A DNA stretch of 64,000 nucleotides, taken from Leptolyngbya sp. SIO1E4. GTDB lineage: Bacteria; Cyanobacteriota; Cyanobacteriia; Phormidesmidales; Phormidesmidaceae. This document shows, piece after piece, positions 1 to 64,000 of the stretch; position 1 is the stretch's first letter; every line of letters starts with the position of its first letter. Location: assembly GCA_010672825.2 (NCBI GenBank), contig JAAHFU020000007.1:1-64000 (forward strand), written 5' to 3'. The notes beneath the pieces are model-generated. The model had not been told where the DNA came from. It worked only from the letters and a program-made list of their open reading frames with translations, and ran no database searches. Made by a program: the position numbers and the translations under genes.

Positions 1-26
1 GATTTCTGCCTTTTGCTATATTTGCT

Positions 27-1352
27 CTAAGACTCTATCAGCGCTTCGGTTTCTCTTTGCGCCTGCTGCATGGCCGCTTCAACGGATTGCTGCCCGCGCA
101 GAATCTTACCCAAGGCAGTTTGTAGAATCTCAGAGGCGGCGTCATATTGTTTAAGGGATGGGCGAAAAACTGATGATTGCTCTAAATAGTCCAGCATCTG
201 CGGCATGATTGGGTGCTGGGCAACGATGTCGGGGTTTTGAAACAGCGATCGCCGACTGGGTAAAAAGCCCGAAACCGATACAAACTTCGCCTGGGCAGCC
301 TCGCTCGTAAAGTACTTGATTACCTCCCAGGCTTCGTCTGGATGGGCAGCATTTCTGGGGATGCCAAAGCCCCAACCCCCGCGACATCCAACCCCAGGTG
401 TCGGGGTGAATGAAAAGGGCGGCGCGATTGCCACGCGATCTTCCCAACCCTGAGCTTTCAACTCTGTCCAGAAATAGGGCCACCCCCGCAAAAAAACCGC
501 CTGCCCCTGTTGAAACGCTTCCAAGGAAGACTGTTCGGTGTAGTCAGTCACAATTGGTGGTGAAATGCCTTGTTGGAGCAGATCGCGCAGCAGCTCTGCC
601 GCCTGCATGGCAGCCGCTGTGTCCAACCCCACCTGTTGGTTAGCGGGGTCAATCCAGGTGGCGCCGAAGCTATGCATCACCTCGACAAAGGTGGTCACTA
701 ACCCCTCGTAAGAACGACCCTGCCACAGATAGCCAAAGTCGACAGCCGAGAATTGTTGCTTGAGCGCGGTTACCACCTGGGCCAGTTCTGCAAGGGTCGA
801 TGGCACTGAAAAGCCCGCCTGGCCTAGCAAATCTTGACGGTAGTAAAGCACCCCCAAATCAGCCCGCATCGGCAGTCGATAGAGGCCATCCCCGCGCCTG
901 CCTGCCGTGAGTTCAGTGGATAAAAAATCTGAAATATCGAGCCCGTCTCGCTCGATCAAAGGCATCAGATTGATGAGCTGGGCTGCAAATTTAGGGATCC
1001 ACACAATGTCCATGTAGACCAAATCATACTGAGCGACTTCCGCCTGGAAATCGGCAGTGTAGATCGCCTCTCGCTGATCGGTTGTGTAGGTAGCCTCAGG
1101 ATCCGTCACCAGGGTAATGCGGATGTCTGGGTGCTCGACCTCAAAGTCAGCAATCACGTTCTGCCAGGGGTGCACTTCATCCTGGGGGACGATAAATGAC
1201 AGCTCCACAGGAGTCTGCCCAGGCCAAGTCAGCCCCCAAAGCAGGAGACAGAGAATTTGCACCGCCAGGGTAATGCTCAGCAGCCTCAAGGGTGACAACC
1301 AACGATGTCGGCGCCCCAGCGATCGCCCCTGACTTTTGTAAAGACCACTCAT
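27..1352 (-). CDS. ABC transporter extracellular solute-binding protein (family 1, sugar type)
   Basis: A 441-residue periplasmic binding protein that probably delivers a sugar or oligosaccharide to an ABC importer. After a short basic N-terminus there is one hydrophobic segment (about residues 23-43 from this start) that can act as signal anchor. The rest has the family-1 binding-protein pattern: early ELSFIVP strand, a FEVEHPDIRI segment, a LPMRADLGVLYYRQDLL hinge region, and a C-terminal AWEVIKYFTSEAAQAKFV helix. The ATG at 1352 is preferred because AAGG lies just upstream; ATG 1367 and TTG 1376 are also in frame. It is divergent from the operon starting at 1495. No permease or ATPase gene lies within the window; partners could lie beyond the left edge. 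Substrate cannot be read from sequence. Confidence 0.85.
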   Translation of the reverse strand: MSGLYKSQGRSLGRRHRWLSPLRLLSITLAVQILCLLLWGLTWPGQTPVELSFIVPQDEVHPWQNVIADFEVEHPDIRITLVTDPEATYTTDQREAIYTADFQAEVAQYDLVYMDIVWIPKFAAQLINLMPLIERDGLDISDFLSTELTAGRRGDGLYRLPMRADLGVLYYRQDLLGQAGFSVPSTLAELAQVVTALKQQFSAVDFGYLWQGRSYEGLVTTFVEVMHSFGATWIDPANQQVGLDTAAAMQAAELLRDLLQQGISPPIVTDYTEQSSLEAFQQGQAVFLRGWPYFWTELKAQGWEDRVAIAPPFSFTPTPGVGCRGGWGFGIPRNAAHPDEAWEVIKYFTSEAAQAKFVSVSGFLPSRRSLFQNPDIVAQHPIMPQMLDYLEQSSVFRPSLKQYDAASEILQTALGKILRGQQSVEAAMQQAQRETEALIES

Positions 1353-1494
1353 ACGACCTTTATACATCCAGTCCAAAACAATTTAACGAGATTCATAACC
1401 CCCGTTATGGATTTCCTAAGGGGGGCTTTCCCTACTATCAAATGCCATGAGCGATTCGTAACCGCTACGACCATGACATTTGGGCCTTTAACCG

Positions 1495-2124
1495 ATGAAA
1501 ACTTTCTGGATATCTTGCCTGAAACAACCCCAAACCCCTCTGGTGTTACTCGGCACTGCCCTAGGATTGGGGCTGCTGATTACCCACTCAGGGAATCGCC
1601 CCCTCGCTTGGTTTGGGGGAGGAGCCGTGGCCACGGTCATGGTCAGTAGCTGGATATCAGGGAGCCATTCTTCACGCTCAACGGTAGATGAAATGAGCGA
1701 TTTGCTCAATCCAGCGATCTTTCGATGCCGCATTGAGGCCATTCAGGTCAAGATCGCCCGCACTCACCAGGCTGCTTGGAAGCCAGTACGATATTGGGCC
1801 TTACAGTCTCAAGCCTGTGCGGTGCACATCTGCGATCGCGACCCTTGGCTGCAGACAGAGTTATTAGAAGCCCTCCACACCGTCGTGGATCTAGCTCAGA
1901 AAGTGGCAGACGGCTTACAGGTGAAGGTGCAGATTCAGACCCCCCTCTATCAGTACAAAATCCAGAAGCAATTGAGGCAGCACTGCGATCGCCTGCAGAA
2001 AATCTATGCCCAACTGCAACAGTTTCAAGATCACCTTGCCCTTACCAGCCTTGAAACCACGCCTGCAGATATCACCCTGCCCCAACGGCTCCAGGCCTTG
2101 ATTCACACCAACCAGTCGCCCTGA
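1495..2124 (+). CDS. Uncharacterised helical membrane protein, first gene of VWA operon
   Basis: I do not recognise this 209-residue protein. Two short hydrophobic segments at about residues 14-30 and 38-53 suggest a membrane hairpin or anchor. The remainder is soluble and helical, with a long heptad-like stretch (about 120-185, rich in L, Q, K and containing QKQLRQHCDRLQKIYAQLQQF) likely to form a coiled coil. It is followed after 10 bp by the VWA lipoprotein gene and then by a third gene with overlapping stop/start, so the three are very probably one transcript and may form one envelope complex. Helical membrane proteins next to VWA proteins occur in stress-response neighbourhoods, but no specific family can be assigned. 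Confidence 0.7.
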   Translation: MKTFWISCLKQPQTPLVLLGTALGLGLLITHSGNRPLAWFGGGAVATVMVSSWISGSHSSRSTVDEMSDLLNPAIFRCRIEAIQVKIARTHQAAWKPVRYWALQSQACAVHICDRDPWLQTELLEALHTVVDLAQKVADGLQVKVQIQTPLYQYKIQKQLRQHCDRLQKIYAQLQQFQDHLALTSLETTPADITLPQRLQALIHTNQSP

Positions 2125-2134
2125 CCAACGCCCC

Positions 2135-3931
2135 GTGTTCTTTCGCAGTGAAATGATGATGCACCCTATCATGCGTAAATTTTTACCGAACCGAACCTCT
2201 CGTCAATTGCTCGGGTTTAGCGTGGGTCTGTTGGCCAGCCTGGGACTCGCGTTACTCAGTGGCTGCCTGGGTGGAGCCACTGTCGATTCTGTAGAGAGCG
2301 CCCAATCTGTCCTCAACAACCGAATATTGCCTCAAATTGAGATCGGCACTGAAACAGTACCCGATGCCGTGGCGGCCCGCTACGCCGTTGATCAAATCCA
2401 AGAACCCCTGCCTGATATTGAAACCTTTCCACTTTATGGAGCCACCCCTCAACCCGGTAGCAATGAGGTGTATATCGAACTCTATAGCTCCTCTGAAAAA
2501 GCCAATATTGATCGAGAAAACGAACGGTGGTTGGTGGAAGTCGCCACCGCCTTTAACCAACGGCAGGAAACCCTCAACTCTGGAAAAGTCATTCAGGTTG
2601 GGGTGCGAAAAATTGCCTCAGGGACAGCGGCTCGATTGTTGGGGGCAGGGGCGGCCCAACCCGCAGGCTATAGCCCTTCTAATGACCTCTGGATTTCAAT
2701 GATTAAAAGCCAGGGCGTGGATGTAAGGTCGGTGGCGCCTCAGCTCGTGCCCAACACGGCTGGCTGGGTCGTCCCCGCTGAGGTTTATCAGCAGCTACAG
2801 TCTGATGGCCCAGTCACCTTCGATGTCTTACTCAATGCCATTGCCTTAGATCAAGTAACCGTTGCTTACCCTAACCCCTATAAGAGTTCGACTGCGCTCA
2901 ATTTGCTCTATACCCTATATTGGCGCGCTGCCGGTCATCATCAGGATGGCGGGGCGCTGACCAAGGCCGAACTCCAGACACCCCAGGTCAAATCGGTATT
3001 TGATCAGTTTCAATCCCAGGTGTTGATTACCACCCCCACCACCTTAGAGCTCCAAGAACTTTTCCTGCGTGACCAGAGTAAACTCCAGGCCTTTCCGCTG
3101 GAATATCAAAATTATCTGGCGCTAAAACAGGTATCCGGCTTTGAAGAGACCGAGTTTATTCCCTTTGGTATTCCCCATAACAATCCGTTAGTTGGGTTCG
3201 GCTGGAATTCTCCCGAAACGGCTGCTGCCCTCGATCGCTTCGCGACCTTTGCCCGTTCCCCTGAAATGATACAGCTGGCCCGCAATCAAGGTTTCATTGA
3301 AACCGACTACTTCCAATCTGCTCATCCGCCCATTCCTGATGGCAGCACATTACTGGCCGCCCAATCTAGCTGGAAACTTAATAAAGACAGCGGCCAAACC
3401 GTCTATCTCGAGATGGTGATTGACACCAGCGGTTCGATGCAGGGTGAACCCCTGGCGGCTGTACAAGCAGGGTTACGCATTGCCAGTCAGCAGATTAACC
3501 GCAGTAATCAGCTGGGGCTTGTGACCTTTGCCGATCGCCCCATTCGCCAGTTACCCCTCGCATCCTTTGATGAACGGCACCATAAAAAACTGCTGGCGGC
3601 GATTGACCAACTGCAGGCTGACGGTAAGACGGCAATGTATGACGGCATCATGGTGGGGTTGGCCGATTTGCTCGAAAAACGGGCCAGTGACCCTAACGGG
3701 CGGTTTTACCTGATGCTGCTCACGGATGGTGAGGTTAATTGGGGGCATCGGTTTGCCGACATCCAGGACATCATGACCTACAGCCAGGTGCGCTTTTATC
3801 CGATCGCCTACGGCAATGTAAACGAGTCAGAACTTCAGGCGATCGCAAACCTGCGAGAATCGACGGTCAAGCAAGGCAATCCCGAGAACGTGAAAACCCT
3901 GTTCAAGGATTTGTTCCAGGTGAATTTATGA
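2135..3931 (+). CDS. Lipoprotein with binding-protein-like domain fused to von Willebrand factor A domain
   Basis: A 598-residue envelope protein. A signal peptide with lipobox LLSGC (Cys44 from the GTG start) predicts a lipoprotein. Residues about 105-400 resemble a type-2 periplasmic binding protein: EVYIELYSSSEKANI strand, VATAFNQRQ helix, PNPYKSSTALNLLYTLY hinge, FPLEYQNYLALKQ. From about 420 there is a VWA domain with an intact MIDAS start (D430-T-S432-G-S434) and later TAMYDGI and LLTDGE elements, so metal-dependent ligand binding is expected. Start is GTG 2135 or ATG 2153. It sits between a helical membrane protein and a small membrane protein, which it overlaps by 4 bp. The fusion suggests a ligand-sensing adhesion or chaperone role in the periplasm; this is inference. 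Confidence 0.8.
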   Translation: MFFRSEMMMHPIMRKFLPNRTSRQLLGFSVGLLASLGLALLSGCLGGATVDSVESAQSVLNNRILPQIEIGTETVPDAVAARYAVDQIQEPLPDIETFPLYGATPQPGSNEVYIELYSSSEKANIDRENERWLVEVATAFNQRQETLNSGKVIQVGVRKIASGTAARLLGAGAAQPAGYSPSNDLWISMIKSQGVDVRSVAPQLVPNTAGWVVPAEVYQQLQSDGPVTFDVLLNAIALDQVTVAYPNPYKSSTALNLLYTLYWRAAGHHQDGGALTKAELQTPQVKSVFDQFQSQVLITTPTTLELQELFLRDQSKLQAFPLEYQNYLALKQVSGFEETEFIPFGIPHNNPLVGFGWNSPETAAALDRFATFARSPEMIQLARNQGFIETDYFQSAHPPIPDGSTLLAAQSSWKLNKDSGQTVYLEMVIDTSGSMQGEPLAAVQAGLRIASQQINRSNQLGLVTFADRPIRQLPLASFDERHHKKLLAAIDQLQADGKTAMYDGIMVGLADLLEKRASDPNGRFYLMLLTDGEVNWGHRFADIQDIMTYSQVRFYPIAYGNVNESELQAIANLRESTVKQGNPENVKTLFKDLFQVNL

Positions 3932-4314
3932 TGTACACACAGAATCCTACACGGCGACTGATAAGAACCCTGGGGTTAGGGTGGTTGGCTTTTGCAGGGG
4001 TTGGCTTATTGCTGCACTTTGTCATTCGCATCCCCGCCATCACAGTCATCATCGATCGCAGCTATTGCCCCCCAGATCAGTGGCAACAGCAGGTCGTTCA
4101 ACCCTATCGTGACCTTTATCAGCAGGCACACTCTAAGCAGCTGCAAATTACCCAGGTGGTAGTGATGACAGATATTGATCAAACCCCATTACCCACCGTC
4201 CCTGCGCCGGAAGCATTAGGCAACCCCTTTGGCCAAGCCCCTGATTTTGGAACTGTCGCGGCAGTGGCACAGCAATTTCCAGACGCGGTCTTCCTCCGGT
4301 GTAAAGTTCCCTAA
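3928..4314 (+). CDS. Small membrane-anchored protein, possibly a truncated VWA-like partner
   Basis: A 128-residue protein beginning at ATG 3928, whose ATGA overlaps the TGA stop of the VWA lipoprotein, implying translational coupling. Residues about 10-36 form one membrane segment, followed by an extracytoplasmic part. That part contains AITVIIDRSYCPP and later VVVMTDID, an alternation that loosely recalls strands 1 and 4 of a VWA fold without a DxSxS MIDAS motif. The reading frame stops at 4314, only about 45 bp before the start of a dispersed repeat (4360-4440), so the C-terminus could have been lost when that repeat arrived. Function unknown. Confidence 0.65.
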   Translation: MMYTQNPTRRLIRTLGLGWLAFAGVGLLLHFVIRIPAITVIIDRSYCPPDQWQQQVVQPYRDLYQQAHSKQLQITQVVVMTDIDQTPLPTVPAPEALGNPFGQAPDFGTVAAVAQQFPDAVFLRCKVP

Positions 4315-4359
4315 TGGGTTTGCCAAAAGCATTCTTTGCTGACAAATATCGCGGTGTGC

Positions 4360-4440
4360 ATTTGGAGTAAGTACACCCTAGACCCCAAACCCTAGACCCT
4401 GTCTTTACCAAACTGTACTGGATTGAACTGAATAGGGCTA
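4360..4440 (+). repeat. Dispersed repeat family, copy A
   Basis: The last 48 bases (4393-4440) match 57377-57424 at 45 of 48 positions and match the reverse complement of about 58846-58893 at roughly three quarters of positions. The left part holds about two units of a 14-bp tandem motif (on this strand CCAAACCCTAGACC-like). The same tandem is present in about one unit in copy B and nearly four in copy C. No coding sense was found. It lies between a possibly truncated operon gene and the foreign-looking methyltransferase gene, so a mobile, MITE-like origin is suspected. Confidence 0.75.
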
Positions 4441-4558
4441 TTTCATGTTCCTGGCAACTACAGAGCCTTACTCAGCTGAGTCTAGGATATCTTGATCAAA
4501 ACAGGTTGGGGTTTTGAGGGCTAGAGTATTCTTCCAAGATGAGTGTGGCTTTTTTAAT

Positions 4559-5239
4559 ATGATTCTGGAACAGAATTTAGACAAAATTGAAACCCTGTAC
4601 AACACGATAGCCAAAGCGTATGCAGAGACTTTTTCAGGTGAACATGAAAAGAAACCTAAAGATCAAGAAATCCTCCATAAATTCTCTCTAAAGATTGGGG
4701 ATAGAAAACCGGTTTGGGATTTTGGCTGTGGCCCTGGTCAGACTACGCAATATCTAAAGAATCTGGGTATCGAAATCTCAGGACTCGATCTGGCGGAAAA
4801 GGCGCTAGAACAGACCAGAACCCTTCATCCGGAGATCTCTTTTCGAAAGGGAAATATGCTCGACCTCGACTTTGAAAATAATTCAATTGCGGGTGTAGTT
4901 GCTTTCTACGCCATTGTTCACTTTACTGAAGCGCAGGTGGAGAGAGCTTTCCGCGAGATATTTCGTGTATTAAAGCCGGATGGCATCTTCCTTTTTACAT
5001 ATCATATTGGTGCAGAGACAATCCACGTAGAAGAGTCTTTCGGTAAGAAAGTCGATATCGATTTCATATTCCACACGACAGATTTCATTACGAGCTGTCT
5101 CAATAAGAGCGGATTTACAAGCCTCGAAATAATCGAAAGAGATCCATATCCTGGTGTGGAATATGAAAGTCGACGGGCTTATGTGTTTGCGACAAAATCA
5201 ACCGAGGTGGGTGAGGGCAATCGTTCTTCTAACCTTTAG
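4559..5239 (+). CDS. Class I SAM-dependent methyltransferase
   Basis: A 226-residue Rossmann methyltransferase. Motif I is VWDFGCGPGQ (glycine-rich loop at about residues 54-60), followed by the acidic strand GLDLAEKAL and the motif-IV region VVAFYAIVHFT, then LKPDGIFLFTYH. This is the UbiE/Methyltransf_11 pattern acting on a small molecule; the substrate is not evident. ATG 4559 fits the family start; a TTG at 4514 would add 15 unlikely residues. The gene is more A/T-rich than its neighbours, has no HIP1 octamer, and is preceded by dispersed-repeat copy A, all consistent with horizontal acquisition. A hairpin follows at 5278-5317. Confidence 0.85.
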   Translation: MILEQNLDKIETLYNTIAKAYAETFSGEHEKKPKDQEILHKFSLKIGDRKPVWDFGCGPGQTTQYLKNLGIEISGLDLAEKALEQTRTLHPEISFRKGNMLDLDFENNSIAGVVAFYAIVHFTEAQVERAFREIFRVLKPDGIFLFTYHIGAETIHVEESFGKKVDIDFIFHTTDFITSCLNKSGFTSLEIIERDPYPGVEYESRRAYVFATKSTEVGEGNRSSNL

Positions 5240-5277
5240 CCTTGTTCCGTATCCGAATGTAAGCCGCTATTTTTTAT

Positions 5278-5317
5278 CTGACCAGCAAAGGGAATATCCA
5301 GTATGATTGCTGGTCAG
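5278..5317 (+). terminator. Hairpin downstream of methyltransferase gene
   Basis: CTGACCAGCA at 5278-5287 is perfectly complementary to TGCTGGTCAG at 5308-5317, giving a 10-bp stem with a 20-base loop, 38 bp after the stop at 5239. No T-tract follows, so it may be a processing or weak termination structure between two convergent genes. Confidence 0.45.
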
Positions 5318-5361
5318 GATATCTCATCGTACCGAGGATATGCCCTCAGACGTCATTCTTT

Positions 5362-6678
5362 TCAGGGCTCGTTCTGAAGCACCGCACGATCGCGGGCCTG
5401 ATCCCAGCACCAGAGCGGTTGACCGCTCAACAGCTGTACGCCACCGACCCAGCGATCGATCCCTCCAGCCTGTAGCCTATGGGCCTCACCGTTGAGAATT
5501 GCCTGCCCCCAATCAGTCAGCCTCAACTGCCGCTGATGCCAAGGTTCGGCTGCAGAGTTCGATCGCACCGTGATCAGAGGCTGGGGTGATTGACTCAGAG
5601 TACGTAACACATGCCAATACATGCTGTCGCCTAAGTACGGTAGCGGTTCTCGCTGCTGGGTCAACAGACCAAAGGTGCGCCCCGCTGTCAGCGATTCTGA
5701 GTCTACCAGAATCTGGAGCGTCAGGCGCTCTGTCAGGCTTAAGCCATCTTCAAGCCACGGCAGCTCTTGTAGGTGGCGACGTAAGGCCGGGGCCATCGTC
5801 GCTATGGCTGGTGTGCCTGTTTGCATGAGGGCAACCAGTGCTGTGGGCGTAGGGGCTGTCAATCCTTGCCAGACGGCTTCCCCCAGTGCGAACTGCTCGG
5901 GTGTAACCGGGCGCTGGGTTTCCCATAAAAGGCGCAAGCCTTCCGGTGACAGTTGCCCTAGCCCGATAAACCGCTCAATGCCCGGAAACCGATTGACGCA
6001 AATCAGTGCTAGCTGCTCGGGTGCTTGCCTTTGGCCGTAGTGGTGGAGCACATAGGCCAATATCAGCTGATCATAAGCATCGTGCTCAAACCAGAGAACG
6101 ACGCGGGGATAGGTAGGGCTTTGGTGCAGGCGATCGTACGCACGGGCCAATCGCTGTTGGGCATCTTGGGGGGAAATGCCATAGGCGCTGGCGATAAACG
6201 CGCTCCGGTGCGCTAGAAATCCTGACAGATCACCATCAGGGGGGACGGGGCCCTGACAGTATGGATCCGCAAACTCCAGAAAATCTCCTGCAAACCCAGC
6301 AATCGCCAGCCCTTGTTGAATATCTGAGCCGCAGCGCAGATGCAGCGTCGGTTTATCACCATCTAGGGCGATAGGGTGGCCAGAGGCGATCGCCTGCGCC
6401 GCTACTGTCATGCGCTCAATGTGAGCCTTTAGCTGCGGCCAGCTAGAGAGCCCCTGTTCACGGGCAATCACCCATTGGGCATCGCTGAGGGTTGGGCGAA
6501 AGACTGAGGTGTCAAAGTCCCGCAGCAATTTTGCGTCAGGATGGTGGGCTTTAAACCGCTGTAATGCGGCTGGAGCGGCTGCCTGGTAGCTTTTCAGCAA
6601 ATCCTTCGCGCGTTTTCGCTGCTGCGCTAGATTGAGCGGCCCAGTCAGATGGGAACTGTTGAACAAACGATTAGACAT
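5362..6678 (-). CDS. DUF1835 domain-containing protein
   Basis: A 438-residue cytoplasmic protein. Residues about 1-95 form a helical N-terminal region including LKSYQAAAPAALQRFKAHHP and a SWPQLKAHIE segment typical of ankyrin-like and DUF1835-associated leaders. Residues about 110-235 match DUF1835: LHLRCGSDIQ, EFADPYCQGPVP, then VVLWFEHDAYDQLILAYVLHHY. The C-terminal half is the usual DUF1835-associated region with a winged-helix-like GLLTQQREPLPYLGDSMYW segment. The biochemical role of the family is unknown. It is divergent from the DJ-1/PfpI gene across a 225-bp spacer. The start ATG 6678 matches the common N-terminal FNSSHLTGPL region. Confidence 0.75.
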   Translation of the reverse strand: MSNRLFNSSHLTGPLNLAQQRKRAKDLLKSYQAAAPAALQRFKAHHPDAKLLRDFDTSVFRPTLSDAQWVIAREQGLSSWPQLKAHIERMTVAAQAIASGHPIALDGDKPTLHLRCGSDIQQGLAIAGFAGDFLEFADPYCQGPVPPDGDLSGFLAHRSAFIASAYGISPQDAQQRLARAYDRLHQSPTYPRVVLWFEHDAYDQLILAYVLHHYGQRQAPEQLALICVNRFPGIERFIGLGQLSPEGLRLLWETQRPVTPEQFALGEAVWQGLTAPTPTALVALMQTGTPAIATMAPALRRHLQELPWLEDGLSLTERLTLQILVDSESLTAGRTFGLLTQQREPLPYLGDSMYWHVLRTLSQSPQPLITVRSNSAAEPWHQRQLRLTDWGQAILNGEAHRLQAGGIDRWVGGVQLLSGQPLWCWDQARDRAVLQNEP

Positions 6679-6903
6679 ACGACTTCCTCCACTGTCGCCT
6701 GTGTCCGCTCATCAGGCGAGGAAACCGTATTGTGATTAAGCAATTCTGTGGGCGCAGCCCTTCCCGCGGACAGGTCGCGCCAGATGCGCGTATCGTCATC
6801 CTAGCACTGCTTTTTGCCCCCGCAGGGCAAAAGATCAGACAGCACTCTCGATAGTCAGACGAACAGGGGCGTTAGATAATCTGAGTCTGACCTTTTCGCA
6901 TCC

Positions 6904-7533
6904 ATGGGCAATGCTATGACCCCTCAGAAACGTAACGTCGGAATTCTGATTTTTCCAGAGGTCGAGGTTCTCGATTTTGCTGGGCCGTTTGAAGTCTTTT
7001 CTCGGGTTCGCTTGGTTCCGGGGGTTGACTCTCGCCGCTCTGATGACAGTGCCCCTTTTCAGGTGTTCACGATCGCCAAAACCACTGACACCATTCCAGC
7101 CGTTGGGGGACTGCGGGTGCTGCCCGATTATGACTTTGCCTCAGCCCCGAATATTGATCTGTTAGTGGTGCCTGGGGGGTTTGGTACGCGCCCTCTGCTG
7201 CAAGACCCAGATACCCTCAACTGGATCCATACCGTTAGCCAACACGCCGAGCAGGTGACGTCCGTTTGCACCGGTGCGCTACTGCTGGCAAAGTTGGGTT
7301 TATTGGCGGAGAAACAAGCCACTACCCACTGGGGTGCCCTTGATTTTCTGGCTAGCCTCGATCCGTCGATTACCGTCAAGCGTGATCAGCGGGTGGTGGC
7401 AGACGGCATTTTTACCTCGGCGGGGGTGGCTGCTGGCATTGATATGTCTCTGGCGGTTGTCGAGTCTCTTTTTGGCAAACCCGTGGCAGATGAGACCGCC
7501 CACTACATTGAGTTTCCCCGCGATCGCGCCTAG
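6904..7533 (+). CDS. DJ-1/PfpI family protein (isonitrile-hydratase/AraC-N-terminal type)
   Basis: A 209-residue class-I glutamine-amidotransferase-like protein. It opens with NVGILIFPEVEVLDFAGPFEVFS, the signature of the branch that includes isonitrile hydratase and the sensor half of AraC-type FtrA/GlxA proteins. The nucleophile elbow is at VTSVCTGALLLA (Cys122), followed by ATTHWGALDFL and the VADGIFTSAGVAAGIDMSL region. The C-terminal DNA-binding domain of the regulator branch is absent, so this is the stand-alone enzyme form. ATG 6916 is a second possible start. It converges on the SWIM protein gene with only 15 bp between stops. The substrate is unknown. Confidence 0.85.
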   Translation: MGNAMTPQKRNVGILIFPEVEVLDFAGPFEVFSRVRLVPGVDSRRSDDSAPFQVFTIAKTTDTIPAVGGLRVLPDYDFASAPNIDLLVVPGGFGTRPLLQDPDTLNWIHTVSQHAEQVTSVCTGALLLAKLGLLAEKQATTHWGALDFLASLDPSITVKRDQRVVADGIFTSAGVAAGIDMSLAVVESLFGKPVADETAHYIEFPRDRA

Positions 7534-7548
7534 TCAGCCCGTGTTTCC

Positions 7549-8388
7549 TCAAAGCTTATTCTTGTTCTTGAGCTTGACGGACTCATACAGTTTTTCCATC
7601 GCCTCAATAAAAGAGTTGTCTCGGTGCCAAAAGGCTGGGAAGTCTCCTTGCTTCTTCACCAGAATCGCGGGTACAGCCGAGGGAGAAGCCTCCTCTATTG
7701 TTTGAGGCAACCGCTTCTCGCCGTGCCAAAAATCCTTCAGGGTCAGATCCGGAACGGGGGTCGTTTGCGGTTGGGTGTAGTAGTGATCGACGAGAGTTGG
7801 GGGGCGTTGCTGAGCTGAGAGTTCTGCAGAAAGGGCTTGCCCCAGGGGGCTCTTCTCTAATTCTGCCTTGAGCGCTTCCCGGGGTAGGCCACGGAGTTCG
7901 AACAGTAAAAACGGATCGCGATCGAGTTCAGCAGCGATGAGATAATACACCCCAGCAATATGCTTGCAAGGGTTGCTGTAGTCTGGGCACGAACACCGAG
8001 TCTGAAAATCCTTTTTGCTTGCGGGTAGCAAGTTTAGCCCTAAGGTTTTGAAGCTGTCTTCAATGTTGTCAGGAATTTCATTGAGCAGGAGTCGGGAGAT
8101 CAGACTGGCCTTGGACGCAATGAGGGCAATGACCGCTGCCCATTTTGCTTTGCTGATGGGCTCAAAATCGATCACGGTGTTATAAAGCGGCTCTTCATAG
8201 ACGCCAAAGTAAGGGTTGACCGAGCCCCTAACCTGGGCCGAGACCAGCCCTCCGTCAATGTCAAAGCGTTTAACTTTGTTGCCTCGAGCATAGGATCGCC
8301 CCCGACTTAAACGGCCTGCATCAGTCAACCGTTCAATGGCGTCAATGAACTTTTGCCCCCACCAACTGCGACTAAATTTCTGAGCCAT
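7549..8388 (-). CDS. SWIM zinc finger family protein
   Basis: A 279-residue protein with a SWIM zinc finger: C132-x-C134-x6-C141-x-H143 within TRCSCPDYSNPCKHIAG. The N-terminal part (AQKFSRSWWGQKFIDAIE, GRSYARGNKVK) is the standard opening of bacterial SWIM proteins that accompany SNF2 helicases. It starts 5 bp downstream of the helicase stop, so the two are cotranscribed and probably act together on nucleic acid or protein-nucleic acid complexes. SWIM fingers bind DNA or proteins; the specific target is unknown. Confidence 0.9.
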   Translation of the reverse strand: MAQKFSRSWWGQKFIDAIERLTDAGRLSRGRSYARGNKVKRFDIDGGLVSAQVRGSVNPYFGVYEEPLYNTVIDFEPISKAKWAAVIALIASKASLISRLLLNEIPDNIEDSFKTLGLNLLPASKKDFQTRCSCPDYSNPCKHIAGVYYLIAAELDRDPFLLFELRGLPREALKAELEKSPLGQALSAELSAQQRPPTLVDHYYTQPQTTPVPDLTLKDFWHGEKRLPQTIEEASPSAVPAILVKKQGDFPAFWHRDNSFIEAMEKLYESVKLKNKNKL

Positions 8389-8393
8389 CGTGA

Positions 8394-11300
8394 TTACTCC
8401 AAAATGGCGCTCTTGTTGAGCTCAATCAATTGCTTAAAGGCGTCATTGTCGAGTTCTGTGAGCCAGGACTCATCAGCGCCAACGATCGCACCAGCCAGCT
8501 TTTTCTTATCTTCAATCATCTGATCAATACGCTCTTCCAGCGTCCCCATGGCGACGAACTTGTGGACAAAGACATTTTTTTGTTGGCCAATGCGGAAGGC
8601 GCGATCGGTGGCCTGGTCTTCAACGGCAGGGTTCCACCAGCGATCAAAATGAAATACGTGGTTGGCTTTGGTCAACGTAATGCCGACCCCTGCCGCTTTC
8701 AGAGACAGCACAAAAATAGAGGGGTCGGTTTCCGGATCCTGGAACTCGCTAATCATCTGTTCCCGTTTCTTGCGATGGGTGCCGCCGTGAATGTAGTAGG
8801 TGTTGTAGTGGCGGGTGTAGCGCAGGTGAGAGTCTAAAGCATCACCAATCTCACGAAACTGGCTGAACACTAGAGCGCTCTCCCCTTCTTCGACAACTTC
8901 ATCCAGCATTTCGAGGAGGCGGCTAAGTTTGTGGGAGCGCTCAGCTGTGAACTCACTCTCGTCTTGCAGGAACTGGCGGGGGTGGTTGCAGATTTGCTTC
9001 AGTTTAGTCAACGTCGCCAGAATTAACCCTTTGCGCTGAATGCCCTCAGCCTGCTCTATCTGCTCGGTAACGTCTTTGAGTACCGCCTCGTAGAGTGAAG
9101 CTTGCTCTTTGGTGAGATTGCAGAAGAGCTTTTGTTCCACTTTATCGGGCAGATCTTTGATGATGGACTGATCCGTCTTCACCCGTCTCAGAATAAAAGG
9201 TTCTACCAGCTTTTTGAGGGTGGCGGAGCGGGTCGGGCTATTGTTTTTCTGGATGGGCACCTCGAACTGCTTGCGAAACTGGCTCTGGGTGCCCAAGTAG
9301 CCCGGATTCAAAAAGTTGAAAATCGACCACAGGTCGAGCAATCGGTTTTCGACGGGGGTGCCGGTCAGGGCCAGTCGATGGTGAGCGTTGAGCTTCAGAA
9401 TCGCTTTGGTCTGAGCCGTTTTAGGGTTTTTAATGTTCTGGGCTTCATCTAGTACAAGGCGGTGCCAGGTGACCTCGGTAAGCAACTTGGCATCTTTACG
9501 GGCCAGGGTGAAAGAGGTAATCACCACGTCGTGGGTGCGGCAGAGGGCTTTAAAGTTTTTGGAGTCTTTTGGGCGATCGCCCCCATGGTGCACAGCTACC
9601 GTTAAATGCGGCGCAAACTTATGCAGTTCGTGGTACCAGTTACCCACGACAGAGGTCGGCGCAATCAGCAGGGTGGGAGGAATTTGTTTAGCCCCTGCCT
9701 CGGTTGCGATCTCCCGCTCTTGCACCAGTCGAGCAATGACTTGAACCGTCTTCCCCAGCCCCATGTCGTCAGCCAGGCAGCCGTTGAGACCTAGATTTTC
9801 CAGATAGTGCAGCCAGGAGAGTCCACGTTTTTGATAGTCTCGCAGGGTGCCCTGCAGGTCATTGGGGTCAGGGGTGATATCCAGGCGACTCTTGTCGTTG
9901 AGCTGGCCCAGCATGGTTGCCAGGGTTTCATCACGATCAAAGTCCACCGTGAGGTCGTCCGCTTCCCCCGTGGTTAGTCGCATAAAATCTAGCAGGCTCA
10001 TTTCTGGATTTTCTGTCTGCTGCTGTTTCCAGAAGTCCAGCATTTGCTGCATTTTCTCGCGATCTAGCTCCATCCACTGACCGCGAAACTGCACCAGCAG
10101 CGATTTAGCCTGCACCAGCTGCTGCCATTCCGGTTCACTCACAGGCTGATCGCCAATGGACAGCGTGTACTGGTATTGCACCAACGTTTCGAAGGAAAAA
10201 TAGCCCTTGGCCTTGTCGTTGCCGCCGAGGGATTTGCCCTTGGCTTTGAGTCGCACCCTAGCCCGCTGTCGCCCTTTCGGTGTCCACCAGGCGGGCACGA
10301 TCACCTTATAGCCAGCATCCTCCAACACCCAGGCAGATTCTTTGAGGAAAGTAAACGCCGTATCTAAATCGACAAAGATGCCGACCGGCTCGTCCGTTTC
10401 TAAGCCTTGCCAAAACTTGGGATAAATGCGGGCGGCATAGCCCAGGTTCATCAACAGGTGCTGCTCAAAGTTTTGACCAAACTGTTTCCGCAGTTCCTGT
10501 TGTTGTGAACCGCGCAGTCGCCAAAAGTCGAGCAGCGAAACTCTCAGGGAGGGATCGTGTTTCGGGGCCACTTGAAACTGGATCTGCCAGGCGTCTTCAG
10601 GTTTGAGGGGTTCCTCTAATTTGAAACAGATGTGGAAGGGAGCGGCGGTTTCAGAGCGGCTAATGCGATCGCGCCACCCTTGCCACTGCTGATATTTTTC
10701 CAGAACCGCATGGGTACCCTGGGTCGGAGATTTAAGATTTTGGCTCAGGCAGTCTTGAACCAGAGAGTTTTCAACTTTTTTGAGGAAGGTTTGGGGCAGC
10801 AATGTTGTCCGCACCAGATCAGTTACCCAGCTTTCTGAAAAATGTCGAAGCAAGGTTTTACGATCATACAGAGTGGGTGTTTCGGGTGGATCTGTAAACC
10901 CAGCTACGCAGAGAGCGGGCATATAGTCTACGTGAGCGGTGAGGTCAGCTGCGTAGCGATCGCCCACAATGTCCCAGCCTGGATAAAGCTCAAAGGTATC
11001 CTCAGGTGTTGGAGTACCTGTTTTTTTCTTTTTAGAGTTAGAGGCGGCAGATTTAGAGGCGGCTTTTGACTGGCGGGGGTTACCCGAACGCCCAGACCTG
11101 ACTGCTGCCAAGCGCCGATACTTCAGGGCTGGAATGTACTGATCTCTGAGGATCACCTGCTTCAACGTTTGGGTGTAGTGATACCAAAACAGCAGGTCAG
11201 GCCCGAGTTGAATCTCGGCCAGATTATAGCGGGTAATAAAGTGCAGCTCATTGAGCACGCTGACGATGCTCGTATTGTCTGGAATTGAGTAGCAGTCTAC

Positions 11301-11630
11301 TTGCCAAAACTGCCAGGTAAACGTTTCGGGGCTTTCAGTTTCTAAGTAACGGGAAAGTTCCAGGGAGGGTAACGGCTGGTCATCGGCTGTCGGCAGCAGA
11401 AAGTATTGTGGGGTAATCAAGTCCTCTAGTTTTCGGAAACCCAGCGATTTTAGACCCAGTTCATCCGCCAGAACCGGAACCAAATCGGGCTCAAACAGAT
11501 GTCGGGGGTGATAGTCGTTAGAACGACGACGGCGACTTTTCTGATCCGTTTCAACCCAGAGGTAAAACGTACCAGTTTGAATAAACGCGTCCGTTGCTTG
11601 GGGGATCCAGGTTCCGTGGAGAATCTTCAT
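8394..11630 (-). CDS. SNF2-family ATP-dependent helicase/translocase with DUF3670 N-terminus
   Basis: A 1078-residue SF2 translocase. The first 550 residues are the SNF2-associated bacterial region (DUF3670-like), with a short Lys/Ser-rich low-complexity linker near 190-210. The ATPase core has motif I DDMGLGKT (about 618-625), motif II DEAQ (about 727-730), motif III LTGTPVENRLLDLWS, then the helicase-C half with LVFSQF, SLKAAGVGITLT and DRAFRIGQ. All key residues are present. It would use ATP to remodel duplex-protein complexes; bacterial relatives are tied to transcription recycling or repair. The SWIM gene follows 5 bp downstream. Full length, no frameshift. Confidence 0.93.
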   Translation of the reverse strand: MKILHGTWIPQATDAFIQTGTFYLWVETDQKSRRRRSNDYHPRHLFEPDLVPVLADELGLKSLGFRKLEDLITPQYFLLPTADDQPLPSLELSRYLETESPETFTWQFWQVDCYSIPDNTSIVSVLNELHFITRYNLAEIQLGPDLLFWYHYTQTLKQVILRDQYIPALKYRRLAAVRSGRSGNPRQSKAASKSAASNSKKKKTGTPTPEDTFELYPGWDIVGDRYAADLTAHVDYMPALCVAGFTDPPETPTLYDRKTLLRHFSESWVTDLVRTTLLPQTFLKKVENSLVQDCLSQNLKSPTQGTHAVLEKYQQWQGWRDRISRSETAAPFHICFKLEEPLKPEDAWQIQFQVAPKHDPSLRVSLLDFWRLRGSQQQELRKQFGQNFEQHLLMNLGYAARIYPKFWQGLETDEPVGIFVDLDTAFTFLKESAWVLEDAGYKVIVPAWWTPKGRQRARVRLKAKGKSLGGNDKAKGYFSFETLVQYQYTLSIGDQPVSEPEWQQLVQAKSLLVQFRGQWMELDREKMQQMLDFWKQQQTENPEMSLLDFMRLTTGEADDLTVDFDRDETLATMLGQLNDKSRLDITPDPNDLQGTLRDYQKRGLSWLHYLENLGLNGCLADDMGLGKTVQVIARLVQEREIATEAGAKQIPPTLLIAPTSVVGNWYHELHKFAPHLTVAVHHGGDRPKDSKNFKALCRTHDVVITSFTLARKDAKLLTEVTWHRLVLDEAQNIKNPKTAQTKAILKLNAHHRLALTGTPVENRLLDLWSIFNFLNPGYLGTQSQFRKQFEVPIQKNNSPTRSATLKKLVEPFILRRVKTDQSIIKDLPDKVEQKLFCNLTKEQASLYEAVLKDVTEQIEQAEGIQRKGLILATLTKLKQICNHPRQFLQDESEFTAERSHKLSRLLEMLDEVVEEGESALVFSQFREIGDALDSHLRYTRHYNTYYIHGGTHRKKREQMISEFQDPETDPSIFVLSLKAAGVGITLTKANHVFHFDRWWNPAVEDQATDRAFRIGQQKNVFVHKFVAMGTLEERIDQMIEDKKKLAGAIVGADESWLTELDNDAFKQLIELNKSAILE

Positions 11631-11697
11631 TGTCGCCCTCTACGATGGCTAGAAAGGATTGCGACAAGTGCGGCAAGGTTATTGATTATACGACCTT

Positions 11698-11742
11698 TAA
11701 AAAACCATCCACCTCAGCGCTTAAGCTGCCGAAATGGATGGT
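11698..11742 (-). terminator. Rho-independent terminator of glycogen phosphorylase gene
   Basis: Read on the minus strand, ACCATCCA (11742-11735) pairs with TGGATGGT (11711-11704) to form an 8-bp stem. It is followed at once by a run of six T residues. It lies about 45 bp beyond the stop at 11788 and before the helicase gene, so glgP and the helicase are likely separate transcripts. Confidence 0.7.
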
Positions 11743-11787
11743 CTTAAGGGGGCGGCGCGTGCTAGGGGCAGCGTGGCCCTGAAGGAT

Positions 11788-14436
11788 TTAGTTGGCGATC
11801 GCAGCCGGTTCGATAGGTGGAACCACATTAGAGATTCCGGCCACGACATTGATCTTCACTTCATCGGGTTGCGCCCATAACACCAGCTTGGGATCAAACG
11901 GGCTGTTGAGATAGCGATGCTTCGGAAGCATCCGCAGAGACAGCCCTTGCAAACCGCTGCTGGTGTAATTGAGATTCACCGCGTAGCAACTGCGCCCCTG
12001 CGGATCTTGACCCCGATAGGCCATGGGAATGGCGGTGCCGCTATGCATTTCGCCATCCACCTGAACGGTGCCTTGATAAAGCTCCACCTGCACGTCTTCG
12101 TGGGTAAGCTGCCCCAGGTTAATGCTGGTAGTTACCTCAAAGGGCTGGTTGACCTGTAACTCACCGGGGGCGGCAATGTTAACTTCTGCGATGCGACAGT
12201 CATACCAGTGCTCAATCAGCCGAGTCTGCCAGGCGGCAAGCTCCTTAGCCGGTTCAAACTGGTTGGCAATCATCTGACCAAGGCGGTTGCTGGTCGGGAA
12301 ATACCCCCGTCGAGCATATTCCTTGACCATGCGCGCGGTATTAAACAAAGGGGTATTGAGGTAAATCGCATCCTTCATTTTGGCGACCCAGCCCCGAGGA
12401 ACGTTATTTTCGTCCCGGTCGTAAAAGAGTGGAACAACTTCCTGCTCAATCAGCTCATACAGGGCGTTGGCCTCTACGTTGTCCTGGTATTCGGGGTCAT
12501 CATAATCTTCCCCAGATCCAATAGACCAGCCAGTGCGGATATAGTCAGCCTCATCCCACCAGCCATCTCGTATGCTCAGGTTGAGGATGCCATTCATCGC
12601 CGCCTTCATGCCGCTGGTGCCAGAGGCTTCTCGGGGGCGACGGGGGTTATTCAACCAAACATCGCAGCCGGCCACCATGGCTCGGGAGGTGTGAATGTCA
12701 TAATTTGGCACAAACACAATGGAGCCTTCTAGCCCCTCATCGCGGGTAAAGTGAATGATTTTGCGAATCAGCTCTTTACCTGGCATGTCTTTGGGATGTG
12801 CTTTACCCGCAATCACAAACTGAACTTGCCGACTATGGTTGCCGCCCGCTGTAATAATTTTGCGAATGCGTTCGACATCCCGCAAGAAGAGGGTGGCCCG
12901 CTTATAGGTGGCAAAGCGACGGGCAAACCCAATGGTCAGCACAGAGGGATCTAGCACCTCTTCCGCTTCCGTGACTTCATGGGGAGAGGCCCCTCGATCC
13001 AAGAAGCTCTGCTTCAGGCGATTGCGCACGTACATCACCAGTTGCGATCTGCACAACTCATGATTGCGCCAGAGTTCTTCGTCAGGAATTGACTTCACCC
13101 GTTCCCATAGGGGATCTTGCGAGCCTGCATTGGACCAATTCGGCCCCAAATAACGGTCATAAAGCTGCTGGGTAGGTTTGGCCACGCAGCTTCTGGCATG
13201 AACTCCATTGGTAATAGAGGTGATCGGAACTTCCTCTATTGGCAGCCCCTGCCAGAGCCCGCCAAACATATCGCGAGACACTGCACCGTGCAGTTTACTC
13301 ACCCCATTCACAAACGTTGCCGTTTTGATGGCTAACACTGCCATGCTGAAGGGAACCGATAAATCTCCGGTGTTTTCGCGCCCCAAAGCCAGAAATTCAT
13401 CATCTGATAGGCCAAACCGTCGGGCATAATGGCCCAGATAATACAAAATCTTGTCAGCCCCAAACAGATCGATCCCTGCTGGTACAGGGGTGTGGGTAGT
13501 GAAGATTTGGCTGGATGTAGCGACCTGAAGAGCCTCTCGGTAAGTCAGCTCTTTGTAGTCCATTAGCATGCGAATCCGCTCTAGGGCCAGGAAGGCGGAG
13601 TGCCCTTCATTCATGTGGTAAGCCGATGGCTTCAGGCCTAAGGCTTCCAACATTCTGACGCCGCCAATCCCCAGCATGATTTCCTGGTGGATGCGCATGT
13701 CAATGTCACCGCCGTAGAGGCGATCGCAAATATCCTGGTCGTATTGAGTATTCAGCTCAATATTGGTGTCCAGCAGATAGAGGGGAACGGTTCCTACCTG
13801 CACTCGCCAAATGCGAGCATAAACCTTTCGCCCTGGGTAATCGACCGAAATCCTGATCTCTGCCCCTTGCTCATCCCGCTCGAGCTGCAGCGGCATGTTG
13901 TAAAAATCATTGATGGGATAGCGCTCTTGTTGCCATCCATCAGCGTTGAGGTACTGGGCAAAATAACCTTCTTGGTAGAGCAGGCCAACCCCAACCAGCG
14001 GTAGGCCCAAATCACTTGCCGATTTCAAGTGATCGCCCGCCAGCACGCCCAATCCTCCGGAATACACAGGCATGCAGGAGGTCAATCCAAACTCCATAGA
14101 GAAATAGGCATAGCACTCGCCCTCTAGCGGTTGAGGGCGATTTTTGTGATACCAAGCTCGTTCTCGGAGGTAGTCCTCCATACGCTGCAGCGCCCTATCA
14201 GTTTGTGCCAAAAACCCTTCGTCTTCGGCGACTTCTTGAAGGCGCTGTTGGCTAATCGTTCCCAACATTAGAAGGGGGTTATAGCGACTGGACTCCCACA
14301 GGTCAGGGTCAAGGCGTCGAAACAAATCAATCGTGTCAACATCCCAGTCCCACTGCAGGTTATGAGCCAGTTTTCTAAGACCTTCTAGCCTAGATGGCAG
14401 CGAGGGAACTACGTTGAAAGTGCGAATAGGCCGCAT
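11788..14436 (-). CDS. glgP: Alpha-glucan (glycogen) phosphorylase, DUF3417 type
   Basis: An 882-residue GT35 enzyme that phosphorolyses alpha-1,4-glucan to glucose-1-phosphate. The N-terminal DUF3417 domain (residues 10-125, LRKLAHNLQWDWDVDTIDLFRRL) marks the short alpha-glucan phosphorylase subfamily. The catalytic part has ACMPVYSGG-like STSCMPVYSGGLGVLAGDHLKSASDLGLP regions and the pyridoxal-phosphate site EASGTSGMKAAMNG with Lys611. The C-terminus (about 770-870) adds a beta-sandwich-like segment. It supplies sugar phosphates from glycogen in the dark. It has its own terminator downstream and a 572-bp spacer upstream. Confidence 0.93.
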   Translation of the reverse strand: MRPIRTFNVVPSLPSRLEGLRKLAHNLQWDWDVDTIDLFRRLDPDLWESSRYNPLLMLGTISQQRLQEVAEDEGFLAQTDRALQRMEDYLRERAWYHKNRPQPLEGECYAYFSMEFGLTSCMPVYSGGLGVLAGDHLKSASDLGLPLVGVGLLYQEGYFAQYLNADGWQQERYPINDFYNMPLQLERDEQGAEIRISVDYPGRKVYARIWRVQVGTVPLYLLDTNIELNTQYDQDICDRLYGGDIDMRIHQEIMLGIGGVRMLEALGLKPSAYHMNEGHSAFLALERIRMLMDYKELTYREALQVATSSQIFTTHTPVPAGIDLFGADKILYYLGHYARRFGLSDDEFLALGRENTGDLSVPFSMAVLAIKTATFVNGVSKLHGAVSRDMFGGLWQGLPIEEVPITSITNGVHARSCVAKPTQQLYDRYLGPNWSNAGSQDPLWERVKSIPDEELWRNHELCRSQLVMYVRNRLKQSFLDRGASPHEVTEAEEVLDPSVLTIGFARRFATYKRATLFLRDVERIRKIITAGGNHSRQVQFVIAGKAHPKDMPGKELIRKIIHFTRDEGLEGSIVFVPNYDIHTSRAMVAGCDVWLNNPRRPREASGTSGMKAAMNGILNLSIRDGWWDEADYIRTGWSIGSGEDYDDPEYQDNVEANALYELIEQEVVPLFYDRDENNVPRGWVAKMKDAIYLNTPLFNTARMVKEYARRGYFPTSNRLGQMIANQFEPAKELAAWQTRLIEHWYDCRIAEVNIAAPGELQVNQPFEVTTSINLGQLTHEDVQVELYQGTVQVDGEMHSGTAIPMAYRGQDPQGRSCYAVNLNYTSSGLQGLSLRMLPKHRYLNSPFDPKLVLWAQPDEVKINVVAGISNVVPPIEPAAIAN

Positions 14437-15008
14437 AAGCAGTTTTTATTTTGCGTCAGAACGATACGCTGTCACAGGTTAATCCGTAGGCAAATGTCTT
14501 CAAGAAAAACCATGTAGCGCTATTGTGGCGTTAAATTATTCGATTCCTAGATCCTTTAATACTCTCTTGGGGATTGCTCCAAATAATGCGCGCTTGGGGA
14601 TTGTTCTAAATCGCCAATGACCTGAGGGGATTTCTCGTTAACAAAATACTGTTGTAGGCAGGTTTTGCTGGTATCTATCGGGGGTTAGCAGTGCATTCTG
14701 GCTAAATCCACCCCAACAAGAGGGATATTTTCTTTCTCGGCAATTATCGCTATCGCCAGTATCGTTGCGGCATTTAGATATCTGAAAGCCTCTCACGGAA
14801 AGTCTCTGATTCTGCCTGCGGCCTGTTGCTTTCTGCCTGTTGCCATACGTTAAGGAACTGCCATCTTCAAGCAAATGCCTGCAAAGGTGCTCTAAAAAGC
14901 ACAAAGGCGCAAGAAGGATACCCCCTCTCACGCCTATTTATCGCCGATTACACCTGCTCATCACGCTAATAGAAGCGCTCCGTGCAGACGATGACGCCGC
15001 CCCTAAAA
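14437..15008. other. Intergenic region with imperfect direct repeat
   Basis: This 572-bp spacer holds the promoter side of glgP and the 3-prime side of the WcaI-like glycosyltransferase gene. I see no convincing gene or RNA in it. The one structure is a 19-bp direct repeat, CTTGGGGATTGCTCCAAAT at 14566-14584 and a copy at 14593-14611 with two substitutions (27-bp period), about 130 bp upstream of glgP. It could be a regulator-binding site. Confidence 0.5.
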
Positions 15009-16328
15009 CTAATGAGAATTAGGCGGCACATTAACGTTGGAGACCGTTTCCGCTGTTGCCAGATGGGGGGTTGGTTCAGACCCGAAGTCTTCCCCCTGTT
15101 GCTTTGCAAGCAACTGCTTAAACAAGGTTTCGTAGCGGTTGAGCGCTTGTTCAAAGGAATATTCATTCAGGGCATGCTGACGTCCCTGTTCGCCCAACTG
15201 AGCAGCCTGATGAGAATTTTCGTACAGCTGCAAGATTGCATTCGAAAGTTCCTTAGGATTCTCAGGCTTGACGACAATTCCCCCCGTACTTGCCCGGACT
15301 GCCTGGGCAGCCGTTCCGTGGGTAGGCACCGCAGCAATAATCGGCCGACCACTGGCCAGTAAAACCTGAGTTTTAGACGGCATGTTAAAGCCGACCACAT
15401 TCTGCTTTTGCATGATCAGGCCCACATCGGCAGCGGCCAGCATTTCTGGAAGTGCTGCTCGGGGCGCAAAGGGCCTTAGAAGCACATTTTCTAAGCCAAG
15501 CTCTTGGCGAAACTCATCGAGTTCTGCAAGTTGGCTTTCTTCACCCACGATGACAAAAACAATGTTGTCAAGATGCGTGAGCTGAGACGCTGCCCGAATA
15601 ACGGTACGAATACCTTGTGTTCGGGCAATGTTGCCAGAGTAAAGCACTACGAATTTGTCGCCCAATCCATTTGCCTGTCGAAAGGCGTTGTCGTACTTAG
15701 GCAGCGGTCGAATAAAGTTAACGTCTACCCAGTTGGAGATTTTCGTGATTTTGCTATCGGGTACGCCTTTGCCCAACAGGTTGGTACGAAACCCTTCAGC
15801 AATTACGCTGATCCGAGTGGCGCTACGATAGGCAAATTTCTCTAAGATTTCAAACGCCCGAATGGCAAGTGGATGAGTCAGCAGTCCAGTCTGAACGGCG
15901 GCTTCGGGGAGGATATCCTGCAGGTTGAGGACGGTTGGGCAGCGATAGAGCACTTTGAGTAAAGCCACCGGTACCGATGCTGGCAGAGAAGGGCTTGTAT
16001 ACAAAATGATGTCAGGTTTCCAGCCTTGTAGAGACTGCAGGAAACTCAAAACTACAAAGCTGCCTTCTAAAAGAACCCGCGCCACCAACCCTGGATTGGG
16101 GCGAATCCAAACGTAGCAACGTTGGATAGAGACCCCATTACGCTCCTCTGTGGTGTACAGCTGCCCACGATAATCGGGATAAATTTTTCTCTCAGGGTAG
16201 TTCGGCATCGCAGTGACGACGCGCACCTCGTGACCTCGTTTAACCAACCCTTCAGCAATCTCAGTCATGAGTGGTGCAATGCCAATCGGCTCGGGGTGGT
16301 AGTTGTAGGAATAAATTAAAATACGCAT
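15009..16328 (-). CDS. WcaI-like family 4 glycosyltransferase
   Basis: A 439-residue GT-B glycosyltransferase that transfers a sugar from a nucleotide donor onto a lipid-linked or polysaccharide acceptor. The N-terminus ILIYSYNYHPEPIGIAPLMTEIAEGLVKRGHEV is typical of the WcaI/colanic-acid group. The Rossmann C-terminal half has VVLYSGNIARTQG, VGEESQ and the donor-binding stretch ALPEMLAAADVGLIMQ, then LASGRPIIAAVP. The expected E-x7-E is replaced by a variant around TGGIVVKPENPKELS. About 35 residues at the C-terminus (after FKQLLAKQ) are low-complexity and probably disordered. It is separated from the sugar operon downstream by the plus-strand CIA30 gene. Confidence 0.88.
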   Translation of the reverse strand: MRILIYSYNYHPEPIGIAPLMTEIAEGLVKRGHEVRVVTAMPNYPERKIYPDYRGQLYTTEERNGVSIQRCYVWIRPNPGLVARVLLEGSFVVLSFLQSLQGWKPDIILYTSPSLPASVPVALLKVLYRCPTVLNLQDILPEAAVQTGLLTHPLAIRAFEILEKFAYRSATRISVIAEGFRTNLLGKGVPDSKITKISNWVDVNFIRPLPKYDNAFRQANGLGDKFVVLYSGNIARTQGIRTVIRAASQLTHLDNIVFVIVGEESQLAELDEFRQELGLENVLLRPFAPRAALPEMLAAADVGLIMQKQNVVGFNMPSKTQVLLASGRPIIAAVPTHGTAAQAVRASTGGIVVKPENPKELSNAILQLYENSHQAAQLGEQGRQHALNEYSFEQALNRYETLFKQLLAKQQGEDFGSEPTPHLATAETVSNVNVPPNSH

Positions 16329-16842
16329 AAATACTTCACGTCACTCAATAACGGATTCTCAGGGGCAATTTGGGCAACGTTCTCTCGTGAGTTGTCGGCA
16401 CTTCACGGAGCAGGCATCGTCACCTTACCTCTAATCCCCGTAGCTGTGCAGGTTGAGAACGCAAGCACTACGTTAGATATACACCGTCAGAATGTGATCG
16501 ACTCAGCCGCCTCAGACAATCTTTATCGGAAATCAAAACTCGAATAAAGATATTGAGAAGTGCATTCTTCGCAGGGCCTTGATTTTTCTATGGTTCCCTT
16601 AATGATCCTCAAAAATTAGCGTTACTGCTGAAGTCCTAATGGTTTGAGTATGACCTCGGGATTGAAAGAGAGGGTGAAAAATCGCTAAGAACCCGCGTTC
16701 TTGGTAGACCCTGCGGGGGGTGGCCAGGGCAAGCCAACGGGCTGCCCGACTGAGCCAGGTTGCTTACGCTAGAGTAATGACAGTAGTTTTCAGGCAGGCT
16801 GCTTTTAAAGCCACTGAGCTTGAGAGCAGATGAAACGCTTGT
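16329..16842. other. Intergenic region between divergent genes
   Basis: This 514-bp spacer separates the divergent glycosyltransferase and CIA30 genes and must contain both promoters. A small perfect hairpin (AAGAAC 16687-16692, GTTCTT 16697-16702) lies 140 bp before the CIA30 start. I see no gene or RNA in it. Confidence 0.4.
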
Positions 16843-17949
16843 ATGTCAACGTCTACTGATTCTTGGAACCCCTTAAAACTGTTAGAAACCCTAACCTTCT
16901 TTGGGGAAATTCCGTTTGTGGGTAATGTTCGTTGGTTACAGCAAATGTTGGGAGCAACCCCAAATCCCCAGGCTCCTCTAGCCATCAATATGCAGCCGTC
17001 CTCTTCAGTGGTGCTGAGAGCCCAGGATTTGTCTGTGGTAGAGCCTGTTCGGGCTGTGCTGAGTGAGCGAGGAATCTCGACACGAGCGCCCCTCACCCTT
17101 ATGGATCCCGCTCTGCCCGATGCGGCCTCCCAGCGTATTGTTAATACTTCCGCCATCGTCTGGGTCGGAACACCTGGAGATGAGGCGCACCTAAGCGCTG
17201 AAGCTGAGGCGATCGCCCCCTCAGTAGCGAGTGAAGAGTACAGTTTGTTTGGCTTTGACTCGACTGGAGCAGCCTTGGCCGGAGAGTTTTGGGGAGCCGT
17301 TGACGATGTTGTGATGGGTGGGGTCAGTGCGAGTGGGTTAAGTCTGCTGCCTGGATATGCTCGCTTTTCTGGCACCGTTTCTACCGCGAATTCTGGAGGG
17401 TTTGCCTCTGTTCGAACGCGCAATTTTGAGCCCCCTTTTAACTTAGCTGACTGGCAGGGGCTGCGTTTGGCCTTGAGAGGCGATGGTCAACGCTATAAGG
17501 TTATTCTTCGCAACAGTAGCAATTGGGACAGCGCTGCCTACTGTGTTTCTGTCGATACTGAGGCGGATCAATGGTTGAGTATTGATTTGCCTTTCTCGGC
17601 TCTGAAACCAACGTTTCGCGCGCGCACTCAACCGACTGCCCCGCCTCTGAACCCCAGTAGTGTTTGCTCTTTCCAACTCATGCTCAGCAAGTTTGAGTAT
17701 GACGGAGAGAAAAACCTCCACTTTCGCCCCGGCACTTTTTCGTTAGATGTCCGTTCTATCGGGGTTTATCGCAGGGCAGCCGCGCCATTACTGGTGGCGA
17801 TCGCCGCATCATCTGCCCAAGCCACTGCTTACACGACGCTGCTGGCACAAAGCGGACTTGCTCATCAAGTAGTAGAGATGCAGGATACACAAAAATTGTC
17901 GGATGATATCAGTCAGATTTTGACGGCCCCCTCCTCCCATAAGTCCTGA
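16843..17949 (+). CDS. CIA30 family protein with reduced N-terminal part
   Basis: A 368-residue protein. Residues about 134-308 are a CIA30 domain (LFGFDSTG, GAVDDVVMGGVSASG, GFASVRTRNFEPPFNLADWQGLRL, and a terminal SLDVRSIGVY), a galactose-binding-like beta-sandwich named after the complex I assembly factor. Cyanobacterial relatives often carry an NAD(P)-binding SDR domain before CIA30. Here the leader LETLTFFGEIPFVGNVRWLQ is kept, but no GxxGxxG nucleotide loop is visible in the 90 residues that follow, so the SDR domain looks largely deleted or decayed. Function is not established; a role in photosynthetic or respiratory complex assembly is plausible. Its 3-prime end abuts a possible transposase remnant. 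Confidence 0.8.
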   Translation: MSTSTDSWNPLKLLETLTFFGEIPFVGNVRWLQQMLGATPNPQAPLAINMQPSSSVVLRAQDLSVVEPVRAVLSERGISTRAPLTLMDPALPDAASQRIVNTSAIVWVGTPGDEAHLSAEAEAIAPSVASEEYSLFGFDSTGAALAGEFWGAVDDVVMGGVSASGLSLLPGYARFSGTVSTANSGGFASVRTRNFEPPFNLADWQGLRLALRGDGQRYKVILRNSSNWDSAAYCVSVDTEADQWLSIDLPFSALKPTFRARTQPTAPPLNPSSVCSFQLMLSKFEYDGEKNLHFRPGTFSLDVRSIGVYRRAAAPLLVAIAASSAQATAYTTLLAQSGLAHQVVEMQDTQKLSDDISQILTAPSSHKS

Positions 17950-18075
17950 AGAAAACACTGAAAGACCTTTGCAAGTCAACTGTGCGTGGTCGACCGGTGG
18001 GTTTGGGGGCAGGTAGTGCGAAGCCAGCACGTCCCACTGAGCTGGAGTCAGGTCAGTGGCGTGGGCTAGAGTCAT
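17949..18075 (-). pseudogene. Possible IS4/IS5-type transposase N-terminal remnant
   Basis: Read on the minus strand from ATG 18075, the frame gives ATDLTPAQWDVLASHYLPPNPP. This resembles the conserved opening of IS5-group transposases (typically DLTDAQWxxLxPLLPPPKP). After about 30 residues the similarity ends and the frame runs into the 3-prime end of the CIA30 gene. No inverted repeats or further transposase domains are visible. Most likely a decayed insertion-sequence end, but the match is short. Confidence 0.4.
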
Positions 18076-18168
18076 GGCTTTCCAGAGGGCTGAGGTGTTG
18101 ATTTCAGCCTAGACGCCAGAAAACCTTTCTTGAATACGGGTGCTCTTGACTACTTTTCCAATATCCTC

Positions 18169-19338
18169 TTACAAGATCAACAGTTCGGGAGACAAGTGCA
18201 GGTTTGCGAGAGAAGCTCGAATCTCTTCTTGATAGAGAGGGTTCATAATCATGACGACATCCACCGGAACATCCTGAAGTTGATCGGGTGAAAGAATCTT
18301 TTGCCCTGTCCCAGCAACAAACTTGCCTTGTTTTTTGGGGTTCACATCAATGGCATACGCCACAGTCTGTTCCCCATCCAATAAGTTTAAGAAAGTTACG
18401 CCTTTAGAGCCAGTTCCCCAAATCGCAACCCGTTTGTCTGCCGCGTTTAATTCAGCTAACTGATGCTTGTGAAAGGCAATTTTCTGATCAAATTTATCCT
18501 TAAAGACTTCTAGCAAGGCAAAAAGCGCCTCTAACGACTCCTGATTTTGACAGGGTTCAGCAGTCGGCTTCTGGGAAGGCACTCCCTCGATCCCCAAAAA
18601 CTGACCACCAAACTCTTCAGTTAAGTCTTTGATTCTAAAGCCAGCTTTTCGCAAACCATACGCCAAGGAAATATCCGTAAAGTAGTTGCAGTGTTCATAG
18701 ATAATGTCCCAAATTGACAGCTTCTGAAAAATATAAGCTGAGTTAGGTACCTCAAAAAACAGCACCGCATCCGAGCGATCTCTAGCTAGTTTTTTAACCC
18801 TTTCCAAAAAGTCTAAGGGCTCTTGGAGATGTTCCAGAACTTGACGGCAACAAACAAAATCTCCGGTATGATCTGCATATTTTTCAGAATAAAAGTCCTG
18901 AATGAAGGTGATCTCTAAGTCGGCATGTCTATCGATAGGAACGTAGCTATTATCAAACCCTATTCCTGAATTATTGCCGATTCGACATAGGCTTTCTAAA
19001 AAATCACCCTTGCCACAGCCAATCTCGATAATCTTCTTGCCATAAAGCTGGTGGGTTTCAACCAGTCTATAGGCTAGATTGTCGGCATATTCTTGGAAAC
19101 GACCAGAGTAATGCAGAGAATTTTCATAGTCTTGGGAATAGGCGAGTAATTTGGGGTTAAAGCTGGCATTTAGAATAAATCCACACGCTAAACAGACTGC
19201 AAGATTGATATCATCTTTTGTACAGGCTTTGGCAGCAGCTTGCTCTGACCAAAGAAGATTGCAGTAAATAGGTAAGTTTCGCAGCGTCAAAAAGGAGTTT
19301 AGCTGATTAGACTGGCAGACTGGACAGTGGGAAATCAT
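18169..19338 (-). CDS. Zinc-binding class I SAM methyltransferase, C-methyltransferase type (paralogue 1)
   Basis: A 389-residue three-part protein. The N-terminus has a zinc site of two CxxC pairs (C5/C8 and C49/C52). The SAM domain has IIEIGCGKGDFLESL (about 103-117) and CCRQVLEHLQEP. The C-terminal third (RVAIWGTGSKGVTFLNLL, VAYAIDVNPKKQGKFVAGTGQ) is the Rossmann-like C-methyltransferase C-terminal domain. This is the architecture of NDP-sugar C-methyltransferases such as TylC3/NovU, though the exact substrate is unknown. It is the last gene of the sugar operon, 160 bp after its paralogue. Confidence 0.88.
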   Translation of the reverse strand: MISHCPVCQSNQLNSFLTLRNLPIYCNLLWSEQAAAKACTKDDINLAVCLACGFILNASFNPKLLAYSQDYENSLHYSGRFQEYADNLAYRLVETHQLYGKKIIEIGCGKGDFLESLCRIGNNSGIGFDNSYVPIDRHADLEITFIQDFYSEKYADHTGDFVCCRQVLEHLQEPLDFLERVKKLARDRSDAVLFFEVPNSAYIFQKLSIWDIIYEHCNYFTDISLAYGLRKAGFRIKDLTEEFGGQFLGIEGVPSQKPTAEPCQNQESLEALFALLEVFKDKFDQKIAFHKHQLAELNAADKRVAIWGTGSKGVTFLNLLDGEQTVAYAIDVNPKKQGKFVAGTGQKILSPDQLQDVPVDVVMIMNPLYQEEIRASLANLHLSPELLIL

Positions 19339-19498
19339 TGGTCATAGTCACTCTTATCAGTTCTTTAAAGGAAGTTACGATCTAAATTCATCTCAGCCAA
19401 TTCTTAGAGTCTCTGCAGTATTGACCTAATCGAGCACCGTTTCCAAGAAACGGTCTGACGACAGTATCCGGCAGGATACTGATAAAGTAGTTAAGAGA

Positions 19499-20695
19499 TT
19501 AGAGGCATCGCACTTCAGCTGTAACCCCCATATCATTGAGCATTGAGGAAATTTCCTCACGATAAATTTCGTTCATAACAATAATCTGATCGGGTTGATC
19601 GGTCTTCAAAAAGTCTGGCGGCATAATTTCTTTACCCACACCAGGAATAAACTTTCCGTGGCGATGGGGGTTGATATCCACAACATATTGGATCTTGTCG
19701 ATTGTCTCTAGGGTGGTTAAGAAAGCGACGCATTTAGAACCCGATCCCCAGACAACGATTTTCTGATTCGCTGCACATGCGTTTTCTAGATATACCTTCC
19801 AACCATTTAATTTCTCTTGAATCTTCTGGCTAAAATACTGCACCTGATGAATCGTCTGCTCAACGCTCTCTTCTAGAGGATGTCTGGCATCGGAGGGAAC
19901 CTCTGTTGGCTTAGCCTCAATCAGCAGATATTGGTCTCCATAGACTCTGTATAAATCAGTAATGTCAAATCCTGACTGTCTAAACAGTCGCGCAAAAGAT
20001 CCAGGCGTAAAATACGAGCAATGCTCATAATAAATATCTTCGAAAGCAACATCTTTGAGGACTCGAACAGTATCTGGAATTTCAAAGACAACGGAAACTT
20101 CTGTCCGATCGCCAATTGAACGACGAACTGTCTGCATGAAATCTGCAACGGGCTGAATATGTTCTAAGGTATGACGGCAGCAAATGAAATCTCCTACATA
20201 TTTTGCGTGCCGCTCAGCATAATAATCTTGGATAAACTGAACCCGCTCAGCCGCTTTGCTCTGAACCCGTCCAGGCAAAACAGACGGATCAATCCCCACC
20301 CCTCGGTTATTGCCCAATTCACAGAGGAGTAAAAGGAAGTCGCCTTTGCTACAGCCAATCTCAACAACTTTTTTGTTATATAAATCATATTTCTGAATTA
20401 GAGAACTCGCGAGTTCTCGTGCAAATCGATTAAAGGTTGGTGAAAAGCTTTGCTGATCTTCATAATTAGGTGCATAAGCTGACCATTTTGCATCAAATTT
20501 AAGGTTCGTAATAAAGCCGCAGCGATTACATACCGCTAATTGCAAATCACCACAGGGAAAATCTAATGCTGCCTGTTGAGTTGGCAGCATTAAACAGCTA
20601 TGAACTGGTATATTTTTTACTTCATAAAAAACTGACAGTTCAGTCTGTCTGCAGCTTGGGCAAGCATGATTGGGATTAGGTTGGGCAACAGTCAT
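19499..20695 (-). CDS. Zinc-binding class I SAM methyltransferase, C-methyltransferase type (paralogue 2)
   Basis: A 398-residue protein with the same architecture as its downstream neighbour: zinc pairs C12/C15 and C56/C59, SAM loop VVEIGCSKGDFLLLL, CCRHTLEHIQPVADF, and a C-terminal Rossmann-like part (IVVWGSGSKCVAFLTTL, YVVDINPHRHGKFIPGVG). The two are clearly homologous throughout (shared CCR-LEH, YYEHC-YF and D-NP---GKF landmarks) and probably arose by tandem duplication. It lies 38 bp after the unrecognised 370-residue gene. Likely C-methylation of an NDP-keto-sugar or related intermediate; inference from family. Confidence 0.88.
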   Translation of the reverse strand: MTVAQPNPNHACPSCRQTELSVFYEVKNIPVHSCLMLPTQQAALDFPCGDLQLAVCNRCGFITNLKFDAKWSAYAPNYEDQQSFSPTFNRFARELASSLIQKYDLYNKKVVEIGCSKGDFLLLLCELGNNRGVGIDPSVLPGRVQSKAAERVQFIQDYYAERHAKYVGDFICCRHTLEHIQPVADFMQTVRRSIGDRTEVSVVFEIPDTVRVLKDVAFEDIYYEHCSYFTPGSFARLFRQSGFDITDLYRVYGDQYLLIEAKPTEVPSDARHPLEESVEQTIHQVQYFSQKIQEKLNGWKVYLENACAANQKIVVWGSGSKCVAFLTTLETIDKIQYVVDINPHRHGKFIPGVGKEIMPPDFLKTDQPDQIIVMNEIYREEISSMLNDMGVTAEVRCL

Positions 20696-20733
20696 AGAGA
20701 ACTCAACACCAGGGATAAAACACAGATAAGGGA

Positions 20734-21846
20734 TTATGTATCAAGCACAAGTGGGGCAAGAGGACTAATTTTTACGGGGCCAAAATCTACCTGAGTCCGG
20801 TGAGTCAGTAACGACACGGCATATTCACCGTCAGGGAGTAAAGGACTCTCTGACCCCTCTAACCACTTTTCAGGTTCAGGTTCTGACGCCTCCCACCATT
20901 TGAGACGTTGTTGCCAATGGAGATGCTTACCGTCTTTGTTCACGACAGAAACAGCTTCTGCAACAACTGAATACCGCACCTTTTTTTTAGGTATTAAAGG
21001 GAAAAAATCAAAGCGAGCATTTGATTTTTGCTCCCCTATTTTTGAGCCAAATTCTAAAATCAGACCCGGACCGTGCTCTTGTCCTGGAGATCTTCTCGGA
21101 GCAAAAAACCATCCCAGGCCAAAAAGCCATCCCCGACGAGGACGCACAGTCGTATCTTCCAAATGCCCGCCCCACAGCGTGAGGACACCAAATCCATAGG
21201 CTCGCTTACCACGCCATCCTAACCAGCCGGTTTTGCGGAAGACTAAATCAGTTTCAACGCGTCGTCCCCCGGAGAATGCGCCTGTGACGTTAAGGATGCG
21301 ATCATACTCCTCAAAGCCAGGTTTTGGGCGAACTCGCCATTCTCCGTCTATCTCGAAGGTCTCCCAATATCCATCCTGGACATCTAGATTTTTATCGGTC
21401 AGCCAATCAACTTCCGTTGGCAATTGAACCAACGAAGAATCGTATTCAAAGTCAAGGGTGTTTCTTTCAAGTACATTATCACTTCCCAGCACCTCAATCG
21501 TTAGCTCATTACGGCCTTGCAGCAGCTTTTCTTTTGTAATCTCAATCGTAAACAGTGGGGAAGGCACTCTGGGTTCACCTTGAGGTAAATCAAGCCACTC
21601 ACCTGCATTAATCTGATAACGAGCTCGCCGAACCTGAGAAGATAAGCGACCACAAATATTAGCGGTTAGCTCTTGAGAGCGGTGCGAAAAATATTTCGGG
21701 GGATTAAAAATTTCAACCAGTACATCTTCGGTCATAAAACATCTGCGGATAATCGTACTTATCGCAGTCAAGCTGCCTAAATGCAGGTTTTCGGGCTGGG
21801 GTACTTGCCATTTTGATAGAATCTTTCCTGCAGATAAGCCTTTCAT
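20734..21846 (-). CDS. Uncharacterised protein, probable beta-sandwich, in sugar operon
   Basis: I do not recognise this 370-residue protein. It has no signal peptide or membrane segment. The sequence alternates short polar and hydrophobic strands (LTANICGRLSSQVRRARYQIN, LFTIEITKEKLLQGRNELTIEVLG), then a Trp/Gly-rich centre (GWLGWRGKRAYGFGVLTLWGGH and FGLGWFFAPRRSPGQEHGPG). This resembles a concanavalin-A-like or LamG-type beta-sandwich, perhaps binding carbohydrate. ATG 21735 (residue 38, MTEDVLVEIF) is a credible alternative start because the first 37 residues look unlike the rest. It lies between two methyltransferase genes on the same strand, so it probably acts on or recognises the operon's glycan product. 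Confidence 0.65.
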   Translation of the reverse strand: MKGLSAGKILSKWQVPQPENLHLGSLTAISTIIRRCFMTEDVLVEIFNPPKYFSHRSQELTANICGRLSSQVRRARYQINAGEWLDLPQGEPRVPSPLFTIEITKEKLLQGRNELTIEVLGSDNVLERNTLDFEYDSSLVQLPTEVDWLTDKNLDVQDGYWETFEIDGEWRVRPKPGFEEYDRILNVTGAFSGGRRVETDLVFRKTGWLGWRGKRAYGFGVLTLWGGHLEDTTVRPRRGWLFGLGWFFAPRRSPGQEHGPGLILEFGSKIGEQKSNARFDFFPLIPKKKVRYSVVAEAVSVVNKDGKHLHWQQRLKWWEASEPEPEKWLEGSESPLLPDGEYAVSLLTHRTQVDFGPVKISPLAPLVLDT

Positions 21847-21938
21847 TTTATGGTTAGAGTAAAGAACAAAACTTTATCGTTAATATTTTGATCAAGAGTT
21901 ATCGAAAAATCTCGTTTTCTATTTCACTTTTCAAAATA

Positions 21939-23168
21939 TCAAGCAATTGCTGGAGTAGGAATTGGAACAATAAAACGACCGCCTAAATTATAATATTCCG
22001 CTTGTTGATTCATGATTTCTTCTGCAAAATTCCAAGCCAAAATGAGGACATAATCTGGCTGATCTTCAAGTAGCTTTAAGGGTGGAAAGATAGGCAGTTG
22101 ATTGCCTCCCATATATCGTCCGTGCTTAACTGGATTTAAATCAACAACATAGTCAATGAGTTGTTGATCAATCCCCACATAAGCAAGCATCGTTGTGGCT
22201 TTAGCCGCCGCACCATAGGCTACAATTCTTTTTCCTTGAGACTTTAAATCTTTTAGAATATCTAAAAGCTCTGTTTTTATTAATTCAATTCTTTGGGCAA
22301 AATTAAGGTAGTAATTGATACTGTCAACCCCCTTGTCTTGCTCTTGCTTGAGCAGCTCTGATACTGATGGTTTGACGGCCTCATAAGCTTCCACAAACAG
22401 TCTTAGTGAGCCCCCATGGATTGAGACTCTCTTGACATCGTTTAAGAATAGATTGTGTCGTCTAAAAAGTGTATTCAGAGCCGTCACAGAAAAATAACAG
22501 AGGTGTTGGTGGTATATAGTATCGAACTCACAATGATCGACTAAATCCACCACATAAGGGACTTCAATCACAGCTATCCCTGTTTCTTTAAGTAGCTGTT
22601 TAATGCCAGCCACAAATCCATTTAAATCTGGAACATGGGCTAGTACATTATTGGCTAAGAAGACATCTGCCGAGGCCCCCTCATCCTTAAGTTGTTTTGC
22701 GAGATCCTCACTGAAGAACGTACATCGGGTCTGTATTCCAGCAGCCTGTGCGGCTTTGGCCGGACCCTCTGCTGGGTCAATACCTAAGACTGACAGGCCC
22801 CTCTCCGCAAAATTTTTGAGCATATAGCCGTCATTACTCGCCGCTTCGACCACCAGACTGTCTTGATCAAGGCGTTGAGTTTCGATAATTAACTCAGCAC
22901 TCTCTCGGAAATGCTTTAACAAGCTAGGCGAGACTGAGGAAAAGTAGGGATAGTTTCGACAGAAGAGGATTTCAGGTGGCACGCTGACTGTGATCTGTAC
23001 TAGGCCACAATCCTGACAGAAGACTAAATCTAGCGGTGCTGTGTACTCAGGTTGATTTAACTGGTCGCGGGTTAGTAAGGCATCAGCCAAGGTTGTTTCC
23101 CCAAAGGAAATAATTGGCTGGAGTTGATCACTGCGACAAGAGCGGCAGGTCATCGTTTCAATGATCAT
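21939..23168 (-). CDS. NDP-sugar C-3 methyltransferase-like protein (TylC3/NovU type)
   Basis: A 409-residue protein with the classical sugar C-methyltransferase layout. Zinc site: C8/C11 and C51/C54 ([15 protein letters not shown]). SAM region: [16 protein letters not shown], then [12 protein letters not shown]. Catalytic region: [14 protein letters not shown]-terminal domain: [33 protein letters not shown]. It is more typical of true NDP-4-keto-sugar C-3 methyltransferases than the two paralogues downstream, which differ at the SAM loop. It starts 14 bp after the SDR gene. With RfbF upstream, a CDP-activated 3-C-methyl branched sugar is the probable product. Confidence 0.9.
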
Positions 23169-23182
23169 CGCTGGTTCCTCAA

Positions 23183-24226
23183 TTAGATTGCCGATGTGGT
23201 TGACTTAGCCCAGCGTAAATCTTCGGTCAGCTTACCTGTTTTCAACAGTTCTTTGATGTGAGCAATGCGCTGGTATCGACCACCTTCAAATTCTTCTAAC
23301 GTTAGGCCAACAGACTGATAGGCACTGTAGAGTTCTTGAACTCCTCTGCGGGCATTCCACTGGGGTTTAAACTCGGGCAGAATTCTAGCTATCTTGCGGC
23401 AGTCAACCCGATAGCAACGAGTATCAGGCCCTGCATCTTTGGCATATTCGATATGACAGTTGGGCACAATCTCTTGAACGATATTGGCAATGTCTCGGAT
23501 CTGGTAGTTATCTTCATTGCGGCCGACATTAAACGCTTGGTTATGAATGGCCTCTCTAGGCGCATTTAAAACCGCTAGGAAGGCACGAGAAATGTCTTCA
23601 ATATGAACAATAGGTCGCCAAGGGGTGCCATCACTCTTGATGTAGACTTGGCCTGTGGTAAACGCCCAGGCGGTCAAATTGTTGAGGACTAGGTCAAACC
23701 TTAAGCGGGGCGATACGCCAAACGCGGTGGCATTGCGCAGATATGTCGGACTGAACTGATCGTCGGCAAGCGTCATCACATCTTGTTCAGTCCGAACTTT
23801 AGAAATTCCGTAAGGTGTGACGGGATTAAAGGCAGACTCCTCGGTGAGCCAGTCTTGCCCACCAGCGCCGTAGTTACTGCAAGATGAGGAAAAAATATAG
23901 CGACTGACCCCTGCTTGCTTTGAAAATTTGGCTAACTTAACTGAAGATACGTGGTTGATCTCAAAGGTTAAGTGAGGATTGAGATTACCCAGCGGGTCAT
24001 TTGATAACCCAGCAAGATGAATAACCGCTTCAAAGCCCTCTAAATCTCTTAACTCTACATCTCGAATATCTTTTTTGATATCAGGAATAGTCTGCAAATG
24101 AGCACCAAAGGTGCTTTTTTCATAAAAATCAGTGTCCATGCCGACCACTTCATGGCCTGCGGCTAAAAGCATCGGGATCAAGACGGTTCCGATATACCCT
24201 TTGTGGCCTGTCACCAAAACTCGCAT
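23183..24226 (-). CDS. NAD-dependent epimerase/dehydratase (extended SDR), nucleotide-sugar acting
   Basis: A 347-residue extended short-chain dehydrogenase. The NAD-binding loop is VTGHKGYIG (residues 5-13), the serine site SSSCSNYG (113-120), and the catalytic pair Y139-x3-K143 in TPYGISK. The C-terminal half ([20 protein letters not shown]) is typical of nucleotide-sugar enzymes. It begins 1 bp after the rfbF stop, so it very likely acts on the CDP-sugar that RfbF starts, as 4-ketoreductase, epimerase or dehydratase; sequence alone does not decide. No separate CDP-glucose 4,6-dehydratase is present, so this gene could supply that step, though it is not a typical RfbG. Confidence 0.88.
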
Positions 24227-24227
24227 G

Positions 24228-25001
24228 TTAATTCTCCCAAGTTTTCCAGGGAGCTTTCCCTGTTGAATAAATACTTTCTAATCGCCGCTTGTCTCGTAGC
24301 GTATCCATGCATTGCCAAAAGCCGATGTATTTGTAGGCCATTAACTGGCCGTCAGCAGCAAGTCTCTCTAAGGGTTCTTTTTCCCATTGGGTGTCGTCTC
24401 CTGTTATGTAGTCAAATATGCCGGGTTCAAGCACAAAAAATGCACCATTAATCCACCCCTCTCGGGTTTGGGGCTTTTCTGAAAATTCGACAATTTGATC
24501 GCCCTCTAGCTCTAAATGGCCAAAACGGGCGGGCGGATGAACCGCTGTCAATGTAGCCAACTTGCCGTGGGAATGATGAAACGCTAATAACTCTTTGAGA
24601 TTAATATCAGAGACGCCATCTCCCCAAGTCAACATAAAGGTTTCATTACCTAGGTAAGGCATCAAGTGCTTGATGCGCCCTCCAGTATTGGTATAAAGCC
24701 CCGTGTCAATAAGGTCTACAGTCCAGTCAGGACTGTAGTTGGCATGCCTTTTGACTGAACCATTCTGCAAATTAACCGTAAGATTACTGTTAAAAGAACA
24801 GTAGTCAACCATGTATTTTTTAATGATCTCACCCTTATAGCCTAAGGCGATCGCAAAATCTTTAAATCCATGATGAGCATAGTGCATCATGATATGCCAG
24901 AGGATCGGACGTCCACCGATTTCAACCATCGGTTTAGGTTTTTCCGTTGTTTCCTCAGCCAATCGAGTCCCTAAGCCACCGGCTAAAATTCCAACCTTCA
25001 T
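24228..25001 (-). CDS. rfbF: Glucose-1-phosphate cytidylyltransferase
   Basis: A 257-residue nucleotidyltransferase that makes CDP-glucose from CTP and glucose-1-phosphate, the entry to CDP-deoxy and branched sugars. The N-terminus [28 protein letters not shown] is diagnostic for RfbF, with the [22 protein letters not shown] stretch and [11 protein letters not shown] nucleotide-sugar site. [19 protein letters not shown] and [12 protein letters not shown] are also family hallmarks. Length is standard. It contains the only HIP1 octamer I noticed across the sugar operon (24847-24854). It lies 49 bp after the GT2 gene and 1 bp before the SDR gene. Confidence 0.95.
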
Positions 25002-25050
25002 TTCTTATGTTCCTTTGATTCCAAAATTTCCAAAGACATAGCATACCTAA

Positions 25051-25968
25051 CTAAGAAGGAAAAGGAAAATTTAGCTTTGAGAAAGTGCCTGAGTAAAGAT
25101 CTTGAAGTAATCCCTGCATTCTCCTCAAAAACCCTTTTGATATGAAGAGACGCCTTAGGAGTTGCAGATAGCACTGAAACTGCTCAAAGAATGATAGCGG
25201 ACAGCTAGATATTATTCGAACATAATCTAAATATCTTTGCAGTTTTGGGATGCTAGCTCTCTTTCTATTTTTGGGATCAAACCAAATCGAAAACTGGCGA
25301 TCAGAGGGGTTGGCTAGCTGAGAAACTTGAGGATGAATTCGTCTCATGAATAGGAATTCAGGTACCTCTTTAAATTTTCCATGGAGGGTCAACTCAGCCA
25401 GAAGAACCCTGTCAGAGTGCGCATAGGGCCTAATCAGCTTGGTTTTCTTAAGTGCGCTAGCCCTGATAAGACCAAAGATTTGGGTGCCGTGATAATAGCC
25501 GAACGTCTCCAGCAATTGGAAAAATCTCTGATGGGCAGAGGGCATTTCAATCCCAATGTTTTCTGTGTAAATCGACTGGACATGACCTTCGCAGTCAATA
25601 ATGTGAGCTTTGGGATGACAAAGGACTAAATCTGGATCCTTCTCAAGTTCTGCAAGACAACATTGAAGAAATTGAGGGGCGCATAAATCATCATGAGAAG
25701 CCCACTTAAAAAATGGTGCACGAGATAGCTCAAAGACTCGATTATAGTTCCAGGCTGCCCCTAGATTCTCTTTGTTTCTGTAATATCGAATCCGGGAATC
25801 ACGGGCACCATATTGTTGGCAGATCTCTTTCGTTCGATCTGTTGAGGCATTGTCAGAAATAATGATTTCAAAATTGTCAAGTGTCTGATTCAATATTGAA
25901 TTAATAGCCTCCTCCAAAAAGTTTTCACCATTATAAACAGGCAAGCCAATGCTAATCTTGGGATTCAT
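25051..25968 (-). CDS. Family 2 glycosyltransferase
   Basis: A 305-residue GT-A glycosyltransferase. It starts KISIGLPVYNGENFLEEAINSILNQT, with EIIISDNASTDRT and an acidic SHDDLCAP (DxD-like) metal/nucleotide site. No membrane helix is evident, so it works at the cytoplasmic membrane surface. ATG 25968 matches the family; a TTG at 26079 would add 37 unrelated residues. It is the first gene of the minus-strand sugar operon, and likely adds a residue during assembly of an envelope polysaccharide or glycolipid. Donor unknown. Confidence 0.88.
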   Translation of the reverse strand: MNPKISIGLPVYNGENFLEEAINSILNQTLDNFEIIISDNASTDRTKEICQQYGARDSRIRYYRNKENLGAAWNYNRVFELSRAPFFKWASHDDLCAPQFLQCCLAELEKDPDLVLCHPKAHIIDCEGHVQSIYTENIGIEMPSAHQRFFQLLETFGYYHGTQIFGLIRASALKKTKLIRPYAHSDRVLLAELTLHGKFKEVPEFLFMRRIHPQVSQLANPSDRQFSIWFDPKNRKRASIPKLQRYLDYVRIISSCPLSFFEQFQCYLQLLRRLFISKGFLRRMQGLLQDLYSGTFSKLNFPFPS

Positions 25969-26956
25969 TTTCTTGTGTGGAGATGGTGTGAAAATACAAG
26001 ATAGAAGTTGAAGCTCAGCTTTCTTTTGACTCTGCCTAGAGCGGTTGTCAACATCAAAATTCTGAGCCTCGGTAGGCAACCCTTCTCTTGTGGGAACCGT
26101 ACATCCTCACAATGACTAAAAAGTCAGACGCAATTACCAGAAATCAGACACTTAAGAGATCCAAAAATGAAACGGTTGTCGTCTCAAGTGGAGGGGGACT
26201 AGTGTCACCGGAAATTTCTGGCCCTGACGAACATAGAGCGCTCAAGCAGGGGGCGATTTTCAAATTTTGTCCCGATTCACGATGGCAGCAGTCGGCTTCA
26301 GCACTTTTACCACTCGCTGCCCCTTCTAAGTTGAGTCTTTACAGGCCTTAAATCCAGGCGTTGAGACGTTGAAAGCGTAATCTCACCTCTTATGCATTGT
26401 AAACTTCGTACCTGATATATTGATAACCGCTATGGAACCTCTTGCCTTTGGAAGTTTCTGAGAATTCACATAGAATTTATTAAACTCCTCGTTTTTTAGA
26501 GGATGCGCGAAGGCAGATTTACAGAATATTTTTAACTAAATAACATTTTTTGATAAAATAATTAAAGATGTTGATTGTTGAGAAATAATGCTATACGGGT
26601 TGCAACGTAGATTGTGACGTGATCGCAACACTAAGAGGCACTCCTGGTCCTTTTCAGAAGCACTTTAGCGTGACTGTAAAACTCAGATTCTCTCCTTAAA
26701 AAGCTCGTTGGGATCCACTCAGCCCTTTAAACAACGCGCCTCCCTGCCCTCCAAATGTACGACTCAGGGTGATTGGCGATTTTATAGCTGAAAACGAAAG
26801 TTCTCTAGGGTTGGGCTGAGGTAATGATTCAGACATCGTAAGGCTATTTTCTCGATCAAGGTTAATCTGCATCGAATTTTCTCTGGATCTATAAAATCGC
26901 CCGACAGTCCGCAGGGGAGGCAGAAAAACGAGCCCCTCCCCTTGGCTTTGGTGGCC
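25969..26956. other. A/T-rich intergenic region upstream of sugar operon
   Basis: Nearly 1 kb without a convincing gene. It is A/T-rich in the middle (26500-26600) and should carry the promoter of the GT2-rfbF operon. A hairpin near its right end (AGGGGAGG 26913-26920 with CCTCCCCT 26935-26942) follows the DM13 gene on the minus strand and may help end its transcript, although no T-tract follows. An 87-codon frame at 26088-26351 has no recognisable features. Confidence 0.5.
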
Positions 26957-27505
26957 CTAATTCAATGCCGCCGCGCCAAATGTGGCGTTAAATTCCTGGC
27001 ACCAGATGGCAACCGATTGATACTCCTCAGCATTGACATCTGCAGGAATGACATATTCCTGGGATCCGGTCGTTGCGGTCAGCGGAGCCAGCACTACGTA
27101 ATCGCCTTCGGTAAGAGGATAGGCCGGTGGCGGGGTCTCGTCTAAGACAGTGGCAGACCGATGTAGTACAACCACTAGGTCAGGACCATCAGATGTGGCA
27201 AAGGGTTCATCGAAAACGAGGGTTTGTACCCCATCTTGGGTCGTCAGGGTAGCGCTGCCTTGGGTCTCATGTTCAGCAGAAACAAATGTGCCAGTTCTAG
27301 AAGTGGTTGGTGCTGCTGGTGCCTCAGGTGGCGGGGGCGTGGCGGGGGTATCAGATGCTGTGTTGTCTTCAGAGTCAGGTGCTTGAGCTTCCTCAGGGGC
27401 GGCGGGAGGAGGCTCTACAGCCGTGTCTGATTGGGATGGGGTGCAGGCTGCCAATAAGGTAACGGTCAGAGCCAGTAACCCAGCGGTAACATGAAATCTC
27501 AGCAT
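26957..27505 (-). CDS. DM13 domain lipoprotein
   Basis: A 182-residue exported protein. A signal peptide ends in lipobox LLAAC (Cys21), so it is a lipoprotein. Residues 22-68 are a Pro/Ala/Glu-rich linker. Residues about 70-178 form a DM13 domain: GTFVSAEHETQGSATL, DGPDLVVVLHRS, EGDYVVLAPLTATTGSQEYVIP and YQSVAIWCQEFNATFGAA, with the conserved cysteine in the WCQEF motif. DM13 is proposed to have a redox role in other systems; function here is unproven. The gene stands alone with spacers on both sides. Confidence 0.87.
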   Translation of the reverse strand: MLRFHVTAGLLALTVTLLAACTPSQSDTAVEPPPAAPEEAQAPDSEDNTASDTPATPPPPEAPAAPTTSRTGTFVSAEHETQGSATLTTQDGVQTLVFDEPFATSDGPDLVVVLHRSATVLDETPPPAYPLTEGDYVVLAPLTATTGSQEYVIPADVNAEEYQSVAIWCQEFNATFGAAALN

Positions 27506-27679
27506 GGGGTAATTGTCCTAATAGCTGTGACATAATCGCTAAGTCTAGGCAGTTATCCTGAGTTGCAGACAGAAAATTCCTGAGAGGATCTGGAGAAACC
27601 AGGAAGAAGCTTTTTAGAGTTTGGCAGTGCAGATTGTTGGTGTGTAAATTCCCCTCCCGTGAGCACCTTGAACGCTCTG

Positions 27680-28402
27680 CTAGGGTTGCAGATATGGGCG
27701 TAGGCCTGCGACCTCACCTATCACGATGATGCAGGGAGAAAGCGTCTCGCCTTTAGTGCGCTGAGTAATGTTAAGCAGGGTGCCTTCCCAAATTTGCTGT
27801 TGAGGCTGGCTGGCCCAGCGAATCACGGCGACTGGGGTTTCAGGCCGCTTACCGTGGTGGATGAGGCGATCGCATATCTCTGGCAGCATTTTTCCGCCCA
27901 TGAGGACAACTAAGGTGGCAATTTGTGCCAGAGCTTCCCAACTCTGCAGCTCTAGATCATGAGCCGTTAACACGACAAAACTGCTGCCAAGAACTGGATC
28001 CGTGAGGGGAATACCAGCCAGCAGAGGGGCTGCTAAGGCCGAAGACACCCCAGGCACCACCTCATAGAGACACCCTGCGGCCCGTAGCGCCTGAATTTCT
28101 GAGGCAGTGCGCCCAAAGATAAAGGGATCTCCACTTTTCAGGCGAATCACCTGTTTCCCTTGCTGACAGAGGTTGACCAGGAGCTGATTAATCTCTTGCT
28201 GTGACGCACTCGGCTGCCCTCCCCGCTTGCCCACTGAATGAATCTCACAGGGTTGGGGCACGAGGGCCACAATATCAGGATTGATCAGCGCGTCATGAAC
28301 CAGAACCTCCGCTTGGCTCAGCAGTTGGTGGGCTTTGACTGTGAGATATGCCACGGCGCCTGGGCCAGCCCCGACGAGATACGCCTTTCCTTGACTATCC
28401 AA
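27680..28402 (-). CDS. cobA: Uroporphyrinogen-III C-methyltransferase
   Basis: A 240-residue SUMT that methylates uroporphyrinogen III at C2 and C7 to precorrin-2, the branch point to sirohaem and cobalamin. Motifs: AYLVGAGPGAVAYLTVKA (SAM site), EVLVHDALINPDI, RLKSGDPFIFGR, VPGVSSALAAPLLAGIPLTD, and VVLMGGKMLPEI. The start is TTG 28402, supported by an AGAGGA ribosome-binding site 5 bases upstream and by family length. No fused CysG oxidase domain. It stands alone between the DM13 gene and the divergent DUF4230 gene. Confidence 0.93.
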   Translation of the reverse strand: MDSQGKAYLVGAGPGAVAYLTVKAHQLLSQAEVLVHDALINPDIVALVPQPCEIHSVGKRGGQPSASQQEINQLLVNLCQQGKQVIRLKSGDPFIFGRTASEIQALRAAGCLYEVVPGVSSALAAPLLAGIPLTDPVLGSSFVVLTAHDLELQSWEALAQIATLVVLMGGKMLPEICDRLIHHGKRPETPVAVIRWASQPQQQIWEGTLLNITQRTKGETLSPCIIVIGEVAGLRPYLQP

Positions 28403-28476
28403 CGCTTTCCTCTGAATTAACGTGTCTGGCTGCTAGATGTTGTTGCTAGGAGCCTGAAGCTGCAGGGCGATGCCTG

Positions 28477-28506
28477 ATCGCCTCTAAATTCCGATCGCCT
28501 CTAAAG
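28477..28506. repeat. Short direct repeat upstream of cobA
   Basis: GATCGCCTCTAAA occurs at 28477-28489 and again at 28494-28506 (17-bp period) in the divergent spacer between cobA and the DUF4230 gene. It could be a paired regulator site or chance; no family of sites is recognised. Confidence 0.35.
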
Positions 28507-28701
28507 TAAAGTGTGGCCCTAAGCCTTGTCAGCAGGGTATACAGGTACCAATACCAGATAACATTCATTTGGCTCTATAATACATACGAACTAAAGCCAC
28601 TCTCGCGACCGTCTAAAAGTCTGTCCAGGGTTCAATATTTCTTGTTAACCTCGTACCGAGACGTGTGGGACGAACCGCCGACTTCCCAGGAGTGATCGCC
28701 T

Positions 28702-29487
28702 ATGCAAGTGAAGCCACCCAAAAAGGAAAAAGACTCCCGCCGGTCTGTGCAATGGGAGAGTCAGGTGCCCCCACCCCGTCGGCGCCTGCCCCTGTTACTC
28801 AGGATTTTGCGCGTGCTGGGGGGAAGTTTGTCGGGGGGCATGCTGCTGTTAGGGGTGATTGCCGGTATCGGCATATGGCGCTCGGGGGAGCAGTTTGTTA
28901 ACGGCGTAAGAATGGCCTTAACCCCTGCTGAACCTGAAGATCAAGTTGATGTTCGGACAGTGGTCGTGCAGCAGGTTCGTGGTGCTAGTGAACTTGCGAC
29001 GGCGGTATTCACCATGGAAGCGGTAGTGCCAACAACCAGTATCCGCACTCTTGCCAATTATGAGGTGGGTAAAACGACGCTCATTTATATTGCCCATGGG
29101 GAAGTTCGCGCCGGGGTTGATCTCAGCGAGCTAGGCCCTGAAGATGTACAGGCCAGCGACAACGTTCTGCGTGTGATGTTACCGGCACCCACGATCCTCG
29201 ATAGCAAAATTGATGTGAACCAGTCTGAGGTTTACGATTACAACCGAGGCTTTTTAGGGCTCGGTCCAGATCGGGCGCCAGATTTGCAAGATAAAGCCCA
29301 GGAAGCTGCGCTGGAACGGGTGCTAATTGCTGCCTGCGAGCAGGGTATTTTGCAAGAGGCCAGCGCTCGGGCCGAGCTTGTTGTTGGGCAGCTGCTGCAA
29401 AATACAGGGTTTGAGCGCATAGAAATCGAGTCTCGCCCCTTCGCTGATACCCCTTGTGCCTCGGCTGGAGCAACCACGCTACAGTAA
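28702..29487 (+). CDS. DUF4230 domain-containing membrane protein
   Basis: A 261-residue protein with a basic Pro-rich N-terminus, one membrane segment at about residues 38-61 and an extracytoplasmic remainder matching DUF4230: RTVVVQQVRGASELATAVFTMEAVVP, TLIYIAHGEVRAGVDLSEL, VLRVMLPAPTILDSKIDVNQSEVYDYNRGFLG, and a C-terminal helical AQEAALERVLIAACEQG segment. The family is of unknown function. An AGGAG motif lies about 12 bases before ATG 28702. It begins a plus-strand run with the GST gene 24 bp downstream. Confidence 0.87.
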   Translation: MQVKPPKKEKDSRRSVQWESQVPPPRRRLPLLLRILRVLGGSLSGGMLLLGVIAGIGIWRSGEQFVNGVRMALTPAEPEDQVDVRTVVVQQVRGASELATAVFTMEAVVPTTSIRTLANYEVGKTTLIYIAHGEVRAGVDLSELGPEDVQASDNVLRVMLPAPTILDSKIDVNQSEVYDYNRGFLGLGPDRAPDLQDKAQEAALERVLIAACEQGILQEASARAELVVGQLLQNTGFERIEIESRPFADTPCASAGATTLQ

Positions 29488-29511
29488 ACGAGGTTGTGCA
29501 AAAGGGGTTCC

Positions 29512-30303
29512 ATGCTAGAGCTTTATCAGTTTGAAGCGTCTGCCTATAGTGAAAAGGTTCGACTGATTCTCGACTACAAGCAGCTACCTTACAAAACGGT
29601 TGAAGTGACACCCGGCGTGGGACAAATTGATTTGTTTCGGCTGTCGGGGCAGCGCAAAGCTCCGGTTTTGAAAGACGATACTGAGGTGATTCCAGATTCG
29701 ACTGCGATCGCCCGCTACCTTGACGAAAAATACCCTGATCGGCCTCTGATTCCCACTGATCCGAGACAAAAGGGCTTATGCCTGGCCCTTGAAGATTGGG
29801 CGGATGAGTCTTTGGGTATTCAGGGACGCAAGGCCATGATTGGGGCGTTTAACCAGCATCCTAACTTCCGCACCGCGCTGCTGCCTGCGAGCACTCCTGA
29901 CTTGGTGAAAAATCTGGTAGGGGCTGTCCCCGGTGATGTGCTGAGTTTGCTGGGGTCTGGGGTTGGCTTTGGCCCTGATGATGTTAAGGAGGCGACCAAC
30001 ATTCTCAAACAGGCGTTGGAGTCGCTGTGTTTGATGTTGCAGGCCAGCCCCTACCTGGTTGGCGATCAGCCCACCCTGGCAGATTTTGCAGTGGCTGGCG
30101 TGACCATGTATCTCAAGTTTCCAGCGCAGCGCTATGTTGATTTACCAGAAGGCATTTGCGACAAGGGCGTGCCAGGCTTAGCCGATGATGCTAACTACCA
30201 ACCATTTTTTGACTGGCGCGATCGCCTGTATGCAGACTATCGCCAGGTTCGGGTCGGGGCTCCTTCGGGGGGGAGTGGGCCAACCTCTATCAATATCGAA
30301 TAA
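29512..30303 (+). CDS. Glutathione S-transferase family protein
   Basis: A 263-residue GST-fold protein. The thioredoxin-like N-terminus LELYQFEASAYSEKVRLILDYKQLPYKTVEV carries the substrate-site Ser in SAYSEKV, then RKAPVLKDDTEVIPDSTAIARYLDEKYP, the glutathione-binding VP/DS region. The helical C-terminal domain ends at YLVGDQPTLADFAVAGVTMYLKF. It conjugates or reduces an unknown electrophile. ATG 29512 fits the family; the TTG at 29494 would add six residues. It lies 24 bp after the DUF4230 stop and 67 bp before glcE. Confidence 0.9.
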   Translation: MLELYQFEASAYSEKVRLILDYKQLPYKTVEVTPGVGQIDLFRLSGQRKAPVLKDDTEVIPDSTAIARYLDEKYPDRPLIPTDPRQKGLCLALEDWADESLGIQGRKAMIGAFNQHPNFRTALLPASTPDLVKNLVGAVPGDVLSLLGSGVGFGPDDVKEATNILKQALESLCLMLQASPYLVGDQPTLADFAVAGVTMYLKFPAQRYVDLPEGICDKGVPGLADDANYQPFFDWRDRLYADYRQVRVGAPSGGSGPTSINIE

Positions 30304-30332
30304 AGATGCCTAAAGCCGGATTCCCCTGCCGT

Positions 30333-30354
30333 CCTACACTGAAAAACAGTGTGG
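30333..30354 (+). other. Small hairpin between GST gene and glcE
   Basis: ACACTG (30336-30341) and CAGTGT (30347-30352) pair around an AAAAA loop, extendable by a wobble and one more pair. No T-tract follows, so it is not a standard terminator. It lies 20 bp upstream of the glcE start. Confidence 0.35.
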
Positions 30355-30370
30355 TAAGGAATCGCAAGAC

Positions 30371-31720
30371 ATGGGGTCAATTACCCAAACCGTTGCCTCA
30401 ATCCTGGGAGCAGCCCAGGTGACTGACTGGGATGAGCTGGCGGCTCCCCTTAAACCTGCAATACAGGGGGCGATCGCAGCCGATCACCCTCCAGCTTGCG
30501 TTGCCTACCCAGACACCCCAGAGAAGCTAGCGGAGGTGATTGCCTGTGCCCACCAAAATCACTGGCGCTTGTTGCCCTGTGGTCATGGGAGCAAGCTAGA
30601 TTGGGGCAGCCTGGTGAGTGGGGCAGACCTGGTGGTCAGTACCCAACGGCTGAATCAGGGGATAGAACACGCAGTTGGAGACCTCACAGTGACTGCCGAA
30701 GCAGGTGTTGCCTTTGCTGATCTGCAAAGGATGCTGCAGCAAACGCGACAGTTTCTGGCGATGGATCCGGCTTATGCCCCACAAGCAACTTTGGGTGGAA
30801 TTGTCGCCACTCGGGATACCGGGGCTCTGCGGCAGCGCTACGGCGGCATTCGCGACATGCTAATTGGGGTGTCCTTTGTGCGCTATGACGGCCAGCAGGC
30901 CAAGGCGGGCGGGCGCGTGGTGAAAAACGTGGCAGGCTACGACCTGATGAAGCTGATGACGGGGTCATTTGGCACCCTGGGGGTGCTCACACAGCTGACC
31001 TTTCGAACCTATCCCGGCCAGGAAACCTCTAAAACGGTGGTATTGAGGGGCAACGCTGGGGCGATTCAGGCGGCGACTGCTGAGATCAGGCTCTCTCCCT
31101 TAACCCCAGTGGCGATGGATTTACTCTCTCCAGGTCTGCTGCTAGAGCGCGGCGATACCGATAGCTGTGGGCTCGCCTTGCAGTTTCAAAGTATTGATGC
31201 TGGAGTGACAGAACAGGTGGAACGGTTGCAGGCGATCGCAGCTACCCACGATCTCACAGAACAGGTCTTGGCCGACGAAGCGGATCCTCAGTTTTGGCAG
31301 CGGGTGAATACCGTCCTGTTTCCTGCAACTGGTGCTGTCGTTGATGCCGCTGATGCCGCTGATGTCGCTGATGCCGCCGCCGTCATTGCCAAGATCGGTA
31401 CAGCACCGGCTCAAGGCACTGCCCTACTGACCCATCTGCAATCTACCCTGACTCCCGGCACCTGGCAGGCTCGGATTCATGCCAGCAGCGGCCTCGGTAC
31501 CCTGAGACTGACTGCTGCAGACAATACGTTTAAGCAGCTAACGGCAGTGCGATCACACTGCCAGGCAGCAGGTGGGCATCTGACCCTCTTGGCAGCACCG
31601 TATGCCTGGAAAACGGAGATCGATCCTTGGGCGCTGAGGGATTCGACCCAAGCACTGATGACGCGACTGCGAGACCAATTTGACCCCCAGCGCCATCTCA
31701 GTCCTGGGCGCTTTCCCTAA
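30371..31720 (+). CDS. glcE: Glycolate dehydrogenase FAD-binding subunit GlcE
   Basis: A 449-residue FAD-linked (PCMH/VAO fold) subunit of glycolate dehydrogenase, which oxidises photorespiratory glycolate to glyoxylate. FAD-site motifs: LLPCGHGSKLDWG (about 75-87), TVTAEAGVAFADLQRML, MDPAYAPQATLGGIVATRDTGALRQRYGGIRDMLIGVSFVR and GGRVVKNVAGYDLMKLMTGSFGTLGVLTQLTFR. Odd feature: residues 325-336 are a low-complexity DAADAADVADAA run from four tandem 9-bp DNA units. The next gene is glcF, 218 bp downstream. The GlcD subunit is not in the window. Confidence 0.9.
   Translation: MGSITQTVASILGAAQVTDWDELAAPLKPAIQGAIAADHPPACVAYPDTPEKLAEVIACAHQNHWRLLPCGHGSKLDWGSLVSGADLVVSTQRLNQGIEHAVGDLTVTAEAGVAFADLQRMLQQTRQFLAMDPAYAPQATLGGIVATRDTGALRQRYGGIRDMLIGVSFVRYDGQQAKAGGRVVKNVAGYDLMKLMTGSFGTLGVLTQLTFRTYPGQETSKTVVLRGNAGAIQAATAEIRLSPLTPVAMDLLSPGLLLERGDTDSCGLALQFQSIDAGVTEQVERLQAIAATHDLTEQVLADEADPQFWQRVNTVLFPATGAVVDAADAADVADAAAVIAKIGTAPAQGTALLTHLQSTLTPGTWQARIHASSGLGTLRLTAADNTFKQLTAVRSHCQAAGGHLTLLAAPYAWKTEIDPWALRDSTQALMTRLRDQFDPQRHLSPGRFP
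31343..31378 (+). repeat. Four-unit 9-bp tandem repeat inside glcE
   Basis: GATGCCGCT at 31343 and 31352, GATGTCGCT at 31361 and GATGCCGCC at 31370 form an in-frame tandem array encoding repeats of Asp-Ala/Val-Ala. It can change length by slippage without shifting the frame. Confidence 0.85.
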
Positions 31721-31871
31721 GGGGCAATAGACACTATTGAAGGTTGATCGTCTGCGATCGCCTTTCCCTGGGCCTCAGACCCCTCATTCTGCGAAGCTGC
31801 ACGATAGGCTGGAAACGACAGAAATAAAAAAATAACCCACATCCGATTTGAAAACTGACGTTTTTACTTGT

Positions 31872-31892
31872 GTTTTTACCTAAGGTAAAAAC
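31872..31892. promoter_or_regulatory. Perfect palindrome upstream of glcF
   Basis: GTTTTTACC (31872-31880) is exactly complementary to GGTAAAAAC (31884-31892) around a TAA centre, 46 bp before the preferred glcF start. Its symmetry and A/T-rich flanks suit a dimeric repressor or activator site. I cannot name the regulator. It could also fold as a hairpin in the leader RNA. Confidence 0.5.
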
Positions 31893-31938
31893 AGAGATCT
31901 GGATGTGGTCAAGCTATCGTTACAGCACCTCGCACATT

Positions 31939-33306
31939 ATGCAAACGGCAGAGCCCCCCACTTCCCAGCCCGTGAACCCCTCCGATCAGTCTTCCTCTGT
32001 TCAAGGATTTGATCCTCAGCATCCCCCCGAACAGCCTCTCATTGATGCCTGTGTCCACTGCGGCTTTTGCCTCACCACCTGCCCCAGCTATCGGGTCATC
32101 GGCAAAGAGATGGATTCGCCTCGGGGTCGGATTTACCTGATGGATGCCATCAATAAAGGGGAAGCGCCCCTCTCCCCGGCTTCGGTACAGCATTTTGATT
32201 CTTGTTTGGGCTGTTTAGCTTGTACCACTTCCTGCCCATCTGGGGTGCAATATGACCAGTTAATTGCGGCAGTGCGACCTCAGGTACAGCGAAACCACCC
32301 GCGATCGCTACCGGAAAAGCTGCTGCGGAGTCTTATTTTTGGCCTCTTTCCCTACCCCGATCGCATTCGTCTCTTGTTAACTCCCCTGGGGCTATACCAG
32401 GTCTCAGGATTATCAAAACTGGTACAGCGCAGCGGCTTGCTCAAGCGCTTCTCGCCGAATCTGGCAGCTATGGAATCCCTGCTGCCTCCCGTCACACCCC
32501 AGTGCTTTCAAGACAACTTGCCCGATGTGATTCCGGCCCAGGGTCAAAAGCGCTATCGAGTCGGCATGGTTTTAGGCTGCGTGCAGCGGGTCTTTTTCTC
32601 TGGGGTGAATGGGGCCACGGCACGGGTTCTTGCAGCGAATGGGTGTGAGGTTGTGATTCCTAAAAGTCAGGGGTGCTGTTCTGCACTACCTGCCCACCAG
32701 GGAGAAGAAGCCCAAGCTCAGGCCCTAGCTCGGCAAATGATTGACGCGTTTGCAGGCACCGATGTGGACTATGTCATCATCAACGCGGCGGGCTGTGGGC
32801 ACACCCTGAAAGAGTATGGCCACATTCTGCAAGATGACGATGCCTATCGCGATCGCGCCCAAGCCTTTTCGGCCAATGTTCGAGATGTGCAAGAGTTTTT
32901 AGCCGAAGTCGGGCTCACTGCCAAGCTGCATCCCCTGACTGACGGCCCCTTGCCCCTGGTCTATCAGGATGCCTGCCACCTCCTCCACGGCCAGAAGATC
33001 AGCATTCAACCCCGTCAGGTGCTCAGGCAAATTCCCCAAGTGCAGATCCGTGAACCCATTGATGCCGCTTTGTGCTGTGGCAGTGCTGGGGTCTACAACA
33101 TGCTGCAGCCCCAAGTAGCGGAGGAACTGGGGCAAATGAAGGCCAAAAATCTGGTGAATACCGGCGCAAAACTGATTGCCTCGTCGAATCCAGGCTGCTC
33201 TTTGCAAATTCAGAAGCATCTTCAAGGTCAGGGGCAGGCGATGCCCCTCAAACACCCCATAGAGCTATTAGATCTCTCTATTCGTGGCGAGAAGCTATCT
33301 GTGTGA
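31939..33306 (+). CDS. glcF: Glycolate dehydrogenase iron-sulfur subunit GlcF
   Basis: A 455-residue electron-transfer subunit that passes electrons from glycolate oxidation on to the quinone pool. Two [4Fe-4S] motifs: CVHCGFCLTTCP (Cys 38, 41, 44, 48) and CLGCLACTTSCP (Cys 89, 92, 95, 99). Two CCG domains carry GCCSALPAHQGE and the LCCGSAGVYNML region; NAAGCGHTLKEY and YQDACHLLHGQ also match the family. ATG 31939 is preferred; a GTG at 31870 lies at the edge of a palindrome and would add 23 odd residues. It follows glcE on the same strand; the 218-bp gap with a palindrome allows an independent promoter. Confidence 0.92.
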   Translation: MQTAEPPTSQPVNPSDQSSSVQGFDPQHPPEQPLIDACVHCGFCLTTCPSYRVIGKEMDSPRGRIYLMDAINKGEAPLSPASVQHFDSCLGCLACTTSCPSGVQYDQLIAAVRPQVQRNHPRSLPEKLLRSLIFGLFPYPDRIRLLLTPLGLYQVSGLSKLVQRSGLLKRFSPNLAAMESLLPPVTPQCFQDNLPDVIPAQGQKRYRVGMVLGCVQRVFFSGVNGATARVLAANGCEVVIPKSQGCCSALPAHQGEEAQAQALARQMIDAFAGTDVDYVIINAAGCGHTLKEYGHILQDDDAYRDRAQAFSANVRDVQEFLAEVGLTAKLHPLTDGPLPLVYQDACHLLHGQKISIQPRQVLRQIPQVQIREPIDAALCCGSAGVYNMLQPQVAEELGQMKAKNLVNTGAKLIASSNPGCSLQIQKHLQGQGQAMPLKHPIELLDLSIRGEKLSV

Positions 33307-33647
33307 TGCTCCTTTCAAGTGTCTTGAAGTGTCTAGTTACCATCCCTCGTTTCTTGGTGGAGACCCTGACTTTTTGGACCTGTCTGACAGAAACTGGGGG
33401 GCTTATCCCCATCAATAAAACCATCGCCCGACTGTGACTTCTGACTTTTGATAGATGCGGGCGATGTGTCAAATGTTTAGCATAGGCATAGTTTGAACTT
33501 GAGTGTTTAGCAATCGCTTGTTTAGCAATCGCTAAGTGGTAATTGGCTCGCTTTAAACTCTGCGTCGATTCACGGTTTCCAGATTCCTGGAAATGCTACT
33601 AATTCTCATGAGTGAATCCGCAGTTTGTTGAATTTTAAGGAGGATGA
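33307..33647. other. Upstream region of small heat-shock gene
   Basis: This 341-bp spacer contains the tandem 15-bp repeat at 33504-33533 and the strong Shine-Dalgarno AAGGAGG at 33637-33643, 4 bases before ATG 33648 and 10 before ATG 33654. No gene is seen. The 110-base leader after the repeat could host an RNA thermometer as in cyanobacterial hsp17, but I see no clear pairing over the Shine-Dalgarno. Confidence 0.45.
33504..33533 (+). promoter_or_regulatory. Tandem 15-bp repeat upstream of hspA
   Basis: TGTTTAGCAATCGCT occurs twice without spacing (33504-33518 and 33519-33533), 115 bp before the hsp20 start. Each unit begins with TTAGCA, like half of a CIRCE element, but the inverted GAGTGCTAA half is missing, so it is not a normal HrcA site. 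A direct-repeat operator or duplication is likely. Confidence 0.5.
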
Positions 33648-34130
33648 ATGCCTATGGCTATTATCCGGTTGGAACCCTTTCAAGAGGCTGATACGTTACG
33701 GTATCGTCTGGATAAGCTGTTCGACAGTGTGGATGCGACTCGCATTTCATCTTGGGTGCGCCAGGAAAGTTGGCTTCCTGCTGTGGAGGTCAGAGAGACC
33801 AATACGTTAGTGCAATTAAAGGTTGCACTGCCGGGTCTAGACGGCAATGACATTGATATCCAGGTCTCCCAGAGAGCGGTCTTGATTTCGGGGGAACGTC
33901 GTCAAGCAGATATGCAGGAGACCGAGCACGTAATTTCCAGTGAATTTCTGTATGGAAAATTCCACCGCGTTATTTCACTGGATGCCAAGGTCAAAAACAC
34001 GGAAGCTAAGGCCGATATGCACAATGGCATGCTGACGTTGACAATCCCTAAAGTCGATGATGAATGTGAGCAGGTTTTCCGAGTAGCCCTCAGCGAATCA
34101 CAGGCTGCCGAACCAGTACAAGTTTCGTGA
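33648..34130 (+). CDS. hspA: Hsp20/alpha-crystallin family small heat-shock protein
   Basis: A 160-residue ATP-independent holdase that protects unfolding proteins and thylakoid membranes under heat. N-terminal MAIIRLEPFQEADTLRYRLDKLFD is typical of cyanobacterial class A sHSPs. The alpha-crystallin domain (about 43-142) includes AVEVRETNTLVQLKVALPGLDGNDIDIQV, and ends with GMLTLTIPK. The C-terminal IxI-like tail is weak (EPVQVS). Strong Shine-Dalgarno and repeated upstream element suggest regulated, high output. A hairpin and a coiled-coil gene follow. Confidence 0.92.
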   Translation: MPMAIIRLEPFQEADTLRYRLDKLFDSVDATRISSWVRQESWLPAVEVRETNTLVQLKVALPGLDGNDIDIQVSQRAVLISGERRQADMQETEHVISSEFLYGKFHRVISLDAKVKNTEAKADMHNGMLTLTIPKVDDECEQVFRVALSESQAAEPVQVS

Positions 34131-34161
34131 TTTTGGCTGACTTTGCTCTCTAGAGCGATCT

Positions 34162-34198
34162 CCGGTGGTGATACATGACTGCAACGTATCATCACCGG
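34162..34198 (+). terminator. Hairpin after hspA
   Basis: CCGGTGGTGATAC (34162-34174) pairs with GTATCATCACCGG (34186-34198), 13 pairs including one G-U, with an 11-base loop, starting about 30 bp after the hspA stop. No T-tract follows, so it may be a partial terminator or an mRNA-stabilising structure between hspA and the next gene at 34238. Confidence 0.55.
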
Positions 34199-34237
34199 CT
34201 TGCTTAGTTGCTGAAGTTGTTGCTTTACAGGTGAATT

Positions 34238-34567
34238 ATGAGTGTTCAAAATAGTCCGCAGTTGCCCAAGCTCCCTAGTGCCGATCAGCGGGAGGCTTAT
34301 CAAGCTAAGGTCGCAGCAGAATTAGATAAGCTCAACGCTCAAATTGATGAGTTTAGAGCCAAAGCTGATCAGGCTAAGGCCGAGGCGGAAGCGACTTATT
34401 ACAGTCGAGTGGAAGAATTGGCAGCCCAGCGCGATGCGTTGCTAGTTAAGTGGCAAGAAGTACAGTCTGCCAGTGAGGCGGCCTGGCAAGATATCAATAC
34501 AGGCTTTGAAGCTGCTTGGAATGAGTTAGCTCAAGCTTTTGATAATGCCATAAAGCATTTCAGCTAA
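34238..34567 (+). CDS. Small coiled-coil protein downstream of hspA
   Basis: A 109-residue, highly charged helical protein. Residues about 18-75 form a continuous coiled coil (EAYQAKVAAELDKLNAQIDEF, KADQAKAEAEATYYSR), and the C-terminus has an amphipathic WQDINTGFEAAWNELAQAFDNAI segment rich in Trp/Phe that could touch a membrane. It has no signal peptide. It resembles short coiled-coil proteins found near stress genes in cyanobacteria, without a named family. Position 107 bp after hspA suggests co-induction, partly gated by the hairpin. Confidence 0.7.
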   Translation: MSVQNSPQLPKLPSADQREAYQAKVAAELDKLNAQIDEFRAKADQAKAEAEATYYSRVEELAAQRDALLVKWQEVQSASEAAWQDINTGFEAAWNELAQAFDNAIKHFS

Positions 34568-34636
34568 TCTCACCTAAATGTCTTTTCCTACAAAGGGTTC
34601 AATCTGATTTTTCCATCTAAATCCAGGTGTGAACCT

Positions 34637-35050
34637 TTAGTGCTCTTCTAAATACGGGACAAACAAAGTCCGTTCCTCAGGCAGCAATCGTCTGGGGCGC
34701 ATGGTTTCTTTATCGACAAACAAACCCTTTTGCATTCCTTCAGCTGCCAGGGCTTCTTGGCTATTGTGAAAGCGAAACTGCACAGTTGCAGAAGCATTTC
34801 GCAACTCCGACAGCCAGAGTTTGACCTGAACACGCTCTCCTAGCTGTAAAGGTGATTTGTAGGTAATGCTGGTATGAACCAAAACGGGCGCAAATCCTTG
34901 CTCAAAAATCTCATGGACTGGCAGGCCAATGGCTTCCAGTAGCTTCGTTCGCCCTATTTCCATCCACTGAACATAGACCGCGTTATTGACATGGCCGAGG
35001 AAATCAATGTGATAGGAATAAACATCTAGCTCAAAGCAAATTTTCTGCAT
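34637..35050 (-). CDS. Hotdog-fold acyl-CoA thioesterase (4-hydroxybenzoyl-CoA thioesterase family)
   Basis: A 137-residue single-hotdog enzyme that hydrolyses acyl- or aryl-CoA thioesters. The active-site helix HIDFLGHVNNAVYVQWMEIGRTKL has the catalytic Asp in the DxxGHVNN motif, followed by SITYKSPLQLGERVQVKLWL. Substrate is uncertain; YbgC-like and quinone-pathway (DHNA-CoA) enzymes share the fold. It converges on the coiled-coil gene (69 bp) and is divergent from rlmN. Confidence 0.87.
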   Translation of the reverse strand: MQKICFELDVYSYHIDFLGHVNNAVYVQWMEIGRTKLLEAIGLPVHEIFEQGFAPVLVHTSITYKSPLQLGERVQVKLWLSELRNASATVQFRFHNSQEALAAEGMQKGLFVDKETMRPRRLLPEERTLFVPYLEEH

Positions 35051-35181
35051 GGTGTAGTCGTCGGGTCATGGGGGTTAGGGGAGATTTACCAAACGAGACA
35101 TCAAAATAGGATAGCGATTAAACGATCGCCTTGAGAATTGGGTATTAGGATGAATAAGTTGTCCTGTCTCCAGTTGCTGCG

Positions 35182-36255
35182 ATGTCTGCCTCCTTTGAAC
35201 TCACCTCCAACTCAAGTGCAGTGGCTGAGCCTATCGCTGACTCGCCCCTTCTAGGTAAATCCCTTGAAGAATTGACTGATTGGGTCAAAGGCAAAGGGCA
35301 ACAGGCCTACAGAGGTAAGCAGTTGCACCAGTGGATTTACACCAAAGGGGTGCGGAGCTTGGCCGATATTACAGTATTTTCGAAGGCTTGGCGGGCGGAA
35401 GTGGCTCAGGTACCCATCGGGCGATCGCAGCTGCATTTTCGATCTCAGGCCCCTGATGGCACGGTGAAATATTTGCTGAAATTGGCCGACGGTCACGTTA
35501 TTGAGGCCGTCGGCATTCCCACTGCGAAACGCCTGACCGTATGCGTGTCGTCCCAGGTAGGGTGTCCGATGGCTTGCGACTTTTGCGCCACTGGCAAGGG
35601 GGGCTTTCTGCGCAACCTGGAAACCCACGAAATTGTAGATCAGGTGCTGACGGTACAGGAAGACTTTGGGCAGCGGGTCAGTAACATTGTCTTCATGGGC
35701 ATGGGAGAACCCCTCCTCAATACCGCCAATGTTGTGAAGGCTGTGCGATCGCTCAATCAAGACATCGGCATTGGCCAACGATCAATCACCCTCTCTACCG
35801 TGGGTATTCCTGGGCATATTCGGCGGCTAGCGGATGAGCACCTCCAGGTCACACTGGCTGTAAGCCTGCACGCCTCTAACCAGGCGCTGCGGGAGACGTT
35901 AATTCCTAGTGCCCGCCGCTATCCCCTCGAAGCATTAATCGCGGAATGCTATGAATATGTCCACATTACGGGGCGACGGGTCTCATTCGAATACATTTTG
36001 CTAGCCGGGCTTAATGACCTGCCCAGCCATGCTTCAGAACTGGCCGATTGGGTGGGGGGATTTCAGAGTCACGTGAATCTAATTCCCTACAATCCCATCA
36101 GTGAGGTAGATTATCAGCGCCCCAGCGATCGCCAGATCCAAGCCTTTGTAGAAGAACTCCAGAAACGCCATGTGGCGGTAAGCGTGCGCTACTCTCGTGG
36201 GTTAGAAAAAGATGCCGCTTGCGGGCAACTGAGAGCCCAAAAACTGGCGGGCTAA
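35182..36255 (+). CDS. rlmN: Dual-specificity rRNA/tRNA (adenine C2) methyltransferase RlmN
   Basis: A 357-residue radical SAM enzyme that methylates A2503 of 23S rRNA and A37 of some tRNAs. The radical SAM cluster is C128-x3-C132-x2-C135 in [15 protein letters not shown]. Other marks: [49 protein letters not shown], and a C-terminal [13 protein letters not shown] holding the methyl-carrying cysteine. Family length is standard. It ends in a stop that overlaps the rodA stop on the other strand (shared CTAA at 36252-36255). Confidence 0.95.
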
Positions 36256-37517
36256 CCGTCCCTAAACTTGAGGCGGTGGCGATGATTAACCACAGATTCC
36301 ACAATGCCCAAAGCCATAAAGTTGGTTAGCAGCGCTGATCGCCCGTAACTGAGCCAAGGGAGCGGAATGCCGGTTACGGGGGCCAGGCCAATCGTCATGC
36401 CAATGTTGACAATTACTTGGAAGATCAGCATTGAGAAAACCCCGATCGCCAGCAAAGAACCGAAGTTATCTTTTGCGTTCTGGGCAATGATGACGAGTCG
36501 CAGACAGATAAACCAGAATGCTGCCACCACTGCGATCGCCCCCATGAACCCCCACTCTTCGCCAATGGCTGAAAAGATAAAGTCTGTATGCTGTTCAGGA
36601 ATAAAGTTGAGTTGTGTTTGTGTGCCTTGATAGAGGCCGCGCCCCCAAAGACGCCCTGAACCAATGGCAATCGTTGACTGTATTAGGTGGTACCCGCCCC
36701 CTAGGGGGTCTTTATCCGGGTCTAAAAATAAAATCAGACGATCCTTTTGATAGTCCTTCAATAGCCCCCACAAAATCTCACCCAACTTACCGGAGACCAA
36801 GTTGAGTGCGGTTGCTGAGACCGTGCTAAACAAACGCCATGGCAACGTTTTCCAGGCAATGAGGCCCATGGCAAGGGACCATATCAGCCATACCGGCAGC
36901 AAGAAATGAAACGCAATGGCTGCCACCAAAGGCGAAATCATCAGCACCAGCCAACCTGGGTTGACATTGGCCCAATAGAGCATGCCTAAGGTAATGGCCC
37001 CGAATACCAGGGATGTGCCTAAATCGGGCTGAATGAACACTAAAATCCAGGGGACGCCTGCGATCGCAAGCGCCCTGAACATGCCCAGTAGAGTTGTCGA
37101 TGAGGGATGTCGGAGCAGGGAGGCTAGCGTAATAATCAACCCTAGTTTGGCGAACTCTGATGGCTGGACGTTAAACCCAAAAATTGTGATCCACCGTTGG
37201 GCCCCCAACCCTGCGGTTCCTACAAAAATGACAGCAATCAGGGCCAGGTTAATCAGAACGTAGATGACCCACTGCCACTGCAGCAGTCTTTCATAGCGAA
37301 TGCGCGCTATCCACAGGGCTAGCCCACAGCCGATGATCCCCAAAATAAAATGATTCCAACCATAGACTGTGGCCTCTAGGTTGAGTTGAGTACTGGCGAT
37401 GACAACGCTGGCAAATGTCATGAGCAGAATGGGCATGAGGAAGAGCAGCCAGTCTAATTGCTGCCAGCCTTGCAGCCACCGTTTCCAGCTTGAGTTAATA
37501 CGAAAAGAACTGGCCAT
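36252..37517 (-). CDS. rodA: Rod-shape determining peptidoglycan glycosyltransferase RodA
   Basis: A 421-residue SEDS-family membrane enzyme that polymerises glycan strands for cell elongation. About ten membrane segments are visible, starting at [20 protein letters not shown]. Conserved parts: [70 protein letters not shown] and the end [20 protein letters not shown], including the catalytic-loop Asp in QPDLG. No PBP2 gene adjoins. It is downstream of mrp with a 132-bp gap and convergent with rlmN. Confidence 0.95.
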
Positions 37518-37649
37518 ACAGAACTCTGCCTATCCAATCTGTCAGGGGTTACACAAAGGACTCAACGTCTGCATCCTTCGAGCATTAGGGGGTATTAGGA
37601 TTGTTTTCCTGGCCCAACCCAGGAAGGTCAGGATGATTTTTGCCCCGGT

Positions 37650-38717
37650 TTATGAGGTTAACGCCGCCACAGACACTTTAGCGGCCACAGTCTTAGCAAT
37701 TGCCGTCAGCGCCTTGGCCGAGGCCGATTCAGGATGTTCAACCACAATGGGTAGCCCGCGATCGCCCCCTTGGCGGACATCCATCTCTAGCGGCACAGAC
37801 CCCAATAAGGGCACCCCTAATTCTTGGGCTGTTTTCTCGCCACCGCCGGAGCCGAAAATGTCGTATCGCTTATCCGGCATATCGGGTGGGATGAAATAGC
37901 TCATATTCTCCACAATGCCTAACACGGGCACCTGTAGCTGTTGGAACATACGCAACCCTCGGCGCGCATCCGACAGGGCAACGGCCTGAGGCGTTGTGAC
38001 GATGACTGCACCAGCCATCGGAACGGCCTGGGCTAAGGTGAGTTGCGCATCGCCTGTCCCCGGTGGCATGTCCACCACCAGATAGTCTAAATCGCCCCAC
38101 TGCACCTGATAGAGAAACTGACGAATGACCCCATTGAGCATAGGGCCACGCCAGACAACAGGCTGATCGCGATCGATCAAAAAGCCCATCGACACCATTT
38201 TGACGCCGTGGTTAAAGGCCGGTTCTAGAACCTCACCCTGCTCGCCCTGGCGAACCATTACCCCAGCATCGGCCAACCCCAGCATCGTAGGGGCATTAGG
38301 CCCATAGATATCGGCATCGATCAGCCCTACTTTGGCCCCTGCTTGGGCCAGGGTCACCGCGATACTGACCGCTACCGTGCTTTTTCCAACGCCGCCCTTG
38401 CCACTGGAAACGGCCAGAATATTTTTTACCCCGTCAATGCCCTGGCGATCAGGCAACGCTTTTTGTTGAGGGGTCTCAGCGGTTACATCCACATCGATAG
38501 ATTTGACCCCAGGCAGCTGACGCACTGCTTTCTCACAGTCTTCTACGATGAATTCCCGTAGGGGGCAGGCAGGCGTCGTGAGCACCAATGTGAAGCTTAC
38601 CGCCCCATCATCAATGGTGACATTTCGAATCATATTCAGCTCGACCAGGCTCTTTTGCAGTTCAGGGTCTTGAACTGGTCGCAGCACGTCAAGTATTGAG
38701 GAGGCATCCAAGGTCAT
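37650..38717 (-). CDS. mrp: Mrp/ApbC family iron-sulfur carrier P-loop ATPase
   Basis: A 355-residue Fe-S cluster carrier. The N-terminal MIP18/DUF59 domain (about 5-82) has TTPACPLREFIVED with the conserved Cys. The P-loop ATPase has a deviant Walker A AVSSGKGGVGKSTV (about 102-115), GLIDADIYGPNAPTML, and VVDMPPGTGDAQLT. The usual C-terminal CxxC that binds the cluster is absent: after ENMSYFIPP there is DMPDKRYDIFGSGGGEKT. My recollection is that cyanobacterial homologues also lack it. It lies upstream of rodA. Confidence 0.92.
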   Translation of the reverse strand: MTLDASSILDVLRPVQDPELQKSLVELNMIRNVTIDDGAVSFTLVLTTPACPLREFIVEDCEKAVRQLPGVKSIDVDVTAETPQQKALPDRQGIDGVKNILAVSSGKGGVGKSTVAVSIAVTLAQAGAKVGLIDADIYGPNAPTMLGLADAGVMVRQGEQGEVLEPAFNHGVKMVSMGFLIDRDQPVVWRGPMLNGVIRQFLYQVQWGDLDYLVVDMPPGTGDAQLTLAQAVPMAGAVIVTTPQAVALSDARRGLRMFQQLQVPVLGIVENMSYFIPPDMPDKRYDIFGSGGGEKTAQELGVPLLGSVPLEMDVRQGGDRGLPIVVEHPESASAKALTAIAKTVAAKVSVAALTS

Positions 38718-38846
38718 AGCGACTCAGGTAAAGCAGCAGAAAGAAACGTTTACAAAGGGATGCAGTTATCCACCAATGTATTTAACTAATCTTAAGGCGT
38801 CAGCTGCGACCTATGGGTAAAAACCTTGAAGCTAGTTAATTGACAA

Positions 38847-39386
38847 CTACCAGGCTTCAGAATTGGAGCGGGATTTGGACAAAGCTTTGGCAGCTGCCTG
38901 TTCAGCCGCTGCGGCGATCGCCGCTGCCACTTGAGCTGCGTAGGGTTTCAACACCGACCACACCACTGGGGAGAGCCATCCTCGCAGCATAATCGAGTAA
39001 GAGACCCGAGTGCCCCACACGGTTGACTCCAGCCGATAAATGACGCGTTCTTCTAGCCCCGGCACCGGAAACAGGCGGACACTCAACAGTTCCTGCGGTA
39101 ACACGCGTTCCACAAAGATTCTGACAGGAACCGGAAACCATCGGGGAATGACCCGATAGATGAGACCCGGTTTTGCCGTTAACCCGCGCGGGGCATCGGT
39201 ACTGTTGATCATCGGGTGCCAAGACATGTCTGCCAGGTTAGTCAGCACCTGCCAAAGGGTTTCCACAGAGGCTGTACTGAGTACCTGATAGGTTCTGTTG
39301 AAGCGATGTTTAGGACGGTTCTGTTCCGAACCCATACGCTGCGGCTCAGAAGTGCGCTGCCTGAAAAGAAACCGGAAAGCTTTCAT
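38847..39386 (-). CDS. SRPBCC family protein
   Basis: A 179-residue protein with a START/polyketide-cyclase-like fold: QVLSTASVETLWQVLTNLADMSWHPMINS, the VERVLPQELLSVRLFP strand and a long C-terminal helix region (PYAAQVAAAIAAAAEQAAAKAL). SRPBCC proteins have a deep hydrophobic cavity for lipids or aromatic compounds; the ligand cannot be inferred. The basic N-terminus (about 30 residues) has no signal peptide. Located 129 bp upstream of mrp on the same strand. Confidence 0.8.
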   Translation of the reverse strand: MKAFRFLFRQRTSEPQRMGSEQNRPKHRFNRTYQVLSTASVETLWQVLTNLADMSWHPMINSTDAPRGLTAKPGLIYRVIPRWFPVPVRIFVERVLPQELLSVRLFPVPGLEERVIYRLESTVWGTRVSYSIMLRGWLSPVVWSVLKPYAAQVAAAIAAAAEQAAAKALSKSRSNSEAW

Positions 39387-39816
39387 AGCACTAAGGGAGA
39401 AGACGATGGAACTCGAACGAGAGGTTCATGGGCGTTTCAGGATGTAGAGAGCAGAGGGAAGGTCGCTGTTGTCCGGGTGCTAAAGCCGCTAATGCGCTGC
39501 TTTACTCTGACGATCTAGAAAAGGGTCTAAGAATCTACAGAAGCGGAGTGCCTGAAAAGATAGATGTTTCTAATGATTGATAGTCATACTGATTTAGAAG
39601 AATCCTGTCTTAAAAATTAAGGCTTCTCAATATGGAGAAATGTTTTCTAGGCAAGATTTAGAACTCAATTCACGGTAGTGTGAGAATCGCTGTTTTTGAA
39701 GTGTGACACACTCATCTGAGATTCGCAGCGAACGGTATCCCCTCAGCGTTTAAATGCCGGGGAACGTCATTAGCATTGAGTGATGCAATAGACTTGCTGG
39801 TTAGGATTGTCACCGT
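39387..39816. other. Intergenic region upstream of hemF
   Basis: This 430-bp spacer separates the divergent SRPBCC and hemF genes. Near 39400-39430 the sequence GACGATGGAACTCGAAC looks like the complement of a tRNA 3-prime end, but the T-stem does not pair and no acceptor partner is found, so it is at most a decayed fragment. Otherwise A/T-rich promoter sequence with no gene. Confidence 0.4.
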
Positions 39817-40866
39817 ATGACTACTTCTTCTGCACCCAACATTGATCAGTCTTCTACCTCGACGGCTTGCCCACCTCCGACAGACTCCCGCGATCGCGTC
39901 CGTGACTGGATGCAGTCTATCCAAGACCGTATCTGTCAGGGGTTAGAGACCTTAGATAAAGAAGCCACCTTTCAGCAGGATCAATGGGAGCGTCCAGAAG
40001 GGGGTGGGGGTCGTTCACGGGTAATGAAACAGGGGCGGATTTTTGAGCAGGGGGGCGTTAACTTCTCAGAAGTCTGGGGCAAGCAGTTGCCGCCCTCTAT
40101 CTTGGTGCAGCGTCCCGAAGCAGCGGGCCACGGTTTTTACGCCACGGGGACTTCTATGGTGCTGCATCCCCGCAGCCCTTACATCCCAACCGTTCACTTA
40201 AACTATCGTTACTTTGAAGCTGGCCCAGTGTGGTGGTTTGGCGGGGGGATTGACCTAACTCCCTACTATCCCTTTCTTGAGGATGTGCAGCACTTCCACC
40301 GCACGCTAAAAAAAGCCTGCGATAATCATTATCCTGAGTATTATCCAGCCTTTAAGCACTGGTGTGACGAATATTTCTATCTGAAGCACCGGCACGAAAC
40401 CCGGGGAGTTGGCGGCATCTTTTTTGATTATCAAGATGGTCGAGGTGAACTTTACCGAGGCCCCGACAGTGACGGGAAGGCTGCCCAGTACAGTCAGCAG
40501 GTGGGTGAGCTGCCCCAGCGTAGCTGGGAAGACCTCTTTAGCTTTGTACAGGATTGCGGTGAGGCTTTCTTACCCGCTTACCTGCCGATCGCTGAGAAGC
40601 ATCAGGACAAAACCTACGGCGATCACGAGCGTCAGTTCCAGCTCTATCGTCGAGGTCGCTACGTAGAGTTCAACCTGGTGTATGACCGGGGCACCATCTT
40701 TGGGCTACAAACGAACGGGCGGACAGAATCAATTCTGATGTCTTTGCCCCCGCTGGTGCGTTGGGAATATAGCTACCAGCCAGAAGCCAATACTCCAGAG
40801 GCCAGTCTTTACGAAACGTTCTTAAAACCTCAAGACTGGTTGGCCCAAGATGGGCCTCAGGGGTAA
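39817..40866 (+). CDS. hemF: Oxygen-dependent coproporphyrinogen-III oxidase
   Basis: A 349-residue enzyme that uses O2 to convert coproporphyrinogen III to protoporphyrinogen IX for haem and chlorophyll. Signatures: [78 protein letters not shown] and [34 protein letters not shown]. Residues 1-30 are a variable leader rich in Ser/Thr. The GIDE-domain gene starts 43 bp downstream and may be cotranscribed. Confidence 0.96.
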
Positions 40867-40909
40867 GTACACTGAAAGGGTATTTCCGCCCCAATTCTGC
40901 TAACTGGTG

Positions 40910-41641
40910 ATGGTTCTTTCCGGCATTATTCTCTTGATTGCAGGCATTGTCCTGTTCTTTGTTCAGCGCCATCAAAACCAAAAAGTTTTCAGTCTTAAAT
41001 CAGCTCGCCCTATGTCAGCCGCTGCCCTGTCAGAAACTGCTGGGGCCGTGGCTGATGAGATTGGTGGAGGCAGTTGGCGAGACTATGTAAAGCTCTGGGG
41101 TGAAGTGGTTGTCGATCGCCCGTTACATTCGGAACATAAGGGGGAGGCGTGCGTTCACTACGTTTCAAAAGTCATCCGAGAATATGAGACCACTGAAATT
41201 ACCCAAACGGACAGTGGTACGTCTAAAACTGAGCGTCGGCGCAAATCTGAAACCATCACAAATAACCAGCGATCGATTCCCTTCTGGCTTCGAGATCGCA
41301 CCGGTACGGTAAAAGTCAACCTTGAAGGAGCCGCCATTGAAACTCTCTCAATATTGGATGAGTTTCGTCCTCAGCACTCAGGAAATACCCTCGGCTATCG
41401 CTATCAAGAATCGGTTTTGCCAGTGGGGCGAAATGTCTTAATTGTTGGAGCCGTGAGTGACTTGACGGGAGAGGTGATTATTGGCAAACCCGTTCAATCT
41501 GCCCATAAATACATTATTTCTCTCAGGGATGAAGAAGCTCTAACGGCAACCATCTCACGCCACGCCAAAATTAGCTTCTACGCGATGCTCGGGTGCCTGG
41601 GGCTCGGTATCGTGGTCTTGATTTTGGGCATCCTTGATTAA
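40910..41641 (+). CDS. GIDE-domain (E3 ubiquitin ligase-like) membrane protein
   Basis: A 243-residue protein with a membrane helix at each end (about 3-18 and 217-240), the same topology as mitochondrial/chloroplast MUL1-SP1 proteins. The middle matches the BAM/GIDE domain: LWGEVVVDRPLHSEHKGEACVHYVSKVIREYE, then PFWLRDRTGTVKVNLEGAAIE and RYQESVLPVGRNVLIVGAVSD. No RING finger is present, so ligase activity is not expected; prokaryotic members are of unknown function. ATG 40910 follows a GTG codon that could also be used. Gene follows hemF closely. Confidence 0.85.
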   Translation: MVLSGIILLIAGIVLFFVQRHQNQKVFSLKSARPMSAAALSETAGAVADEIGGGSWRDYVKLWGEVVVDRPLHSEHKGEACVHYVSKVIREYETTEITQTDSGTSKTERRRKSETITNNQRSIPFWLRDRTGTVKVNLEGAAIETLSILDEFRPQHSGNTLGYRYQESVLPVGRNVLIVGAVSDLTGEVIIGKPVQSAHKYIISLRDEEALTATISRHAKISFYAMLGCLGLGIVVLILGILD

Positions 41642-42064
41642 CGGTGCTTCATATTTTGTCAGGAAAATTGCTGGTGTTTAACAGCAATCCTGCCCTACAG
41701 AGTCGCGTAACTTTTCCAGGATGTAACGCTTAATGAAGAATAGAGTCTCTGCCTGCAGGATTGTCTGGGCAGACGCTCGAAAAATCACGGAAAACTTTAG
41801 TGAAAGATCAGTGTGGCGTTTAGCCGAATCGAAGTATATTTGACGAACACTGGTTGGATTTTCTCTTTATAAGTTTTACGAAAGTGTTTTTTCAATAAGG
41901 CTGAATAAGAGGAAAGGGCTACAGACGCTTAGATTCGTTATATGTAGGTTAAGTGAAACACCAAATTGGTGTGGCAGGGTTGATTTCTACAAGGCTTTTG
42001 AGTCAGTACTGTAATCATTGCTTGTTGCCACTGCCCTTTATCGTCCATCAGTGTGTGAGCCATT
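41642..42064. other. Intergenic region upstream of roadblock-like gene
   Basis: This 423-bp spacer between two plus-strand genes is A/T-rich and must contain the promoter of the 42065 gene. No repeat, hairpin with T-tract, or RNA gene was recognised. Confidence 0.35.
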
Positions 42065-42478
42065 ATGGCAACTTTGACAGCGTCCTCTCCGCAGACTGAC
42101 TTGACCCGGATAGCTAAAACGACACTCAAAATTACAGATGTCTTGGGTGTGGCAATTTTTGATGTGAATGGTCTACCCCGTGAATATTTCATCACGGAGG
42201 AGAATCCGAGTACCGGTTGGGTTCAGATTGTGTTTCAAGCCCTGGGTCTGCGATCGCTACTGGCTTCTTCTCTAGAATTAGAAGGGTTTCAGCGAATTGC
42301 GATTCGCCTTGAAGAAACCACCATCATGGTGGTGCGGCGTCGTCATGACTACATTGCGCTGCAAATTAAAGGTATGCTCGTCCTCGACCAAAAAGCTGAT
42401 AGCGATCGCTTCATGGGGATGATTAATGCTTTAGATCCTGCCAAGCTTAAGGATCACGACCATTTTAAGGTGGCTTAA
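42065..42478 (+). CDS. Roadblock/LC7-like small protein
   Basis: A 137-residue protein. Its pattern LTRIAKTTLKITDVLGVAIFDVNGLPREYFITEE, LGLRSLLASSLELEGFQRIAIRLEETTIMVVRRRHDYIALQIK resembles roadblock/LC7-fold proteins, which often partner small GTPases (MglB-like) in cell polarity or motility, but no MglA-type gene is nearby. No signal or membrane segment. Its TAA stop shares bases with the stop of the opposite carotenoid-oxygenase gene (TTAA at 42475-42478). Assignment is by fold-level pattern only. Confidence 0.65.
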   Translation: MATLTASSPQTDLTRIAKTTLKITDVLGVAIFDVNGLPREYFITEENPSTGWVQIVFQALGLRSLLASSLELEGFQRIAIRLEETTIMVVRRRHDYIALQIKGMLVLDQKADSDRFMGMINALDPAKLKDHDHFKVA

Positions 42479-43908
42479 CCGGGCTTCCAGGTGCCGTGAA
42501 AGCTGTGGGGAATGACGCTCGGTAGCTGCAGGCGACAAATGGGTTCATCTGTAAGGCGATCGCTGTTATAAATCCAGAGTTCGCTTTGGTGAGCATTGCC
42601 GTCATACACAACAGTTAATACCCAACCCGTGGCAGAAGCGTTGTGGTTAGCCACATAGACCGGTTCGGAAGGGTAGCGATCTGCCCCCGCTTCGGCAACC
42701 GTGAGGGCAGCCGTCTCGGGGTCAAATTGAGCGATCGCGCCAAATAATTCTTCCGTGTGGTCTGTACCCGGCGCGTGGATTGATAAATAGGTAGGGGCCG
42801 CCGCCACCGCCTTGTCTGCTTGTATATAGGGGAATTCGCAGTGATGCTCTACTAAACAAGTTTGAGTGCGAACGCGGGCGGTTTTGGGATCAAGGCATAT
42901 TTGCCAGAGTTGCCCCACCGCAGGTGTCTGCAGTTGCCCAGAGGCCACTTCTTTAAGCTGCTGGTTTGTGGCAAAGTCTCGGTACCGCACGACTTCCATC
43001 ACCACATCCCCATCAGCGTTGACAAACCCCTTGCCAAAATGCCACTGAAACCAGGGGTCGGTGGAGTCTGAACTGACCACTTCCAGGGTGTCAGCATCGA
43101 CGACGACCAGTTGGGTACCCTGTTTCGGTTGCCACATCAAAGCATCGCTAAAGCTCCGGAAACCCAAAACCGCAGGCAGGGCGTTGAGCCGTACAGGCGG
43201 TACGCAAAATACCAGATAGCGATCGGCTAAAACAAAATCGTGGATGAGGGGAATGCCATTCAGGGGAATGCTTTGCTTCTGCTCAATTTGGCCGCTGGTA
43301 CCGCTGCGATAGAGATTAAGTGTGGCATTAGCCCCAGCTACAACGCCAAAGTTGAAAATATGCCCGGTTTGAGGATGTCGCTTGGGATGGGCCGAGTACG
43401 GCTCATCGCCGTCTAGCTGCCCCAAGGCATCTACCCCGGTTGTTTCTAGGGTATTGAGATCTAGACGATGGGGCCACCCCCCCTCCCACAAGGCAAGCAG
43501 TTTATCTGACGATGCCAAAACAGAGGTATTGCCCGCATTTTTAAGCTGGGATTGCCATCGCTGCCATAGGGGGCCGGGGGCCAGGCTGCCATAGCCACTG
43601 TAGAGAAACTGATCAACTTTGTCTTCTTCAACGTAGCCTGCCGATCTCACATAGCGATAGGTAGCTTGCGCTTGGCCGTCAGCAAAATGAACGGCCAATA
43701 CCGCCCCATCTCCGTCAAACCAGTGACCGACCCGCTGACCTTGTCGCTCTAAACGACCCGGGCCATTGCGATACAAGCTTCCCTGCAGCTCAGACGGTAC
43801 CGCCCCCGATAAGACTGATAGAGGTGTGAGGGGGAATTCTGTCGCTGGTTGGGCGATCGCCCGCGCCCAGGCTTTTTGCTGTACCGTCGCTGTCGTCCCC
43901 ACTGTCAT
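42475..43908 (-). CDS. Carotenoid cleavage oxygenase family protein
   Basis: A 477-residue RPE65/CCD-type Fe(II) dioxygenase that cleaves carotenoids or apocarotenoids to retinal-like aldehydes. N-terminus: SGAVPSELQGSLYRNGPGRLERQG, then HWFDGDGAVLAVHFADGQA. The four iron-binding His candidates lie in YSAHPKRHPQTGHIFNFG (first), PLIHDFVLADRYLVF (second), FQWHFGKGFVN (third) and the C-terminal SFHGTWKPG (fourth). It resembles cyanobacterial Diox1/ACO enzymes. Its stop overlaps that of the convergent gene by four bases. Confidence 0.92.
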   Translation of the reverse strand: MTVGTTATVQQKAWARAIAQPATEFPLTPLSVLSGAVPSELQGSLYRNGPGRLERQGQRVGHWFDGDGAVLAVHFADGQAQATYRYVRSAGYVEEDKVDQFLYSGYGSLAPGPLWQRWQSQLKNAGNTSVLASSDKLLALWEGGWPHRLDLNTLETTGVDALGQLDGDEPYSAHPKRHPQTGHIFNFGVVAGANATLNLYRSGTSGQIEQKQSIPLNGIPLIHDFVLADRYLVFCVPPVRLNALPAVLGFRSFSDALMWQPKQGTQLVVVDADTLEVVSSDSTDPWFQWHFGKGFVNADGDVVMEVVRYRDFATNQQLKEVASGQLQTPAVGQLWQICLDPKTARVRTQTCLVEHHCEFPYIQADKAVAAAPTYLSIHAPGTDHTEELFGAIAQFDPETAALTVAEAGADRYPSEPVYVANHNASATGWVLTVVYDGNAHQSELWIYNSDRLTDEPICRLQLPSVIPHSFHGTWKPG

Positions 43909-43954
43909 TATTTTGTGCTCGGATAATCGTTGGCTCTTTTTATTGTGAGGGATT

Positions 43955-44060
43955 TTGGGGAGAAGGGAGTAAGGGGGAGTGGGGAGTAAGGGGGAGATGG
44001 GGAGTGGTGAGTAGGCGTAGGCGTAGGGGAAGTTTTGAGTTTTGAGTTTTGAGTTTTGAA
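43955..44060. repeat. Purine-rich and TTTTGAG tandem simple repeats
   Basis: 43955-44030 is G/A-rich on the plus strand with repeated GGGGAGTAAGGGGGAG-like units and a GTAGGC doublet. It is followed by four tandem TTTTGAG/A units from 44033 to 44060. It lies between the carotenoid-oxygenase promoter and the end of ggt. Such strings are common spacer repeats in cyanobacteria; no function is inferred. Confidence 0.8.
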
Positions 44061-44123
44061 TTCTGTGCCTTAGAGTTCGTTTTCTGTTGAGGCCAAACTA
44101 TGACCTAAATAACGGGTCTGCCA

Positions 44124-45689
44124 TCATGCGATCGCGACGGCGCCTCCTCGGCGGATATCGCCTGCTCCGTGTAGTTGCCCATCTTCGGCGATCGCAACGG
44201 CATGAACCCCCCCAAAGAACATATTCTGCTGCTGCCAGGGCACCACTTCGGTTGTTTCTTCTGACTTAATCTGCTGGGCTGTCTGTAAGTCATAGCCGGG
44301 TTCGAGGTGCAGGACGCCTCGTTCCCAGTGGATGCGGGGGGCGGTGACGGCTGTCTCTAGGGGCATGCCAAAGTCCAGCATGTTAGAAACCACTTGCAAA
44401 ATGGCGGTACGAATGCGGTTGGAGCCGCCGGATCCCAACACGAGTTGGGGCTGATCGTTTCTCAGCACAATGGTGGGAGCCATCATGGAAGAAATGCGCT
44501 GGTTCGGTGCCCAGTGGTGAAACCCTTGGGGATGGAGATCTTCTTCGCCTAGCATGTTGTTAATCATGATGGCAGTGTCAGGAATGACATAGGAAGACCC
44601 TTCTCCGTTAGAGGTCGTGACGCTAGCAGCGTTGCCGTCGCTATCGATCACGCTTACTTGGGTAGTGCTGCCAAGTTTGTTGACTACCCCCTGCAAGGCT
44701 GCTTGATAGGGAGCAAGGTGAGATTTTGCTAAAAACTTATCGGCCACGTCGGTCTCGTATAGCCGTTTGTCGTAACCATCTCGTCTGGCTTCATTGGTCA
44801 GGGCCATAGCCTTGGTGAGATAGGTCAGGTGCTCTGCTGAACCTGGGTCAACTCCAGACAGATTCACCTGATTGAGCAATTTCAGGGCAAAGGCAATCAG
44901 CGTACCGCCAGAACTGGGGGGAGGATTGGTCAAAAATGTGGCGTTTTTATACTGCACAGTGAGAGGCTGGCGCTCAATTACCCGGTAACGTTTTAAGTCC
45001 TCCAGGGTCAGATATCCCCCATGAGCCTGGCAGTCGCGGGCAATTTGATGGGCGATCGCCCCTTCATAAAAGACCGATGCGCCCGCGTCTACAAATTGGG
45101 CCAGAGCCTTGGCCAAAGCAGGCATTTTTAAGGTATCTCCTGCAGTAAGCACCTGACCGCCTGAGGTGTAGAGGTCTCTGGCGGCTTCAGAGGCCATCAA
45201 AATGGGGTTTAGCAATTCAAAGCAATAGGCCAGAAAAGGATTCACGGTGATGCCTTTCTGGGCATGGTGCATGGCCGGTTCAGCGATCGCGGCGAGTGGC
45301 AGTCGCCCTAATCGCTGATGCACGTGGAGCAGCCCGGCTACGGCACCAGGCACCGCCATGGATCCCAGCCCGATATGGAACTCTTGCACCGTGTCGCCAA
45401 AGTTAGCCTGAATGGGGTAAAAGTTGGGCGCTTGGGGCAACTGATGGCTTCTAGGTGTCTGGGTGAAGAAGTCGAACAGGCAGTTTTTACCCCTGGCTGT
45501 ATGGGCCAGCAAGAACCCGCCGCCCCCTGCAGAGGTCAACACCGATTCCGTTACCCATGCGGTCATCACAGCGGCGATCGCAGCGTCAAAGGCGTTTCCC
45601 CCTTGCCTCAGGATCTCTGCCCCGGCAGCAGCCGTTAAGGGATGGCCTGCTGCCACTACACCTCGATAGGGCACGCTGAGATGAGCCAT
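44124..45689 (-). CDS. ggt: Gamma-glutamyltransferase
   Basis: A 521-residue Ntn-hydrolase proenzyme that transfers or hydrolyses gamma-glutamyl groups, as in glutathione breakdown. Autocleavage is expected before T342 in GSTTQVSVIDSDGNAAS, giving a large subunit (1-341) and small subunit. Other marks: AAAGAEILRQGGNAFDAAIAAV, GFLLAHT, GSMAVPGAVAGLL, PPPSSGGTL, and GEGSSYVIP, NNMLGEED, LGSGGSNRIRTAILQVVSNML. No signal peptide is evident, unlike E. coli GGT, so it may be cytoplasmic. Last gene of the GGDEF-nagA group. Confidence 0.93.
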   Translation of the reverse strand: MAHLSVPYRGVVAAGHPLTAAAGAEILRQGGNAFDAAIAAVMTAWVTESVLTSAGGGGFLLAHTARGKNCLFDFFTQTPRSHQLPQAPNFYPIQANFGDTVQEFHIGLGSMAVPGAVAGLLHVHQRLGRLPLAAIAEPAMHHAQKGITVNPFLAYCFELLNPILMASEAARDLYTSGGQVLTAGDTLKMPALAKALAQFVDAGASVFYEGAIAHQIARDCQAHGGYLTLEDLKRYRVIERQPLTVQYKNATFLTNPPPSSGGTLIAFALKLLNQVNLSGVDPGSAEHLTYLTKAMALTNEARRDGYDKRLYETDVADKFLAKSHLAPYQAALQGVVNKLGSTTQVSVIDSDGNAASVTTSNGEGSSYVIPDTAIMINNMLGEEDLHPQGFHHWAPNQRISSMMAPTIVLRNDQPQLVLGSGGSNRIRTAILQVVSNMLDFGMPLETAVTAPRIHWERGVLHLEPGYDLQTAQQIKSEETTEVVPWQQQNMFFGGVHAVAIAEDGQLHGAGDIRRGGAVAIA

Positions 45690-45764
45690 AGCTGTTCTTT
45701 TTACTTCAACTTAATAACAGGTGCCCTTTACTTTACCTGCTTGCCTAAACCACGGGTAGCCATC

Positions 45765-46070
45765 TTACTCAGGGCGGTCAAAACAGGCCGGGGGAACGCT
45801 AGCGAGTTGATTAACCGCGGTGTAAGCCCAATGTTCAGGCAGTACATCTGAAAAAGCAGAGGCAAATTGTCCAGGTGGGCAGACGAGGGCGGGCTGAGGA
45901 TCGGCGGGAACCCCTGGCTCGGGGGGCTGTTCGAGGGGCATTTCGGGTTCCGTCATTGCCGGGCTTTCAGGTTCCTCAGAGGCCTGCACCGGCGGTATTG
46001 CACTGGTTAAAGGTAGCAGACTAGCAACGCTGATGACTCCTACGGGTAAGAGATGCTTGATCATTTTCAT
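45765..46070 (-). CDS. Short exported protein with partial SLH motif
   Basis: A 101-residue protein. A signal peptide (MKMIKHLLPVGVISVASLLPL, cleavage near VQA/SEE) is followed by an acidic Pro/Glu-rich linker and a C-terminal piece, SAFSDVLPEHWAYTAVNQLAS, matching the first part of an S-layer homology (SLH) domain that binds cell-wall polymer. The protein ends before a full SLH domain, so it is either a truncated S-layer protein or a short wall-binding form. ATG 46070 is used; longer frames start with TTG inside nagA. Lies between nagA and ggt. Confidence 0.65.
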   Translation of the reverse strand: MKMIKHLLPVGVISVASLLPLTSAIPPVQASEEPESPAMTEPEMPLEQPPEPGVPADPQPALVCPPGQFASAFSDVLPEHWAYTAVNQLASVPPACFDRPE

Positions 46071-46135
46071 AAAGGGTGAAGGGAATGTTTTGCGACGATG
46101 TAGATGGCATGACGCGGATGGCATGACGTAAAAAG

Positions 46136-47338
46136 TCAATTCCGTGGATGACCTGAGTAAGCCGGGTGTCTCGGGAGGTCGCTACGGTCTAACGAATCTG
46201 CGAAGGGATAAAATTCCCCTTGGTCAACGACGCCCATCACCGTTAAGTCATCACTCAAAAGTGTCAGATTAGCCCAATAGCCTGCGGCCAAATAGCCCAG
46301 CTCATGATCCACTTTAATGGCCTTTGCCGGGTAGAGGGTTGCCATGCGCAGGGCTTCATCCAGCGGAATGCCGACGGAGTGAACGCAGTTTGCGATCGCC
46401 GCTATCATCGTCAAGGCAGAGCCGCCCAACGTCCCCTCAGCTGACACACATTTGCCGTCTCGGTAAAACACCTCTTGTCCCCCAATGACAAAGGAGTCCA
46501 CCGCTGCCCCTGCTGGCGGGGTTGCATCCGTGACCAAAATCAGCCTGTCTCCCTTCAGTTGTTTTGCCAGCGCGATGGAAGTGAAATGTACATGGTGACC
46601 GTCTGCGATGATGCTGGCATAAATAGAGGGTTGGCTAAAAGCTGCCCCAACCATGCCTGGGCTACGGCTTTGCCAGGGAGACATGGCGTTGAAGAGATGG
46701 GTCACCATGCTCACCCCGGCCTCAAACCCAGCCAGCGCTTCTTCGTAATTGGCATCGGTATGCCCTGCTGAAACAGTGATACCCGCTTCGGTCAGGGTTT
46801 GAATATCCTGGCTGGATACCCTTTCTGGTGCTAGGGTCACCAGTTTAACGGTGTCTGAGCCGAAGCCTGCGATCGCCTTCAAACTCTGGCCATCTGGCGA
46901 TCGTACGTAAGCGCCATTATGGATGCCTTTGCGCTTGGGATTTAAATAAGGCCCTTCCAAATGCAGCCCTAAAACCCGATAGGGGTGCTGCTGTCGATAG
47001 CTTTGCACCAGCACCATGGCCTGCTGCATCTCGTCATCGGGTGCTGTGATCAGGGTTGGCAAAAAACTGGTAGTGCCACTGCGGAGATTCGTGTGATGCA
47101 GGGTGTCTAGCGTGTTGGCCGTGATGGCATCGTTAAACATGACGCCACCGCAACCATTTAATTGCAGGTCGATAAAGCCAGGAGAAACATGGGACCCGCG
47201 TAGATCAACCCGTGGGCAATCGGTCGCCAAATTGGTAACTGGCAAGATCGCCAAAATACGCTGTTGATCAATTAAGAGCGCATGGTGTTGTAATACCGCT
47301 GATCCGGTATGGAGGGTGCAGTTTGTCAGGGCGTACAT
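46136..47338 (-). CDS. nagA: N-acetylglucosamine-6-phosphate deacetylase
   Basis: A 400-residue amidohydrolase-fold enzyme that deacetylates GlcNAc-6-P to GlcN-6-P in amino-sugar and wall recycling. Motifs: HVSPGFIDLQLNGCGGVMFND, HLEGPYLNPKRKGIH, TVSAGHTDANYEEA, VTHLFNAM, IADGHHVH, LVTDATPPAG and the catalytic Asp in this segment. Length is standard. It starts 9 bp after the diguanylate cyclase stop, implying cotranscription, and is followed by the short SLH gene. Confidence 0.94.
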   Translation of the reverse strand: MYALTNCTLHTGSAVLQHHALLIDQQRILAILPVTNLATDCPRVDLRGSHVSPGFIDLQLNGCGGVMFNDAITANTLDTLHHTNLRSGTTSFLPTLITAPDDEMQQAMVLVQSYRQQHPYRVLGLHLEGPYLNPKRKGIHNGAYVRSPDGQSLKAIAGFGSDTVKLVTLAPERVSSQDIQTLTEAGITVSAGHTDANYEEALAGFEAGVSMVTHLFNAMSPWQSRSPGMVGAAFSQPSIYASIIADGHHVHFTSIALAKQLKGDRLILVTDATPPAGAAVDSFVIGGQEVFYRDGKCVSAEGTLGGSALTMIAAIANCVHSVGIPLDEALRMATLYPAKAIKVDHELGYLAAGYWANLTLLSDDLTVMGVVDQGEFYPFADSLDRSDLPRHPAYSGHPRN

Positions 47339-47347
47339 GGTTTGTTG

Positions 47348-48325
47348 TCAAAATATGACGCGATTCCGACCCGTGCTCTTGGCTCGCAAGAGATTGCTGT
47401 CGGCCCGAGCAATGAGTTCAATGCCTTTAATATCATCGGAGGGGGCTAAGGTCGCAACCCCAATACTGACGGTGAGGGACAGGAGCAGATCGGCGTCAAT
47501 CACAAATGGCGTATCGTTGATGAGCTGTCGCAGACGCTCTCCAGTCTTTTCGGCTTCTGGAGGAGAGGTATTGGGCAATAGGACGACGAACTCTTCACCC
47601 CCGTAACGGAAGGGGGTTTCGTAAAATCGCATGTGATGACGGAGGCGTTCTGAAAACATGCGGAGAACTTGATCGCCTACGAGATGACCATGTTCGTCAT
47701 TCACTCGCTTAAAGTAATCGATGTCTAGAACCAGCAGACTCAGAGGGTGCTGTTGTTCGCGAGACACCTCAATCTGGCGGGGTAATTCCCAGTCAAAGGC
47801 GCGGCGATTGCCGAGCTGCGTGAGGGTATCAACCAGCGCGATCGCAGAGAGGAGGTCATTGGTTTGCGACAGTTCTTTGTAAGCTTGGATGCGCCGCATT
47901 GCCGTTCTCATGTGTGCCTGAATGAGTCGACTGAGGTAGTCAGCAGACAATTGGGGCCTTTCTGCCAAAATGTCGGGCACCCACAAATAGGTATCAGCGC
48001 CAATTTCCAAGGCCGTTGTCATCAACCCGGTTTGTCGCAGTAGTGCTTCGGTCGCCGTATGTGCCTCAGGGCAGGGCCGCTCATCTAGAAGAATGCAATA
48101 GCTCCCCGTCGAATGACGCTGCTGCCTTAGCGTGCGGCAAAGTTCCCAGTTATCTTGTTGCGTTGCCTGTAGGAGCAAAACTTCTGGGTTTTCTGATTCA
48201 AGTAGCCTGGTAGCTTCATACGCGCTATCGACCTGCCATTGTGTCATGGCAGATAATCCTCGAACCTGCTGGCAGAGACGTATGGAGAATTTATCGTCTC
48301 CAACAATTAAAACCGATACATTCAT
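47348..48325 (-). CDS. Diguanylate cyclase with response-regulator-like N-terminus
   Basis: A 325-residue protein. Residues 1-~135 look like a receiver-type fold (NVSVLIVGDDKFSIRLCQQV, ESENPEVLLLQATQQDNWELCRTLRQQ) but the DD phosphoacceptor context is divergent. A helical linker leads to a GGDEF domain (about 158-325): ALVDTLTQLGNRRAFDWEL, LLVLDIDYFKRVNDEHGH, and active site RYGGEEFVVLLP. It would make cyclic di-GMP to control motility or biofilm formation; no EAL domain. No strong RxxD inhibitory site was seen before GGEEF. ATG 48325 is used rather than TTG 48337. Confidence 0.92.
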   Translation of the reverse strand: MNVSVLIVGDDKFSIRLCQQVRGLSAMTQWQVDSAYEATRLLESENPEVLLLQATQQDNWELCRTLRQQRHSTGSYCILLDERPCPEAHTATEALLRQTGLMTTALEIGADTYLWVPDILAERPQLSADYLSRLIQAHMRTAMRRIQAYKELSQTNDLLSAIALVDTLTQLGNRRAFDWELPRQIEVSREQQHPLSLLVLDIDYFKRVNDEHGHLVGDQVLRMFSERLRHHMRFYETPFRYGGEEFVVLLPNTSPPEAEKTGERLRQLINDTPFVIDADLLLSLTVSIGVATLAPSDDIKGIELIARADSNLLRAKSTGRNRVIF

Positions 48326-48854
48326 GAACAGGCGCAATGAGCTTGTGCGAATAGACCAATATCAATGACTACGACGTCTTGAGTGGATGTTTCGGTTAAG
48401 GGAGAGCTTACAGCTATATCAACACTGAACTAATCAAGATCGTAGTCGCGGACGCACGTTTAGGTAGGGAGGATATCTCGAAACCCCAAGGGGCTAGATT
48501 CGTGGAACTCTCTCTTTTTATACACTGTCGTATTCCGATAGCTGCCTCAATAAGTTGGGTAAATCTGAGGGAATTCTCCAGATTGCAACAGGCGCGCATG
48601 GTTTAAACAGAGGGTTTATCTCTATTCACGATGAGTTGTAGGATTCCCGGAAAGCCTCGCACATCTGGGGAATATTGGAGCAGAGATAGGTGATCGCTGC
48701 CTCAGCCTCTAAGAAATTCTCCACGATGTTTCTTCATTGCCCACGATATGGGCTAACATCCCTCACAATAAAATAGAAACTTCTAACAAGAGACTCCTAA
48801 CAAAGTTTCCAAAAGTTTCTAGTTTTTGTTCGCCTTTTTCAGCGTTGCAGTTCC
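48326..48854. other. Intergenic region between GGDEF gene and alaS
   Basis: This 529-bp spacer holds the divergent promoters of the GGDEF-nagA group and alaS. I see no gene, riboswitch or T-box-like element. A 61-codon minus-strand frame at 48414-48599 has no family features. Confidence 0.4.
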
Positions 48855-51497
48855 ATGCCTACCCCTTCCCAACCACAGCCTTTAATCACCCGTGGAGCCG
48901 ACATCCGTAAAACCTTCTTGGACTTTTATGCCCAACGAGGCCATAAGATTCTGCCCAGTGCTTCCCTGGTACCAGAGGATCCTACTGTTCTGCTAACCAT
49001 TGCAGGGATGCTGCAGTTCAAACCTATTTTCCTGGGGCAGCGGCAAGCGGAGGTGGACAGAGCCACAACCTCTCAAAAATGTATTCGCACCAACGACATT
49101 GAGAATGTTGGACGAACCGCTCGCCACCATACCTTTTTTGAGATGTTGGGCAACTTCAGCTTTGGGGACTACTTCAAGGAGCAGGCAGCAGCGTGGGCTT
49201 GGGAACTCTCTACAGAAGTCTTTAAGCTGCCCCCAGAACGGTTGGTTGTTAGCGTTTTTGAAGATGACGATGAAGCTTTTGCCATTTGGCGAGATCAGAT
49301 AGGCGTACCGCCTCACCGCATTATTCGCATGGGTAAGGAAGACAACTTCTGGACATCTGGCCCGACGGGCCCTTGTGGCCCCTGCTCTGAAATTTACTAT
49401 GACTTCCATCCAGAACTCGGTGACGACAAGATTGATCTGGAGGACGATTCTCGCTTTATCGAGTTCTACAATCTCGTCTTCATGCAGTACAACCGGGATG
49501 CTGAGGACACCCTGACGCCGCTGCAGAATCAGAACATTGACACCGGCCTGGGACTGGAACGGATGGCTCAAATCCTGCAAGGCAAGCCCAATAACTATGA
49601 AACGGATCTGATTTTCCCCATTATTGAAACAGCCGCAAAAATCGCTGGGTTGACCTACCGCGACTGTGATGAAAAAACCAAAGTTTCCCTCAAAGTAATT
49701 GGGGATCATGTGCGAGCAGTCGTGCACATGATTGCGGATGGCATTACCGCCTCGAATGTAGGGCGGGGCTACGTTTTGCGCCGCCTGATTCGTCGTGTGG
49801 TGCGCCATGGACGGTTGCTCGGCATTGAAGGCGCTTTCATCAATCAGGTCGCGGCAACGGCCATTGAACTGTCGGAATCTGTCTATCCCAATGTGCGCGA
49901 GCGTGAGTCCGTCATTACGGCAGAATTGGCCCGGGAGGAAGCGCGCTTTCTGGAAACGCTGGAGCGCGGTGAGAAGCTGCTGGCAGACATCCTGGCCCGA
50001 GAGACTACTCGCATTTCTGGTGAAGATGCCTTCGTGCTGTATGACACCTATGGCTTCCCGCTAGAGCTGACCCAAGAGATTGCTGAGGAAAATAACCTCA
50101 CGGTGGATGCCGCCGGTTTTGAAGCTGAAATGGAGAAGCAGCGGCAGCGTTCTAAAGATGCCCATGAAACCATTGACCTGACTGCTCAGGGGAGTTTAGA
50201 CACCCTGGCAAACCATATTCATTCCACCGAGTTCCTCGGCTATACGGAGTCTATGAGCGCCAGCAAAGTGGAAGCCATTTTAGTCGCAGGAGTCTCAGAA
50301 ACAGTCGCGGAAGCTGGAACTGAAGTACAGGTTGTGCTCGATCAGACGCCCTTTTATGCGGAATCTGGAGGGCAAATTGGCGATCGCGGCTATCTCTCTG
50401 GCGATAACTTTGTCATTCGCATTGAAGATGTGCAGAAGGAGAGCGACTTCTTCCTGCATGTAGGACGTGTAGAGCGAGGCACGGTAAAAGTAGGCGATCA
50501 CGTTACGGCCCAAATCGATCGGGCCTGTCGTCGTCGAGCCATGGCCAACCACACGGCAACCCACCTGTTGCAAGCTGCCCTGAAAAAGCTTGTGGATGAC
50601 GGCGTTTCCCAAGCCGGGTCGCTGGTGGCCTTCGATCGCCTACGCTTTGACTTCAACTGCCCCCGAGCGCTGACCCCTGAGGAGGTGCAGCAGGTAGAAG
50701 AGCAAGTTAACACCTGGATAGGCGAAGGCCATGGGGCCACCGTTGAAATCATGGCGCTGGACGAGGCCAAGAATCGGGGCGCAACGGCCATGTTTGGGGA
50801 GAAATATGGCGCAGAAGTGCGGGTTATTGACTTTCCCGGTGTCTCCATGGAGCTGTGTGGCGGTACTCACGTGAGCAACACCGCTGAAATTGGACTGTTC
50901 AAAATCATTTCTGAGACGGGCGTAGCCTCTGGGATTCGCCGCATTGAAGCGGTGGCTGGCCCAGCCGTGCTGGACTATCTGAACGTGCGCGATGCAGTCG
51001 TGCGCGACCTGTCCGAGCGCTTTAAGGTGAAGCCGGAGGAAGTGCCCGATCGCATCACCAGTCTGCAGACAGAACTGAAGACCTCTCAGAAGGAATTGGA
51101 GGCTTTGAAGTCAGAGTTGGCGGTGGTGAAGTCCGATCAGCTCTTGGACGAGGCTGAAATGATCGGTGACCTGAAGGTGCTGGTGGCTGAAATGGCTGGA
51201 GTTGCGCCTGATGCGTTGAAGACGGCGGCAGAGCGGCTGCAGCAAAAGCTGGGGGAAGGGGCTGTGGTGCTGGGTTCGGTGCCGGAGGAGGGCAAGGTGA
51301 GCCTGGTGGCGGCGTTTAGTCCAGCCGTGATTGCGAAGAAGCTGCAGGCCGGCAAGTTTATTGGGGCGATCGCGAAACTCTGTGGGGGCGGTGGTGGCGG
51401 GCGTCCGAACCTGGCACAGGCAGGCGGGCGGGATGCTTCTAAGCTCCCGGAGGCGTTAGCAACCGCTAAACAGCAACTGACAGAGGCTTTGGGCTAG
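48855..51497 (+). CDS. alaS: Alanyl-tRNA synthetase
   Basis: An 880-residue class II synthetase charging tRNA-Ala. Aminoacylation core (1-~250): [70 protein letters not shown]. Then [14 protein letters not shown]. Editing domain: zinc ligands in ATHLLQAAL and [10 protein letters not shown]-terminal oligomerisation (C-Ala) part has a coiled coil ([19 protein letters not shown]) and [15 protein letters not shown]. Full length and intact. It converges on the kinase gene through a long hairpin. Confidence 0.97.
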
Positions 51498-51521
51498 CCA
51501 TAAAAGCCCAGGTAGTGGAGT

Positions 51522-51560
51522 GGTAGGTGGATGGCGGTCAGGAACCGCCATCCACCTACC
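51522..51560. terminator. Perfect 17-bp hairpin shared by alaS and the kinase gene
   Basis: 51522-51538 is exactly complementary to 51544-51560, around a 5-base loop (CAGGA), between the two convergent genes. It includes the kinase TAG stop (51556-51558). Without a T-tract on either side it may act as a bidirectional transcript end, or as an inverted repeat of another sort. Confidence 0.65.
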
Positions 51561-53157
51561 GAATGAGCCCCCGTCTACCGTTGGGATAAATTGTGGCCCA
51601 GTTGGTGCGGGCCATGGCCAACTGTTCATCGGTGATGCGGGCACCGGTTAGGTCGGCCCCACACAAGTTAGCACCTCTGAGATTGGCGTTTGATAAAACT
51701 GAATAGTTGAGGTTGCATCCTCGCAGGTCTGCGCCTTGTAAATTAGCGTTGCTAAAGTAAGTCCTGCCTAAGTTAGCGCCTCGCAAAGACGCTTTGGTCA
51801 AATTGGCCCGACCAAAGTTAGATCCACTCAGGTCAGCATTTTGAAAATTGGCGTTTTGCAGTTTCGTTTCAGTGAAGTTGCTGCCTATTAGGGTGACTTT
51901 CTGCAAATCGATGGAGGGCAAGGTCTGCATTGAGAAATCACGTCGCCCTTTGGAGTAAGAAGTTTTAAGGGTTTCAGCGGTGAGTTTGCCAGAGCCCCCT
52001 GATCGGTGCCCAGAACTGATGCGATCGCCCCGAGACGCTATGGGGGTGCCGTGGGTGAAAGTGCTCGACGCTTTCAAATTTGCCCGTTCTCGCCTGGCTC
52101 GAATGGCGGCAGCCATGCGGGATGACGGCGAAGAGGTATTGTCTACCGAAGTCATCTCGCGGAGGCGTCGATAGGTTGGATTCCCTTCCGAAGGGGAGGG
52201 GTCTTCCTGTCCATTCGGTTGAGTCGGAAAGGCCATATTCTGGGCAAGACTGTCCATATAAGGCTCTAAGTCTAAATCCCGTAAAATGACTTCCACCGAT
52301 TGGTAGCGATGGCGCACGGAAATCTCCAGCATTTTCTGGAGGACGTTGGCAAAATGTTCACTCACATGCACCAAATCTCGCCAGAGCATTTCCCCGGTTG
52401 TCGGGTCGTAGTCTAGCTCCTTGGGCGACTTGCCGGTCAACAAATAAATGCAGGTAACTCCAACAGCATAGATGTCGCTGGCATAAACCGGGCGCATTGC
52501 CATCTGTTCTGGTGGGGCGTAGCCAGGGGTGCCAATGGCATAGGCTGTCAGGGCAGTTTGGTCGGAGTTGTCTGATTGAATGGGGTTGACCTTATCTTTA
52601 ACCGCTCCAAAGTCAATCAAAACGAGTTTCTTATCTTCCTGCCGCCGGATCAGGTTAGCGGGTTTAATATCTCGGTGAATGACCTTACTTTCATGAACGT
52701 ATTGAACCAGGGGTAAGGATTCACTCAAAAACTGCTTGACGCCTGCCTCGCTGAATGGGCCGCCTTGCTTAACTTCTTGTTGCAGTGTCTTACCATTGAT
52801 AAATTCTTGAACCAGAAAAAATTCTTGATTCGTTTCAAAGTAGTCTAGTAGGCGGGGTAGTTGCGGATGATTACCAATTTTGCCCAAGATTTTAGCTTCT
52901 CGCTGAAAGAGATCCCGAGCCATATCTAAGACATGGGGGGCATCAGCCGAGGGTCGAAGCTGTTTGATGACGCAGAGCGGATGCCCAGGCAAAGACTCGT
53001 CCCGGGCCAGAAATGTGGCTCCAAACCCGCCCCGGCCCAGGGCACGAATGGCGCGATAGCGATCGCGTAAGCACAAGGGTGAGCCACAAGCCTGACAATG
53101 GGGCGCGCGGGAAGGATTTTTAGGTTTAGGGCAATCTAAATTGGTGCAGTAACTCAT
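51556..53157 (-). CDS. spkB: Serine/threonine protein kinase with N-terminal Cys motif and pentapeptide repeats
   Basis: A 533-residue Hanks-type kinase. N-terminus: two CxxC pairs (CTNLDCPKPK, HCQACGSPLC) forming a zinc-ribbon/Cys motif. Kinase domain (about 33-295): ALGRGGFGATFLA, VIHRDIKPANLI, VLIDFGAVKD, and PGYAPPEQ. A low-complexity linker of about 80 residues leads to pentapeptide repeats (about 420-515: A(N/D)LxG-type, NANFQNADLSGSNFGRANLTKA). This is the architecture of cyanobacterial SpkB, involved in oxidative stress. The symbol is by architecture only. Stop lies in the shared hairpin. Confidence 0.92.
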   Translation of the reverse strand: MSYCTNLDCPKPKNPSRAPHCQACGSPLCLRDRYRAIRALGRGGFGATFLARDESLPGHPLCVIKQLRPSADAPHVLDMARDLFQREAKILGKIGNHPQLPRLLDYFETNQEFFLVQEFINGKTLQQEVKQGGPFSEAGVKQFLSESLPLVQYVHESKVIHRDIKPANLIRRQEDKKLVLIDFGAVKDKVNPIQSDNSDQTALTAYAIGTPGYAPPEQMAMRPVYASDIYAVGVTCIYLLTGKSPKELDYDPTTGEMLWRDLVHVSEHFANVLQKMLEISVRHRYQSVEVILRDLDLEPYMDSLAQNMAFPTQPNGQEDPSPSEGNPTYRRLREMTSVDNTSSPSSRMAAAIRARRERANLKASSTFTHGTPIASRGDRISSGHRSGGSGKLTAETLKTSYSKGRRDFSMQTLPSIDLQKVTLIGSNFTETKLQNANFQNADLSGSNFGRANLTKASLRGANLGRTYFSNANLQGADLRGCNLNYSVLSNANLRGANLCGADLTGARITDEQLAMARTNWATIYPNGRRGLIR

Positions 53158-53660
53158 GCGACCCGATGTGCAATATCTACCCGCGTGCCATGACTGGGAG
53201 TAGGTGGTAGATGGGCGACGCCTAGAAGTTGGAGATGATTCACCCTACTCCATGCTAACCACTAAACTGACCGATTATGTGTGGTTAGCACTGGTCATAA
53301 AAACTGACGTCAGTAATGTCACATTACTCTAATTATTCCCAGCTTCCCAGGGGGGGAGATGCCCTTTTACTTATAGATTGAGTGAAGTTTCGCGCGTGCC
53401 ACTGAACGTTTGCCATGACTACCGTAAATATCGGTATTTTTCTACCTTAGAGGATCCTGAATCCCGTATTTTTTCGGAGACGCTGAGGGGCTCTGCCAGG
53501 TTTCAGCTGCGGCTGTGGCCGCAGCGTATTCCATTAAACATTGGGCAGATAGATATTGGCAGGATGTCAGTTTGCGGCATCCTCTAAAGTAGACTGGCTC
53601 TGGGAGCGATTGCGCTAAAGTAGTAGATTGCTGCCTGTTGGAAGACATCTTTAGAACGCG
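53158..53660. other. Intergenic region between kinase gene and pheT
   Basis: This 503-bp spacer holds divergent promoters. A 7-bp hairpin is present near 53506-53523 (CTGCGGC ... GCCGCAG). I see no gene; a 69-codon frame at 53378-53587 has no family features. Confidence 0.4.
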
Positions 53661-56111
53661 ATGCGCATTTCTCTAAACTGGTTGAAAGATTTAGTCCCCG
53701 TTACTCTCTCTCCAGAGGCTCTTGCCGATGCGTTAACCATGGCGGGGTTTGAAGTTGAAGATATCGAAGACCGCAGCACCTGGGCAGATGGAGTCGTGGT
53801 AGGGCATGTGGTAGATCGGCAGCCCCACCCCAATGCCGACAAGCTGAGCGTCTGCACGGTTGATATTGGGGAACCAACCCCTTCCACGATCGTTTGCGGA
53901 GCTGCGAATGTGCGATCGGGCATTTATGTTCCTGTCGCCACTGTTGGGACGTACCTGCCCATTCCTGACCGCAAAATTAAAGCGCGTGAGCTGCGAGGCG
54001 TGCCTTCTTCCGGCATGATTTGTTCTCTCGCAGAACTGGGGTTGGCGAAGGAGTCGGAAGGCATTCACGTTTTAGAGGGGCCAGACGTGACCGTTGGTGC
54101 CGATGCGCGCCCGCTGTTGGGCCTCGACGATGTTGTGTTGGACGTCACGTCTACGGCAAACCGGGCCGATGCTTTGAGCATGGTAGGGATTGCCCGTGAA
54201 GTGGCTGCGATTACTGGGGTTACCCTTACCTTGCCAACAGCCGCGCCGCCTCCCCCTCAACAAACAGCCGCGAGCGTTACGGCTTCGTTGGAGGATCCTA
54301 AGGCCTGCCCGATTTATATCGCAACGGCGTTAGCAGGGGTGAACATTGCACCCTCCCCCCCTTGGCTGCAGCAGCGTTTACAGGCTGCAGGCACCCGCCC
54401 CATCAACAACATTGTGGATATCACCAACTATGTGCTGCTGGAGTGGGGGCAGCCGCTCCACGCCTTTGATGGCGATCGCCTGGCGACGACTGCAGGCAGC
54501 GCTGAATATGTTTTGGGGGTGCGCTACAGCAAAGCAGATGAAACGCTAACGACTTTAGACAGCCAGGAGCGGGGGCTGAAACCTGAAACCTTGGTGATTA
54601 CGGCGAACGATCAGCCCGTGGCTTTAGCGGGGGTCATGGGAGGGGAAGACACAGAGGTTTTTGCCGACACCACGGCTGTTACCTTAGAGGCCGCTTACTT
54701 TGACGCCGCTGTGATTCGGCGATCGGCCCGTAGTCAAGGGCTGCGAACTGAGGCATCCGCCCGGTATGAACGGGGGGTTAACCCCGCCGAACTAGACATT
54801 GCGTGCAGTCGTGCCCTGCAGCTGATGCAGACCCTGGCGGGTGCACAGGTTGTTTCCCAAGTTACGGCGCGTACTCCAATTGGGGAAATTACCCCAACCC
54901 GAACTTTGCCCTTGCGTGTCCAACGTGTGCGAGACGTGTTAGGTGCCGTTGTCAATCTTGATCCGGATCAGCCTAGCCCCCTGCCTGCAGATAAAATTCA
55001 AGCCGTCTTAGAGACGCTGGGCTGCACGGTGGAAACAGACTCGGAAGAAGAGGGGCAGTGGCAGGTTACGGTTCCCCCTTATCGCTATCGTGACTTAGAG
55101 CGGGAAATTGACCTCATTGAAGAGATTGCTCGAATCTACGGTTATAACCACTTTGCCAATACCCTACCCCAGGCAGCCGCTGGAGGTTTCCTGTCTCCAG
55201 AGGCGACTTTGGCCCAAAAGATGCGTCAGGTCTTCCGAGCAGCAGGGTTAACAGAGCTTATCCACTATTCTTTGACAAAGCCAGATTCAGACAACCAAGT
55301 GGTGCTGGCAAACCCTCTTTTCACCGAATATTCTGCACTCCGCACTGATTTGATTGACGGCCTGATCGAAGCTTTTAAGTTCAACTTAGAGCAGGGCAAT
55401 GGCCCCCTCAATGGGTTTGAGAGTGGACGGATTTTTTGGTTGGAAGCGGAGAAACCTCAAGAAGCAGAAGTGGTGGCTGGAATTTTAGGGGGCGATGCCC
55501 GTCAGGGGCAATGGGTAAATATTGGCCGCCCCGTGCCCCTATCCTGGTTTGAGGCTAAAGGAATTCTAGAGTCTGTCTTTCAGCGGTTGGGGCTCAGCGT
55601 AGATTACCGACCAGATGACGAAGACCCCCGCTTTCATCCGGGCAGAACCGCATCACTTTGGGTTCGGGGACGGCTGCGGCTGGGCACTTTTGGCCAGCTA
55701 CACCCACAGCTGCGCCAAGAAAAGGACTTACCCGATGAGGTGTATGTTTTCCAGTTGAATTGGTCGGCCCTGGTGACATGCCTGGCAACGAGCAAGCAAA
55801 AGGCTGTTAAGTTCAGTCCCTATTCCACTTTCCCTGCTTCCGATCGCGATTTGGCCTTTTATGCCCCCATCTCAGTGTCTGTGGCTGACCTTAAAAAGGT
55901 AATGGCTAAGACAGGGGGTAAACTCCTGGAATCGGTCACCTTGTTTGATGAATATCGAGGCGAGTCTGTGCCTCAAGGACAGCACAGTTTGGCCTTCAGA
56001 CTGGTCTATCGCGCCCTTGATCGCACCCTGACCGATGAGGATATTGACCCCGTCCACCAAAAGGTCCGAGCTGCCCTAGAGAAACAGTTTCAGGTCTCCC
56101 TCAGGAGTTAG
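53661..56111 (+). CDS. pheT: Phenylalanyl-tRNA synthetase beta subunit
   Basis: An 816-residue subunit forming the (alpha-beta)2 enzyme with PheS, which is not in the window. N-terminus: [12 protein letters not shown], tRNA-binding OB fold ([27 protein letters not shown]). B3/B4 editing region with [25 protein letters not shown]5 domain from about 415, then the catalytic-like core ([19 protein letters not shown]) and C-terminal FDX-ACB domain ([39 protein letters not shown]). Its last codons overlap a 13-bp direct repeat (TTAGAGACTTTCC at 56108-56120 and 56122-56134). Confidence 0.97.
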
Positions 56112-56212
56112 AGACTTTCCATTAGAGACTTTCCTTTAAAGATTCTGTCATTCTGCACGACTTAAAGATTGCTCCTCTAAAGTGATGGGGCAGTTTAGTG
56201 CCTCGGAGGGTC

Positions 56213-56770
56213 ATGCTGTCTGACGAGCCTAACCGACCGCCCCAGCCCCCTTTGCCTGATGAGCAAAACGGTGTTTTAGGGAAACGAGGGCTGCACACTG
56301 TCGTACAGCGGTTGGGGAGAACCCTAGAGCGCGATCGCCTTGTTCAAGAAACGTTGACGGAACTGCGGCAGCAGTTGAAGGTTGATCGCTTGGTGCTGTA
56401 CTACTTTTACCAGCAGTGGCGAGGGCAAGTCACGTGTGAAGCTCTGGCTGAGCCGAGTCTGTCGATTTTAGGGTCGACAGGGGCCGATGACTGCTTTAAC
56501 GACAATTATGCGACACGCTATCTGGAAGGACGGGTTCGGGCGATCGCCAATATCGCAGAGTCCGAGTTACATCCTTGCCACCGGGAGTTTTTAGAGAGCC
56601 TCCATGTGAAGGCGAATTTGGTGGTGCCGGTTCGAGTCCATCAGCGGCTCTGGGGGTTACTGATTGCTCACCACTGCCGCTGCCCCCGCAATTGGTCTGA
56701 AGCAGAGATTGCCCAGCTACAGGCCGCAGCTCAACAGCTAGCGACTGCCTCTGCAATTCAAAATAGCTAA
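56213..56770 (+). CDS. GAF domain-containing protein
   Basis: A 185-residue GAF protein. A disordered Pro-rich start is followed by a helix (TVVQRLGRTLERDRLVQETLTELRQQL) and GAF fold: VDRLVLYYFYQQWRGQVTCEALAEP, then RAIANIAESELHPCHREFLESLHVKANLVVPVRVHQRLWGLLIAHHCRCPRNWSEAEI, matching phytochrome-type GAF domains. The HxC pair near HHCRCPR recalls bilin-binding cysteines but no canonical chromophore-site motif is clear. No output domain. GTG 56198 is an alternative start. It lies 101 bp after pheT and 41 bp before tadA. Confidence 0.85.
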   Translation: MLSDEPNRPPQPPLPDEQNGVLGKRGLHTVVQRLGRTLERDRLVQETLTELRQQLKVDRLVLYYFYQQWRGQVTCEALAEPSLSILGSTGADDCFNDNYATRYLEGRVRAIANIAESELHPCHREFLESLHVKANLVVPVRVHQRLWGLLIAHHCRCPRNWSEAEIAQLQAAAQQLATASAIQNS

Positions 56771-56811
56771 GTTTCTGCGATCTTTCCTGCTGCCCCTTCA
56801 ACCCCAGTCCC

Positions 56812-57297
56812 GTGTCCTTAGACCTGTGCAACGACGATACTTACCAGCGTCACTGCGCTTGGATGAGCCGCGCCCTAGCCTTAGCCGCAGAGGCTGGTAA
56901 AGCGGGTGAAGTGCCGGTGGCTGCGATCGTCGTAGATGCAGATAACCAACTCATCGCAGCCGCGAGTAATTACCGTGAACGGCACCACGACCCTACCGCC
57001 CATGCAGAAATCCTGGCTTTACGCCAAGCTGGGCAGACCCTAGGGCGCTGGCATTTAACAGACTGTACCCTTTATGTCACCTTAGAACCTTGCCCAATGT
57101 GCGCTGGGGCAATTCTTCTGAGTCGTATTAGTCTGTTAGTTTATGGAGCTGATGATCTAAAAACCGGGGCGATTCGATCAGTATTAAACCTTCCCGATAG
57201 TGCTGCTTCTAACCATCGTCTACCGGTTTTAAGTGGGCTATTAGAACCCTTGTGTCGTGAACAACTGCAGCAGTGGTTTGGGCAACGCAGAACCTAA
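56812..57297 (+). CDS. tadA: tRNA-specific adenosine deaminase
   Basis: A 161-residue zinc deaminase converting A34 to inosine in tRNA-Arg(ACG). Catalytic site: HAE (H64, E66) and PCPMC (C94, C97). The N-terminal helix MSRALALAAEAGKAGEVPVAAIVV and the C-terminal LLEPLCREQLQQWF match TadA rather than cytidine deaminases. The first 17 residues may be an extension from GTG 56812; ATG 56863 is an alternative start. A hairpin lies 13 bp after the stop. Confidence 0.92.
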   Translation: MSLDLCNDDTYQRHCAWMSRALALAAEAGKAGEVPVAAIVVDADNQLIAAASNYRERHHDPTAHAEILALRQAGQTLGRWHLTDCTLYVTLEPCPMCAGAILLSRISLLVYGADDLKTGAIRSVLNLPDSAASNHRLPVLSGLLEPLCREQLQQWFGQRRT

Positions 57298-57309
57298 TAA
57301 AAGGGATGC

Positions 57310-57348
57310 GTAGCGACAGCAGATTTGCTGTAGATTTGCTATCGCTAC
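57310..57348 (+). terminator. Hairpin downstream of tadA
   Basis: GTAGCGACAGCA (57310-57321) pairs with TGCTATCGCTAC (57337-57348), 11 pairs with one mismatch, and starts 13 bp after the tadA stop. No strong T-tract follows. It separates tadA from the repeat and AraC gene. Confidence 0.5.
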
Positions 57349-57353
57349 CGGGT

Positions 57354-57424
57354 TTGCATTCGGATAAAGTAAATCGTAGACCCTGTCCTCACCAAAATGT
57401 ACTGGATTGAACTGAATAGGGCTA
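57354..57424 (+). repeat. Dispersed repeat family, copy B
   Basis: Bases 57377-57424 match 4393-4440 at 45 of 48 positions; the preceding GCATT(C/T)GGA stretch also aligns with copy A. Only one unit of the 14-bp tandem motif is present. It ends 3 bp before the AraC start codon, so it must form that gene's leader. Confidence 0.75.
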
Positions 57425-57427
57425 TAT

Positions 57428-58267
57428 ATGAGTCATAGGTTTAATCAGCGCACAAAATTTTGCTTACTGCCCGAGTTTGACAACCTAGAGCTGTTCCGGG
57501 CACGGTCAATTCACTATCACTATGCGCGTCATGCTCATCCAAGCTATGCCATCGGGATTATTGAAGCGGGTGTGGGCGGCAACCGTTATCGAGGAGCCAC
57601 CTATTTAGCCCCTCCCAGAAGCGTTGTTTTCATGAATCCAGAGGAACCCCACACAGGGTATTCTGCTGAAGAATTACCCCTGACCTATCGGATGCTGTAT
57701 CCCAGCATGGGCTTAATTCATCAAATTACCTGTGAGATGAAAATAAGGGGCGTCCCATTTTTTAAGGATGCTGTTGTGCAAAATGAAACCCTGGCTAGCA
57801 GTGTTTTATTGCTACACACAGTGCTTGAAGAATCGCAGAATCGTCTGGCGCGACAATCGTTATTGACTGAAGTGTTATCAGAAATATTGCTGCACTATGC
57901 TGACACGCAAGAGGCCTCTATTCCGCTTCAGCCGGAACACCAGGCTGTTCGTTTAGTGAAGGAATATCTTCACGACAATTTCAGGTCAAATATCTCGTTA
58001 GATCAGCTAGCAGAAATCACCCATTTGAATGGTTCTTACCTCATTCGTGTGTTCCGCCATGCAGTTGGGATGCCCCCTTACAGCTACTTAACTCAAATTC
58101 GTATACGCAAGGCAAAACAGCTTTTAACAGGAGGGATGTCGATCGCTGAGGTTGCGATCGCCGTTGGCATGGCAGACCAAAGCCATCTGTCACGCCATTT
58201 CAAACGAATTATGGGCATTACGCCAGGCTACTATCGCGAAATGTCAACATCGTTCAAGACCGATTAG
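57428..58267 (+). CDS. AraC family transcriptional regulator
   Basis: A 279-residue regulator. The N-terminal cupin-like sensor domain (about 20-155) has HYARHAHPSYAIGIIEAGVGG and MNPEEPHTGY. The C-terminal AraC DNA-binding part (about 178-275) has two helix-turn-helix motifs: ISLDQLAEITHLNGSYLIRVFRHAVGMPPYSYLTQIRIRKAKQLL and MSIAEVAIAVGMADQSHLSRHFKRIMGITPGYY. Ligand unknown. It is followed 52 bp later by the DUF3291 gene, a probable target, and both lie between inverted copies B and C of the dispersed repeat. Confidence 0.92.
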   Translation: MSHRFNQRTKFCLLPEFDNLELFRARSIHYHYARHAHPSYAIGIIEAGVGGNRYRGATYLAPPRSVVFMNPEEPHTGYSAEELPLTYRMLYPSMGLIHQITCEMKIRGVPFFKDAVVQNETLASSVLLLHTVLEESQNRLARQSLLTEVLSEILLHYADTQEASIPLQPEHQAVRLVKEYLHDNFRSNISLDQLAEITHLNGSYLIRVFRHAVGMPPYSYLTQIRIRKAKQLLTGGMSIAEVAIAVGMADQSHLSRHFKRIMGITPGYYREMSTSFKTD

Positions 58268-58319
58268 CCACAGGGTTTAGATACTTTAAGTCATCGTTTG
58301 TTAGGCAAAACAGCAAACC

Positions 58320-58823
58320 ATGACCCAAGAAAACCTAACCGCACAGCACTCGCAGGATTATTATCTTGCCCAGATCAACATTGCGCTTATGAAAGCGCCT
58401 TTGGAAGCGCCTATTATGGCTGAGTTTGCGGCTGCGCTTAATGAGGTTAATGCCGTCGCCGATCAAAGCCCGGGGTTTGTTTGGCGACTACAAACGCCAT
58501 CTGGCAACGCAACCCATGTTCGCGCCTATCCCGATCCCAAAATACTGGTCAATTTATCGGTTTGGCAGGGTGTAGAGCCGCTAAAAGCTTATGTTTATAA
58601 GAGTTTGCACGGTGAGTTTTTTGTTCGTCGTCGTCAATGGTTTGAGAAATTCCCCGGTGAGCATTTTGCAATGTGGTGGATTCCAGCTGGGCAATGGCCA
58701 AGCGTTGAGACGGGTAAAGCAAAACTGGAGCATCTTACACGCCACGGGGATTCACCAGAATGTTTTACCTTTGCAAGACCTTACCCACCCCCTCATGAGG
58801 TTCACAGTGCCCAAACATTTTGA
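58320..58823 (+). CDS. DUF3291 domain-containing protein
   Basis: A 167-residue protein with a dimeric alpha-beta barrel pattern: YYLAQINIALMKAPLEAPIMAEFAAALNEVNAVADQSPGFVWRLQTPSG, RAYPDPKILVNLSVWQGVEPLKAYVYKSLHGEFFVRRRQWFEKF, and MWWIPAGQWPSVETGKAKLEHL. The family (DUF3291) is related in fold to antibiotic-biosynthesis monooxygenases; no cofactor site is visible. Adjacent to the AraC regulator and likely controlled by it. No signal peptide. Confidence 0.88.
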   Translation: MTQENLTAQHSQDYYLAQINIALMKAPLEAPIMAEFAAALNEVNAVADQSPGFVWRLQTPSGNATHVRAYPDPKILVNLSVWQGVEPLKAYVYKSLHGEFFVRRRQWFEKFPGEHFAMWWIPAGQWPSVETGKAKLEHLTRHGDSPECFTFARPYPPPHEVHSAQTF

Positions 58824-58842
58824 GCGTATGCATTTTGTGAGG

Positions 58843-58943
58843 ACAGTCTCTTGTTCGGTTGAGTCCAATACATCTGGATCAAGGCAGGGTCTAGGGTTTG
58901 GAGTCTAGGGTTTGGAGTCTAGGGTTTGGGGTCTAGGGTGTGC
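58843..58943 (-). repeat. Dispersed repeat family, copy C (inverted) with 14-bp tandem array
   Basis: On the minus strand, about 58893-58846 aligns with the 48-bp core of copies A and B at roughly three quarters of positions. On the plus strand, 58889-58940 is a tandem of GTCTAGGGTTTGGA units (three full, one partial). Together with copy B it brackets the AraC-DUF3291 pair in inverted orientation. Confidence 0.75.
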
Positions 58944-59012
58944 TTGAACAACCTGTATACCGCTATAGATAACTTTGCTTAACTTTGCTGCCCTCTCGTC
59001 TGAGGTCTAACA

Positions 59013-59996
59013 TCAGGTGAGGAGACAGGCTTCAGGCTTGAGATCTCGCTCCATCAGTGCCTCGACCGCCTCTTGAGGGGTAATTTTGCCGTTCAATAGG
59101 CGATATACCTCTCGCGAAATGGGGGCTGGAATCGCTTCACGATTGGCAATTTCCATCAGCACGTTGGTGGTGTTGACGCCCTCTGCTGTGCTTCCCAACT
59201 CTTCTAGAATTTGCTCTAAAGACTTGCCTTGGGCCAGGCCATACCCGACTCGGTAGTTACGGCTCAGGGCGCTGGTGCAAGTCGCCAGCATATCGCCCAA
59301 GCCAGATAAGCCAAAAAAGGTATCTGCCTGGCCCCCTAAATGAGTCCCAATCCGAATCACCTCAGGGATAGCCCGCGTGATCAGGGCCGATCGCGCATTG
59401 GAGCCCAAATTCAACCCTTCACAAACGCCCACCGCAATGGCAATCACATTTTTCAAGGTGCCTCCCAGTTCCGCCCCCAGCGGATCAAGACTGCGATACA
59501 CCCGAAAGATATCTGAGGAGAACAGATACTGTACGGCCTCTGCTGCATCAGGGTGAGTACTGGCAGCCACCGTTGCAGCTGGAAGACCTTGTTCAATTTC
59601 CTTCGATAAATTGGGCCCAGACAGCACCACAATGGGATTGTCGGGAAATGCCGTCTGGAAAATTTGTGAGGGTGTGCGGGTTGTTTTAGGATCTAACCCT
59701 TTAGTCGCCGTTACTAAAATTGTTTCGGGGGGGATGTTGAGCGCTTGCAGCTGCTCCGTTGTCGAGGGCACCCCTTTCATGGATACCGCAGACAGGATCA
59801 CGTGGGAATCTTTAACCGCATCAGCCATGGTCATTGAGCTTCGGCGAGACCACAAGCAAACCGTGTGATCATTCTTTTCTACCAGTTGGGCGAGCGCGCT
59901 ACCCCAAGCCCCAGCGCCCAAAATGGTGAGTTCTGCCGACGCTTCTTGCACTTGTTGGGCATCTATTGAAATAGGAGAGGGCGTAGTTGAAGTCAT
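59013..59996 (-). CDS. gpsA: Glycerol-3-phosphate dehydrogenase (NAD(P)+)
   Basis: A 327-residue enzyme reducing dihydroxyacetone phosphate to sn-glycerol-3-phosphate for lipids and, here, glucosylglycerol. NAD(P) loop TILGAGAWGSALAQLV, VTATKGLDP, VLSGPNLSKEI, then catalytic Lys region GGTLKNVIAIAVGVCEGLNLGSNARSALITR, GLSGLGDMLATC. Standard length; start ATG 59996 leaves about 20 residues before the fold. Lies 98 bp after glpD on the same strand. Confidence 0.95.
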   Translation of the reverse strand: MTSTTPSPISIDAQQVQEASAELTILGAGAWGSALAQLVEKNDHTVCLWSRRSSMTMADAVKDSHVILSAVSMKGVPSTTEQLQALNIPPETILVTATKGLDPKTTRTPSQIFQTAFPDNPIVVLSGPNLSKEIEQGLPAATVAASTHPDAAEAVQYLFSSDIFRVYRSLDPLGAELGGTLKNVIAIAVGVCEGLNLGSNARSALITRAIPEVIRIGTHLGGQADTFFGLSGLGDMLATCTSALSRNYRVGYGLAQGKSLEQILEELGSTAEGVNTTNVLMEIANREAIPAPISREVYRLLNGKITPQEAVEALMERDLKPEACLLT

Positions 59997-60094
59997 AGGC
60001 TGAAATGTAAATGCAGATGGATAAATGAGTGCAGCCGTAGGGATAGTCTTGTCCCTACCCCACGGTGCACCTGCGAAGTCTCTTAGACATCAGT

Positions 60095-61789
60095 TTAGAC
60101 AGCTTGCAGCGATCGCGCTTGACTCGCCTCTGGTAACGCATAGTCAGGGATGCAATTGGCTTCCATATAGGCTGTGTAAGCTGCCACCTGCTGCTGACAT
60201 TTTTCGGCATCCCATCCACAGTGCGTTTGCAGTGTTTCCAGGATGGCCGTCAAAACGTCCAAGCCATAGTTAGCATTCATGGCGAGAATCGTGCGGCGAC
60301 GGGTGATATCTAGCAGAGTATGGGCCATTTCATGGCGAACGGCAAACACCACCTCAGCATGAATATTAGGGTGGCCTGCCATCAGGGGTCTGGCTAGGTC
60401 CGGGGCCTCATCCGTCAGCGCCAGTACGTCGATCGCCCGGGCACCATAAACGCTGAATAGATAATCTAAACTGTCCGCGCTAATGCAGGTTTGGTAGCGA
60501 TCAGACGCTGTCCTAATCCGCTGATCGTCAGGCCAAATGCAGCCAGGGAGAGGGCGATGTCGAGTCGGGGAAGCTGTTGCTGGTTTGCCCAACTTCTTGA
60601 AAGCCCAGTCGGTCATTTCTTCCCCTACCTGGCGGTGGGTCGTCAGCTTGCCTCCAATGAGCGAGACTATATTGGCCACGCCCTCGTTCGTGTGGTCATA
60701 AAGGATGTGGGCACGGGTGATGCTGCCTGCCTTTGTCCCCTCGCTATAGGGTAAAGGGCGAACGCCTGAATAGGTGAAGCGTACATGCTCACGGGTCAGC
60801 CGCGCCGTCGGCAGCACCCGATTGGTTTCGGTGATGAGATAGTCGATTTCATCGTTGCTGGCCTTGATGCAATCTAAATCACCGGTGTATTTCAGATCAG
60901 TTGTGCCAATCAGACATTGCCCACACCACGGCAAAATGAAGTAAGGACGACCGTCTGACTTTGCTTCTACATAAAGGGCGGTGTCAGGGGCCCCAGGGAA
61001 CTTATCAACAATAATGTGGCTGCCTTTAGTGCCGCCGATTTTGCGATCTCGACCAATGGGATCAGCCGCACCTTCCCGTTGGCCCAGCCCTAGCACGCGA
61101 TCAACCCAAGGGCCGGAGGTATTCACCACAACGCCGTGGTCGGGTAGGGTGACGGTGAACGCTTGCTGAGAAATGTGATCGTGGGCTGTAAGTTCGGTGA
61201 TGCGATCGCCCGTTCGCGCTAAGGAAATCACCGTGGCGTAGTTCAAAACATCTGCGCCAGCAGACTGGGCATCCAGCAAAATCTCTAAACAGAGACGTTC
61301 AGCATATTCCACCTGACCGTCATAGTATTGAGCTGCGCCCTTCGCGTCTTCATGGTCGATGGCACGAAACAGCTGACGCACCTTGGCCGACGACAGCATC
61401 CGATGGTTCGGCAGTGTTTTATCGTAGCTGAGGATGTCGTAGAGAATCATCCCCGCCTGAATTTCCCAATAGCTGCGTGCCCCACTGCCATAAATGGGAA
61501 TCGTCATTTGAATGGGCTTCACCAGGTGGGGGGCAGTGCGGAGCAAGATTTCACGCTCTCGCAAAGATTCTCGTACCAGATGAAATTCAAAATATTCGAG
61601 GTACCGTAAACCGCCATGCACTAATCGAGAAGACCAACTTGTGGTGCCCCCAGCAAAGTCGTTTTTTTCCAGCAGTAATACCGATAGTCCCCTCAGGGCA
61701 GCATCACGGGCGGTTGCCGCCCCATTGATACCACCACCAATCACAATCAGGTCGTAGGCACGGCGCTGAATGGCCTGGAGATCTCTCAT
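60095..61789 (-). CDS. glpD: Aerobic glycerol-3-phosphate dehydrogenase (FAD)
   Basis: A 564-residue flavoenzyme oxidising glycerol-3-phosphate to dihydroxyacetone phosphate, passing electrons to quinone. FAD loop DLIVIGGGINGAATARDAALRG, then LLEKNDFAGGTTSWSSRLVHGGLRYLE, GTKGSHIIVDKFPG, and the family C-terminal TTHRQVGEEM and RHEMAHTLLDITRRRT stretches. Start ATG 61789 is used; an upstream TTG at 61897 would add an atypical Pro-rich leader. It lies between ggpS and gpsA; it opposes GpsA, so the pair sets glycerol-3-phosphate level. Confidence 0.95.
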   Translation of the reverse strand: MRDLQAIQRRAYDLIVIGGGINGAATARDAALRGLSVLLLEKNDFAGGTTSWSSRLVHGGLRYLEYFEFHLVRESLREREILLRTAPHLVKPIQMTIPIYGSGARSYWEIQAGMILYDILSYDKTLPNHRMLSSAKVRQLFRAIDHEDAKGAAQYYDGQVEYAERLCLEILLDAQSAGADVLNYATVISLARTGDRITELTAHDHISQQAFTVTLPDHGVVVNTSGPWVDRVLGLGQREGAADPIGRDRKIGGTKGSHIIVDKFPGAPDTALYVEAKSDGRPYFILPWCGQCLIGTTDLKYTGDLDCIKASNDEIDYLITETNRVLPTARLTREHVRFTYSGVRPLPYSEGTKAGSITRAHILYDHTNEGVANIVSLIGGKLTTHRQVGEEMTDWAFKKLGKPATASPTRHRPLPGCIWPDDQRIRTASDRYQTCISADSLDYLFSVYGARAIDVLALTDEAPDLARPLMAGHPNIHAEVVFAVRHEMAHTLLDITRRRTILAMNANYGLDVLTAILETLQTHCGWDAEKCQQQVAAYTAYMEANCIPDYALPEASQARSLQAV

Positions 61790-61955
61790 GTAGGAATTCC
61801 TTGAATAGCTGCAAGGGGGCATCGGACGAGATGTCAGATTATTGGCATAGGGGGGCGAATGCGCCGGGAGAAAAGGAGTGAAAAGAGCAGAAACCAAACG
61901 CTAGCAATGCGATCGCCAAGACTCCCTCACCCCTTTACCCCTGCCACAACTGGCC

Positions 61956-63455
61956 CTAGACTAGCGCAGGTTCTGTGCTCAGCGCCTTCGCATTCGCTTC
62001 ACGGAACATATGATTTGCCCATTCCTGCACATCATATTTCTGCACAGCCTCGTACAGCTTTTGCATCCGCTTTTGCTGCTCTTCTGGGCTCATCGCCAGT
62101 GCCTGGTCAATGCACTCATCCATATGCTGGTCTGAATAGGGATTCGTCAAAATAGCATCTGGCAGTTCCACAGAAGAACCCGTGAATTCTGACAAAATTA
62201 ACACCCCATTCCGGCCCTGGTGAGCGGAGATGTACTCCTTGGCAACCAAGTTCAGCCCGTCGCGCAGGGGGGGAATCCAGGCAATGTCTGCTGTTTGATA
62301 AAACGCCATCAAGTCATGGAAAGGAACCGGCTCAGTAAATAGAAGAATTGGGGTCCAGTTGAGCTTAGAAAAGCGCCCGTTAATCTTGCCGACTAGCTGC
62401 TCGATCTGGCTTTGGGCAAGCTTATAGACCCGCATCCCCGCTGCAGCTTTGACCGCAGTCATGACCAGGTTGACTTTACCCTGTAGTTCAGGCTGACGTT
62501 CAAGCAAGCGCTCATAGCACAGCAGCATTTCCTTCGCGCCTTTCACATAGTCAACCCGGCCAGCAGAAACAATCAGCTTGTTGTCCCCAATGTCATCTCG
62601 GATCTTCTTCACCTGCCGCTGCACCTCTGGTGAATTCACCACCTCTGCGATGTAGCCGGGGTTGGTGCCGACCGGAAAGGCGTCTAAGTTGACAGTACGG
62701 CCCTGATATCGCAGCTGCTTGGTCATTTCTGGCTCTGCTAAAGCCAATCCATGGGGCGTAAAGGCAGAACGCACCGGTTCCCGCTCTACAATGTCGACTT
62801 CTCGCAGGCTGCGGGCCACCGATACAAAGTTCTCCACATAGCGAGGAATATGGAAGCCGCAAAGATCACAGCAAAGTAGGCTATCTACGATCGCCTGCCG
62901 CCAGTGCAAGATATTAAACACATCAGCCGCGGGGAAGGGGGTGTGGTGGAAGAAAGCAATTTTGACATTGGGCATCTTTTGCCGAATGTAGTAAGGCGTT
63001 AACCACAAGTTGTAATCGTGAATCCAGATCAGCGCATCTTCCGCAGCATCCTCACAGGCGGCATCTGCGAAAAGCTGGTTGATGTGCTGAAAGTTTTCCC
63101 AGTCTGAACTTTCATAAGTGAAATGCTCTGGAAAAGAATGCAGAATGGGCCAAAAGGCTTCTTTCGCGGTGATGTGATAAAAGTCCTTGACCTGTTGTGC
63201 CGTCAGCGGAATACGTCGCACTTCACAGCTCTCACTACCCCCTTCCATAACCACACGCTCTTCAAAGTTGGCCTGCTGCTTGCTTGTGACTTGTTTCCAG
63301 GCAATCCAAGTGCTGCTCTCGGCATTCGCAAAAAATGTTTTCAGCGTTGGGACAATGCCGTTAGGACTTTTTTTATCCCGGTAGACAATCTTGCCATCTA
63401 CATTGACTTCGTCGTAAGGCTCGCGGTGGTAGAGAATTACGAGGGAAGATTTCAT
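61956..63455 (-). CDS. ggpS: Glucosylglycerol-phosphate synthase
   Basis: A 499-residue GT20 enzyme joining ADP-glucose and glycerol-3-phosphate to glucosylglycerol phosphate, the precursor of the osmolyte glucosylglycerol. N-terminus KSSLVILYHREPYDEV and DKKSPNGIVPTLKTFFANAESSTWIAWKQV, HDYNLWLTPYYIR, AFFHHTPFPAADVFNILHWR, FPVGTNPGYI, SAGRVDYVKGAKEMLLCYE, PLRDGLNLVAKEY and FTGSSVELPDAILTNPY match cyanobacterial GgpS more closely than trehalose-phosphate synthase. The phosphatase partner (GgpP) is not in the window. First of the minus-strand ggpS-glpD-gpsA group. Confidence 0.93.
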   Translation of the reverse strand: MKSSLVILYHREPYDEVNVDGKIVYRDKKSPNGIVPTLKTFFANAESSTWIAWKQVTSKQQANFEERVVMEGGSESCEVRRIPLTAQQVKDFYHITAKEAFWPILHSFPEHFTYESSDWENFQHINQLFADAACEDAAEDALIWIHDYNLWLTPYYIRQKMPNVKIAFFHHTPFPAADVFNILHWRQAIVDSLLCCDLCGFHIPRYVENFVSVARSLREVDIVEREPVRSAFTPHGLALAEPEMTKQLRYQGRTVNLDAFPVGTNPGYIAEVVNSPEVQRQVKKIRDDIGDNKLIVSAGRVDYVKGAKEMLLCYERLLERQPELQGKVNLVMTAVKAAAGMRVYKLAQSQIEQLVGKINGRFSKLNWTPILLFTEPVPFHDLMAFYQTADIAWIPPLRDGLNLVAKEYISAHQGRNGVLILSEFTGSSVELPDAILTNPYSDQHMDECIDQALAMSPEEQQKRMQKLYEAVQKYDVQEWANHMFREANAKALSTEPALV

Positions 63456-64000
63456 CTGGACCTCCTGACTGTTAGTTGCCTGACACGGTCTTCAACACGG
63501 CTCAGCACGGATGCTAAAGGCGACTTTGGCTTCTAAGACATGTGCAAGATTACAAGAAATCAAGAGACCCCTCTCAGGGTGTAGAGAAACATTGTTCAGT
63601 TTATTAAGGAATCTAAAGATTGTTGTGTATTAACGCTTAATGAATGCTCCTGTTCTCTGCACGCTGTGTTAATTAAGCCCTGGGATACTAGAGTTGCCCC
63701 CAAATCCTTCGCCATTCAGGCTGGCCAAGTGGCAGTAAGCTTTGCAATGCTGGCTGCACGGTGAAATTGGTCAGTGTTGTAAATAGAGTGTGAACGTTAT
63801 CACCCTACCCAACTTTTTGAAAAAACTGGTTAGGGTTCTAGGCCCACACAAAGGCTAAGAAAGCGCCTCTAGTATATCGAACTGTTTCATCCGCCCTTGA
63901 GCATCCCTCGTCAGGTAGAGATTTGCGGCTCAATCGCAGCATACTGAGACCCCTGCACAACGCTGATTCCGGGAAAATCATGAGGTTAGCGTCTCTAATC
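63456..64000. other. Upstream region of ggpS
   Basis: This 545-bp stretch to the window edge contains the ggpS promoter. No gene was recognised; in Synechocystis a small ggpR overlaps this position, but I could not identify one here. An imperfect inverted repeat at 63802-63836 (14 of 17 pairs) is 350 bp upstream of the start. Confidence 0.45.
63802..63836. repeat. Imperfect inverted repeat upstream of ggpS
   Basis: Bases 63802-63818 pair with 63836-63820 at 14 of 17 positions, with runs of T and A meeting in the centre. It could be the end of a gene beyond the window or a regulatory structure for ggpS. Confidence 0.45.

Follow-up and report, generated by a model that had tools for sequence, protein, structure and literature searches.

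The window analysed here is the first 64 kb of a contig (C7) in an 8.2 Mb cyanobacterial genome, and the gene trio under study lies near the contig start. Sequence inspection agreed with the preliminary description in placing three open reading frames at 1495-4314, which are called g1, g2 and g3 below.

1495-2124, + strand: g1, 209 aa; a two-helix N-terminal membrane hairpin and a helical domain of ~150 residues, predicted to be cytoplasmic
2135-3931, + strand: g2, 598 aa when read from GTG; a lipoprotein with a class-II periplasmic-binding domain (~108-419) and a VWA domain (~421-598)
3928-4314, + strand: g3, 128 aa; one N-terminal helix and a periplasmic domain of ~95 residues, likely a truncated VWA-like domain
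27-1376, divergent to the trio: a sugar-type binding protein

There is little or no spacing within the trio, and the start of g3 overlaps the stop of g2 as ATGA. The 10 bp gap given earlier for g1 and g2 holds for the GTG start at 2135. Because the ATG at 2171, rather than this GTG, is where both the orthologue alignment and the whole-genome profile match start, the ATG is probably the true start of g2, in which case the protein would have 586 aa and the gap would be ~46 bp. No obvious Shine-Dalgarno sequence was found before either candidate start, and the residue numbering of g2 used here follows the GTG. Downstream of the trio, at 7549-11630 of the window, there is a gene pair encoding a small zinc-finger-like protein and an SNF2-type helicase; a helicase resembling the latter also lies 3ʹ of the trio in loci L072 and L094.

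Domain architecture of the three proteins

The central protein, g2, gave two Pfam matches, SBP_bac_11 at 132-387 (above the gathering score) and VWA at 428-575 (E 6e-15), and its AlphaFold model had a mean pLDDT of 90.7 and a pTM of 0.85. In structure comparisons, residues 108-420 were aligned with the sulfate-binding protein 5um2 (Z 23.6, rmsd 4.0, 285 residues), the top neighbours of this clamshell also including thiamin, phosphosugar and ferric binders. Residues 421-598 were aligned with the VWA domain 4fx5 (Z 23.2, rmsd 1.5, 173 residues), and the neighbours of this part included pilus-tip and integrin domains. When the solved structures were searched by sequence with g2, the matches all contained VWA. 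The N-terminal part of g2 thus has the two lobes of a class II periplasmic-binding fold, as had been proposed from the sequence. R158, S162-G163, W186, N247-P248 and F344-G345 were among the clamshell residues invariant across g2 relatives, which is consistent with a conserved ligand; the modelled fold by itself would not specify which one.

The C-terminal part combines a VWA fold with a DxSxS motif and the distal Thr and Asp metal ligands. The intact MIDAS noted earlier (D430-S432-S434) was borne out, as D430, S432, S434, T499 and D531 were all identical in 54 of 54 aligned g2 relatives, Clostridia and Proteobacteria included. A lipobox, LLSGC, is present in the window protein, and one was found in 38 of the 54 aligned rows. 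Most of the rows lacking it, including those from Clostridia and Proteobacteria, either started with an uncleaved-looking transmembrane segment or were truncated. Lipobox or transmembrane segment, either would anchor g2 on the outside of the cytoplasmic membrane.

Hydropathy confirmed that g1 is a two-segment helical membrane protein, with the hairpin at the N terminus followed by about 150 helical residues. Pfam scans of g1 and g3 gave no convincing domain, and across the families no consistent match was seen in 26 g1 members and no match at all in any g3 member. Searches of solved structures by sequence, with g1 and with the g3 profile, returned nothing convincing. In two loci, g1 has an extra membrane domain at its N terminus (L082 8512-9987 and L090 8561-9979).

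For g3, the AlphaFold model (mean pLDDT 89.6, pTM 0.73) consisted of a long N-terminal helix, a strand at 37-43, a helix at 49-68, a strand at 73-80, a short strand, a helix at 107-116 and a strand at 121-123; together with hydropathy, it confirmed the single membrane segment described before. The best 50 solved structures aligned to the model were all VWA, VWA-like or integrin I domains, with Z scores of 5.8-6.9, which sit under the caution level of 8 given for the tool, where a match may reflect a common arrangement. Residues 34-128 of g3 matched the first ~110 residues of these domains, and the remainder of the fold is absent. Profile comparison of g3 with the VWA domain of g2 detected no sequence relationship, and the assignment therefore rests on the model. 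We consider g3 likely, rather than proven, to be a truncated VWA domain because of the low Z scores, and the call is strengthened by the uniformity of the best 50 and by the fitting position of a motif. Since g3 models in this way, its earlier listing as one of two unknown membrane proteins was too modest.

The motif in question is DRSYC (DxSxC), which lies at the position of the MIDAS DxSxS. In a register taken from the ends of the aligned ranges, not residue by residue, g3 34..127 pairs with integrin alphaM 131..244, so that D43, S45 and C47 fall on D140, S142 and S144, and C125 falls on D242; these four are MIDAS residues of integrin alphaM. In this register, cysteine takes the place of both the third MIDAS Ser and the distal Asp, and g3 does not have an intact MIDAS. 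All 52 cyanobacterial sequences share C47 and C125, together with Y60, V77 and G102, and have D, E or N at position 43. In the simplest reading, the two cysteines at the former metal-ligand positions probably form a putative periplasmic disulfide that replaces the metal. VWA is a very widespread domain, and a truncated form with cysteines for metal ligands would be an unusual variant of it.

Conservation of the trio and its relatives

Of 71 cyanobacterial loci, 65 have g1 upstream of g2 and on its strand, and in no more than three of the rest would g1 have fitted. Downstream of g2, g3 is present in 58 loci, and nine of the loci without it have enough space. In profile searches of 386 genomes drawn evenly across the phylum, strong matches to g1, g2 and g3 were found in exactly the same 11 genomes, a coincidence with a chance of 1/C(386,11) = 1.6e-21 if shared ancestry is ignored. 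There were two weak extra matches, a fragmentary g3 containing a stop (G009) and a 33-residue match to g1 (G193). Of nine genomes tested, seven have a locus that lacks g3 beside g2, yet all nine encode g3, either close by or at another site. In Leptolyngbya PCC 6406 (L135) the detached g3 is beside tpiA, and the window genome has the trio a second time (contig C1, L004 7706-11519), there with tpiA inserted between g2 and g3. Given the conserved order across cyanobacteria and the shared set of 11 genomes, the conservation of the trio is beyond chance. Since the genes adjoin in relatives and the N-terminal part of g2 folds as a binding protein, neither of the two findings named as speaking against the original proposal arose. 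The suggested functional link with the sugar-type binding gene at 27-1376 fared less well: a general link is unlikely because the gene was found divergently beside the trio nowhere but in the window and in L036, L037 and L038, three closely related Leptolyngbya.

The module was also found on plasmids of Stanieria and Pseudanabaena. Two Stanieria plasmids carry it, pSTA7437.01 (L033) and pSTA7437.02 (L032), one of them predicted to be conjugative, and SPFH-domain, DnaJ-domain and caspase-family genes lie near it there. A full trio in a contig labelled Candidatus Acetothermia (L050, PWTL01000023.1), with a g2 ~66% identical to the window copy, is probably cyanobacterial contamination of the MAG. 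No relatives of the trio were found in viral contigs, PADLOC models matched neither the trio nor the linked CHAT, DUF1822 and sigma-like proteins, and our literature search found no paper describing the trio.

Outside the cyanobacteria, a first set of clostridial g2 relatives showed 31-35% identity. In 12 of 12 distinct loci, a two-helix helical protein directly precedes the clostridial g2 relative, and this core arrangement, an SBP-VWA protein encoded after a two-helix protein, therefore extends beyond cyanobacteria, with two-helix proteins alike in layout. As a candidate homologue of g1, the clostridial upstream protein was rejected: hhalign found no relationship, and layout alone is common to both. 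TelA follows the g2 relative in five of the 12 loci (L107, L108, L110, L111 and L112), and one further locus (L154) is too short downstream. In an even sample of clostridial genomes, TelA was not found just downstream of g2, except in the query genome itself, which leaves the two-helix protein as the constant partner in Clostridia. A search of the window genome for the TelA gene of XpaC/TelA loci found none. Two proteobacterial g2 relatives (L106 and L109) are each followed by a small one-helix protein with a DxSF motif reminiscent of g3; these small proteins gave a short motif match to cyanobacterial g3, with a profile P of 0.0013 in a one-target comparison, which is no more than suggestive.

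Linkage to caspase-type proteases

In Nostocales and other filamentous cyanobacteria, genes for a sigma-like protein, a DUF1822 protein and a caspase-like CHAT protein form a colinear, same-strand block upstream of the trio (L068, L071-L074, L078, L079, L081 and L082), the sigma-like match being weak and below the cut-off. In Pseudanabaena, CHAT is fused to g1 (L031, L070, L076, L077, L080 and L089), the g1 domain making up the C-terminal part of a CHAT protein of 604-619 residues (L031 3920-5779, L070 and L024), in which a further region precedes CHAT. As the L031 query includes the g1 domain, CHAT was counted only where it was distinct from g1 or a true fusion. The His/Cys motifs AGHSS and NSCDG of CHAT are intact. 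Because a cytosol-type CHAT is naturally fused to the N terminus of g1, this terminus, and after two crossings the C terminus, should be cytoplasmic. In Pseudanabaena, genes for extra membrane proteins separate the CHAT-g1 fusion from g2 (L031 5794-6708 and 6923-7798).

The CHAT proteins scanned in the upstream block also carry a transmembrane helix and Peripla_BP_6. All three are in one protein in L068 (4950-7763), L072 (1711-6576), L073 (4255-6936) and L082 (3679-6423), with two tandem copies in L072, and such a protein is possibly a caspase-type receptor. Most Leptolyngbya-type loci have no caspase block beside the trio, and neither do the two copies in the window genome, although the window copy sits where its contig begins. 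The window genome has six DUF1822 genes at other places.

Proposed function and comparison with known systems

The anatomy of the trio and its linkage are well supported; the mechanism, which comprises every step past that anatomy, we infer. The reading that we favour, at about even confidence, is that the trio is one envelope-spanning ligand sensor that signals to a cytoplasmic caspase/sigma or stress pathway. The g2 clamshell would bind a putative ligand, a solute outside the cytoplasmic membrane, and binding would shift the state of the VWA domain and its MIDAS, altering the affinity for an acidic peptide or a partner. The partner would probably be within the complex, where the co-inherited, metal-less g3 is the obvious candidate. 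The change would then cross the membrane to g1, whose cytoplasmic helices would pass the signal to a cytoplasmic output. For filamentous lineages, this output would be a CHAT caspase of the EACC2 type, along with a sigma-like factor and a DUF1822 protein; the window genome has no such output partner next to the trio. We also entertain, as a rather unlikely elaboration, that g3 is a minimal VWA variant with a disulfide for the MIDAS metal and a redox-dependent partner of the metal-bound g2 VWA, the two domains forming a periplasmic switch, gated by ligand and redox state, that would control the cytoplasmic caspase via g1. The ligand-sensing envelope complex of the preliminary description was a fair inference, to which the ties with CHAT proteases, by gene linkage and by fusion, now add weight, and the metal-dependent adhesion attached to it has no specific evidence behind it.

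Three other roles were weighed. One, a possible but rather unlikely role, is a module of resistance to toxic oxyanions or to compounds that act on the envelope: g2 would bind such an oxyanion or an antimicrobial, and the complex would shield the membrane with no caspase output, as proposed for TelA-linked Firmicutes genes. The clostridial loci with g2 between a two-helix helical protein and TelA (L107, L108, L110, L111 and L112) fit it, as do the sulfate, thiamin, phosphosugar and ferric binders near the clamshell; however, the fold does not fix the ligand, TelA is missing from the window genome, and in the even clostridial sample it was not downstream beyond the query genome. A role in adhesion or envelope assembly, with the g2 MIDAS binding an external or peptidoglycan-associated protein and with g3 and g1 as anchors, has still less to recommend it. 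Although the integrin-like MIDAS is invariant in g2 relatives and its VWA resembles pilus-tip and integrin domains, no sortase, pilus or surface-repeat genes were prominent among the recurrent neighbours, and the fusion of g1 to a cytosolic protease indicates signalling.

We regard as very improbable that g2 is a stray ABC importer receptor delivering its solute to a permease encoded elsewhere. The class-II fold is near ABC receptors, but g2 is fused to VWA, and its strict co-occurrence is with g1 and g3, neither of which contains a transporter domain; the absence of a permease and an ATPase from the trio disfavours this role. Since several lineages link the apparent sensing complex to a caspase-like protease, or fuse the two, the trio may report the surroundings to the cell by a so far unnamed route. 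To our knowledge, the triggers of prokaryotic caspase-type conflict systems are largely open, and prediction of the systems has relied mainly on gene context. With its strict co-inheritance, its solute-binding domain and, in one lineage, a natural fusion to CHAT, an envelope module of this kind would give such a protease an extracytoplasmic input that can be tested.

Several described arrangements resemble the trio in part. The SBP_bac_11-VWA architecture shown by g2 was tabulated as one co-occurrence, with no function or operon partner given (PMC13293324). A peptide-binding VWA switch, as proposed here for g2, is also used by the MoxR-VWA ternary conflict systems (PMC7159879), but there the VWA protein has a cytoplasmic MoxR ATPase as its partner, whereas the VWA of the trio is extracytoplasmic; no MoxR gene was found among the annotated recurrent neighbours. 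The clostridial two-helix / SBP-VWA / TelA loci likewise place the g2 homologue right after a two-helix helical membrane protein, but this upstream protein has no detectable sequence homology to g1, and the third gene is TelA or none rather than g3.

The closest comparison is with the EACC2-caspase systems. Passages of the paper describing them report variable C-terminal domains, with transmembrane helices and ligand-binding domains, in the caspase proteins, and an ECF sigma factor and DUF1822 alongside; the systems were proposed there to be sensor-triggered, with autoproteolysis (eLife 2021, PMC8195603). These passages make no mention of an SBP-VWA lipoprotein, g1 or g3, and, unlike those systems, most Leptolyngbya-type trio loci stand without a caspase block. 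In filamentous lineages, in contrast, either a CHAT gene accompanied by DUF1822 and sigma-like genes lies immediately upstream of the trio or CHAT and g1 form one protein. By its organisation and by the published description, from which we take the EACC2 label, the trio seems to be one more component of the EACC2-caspase network.
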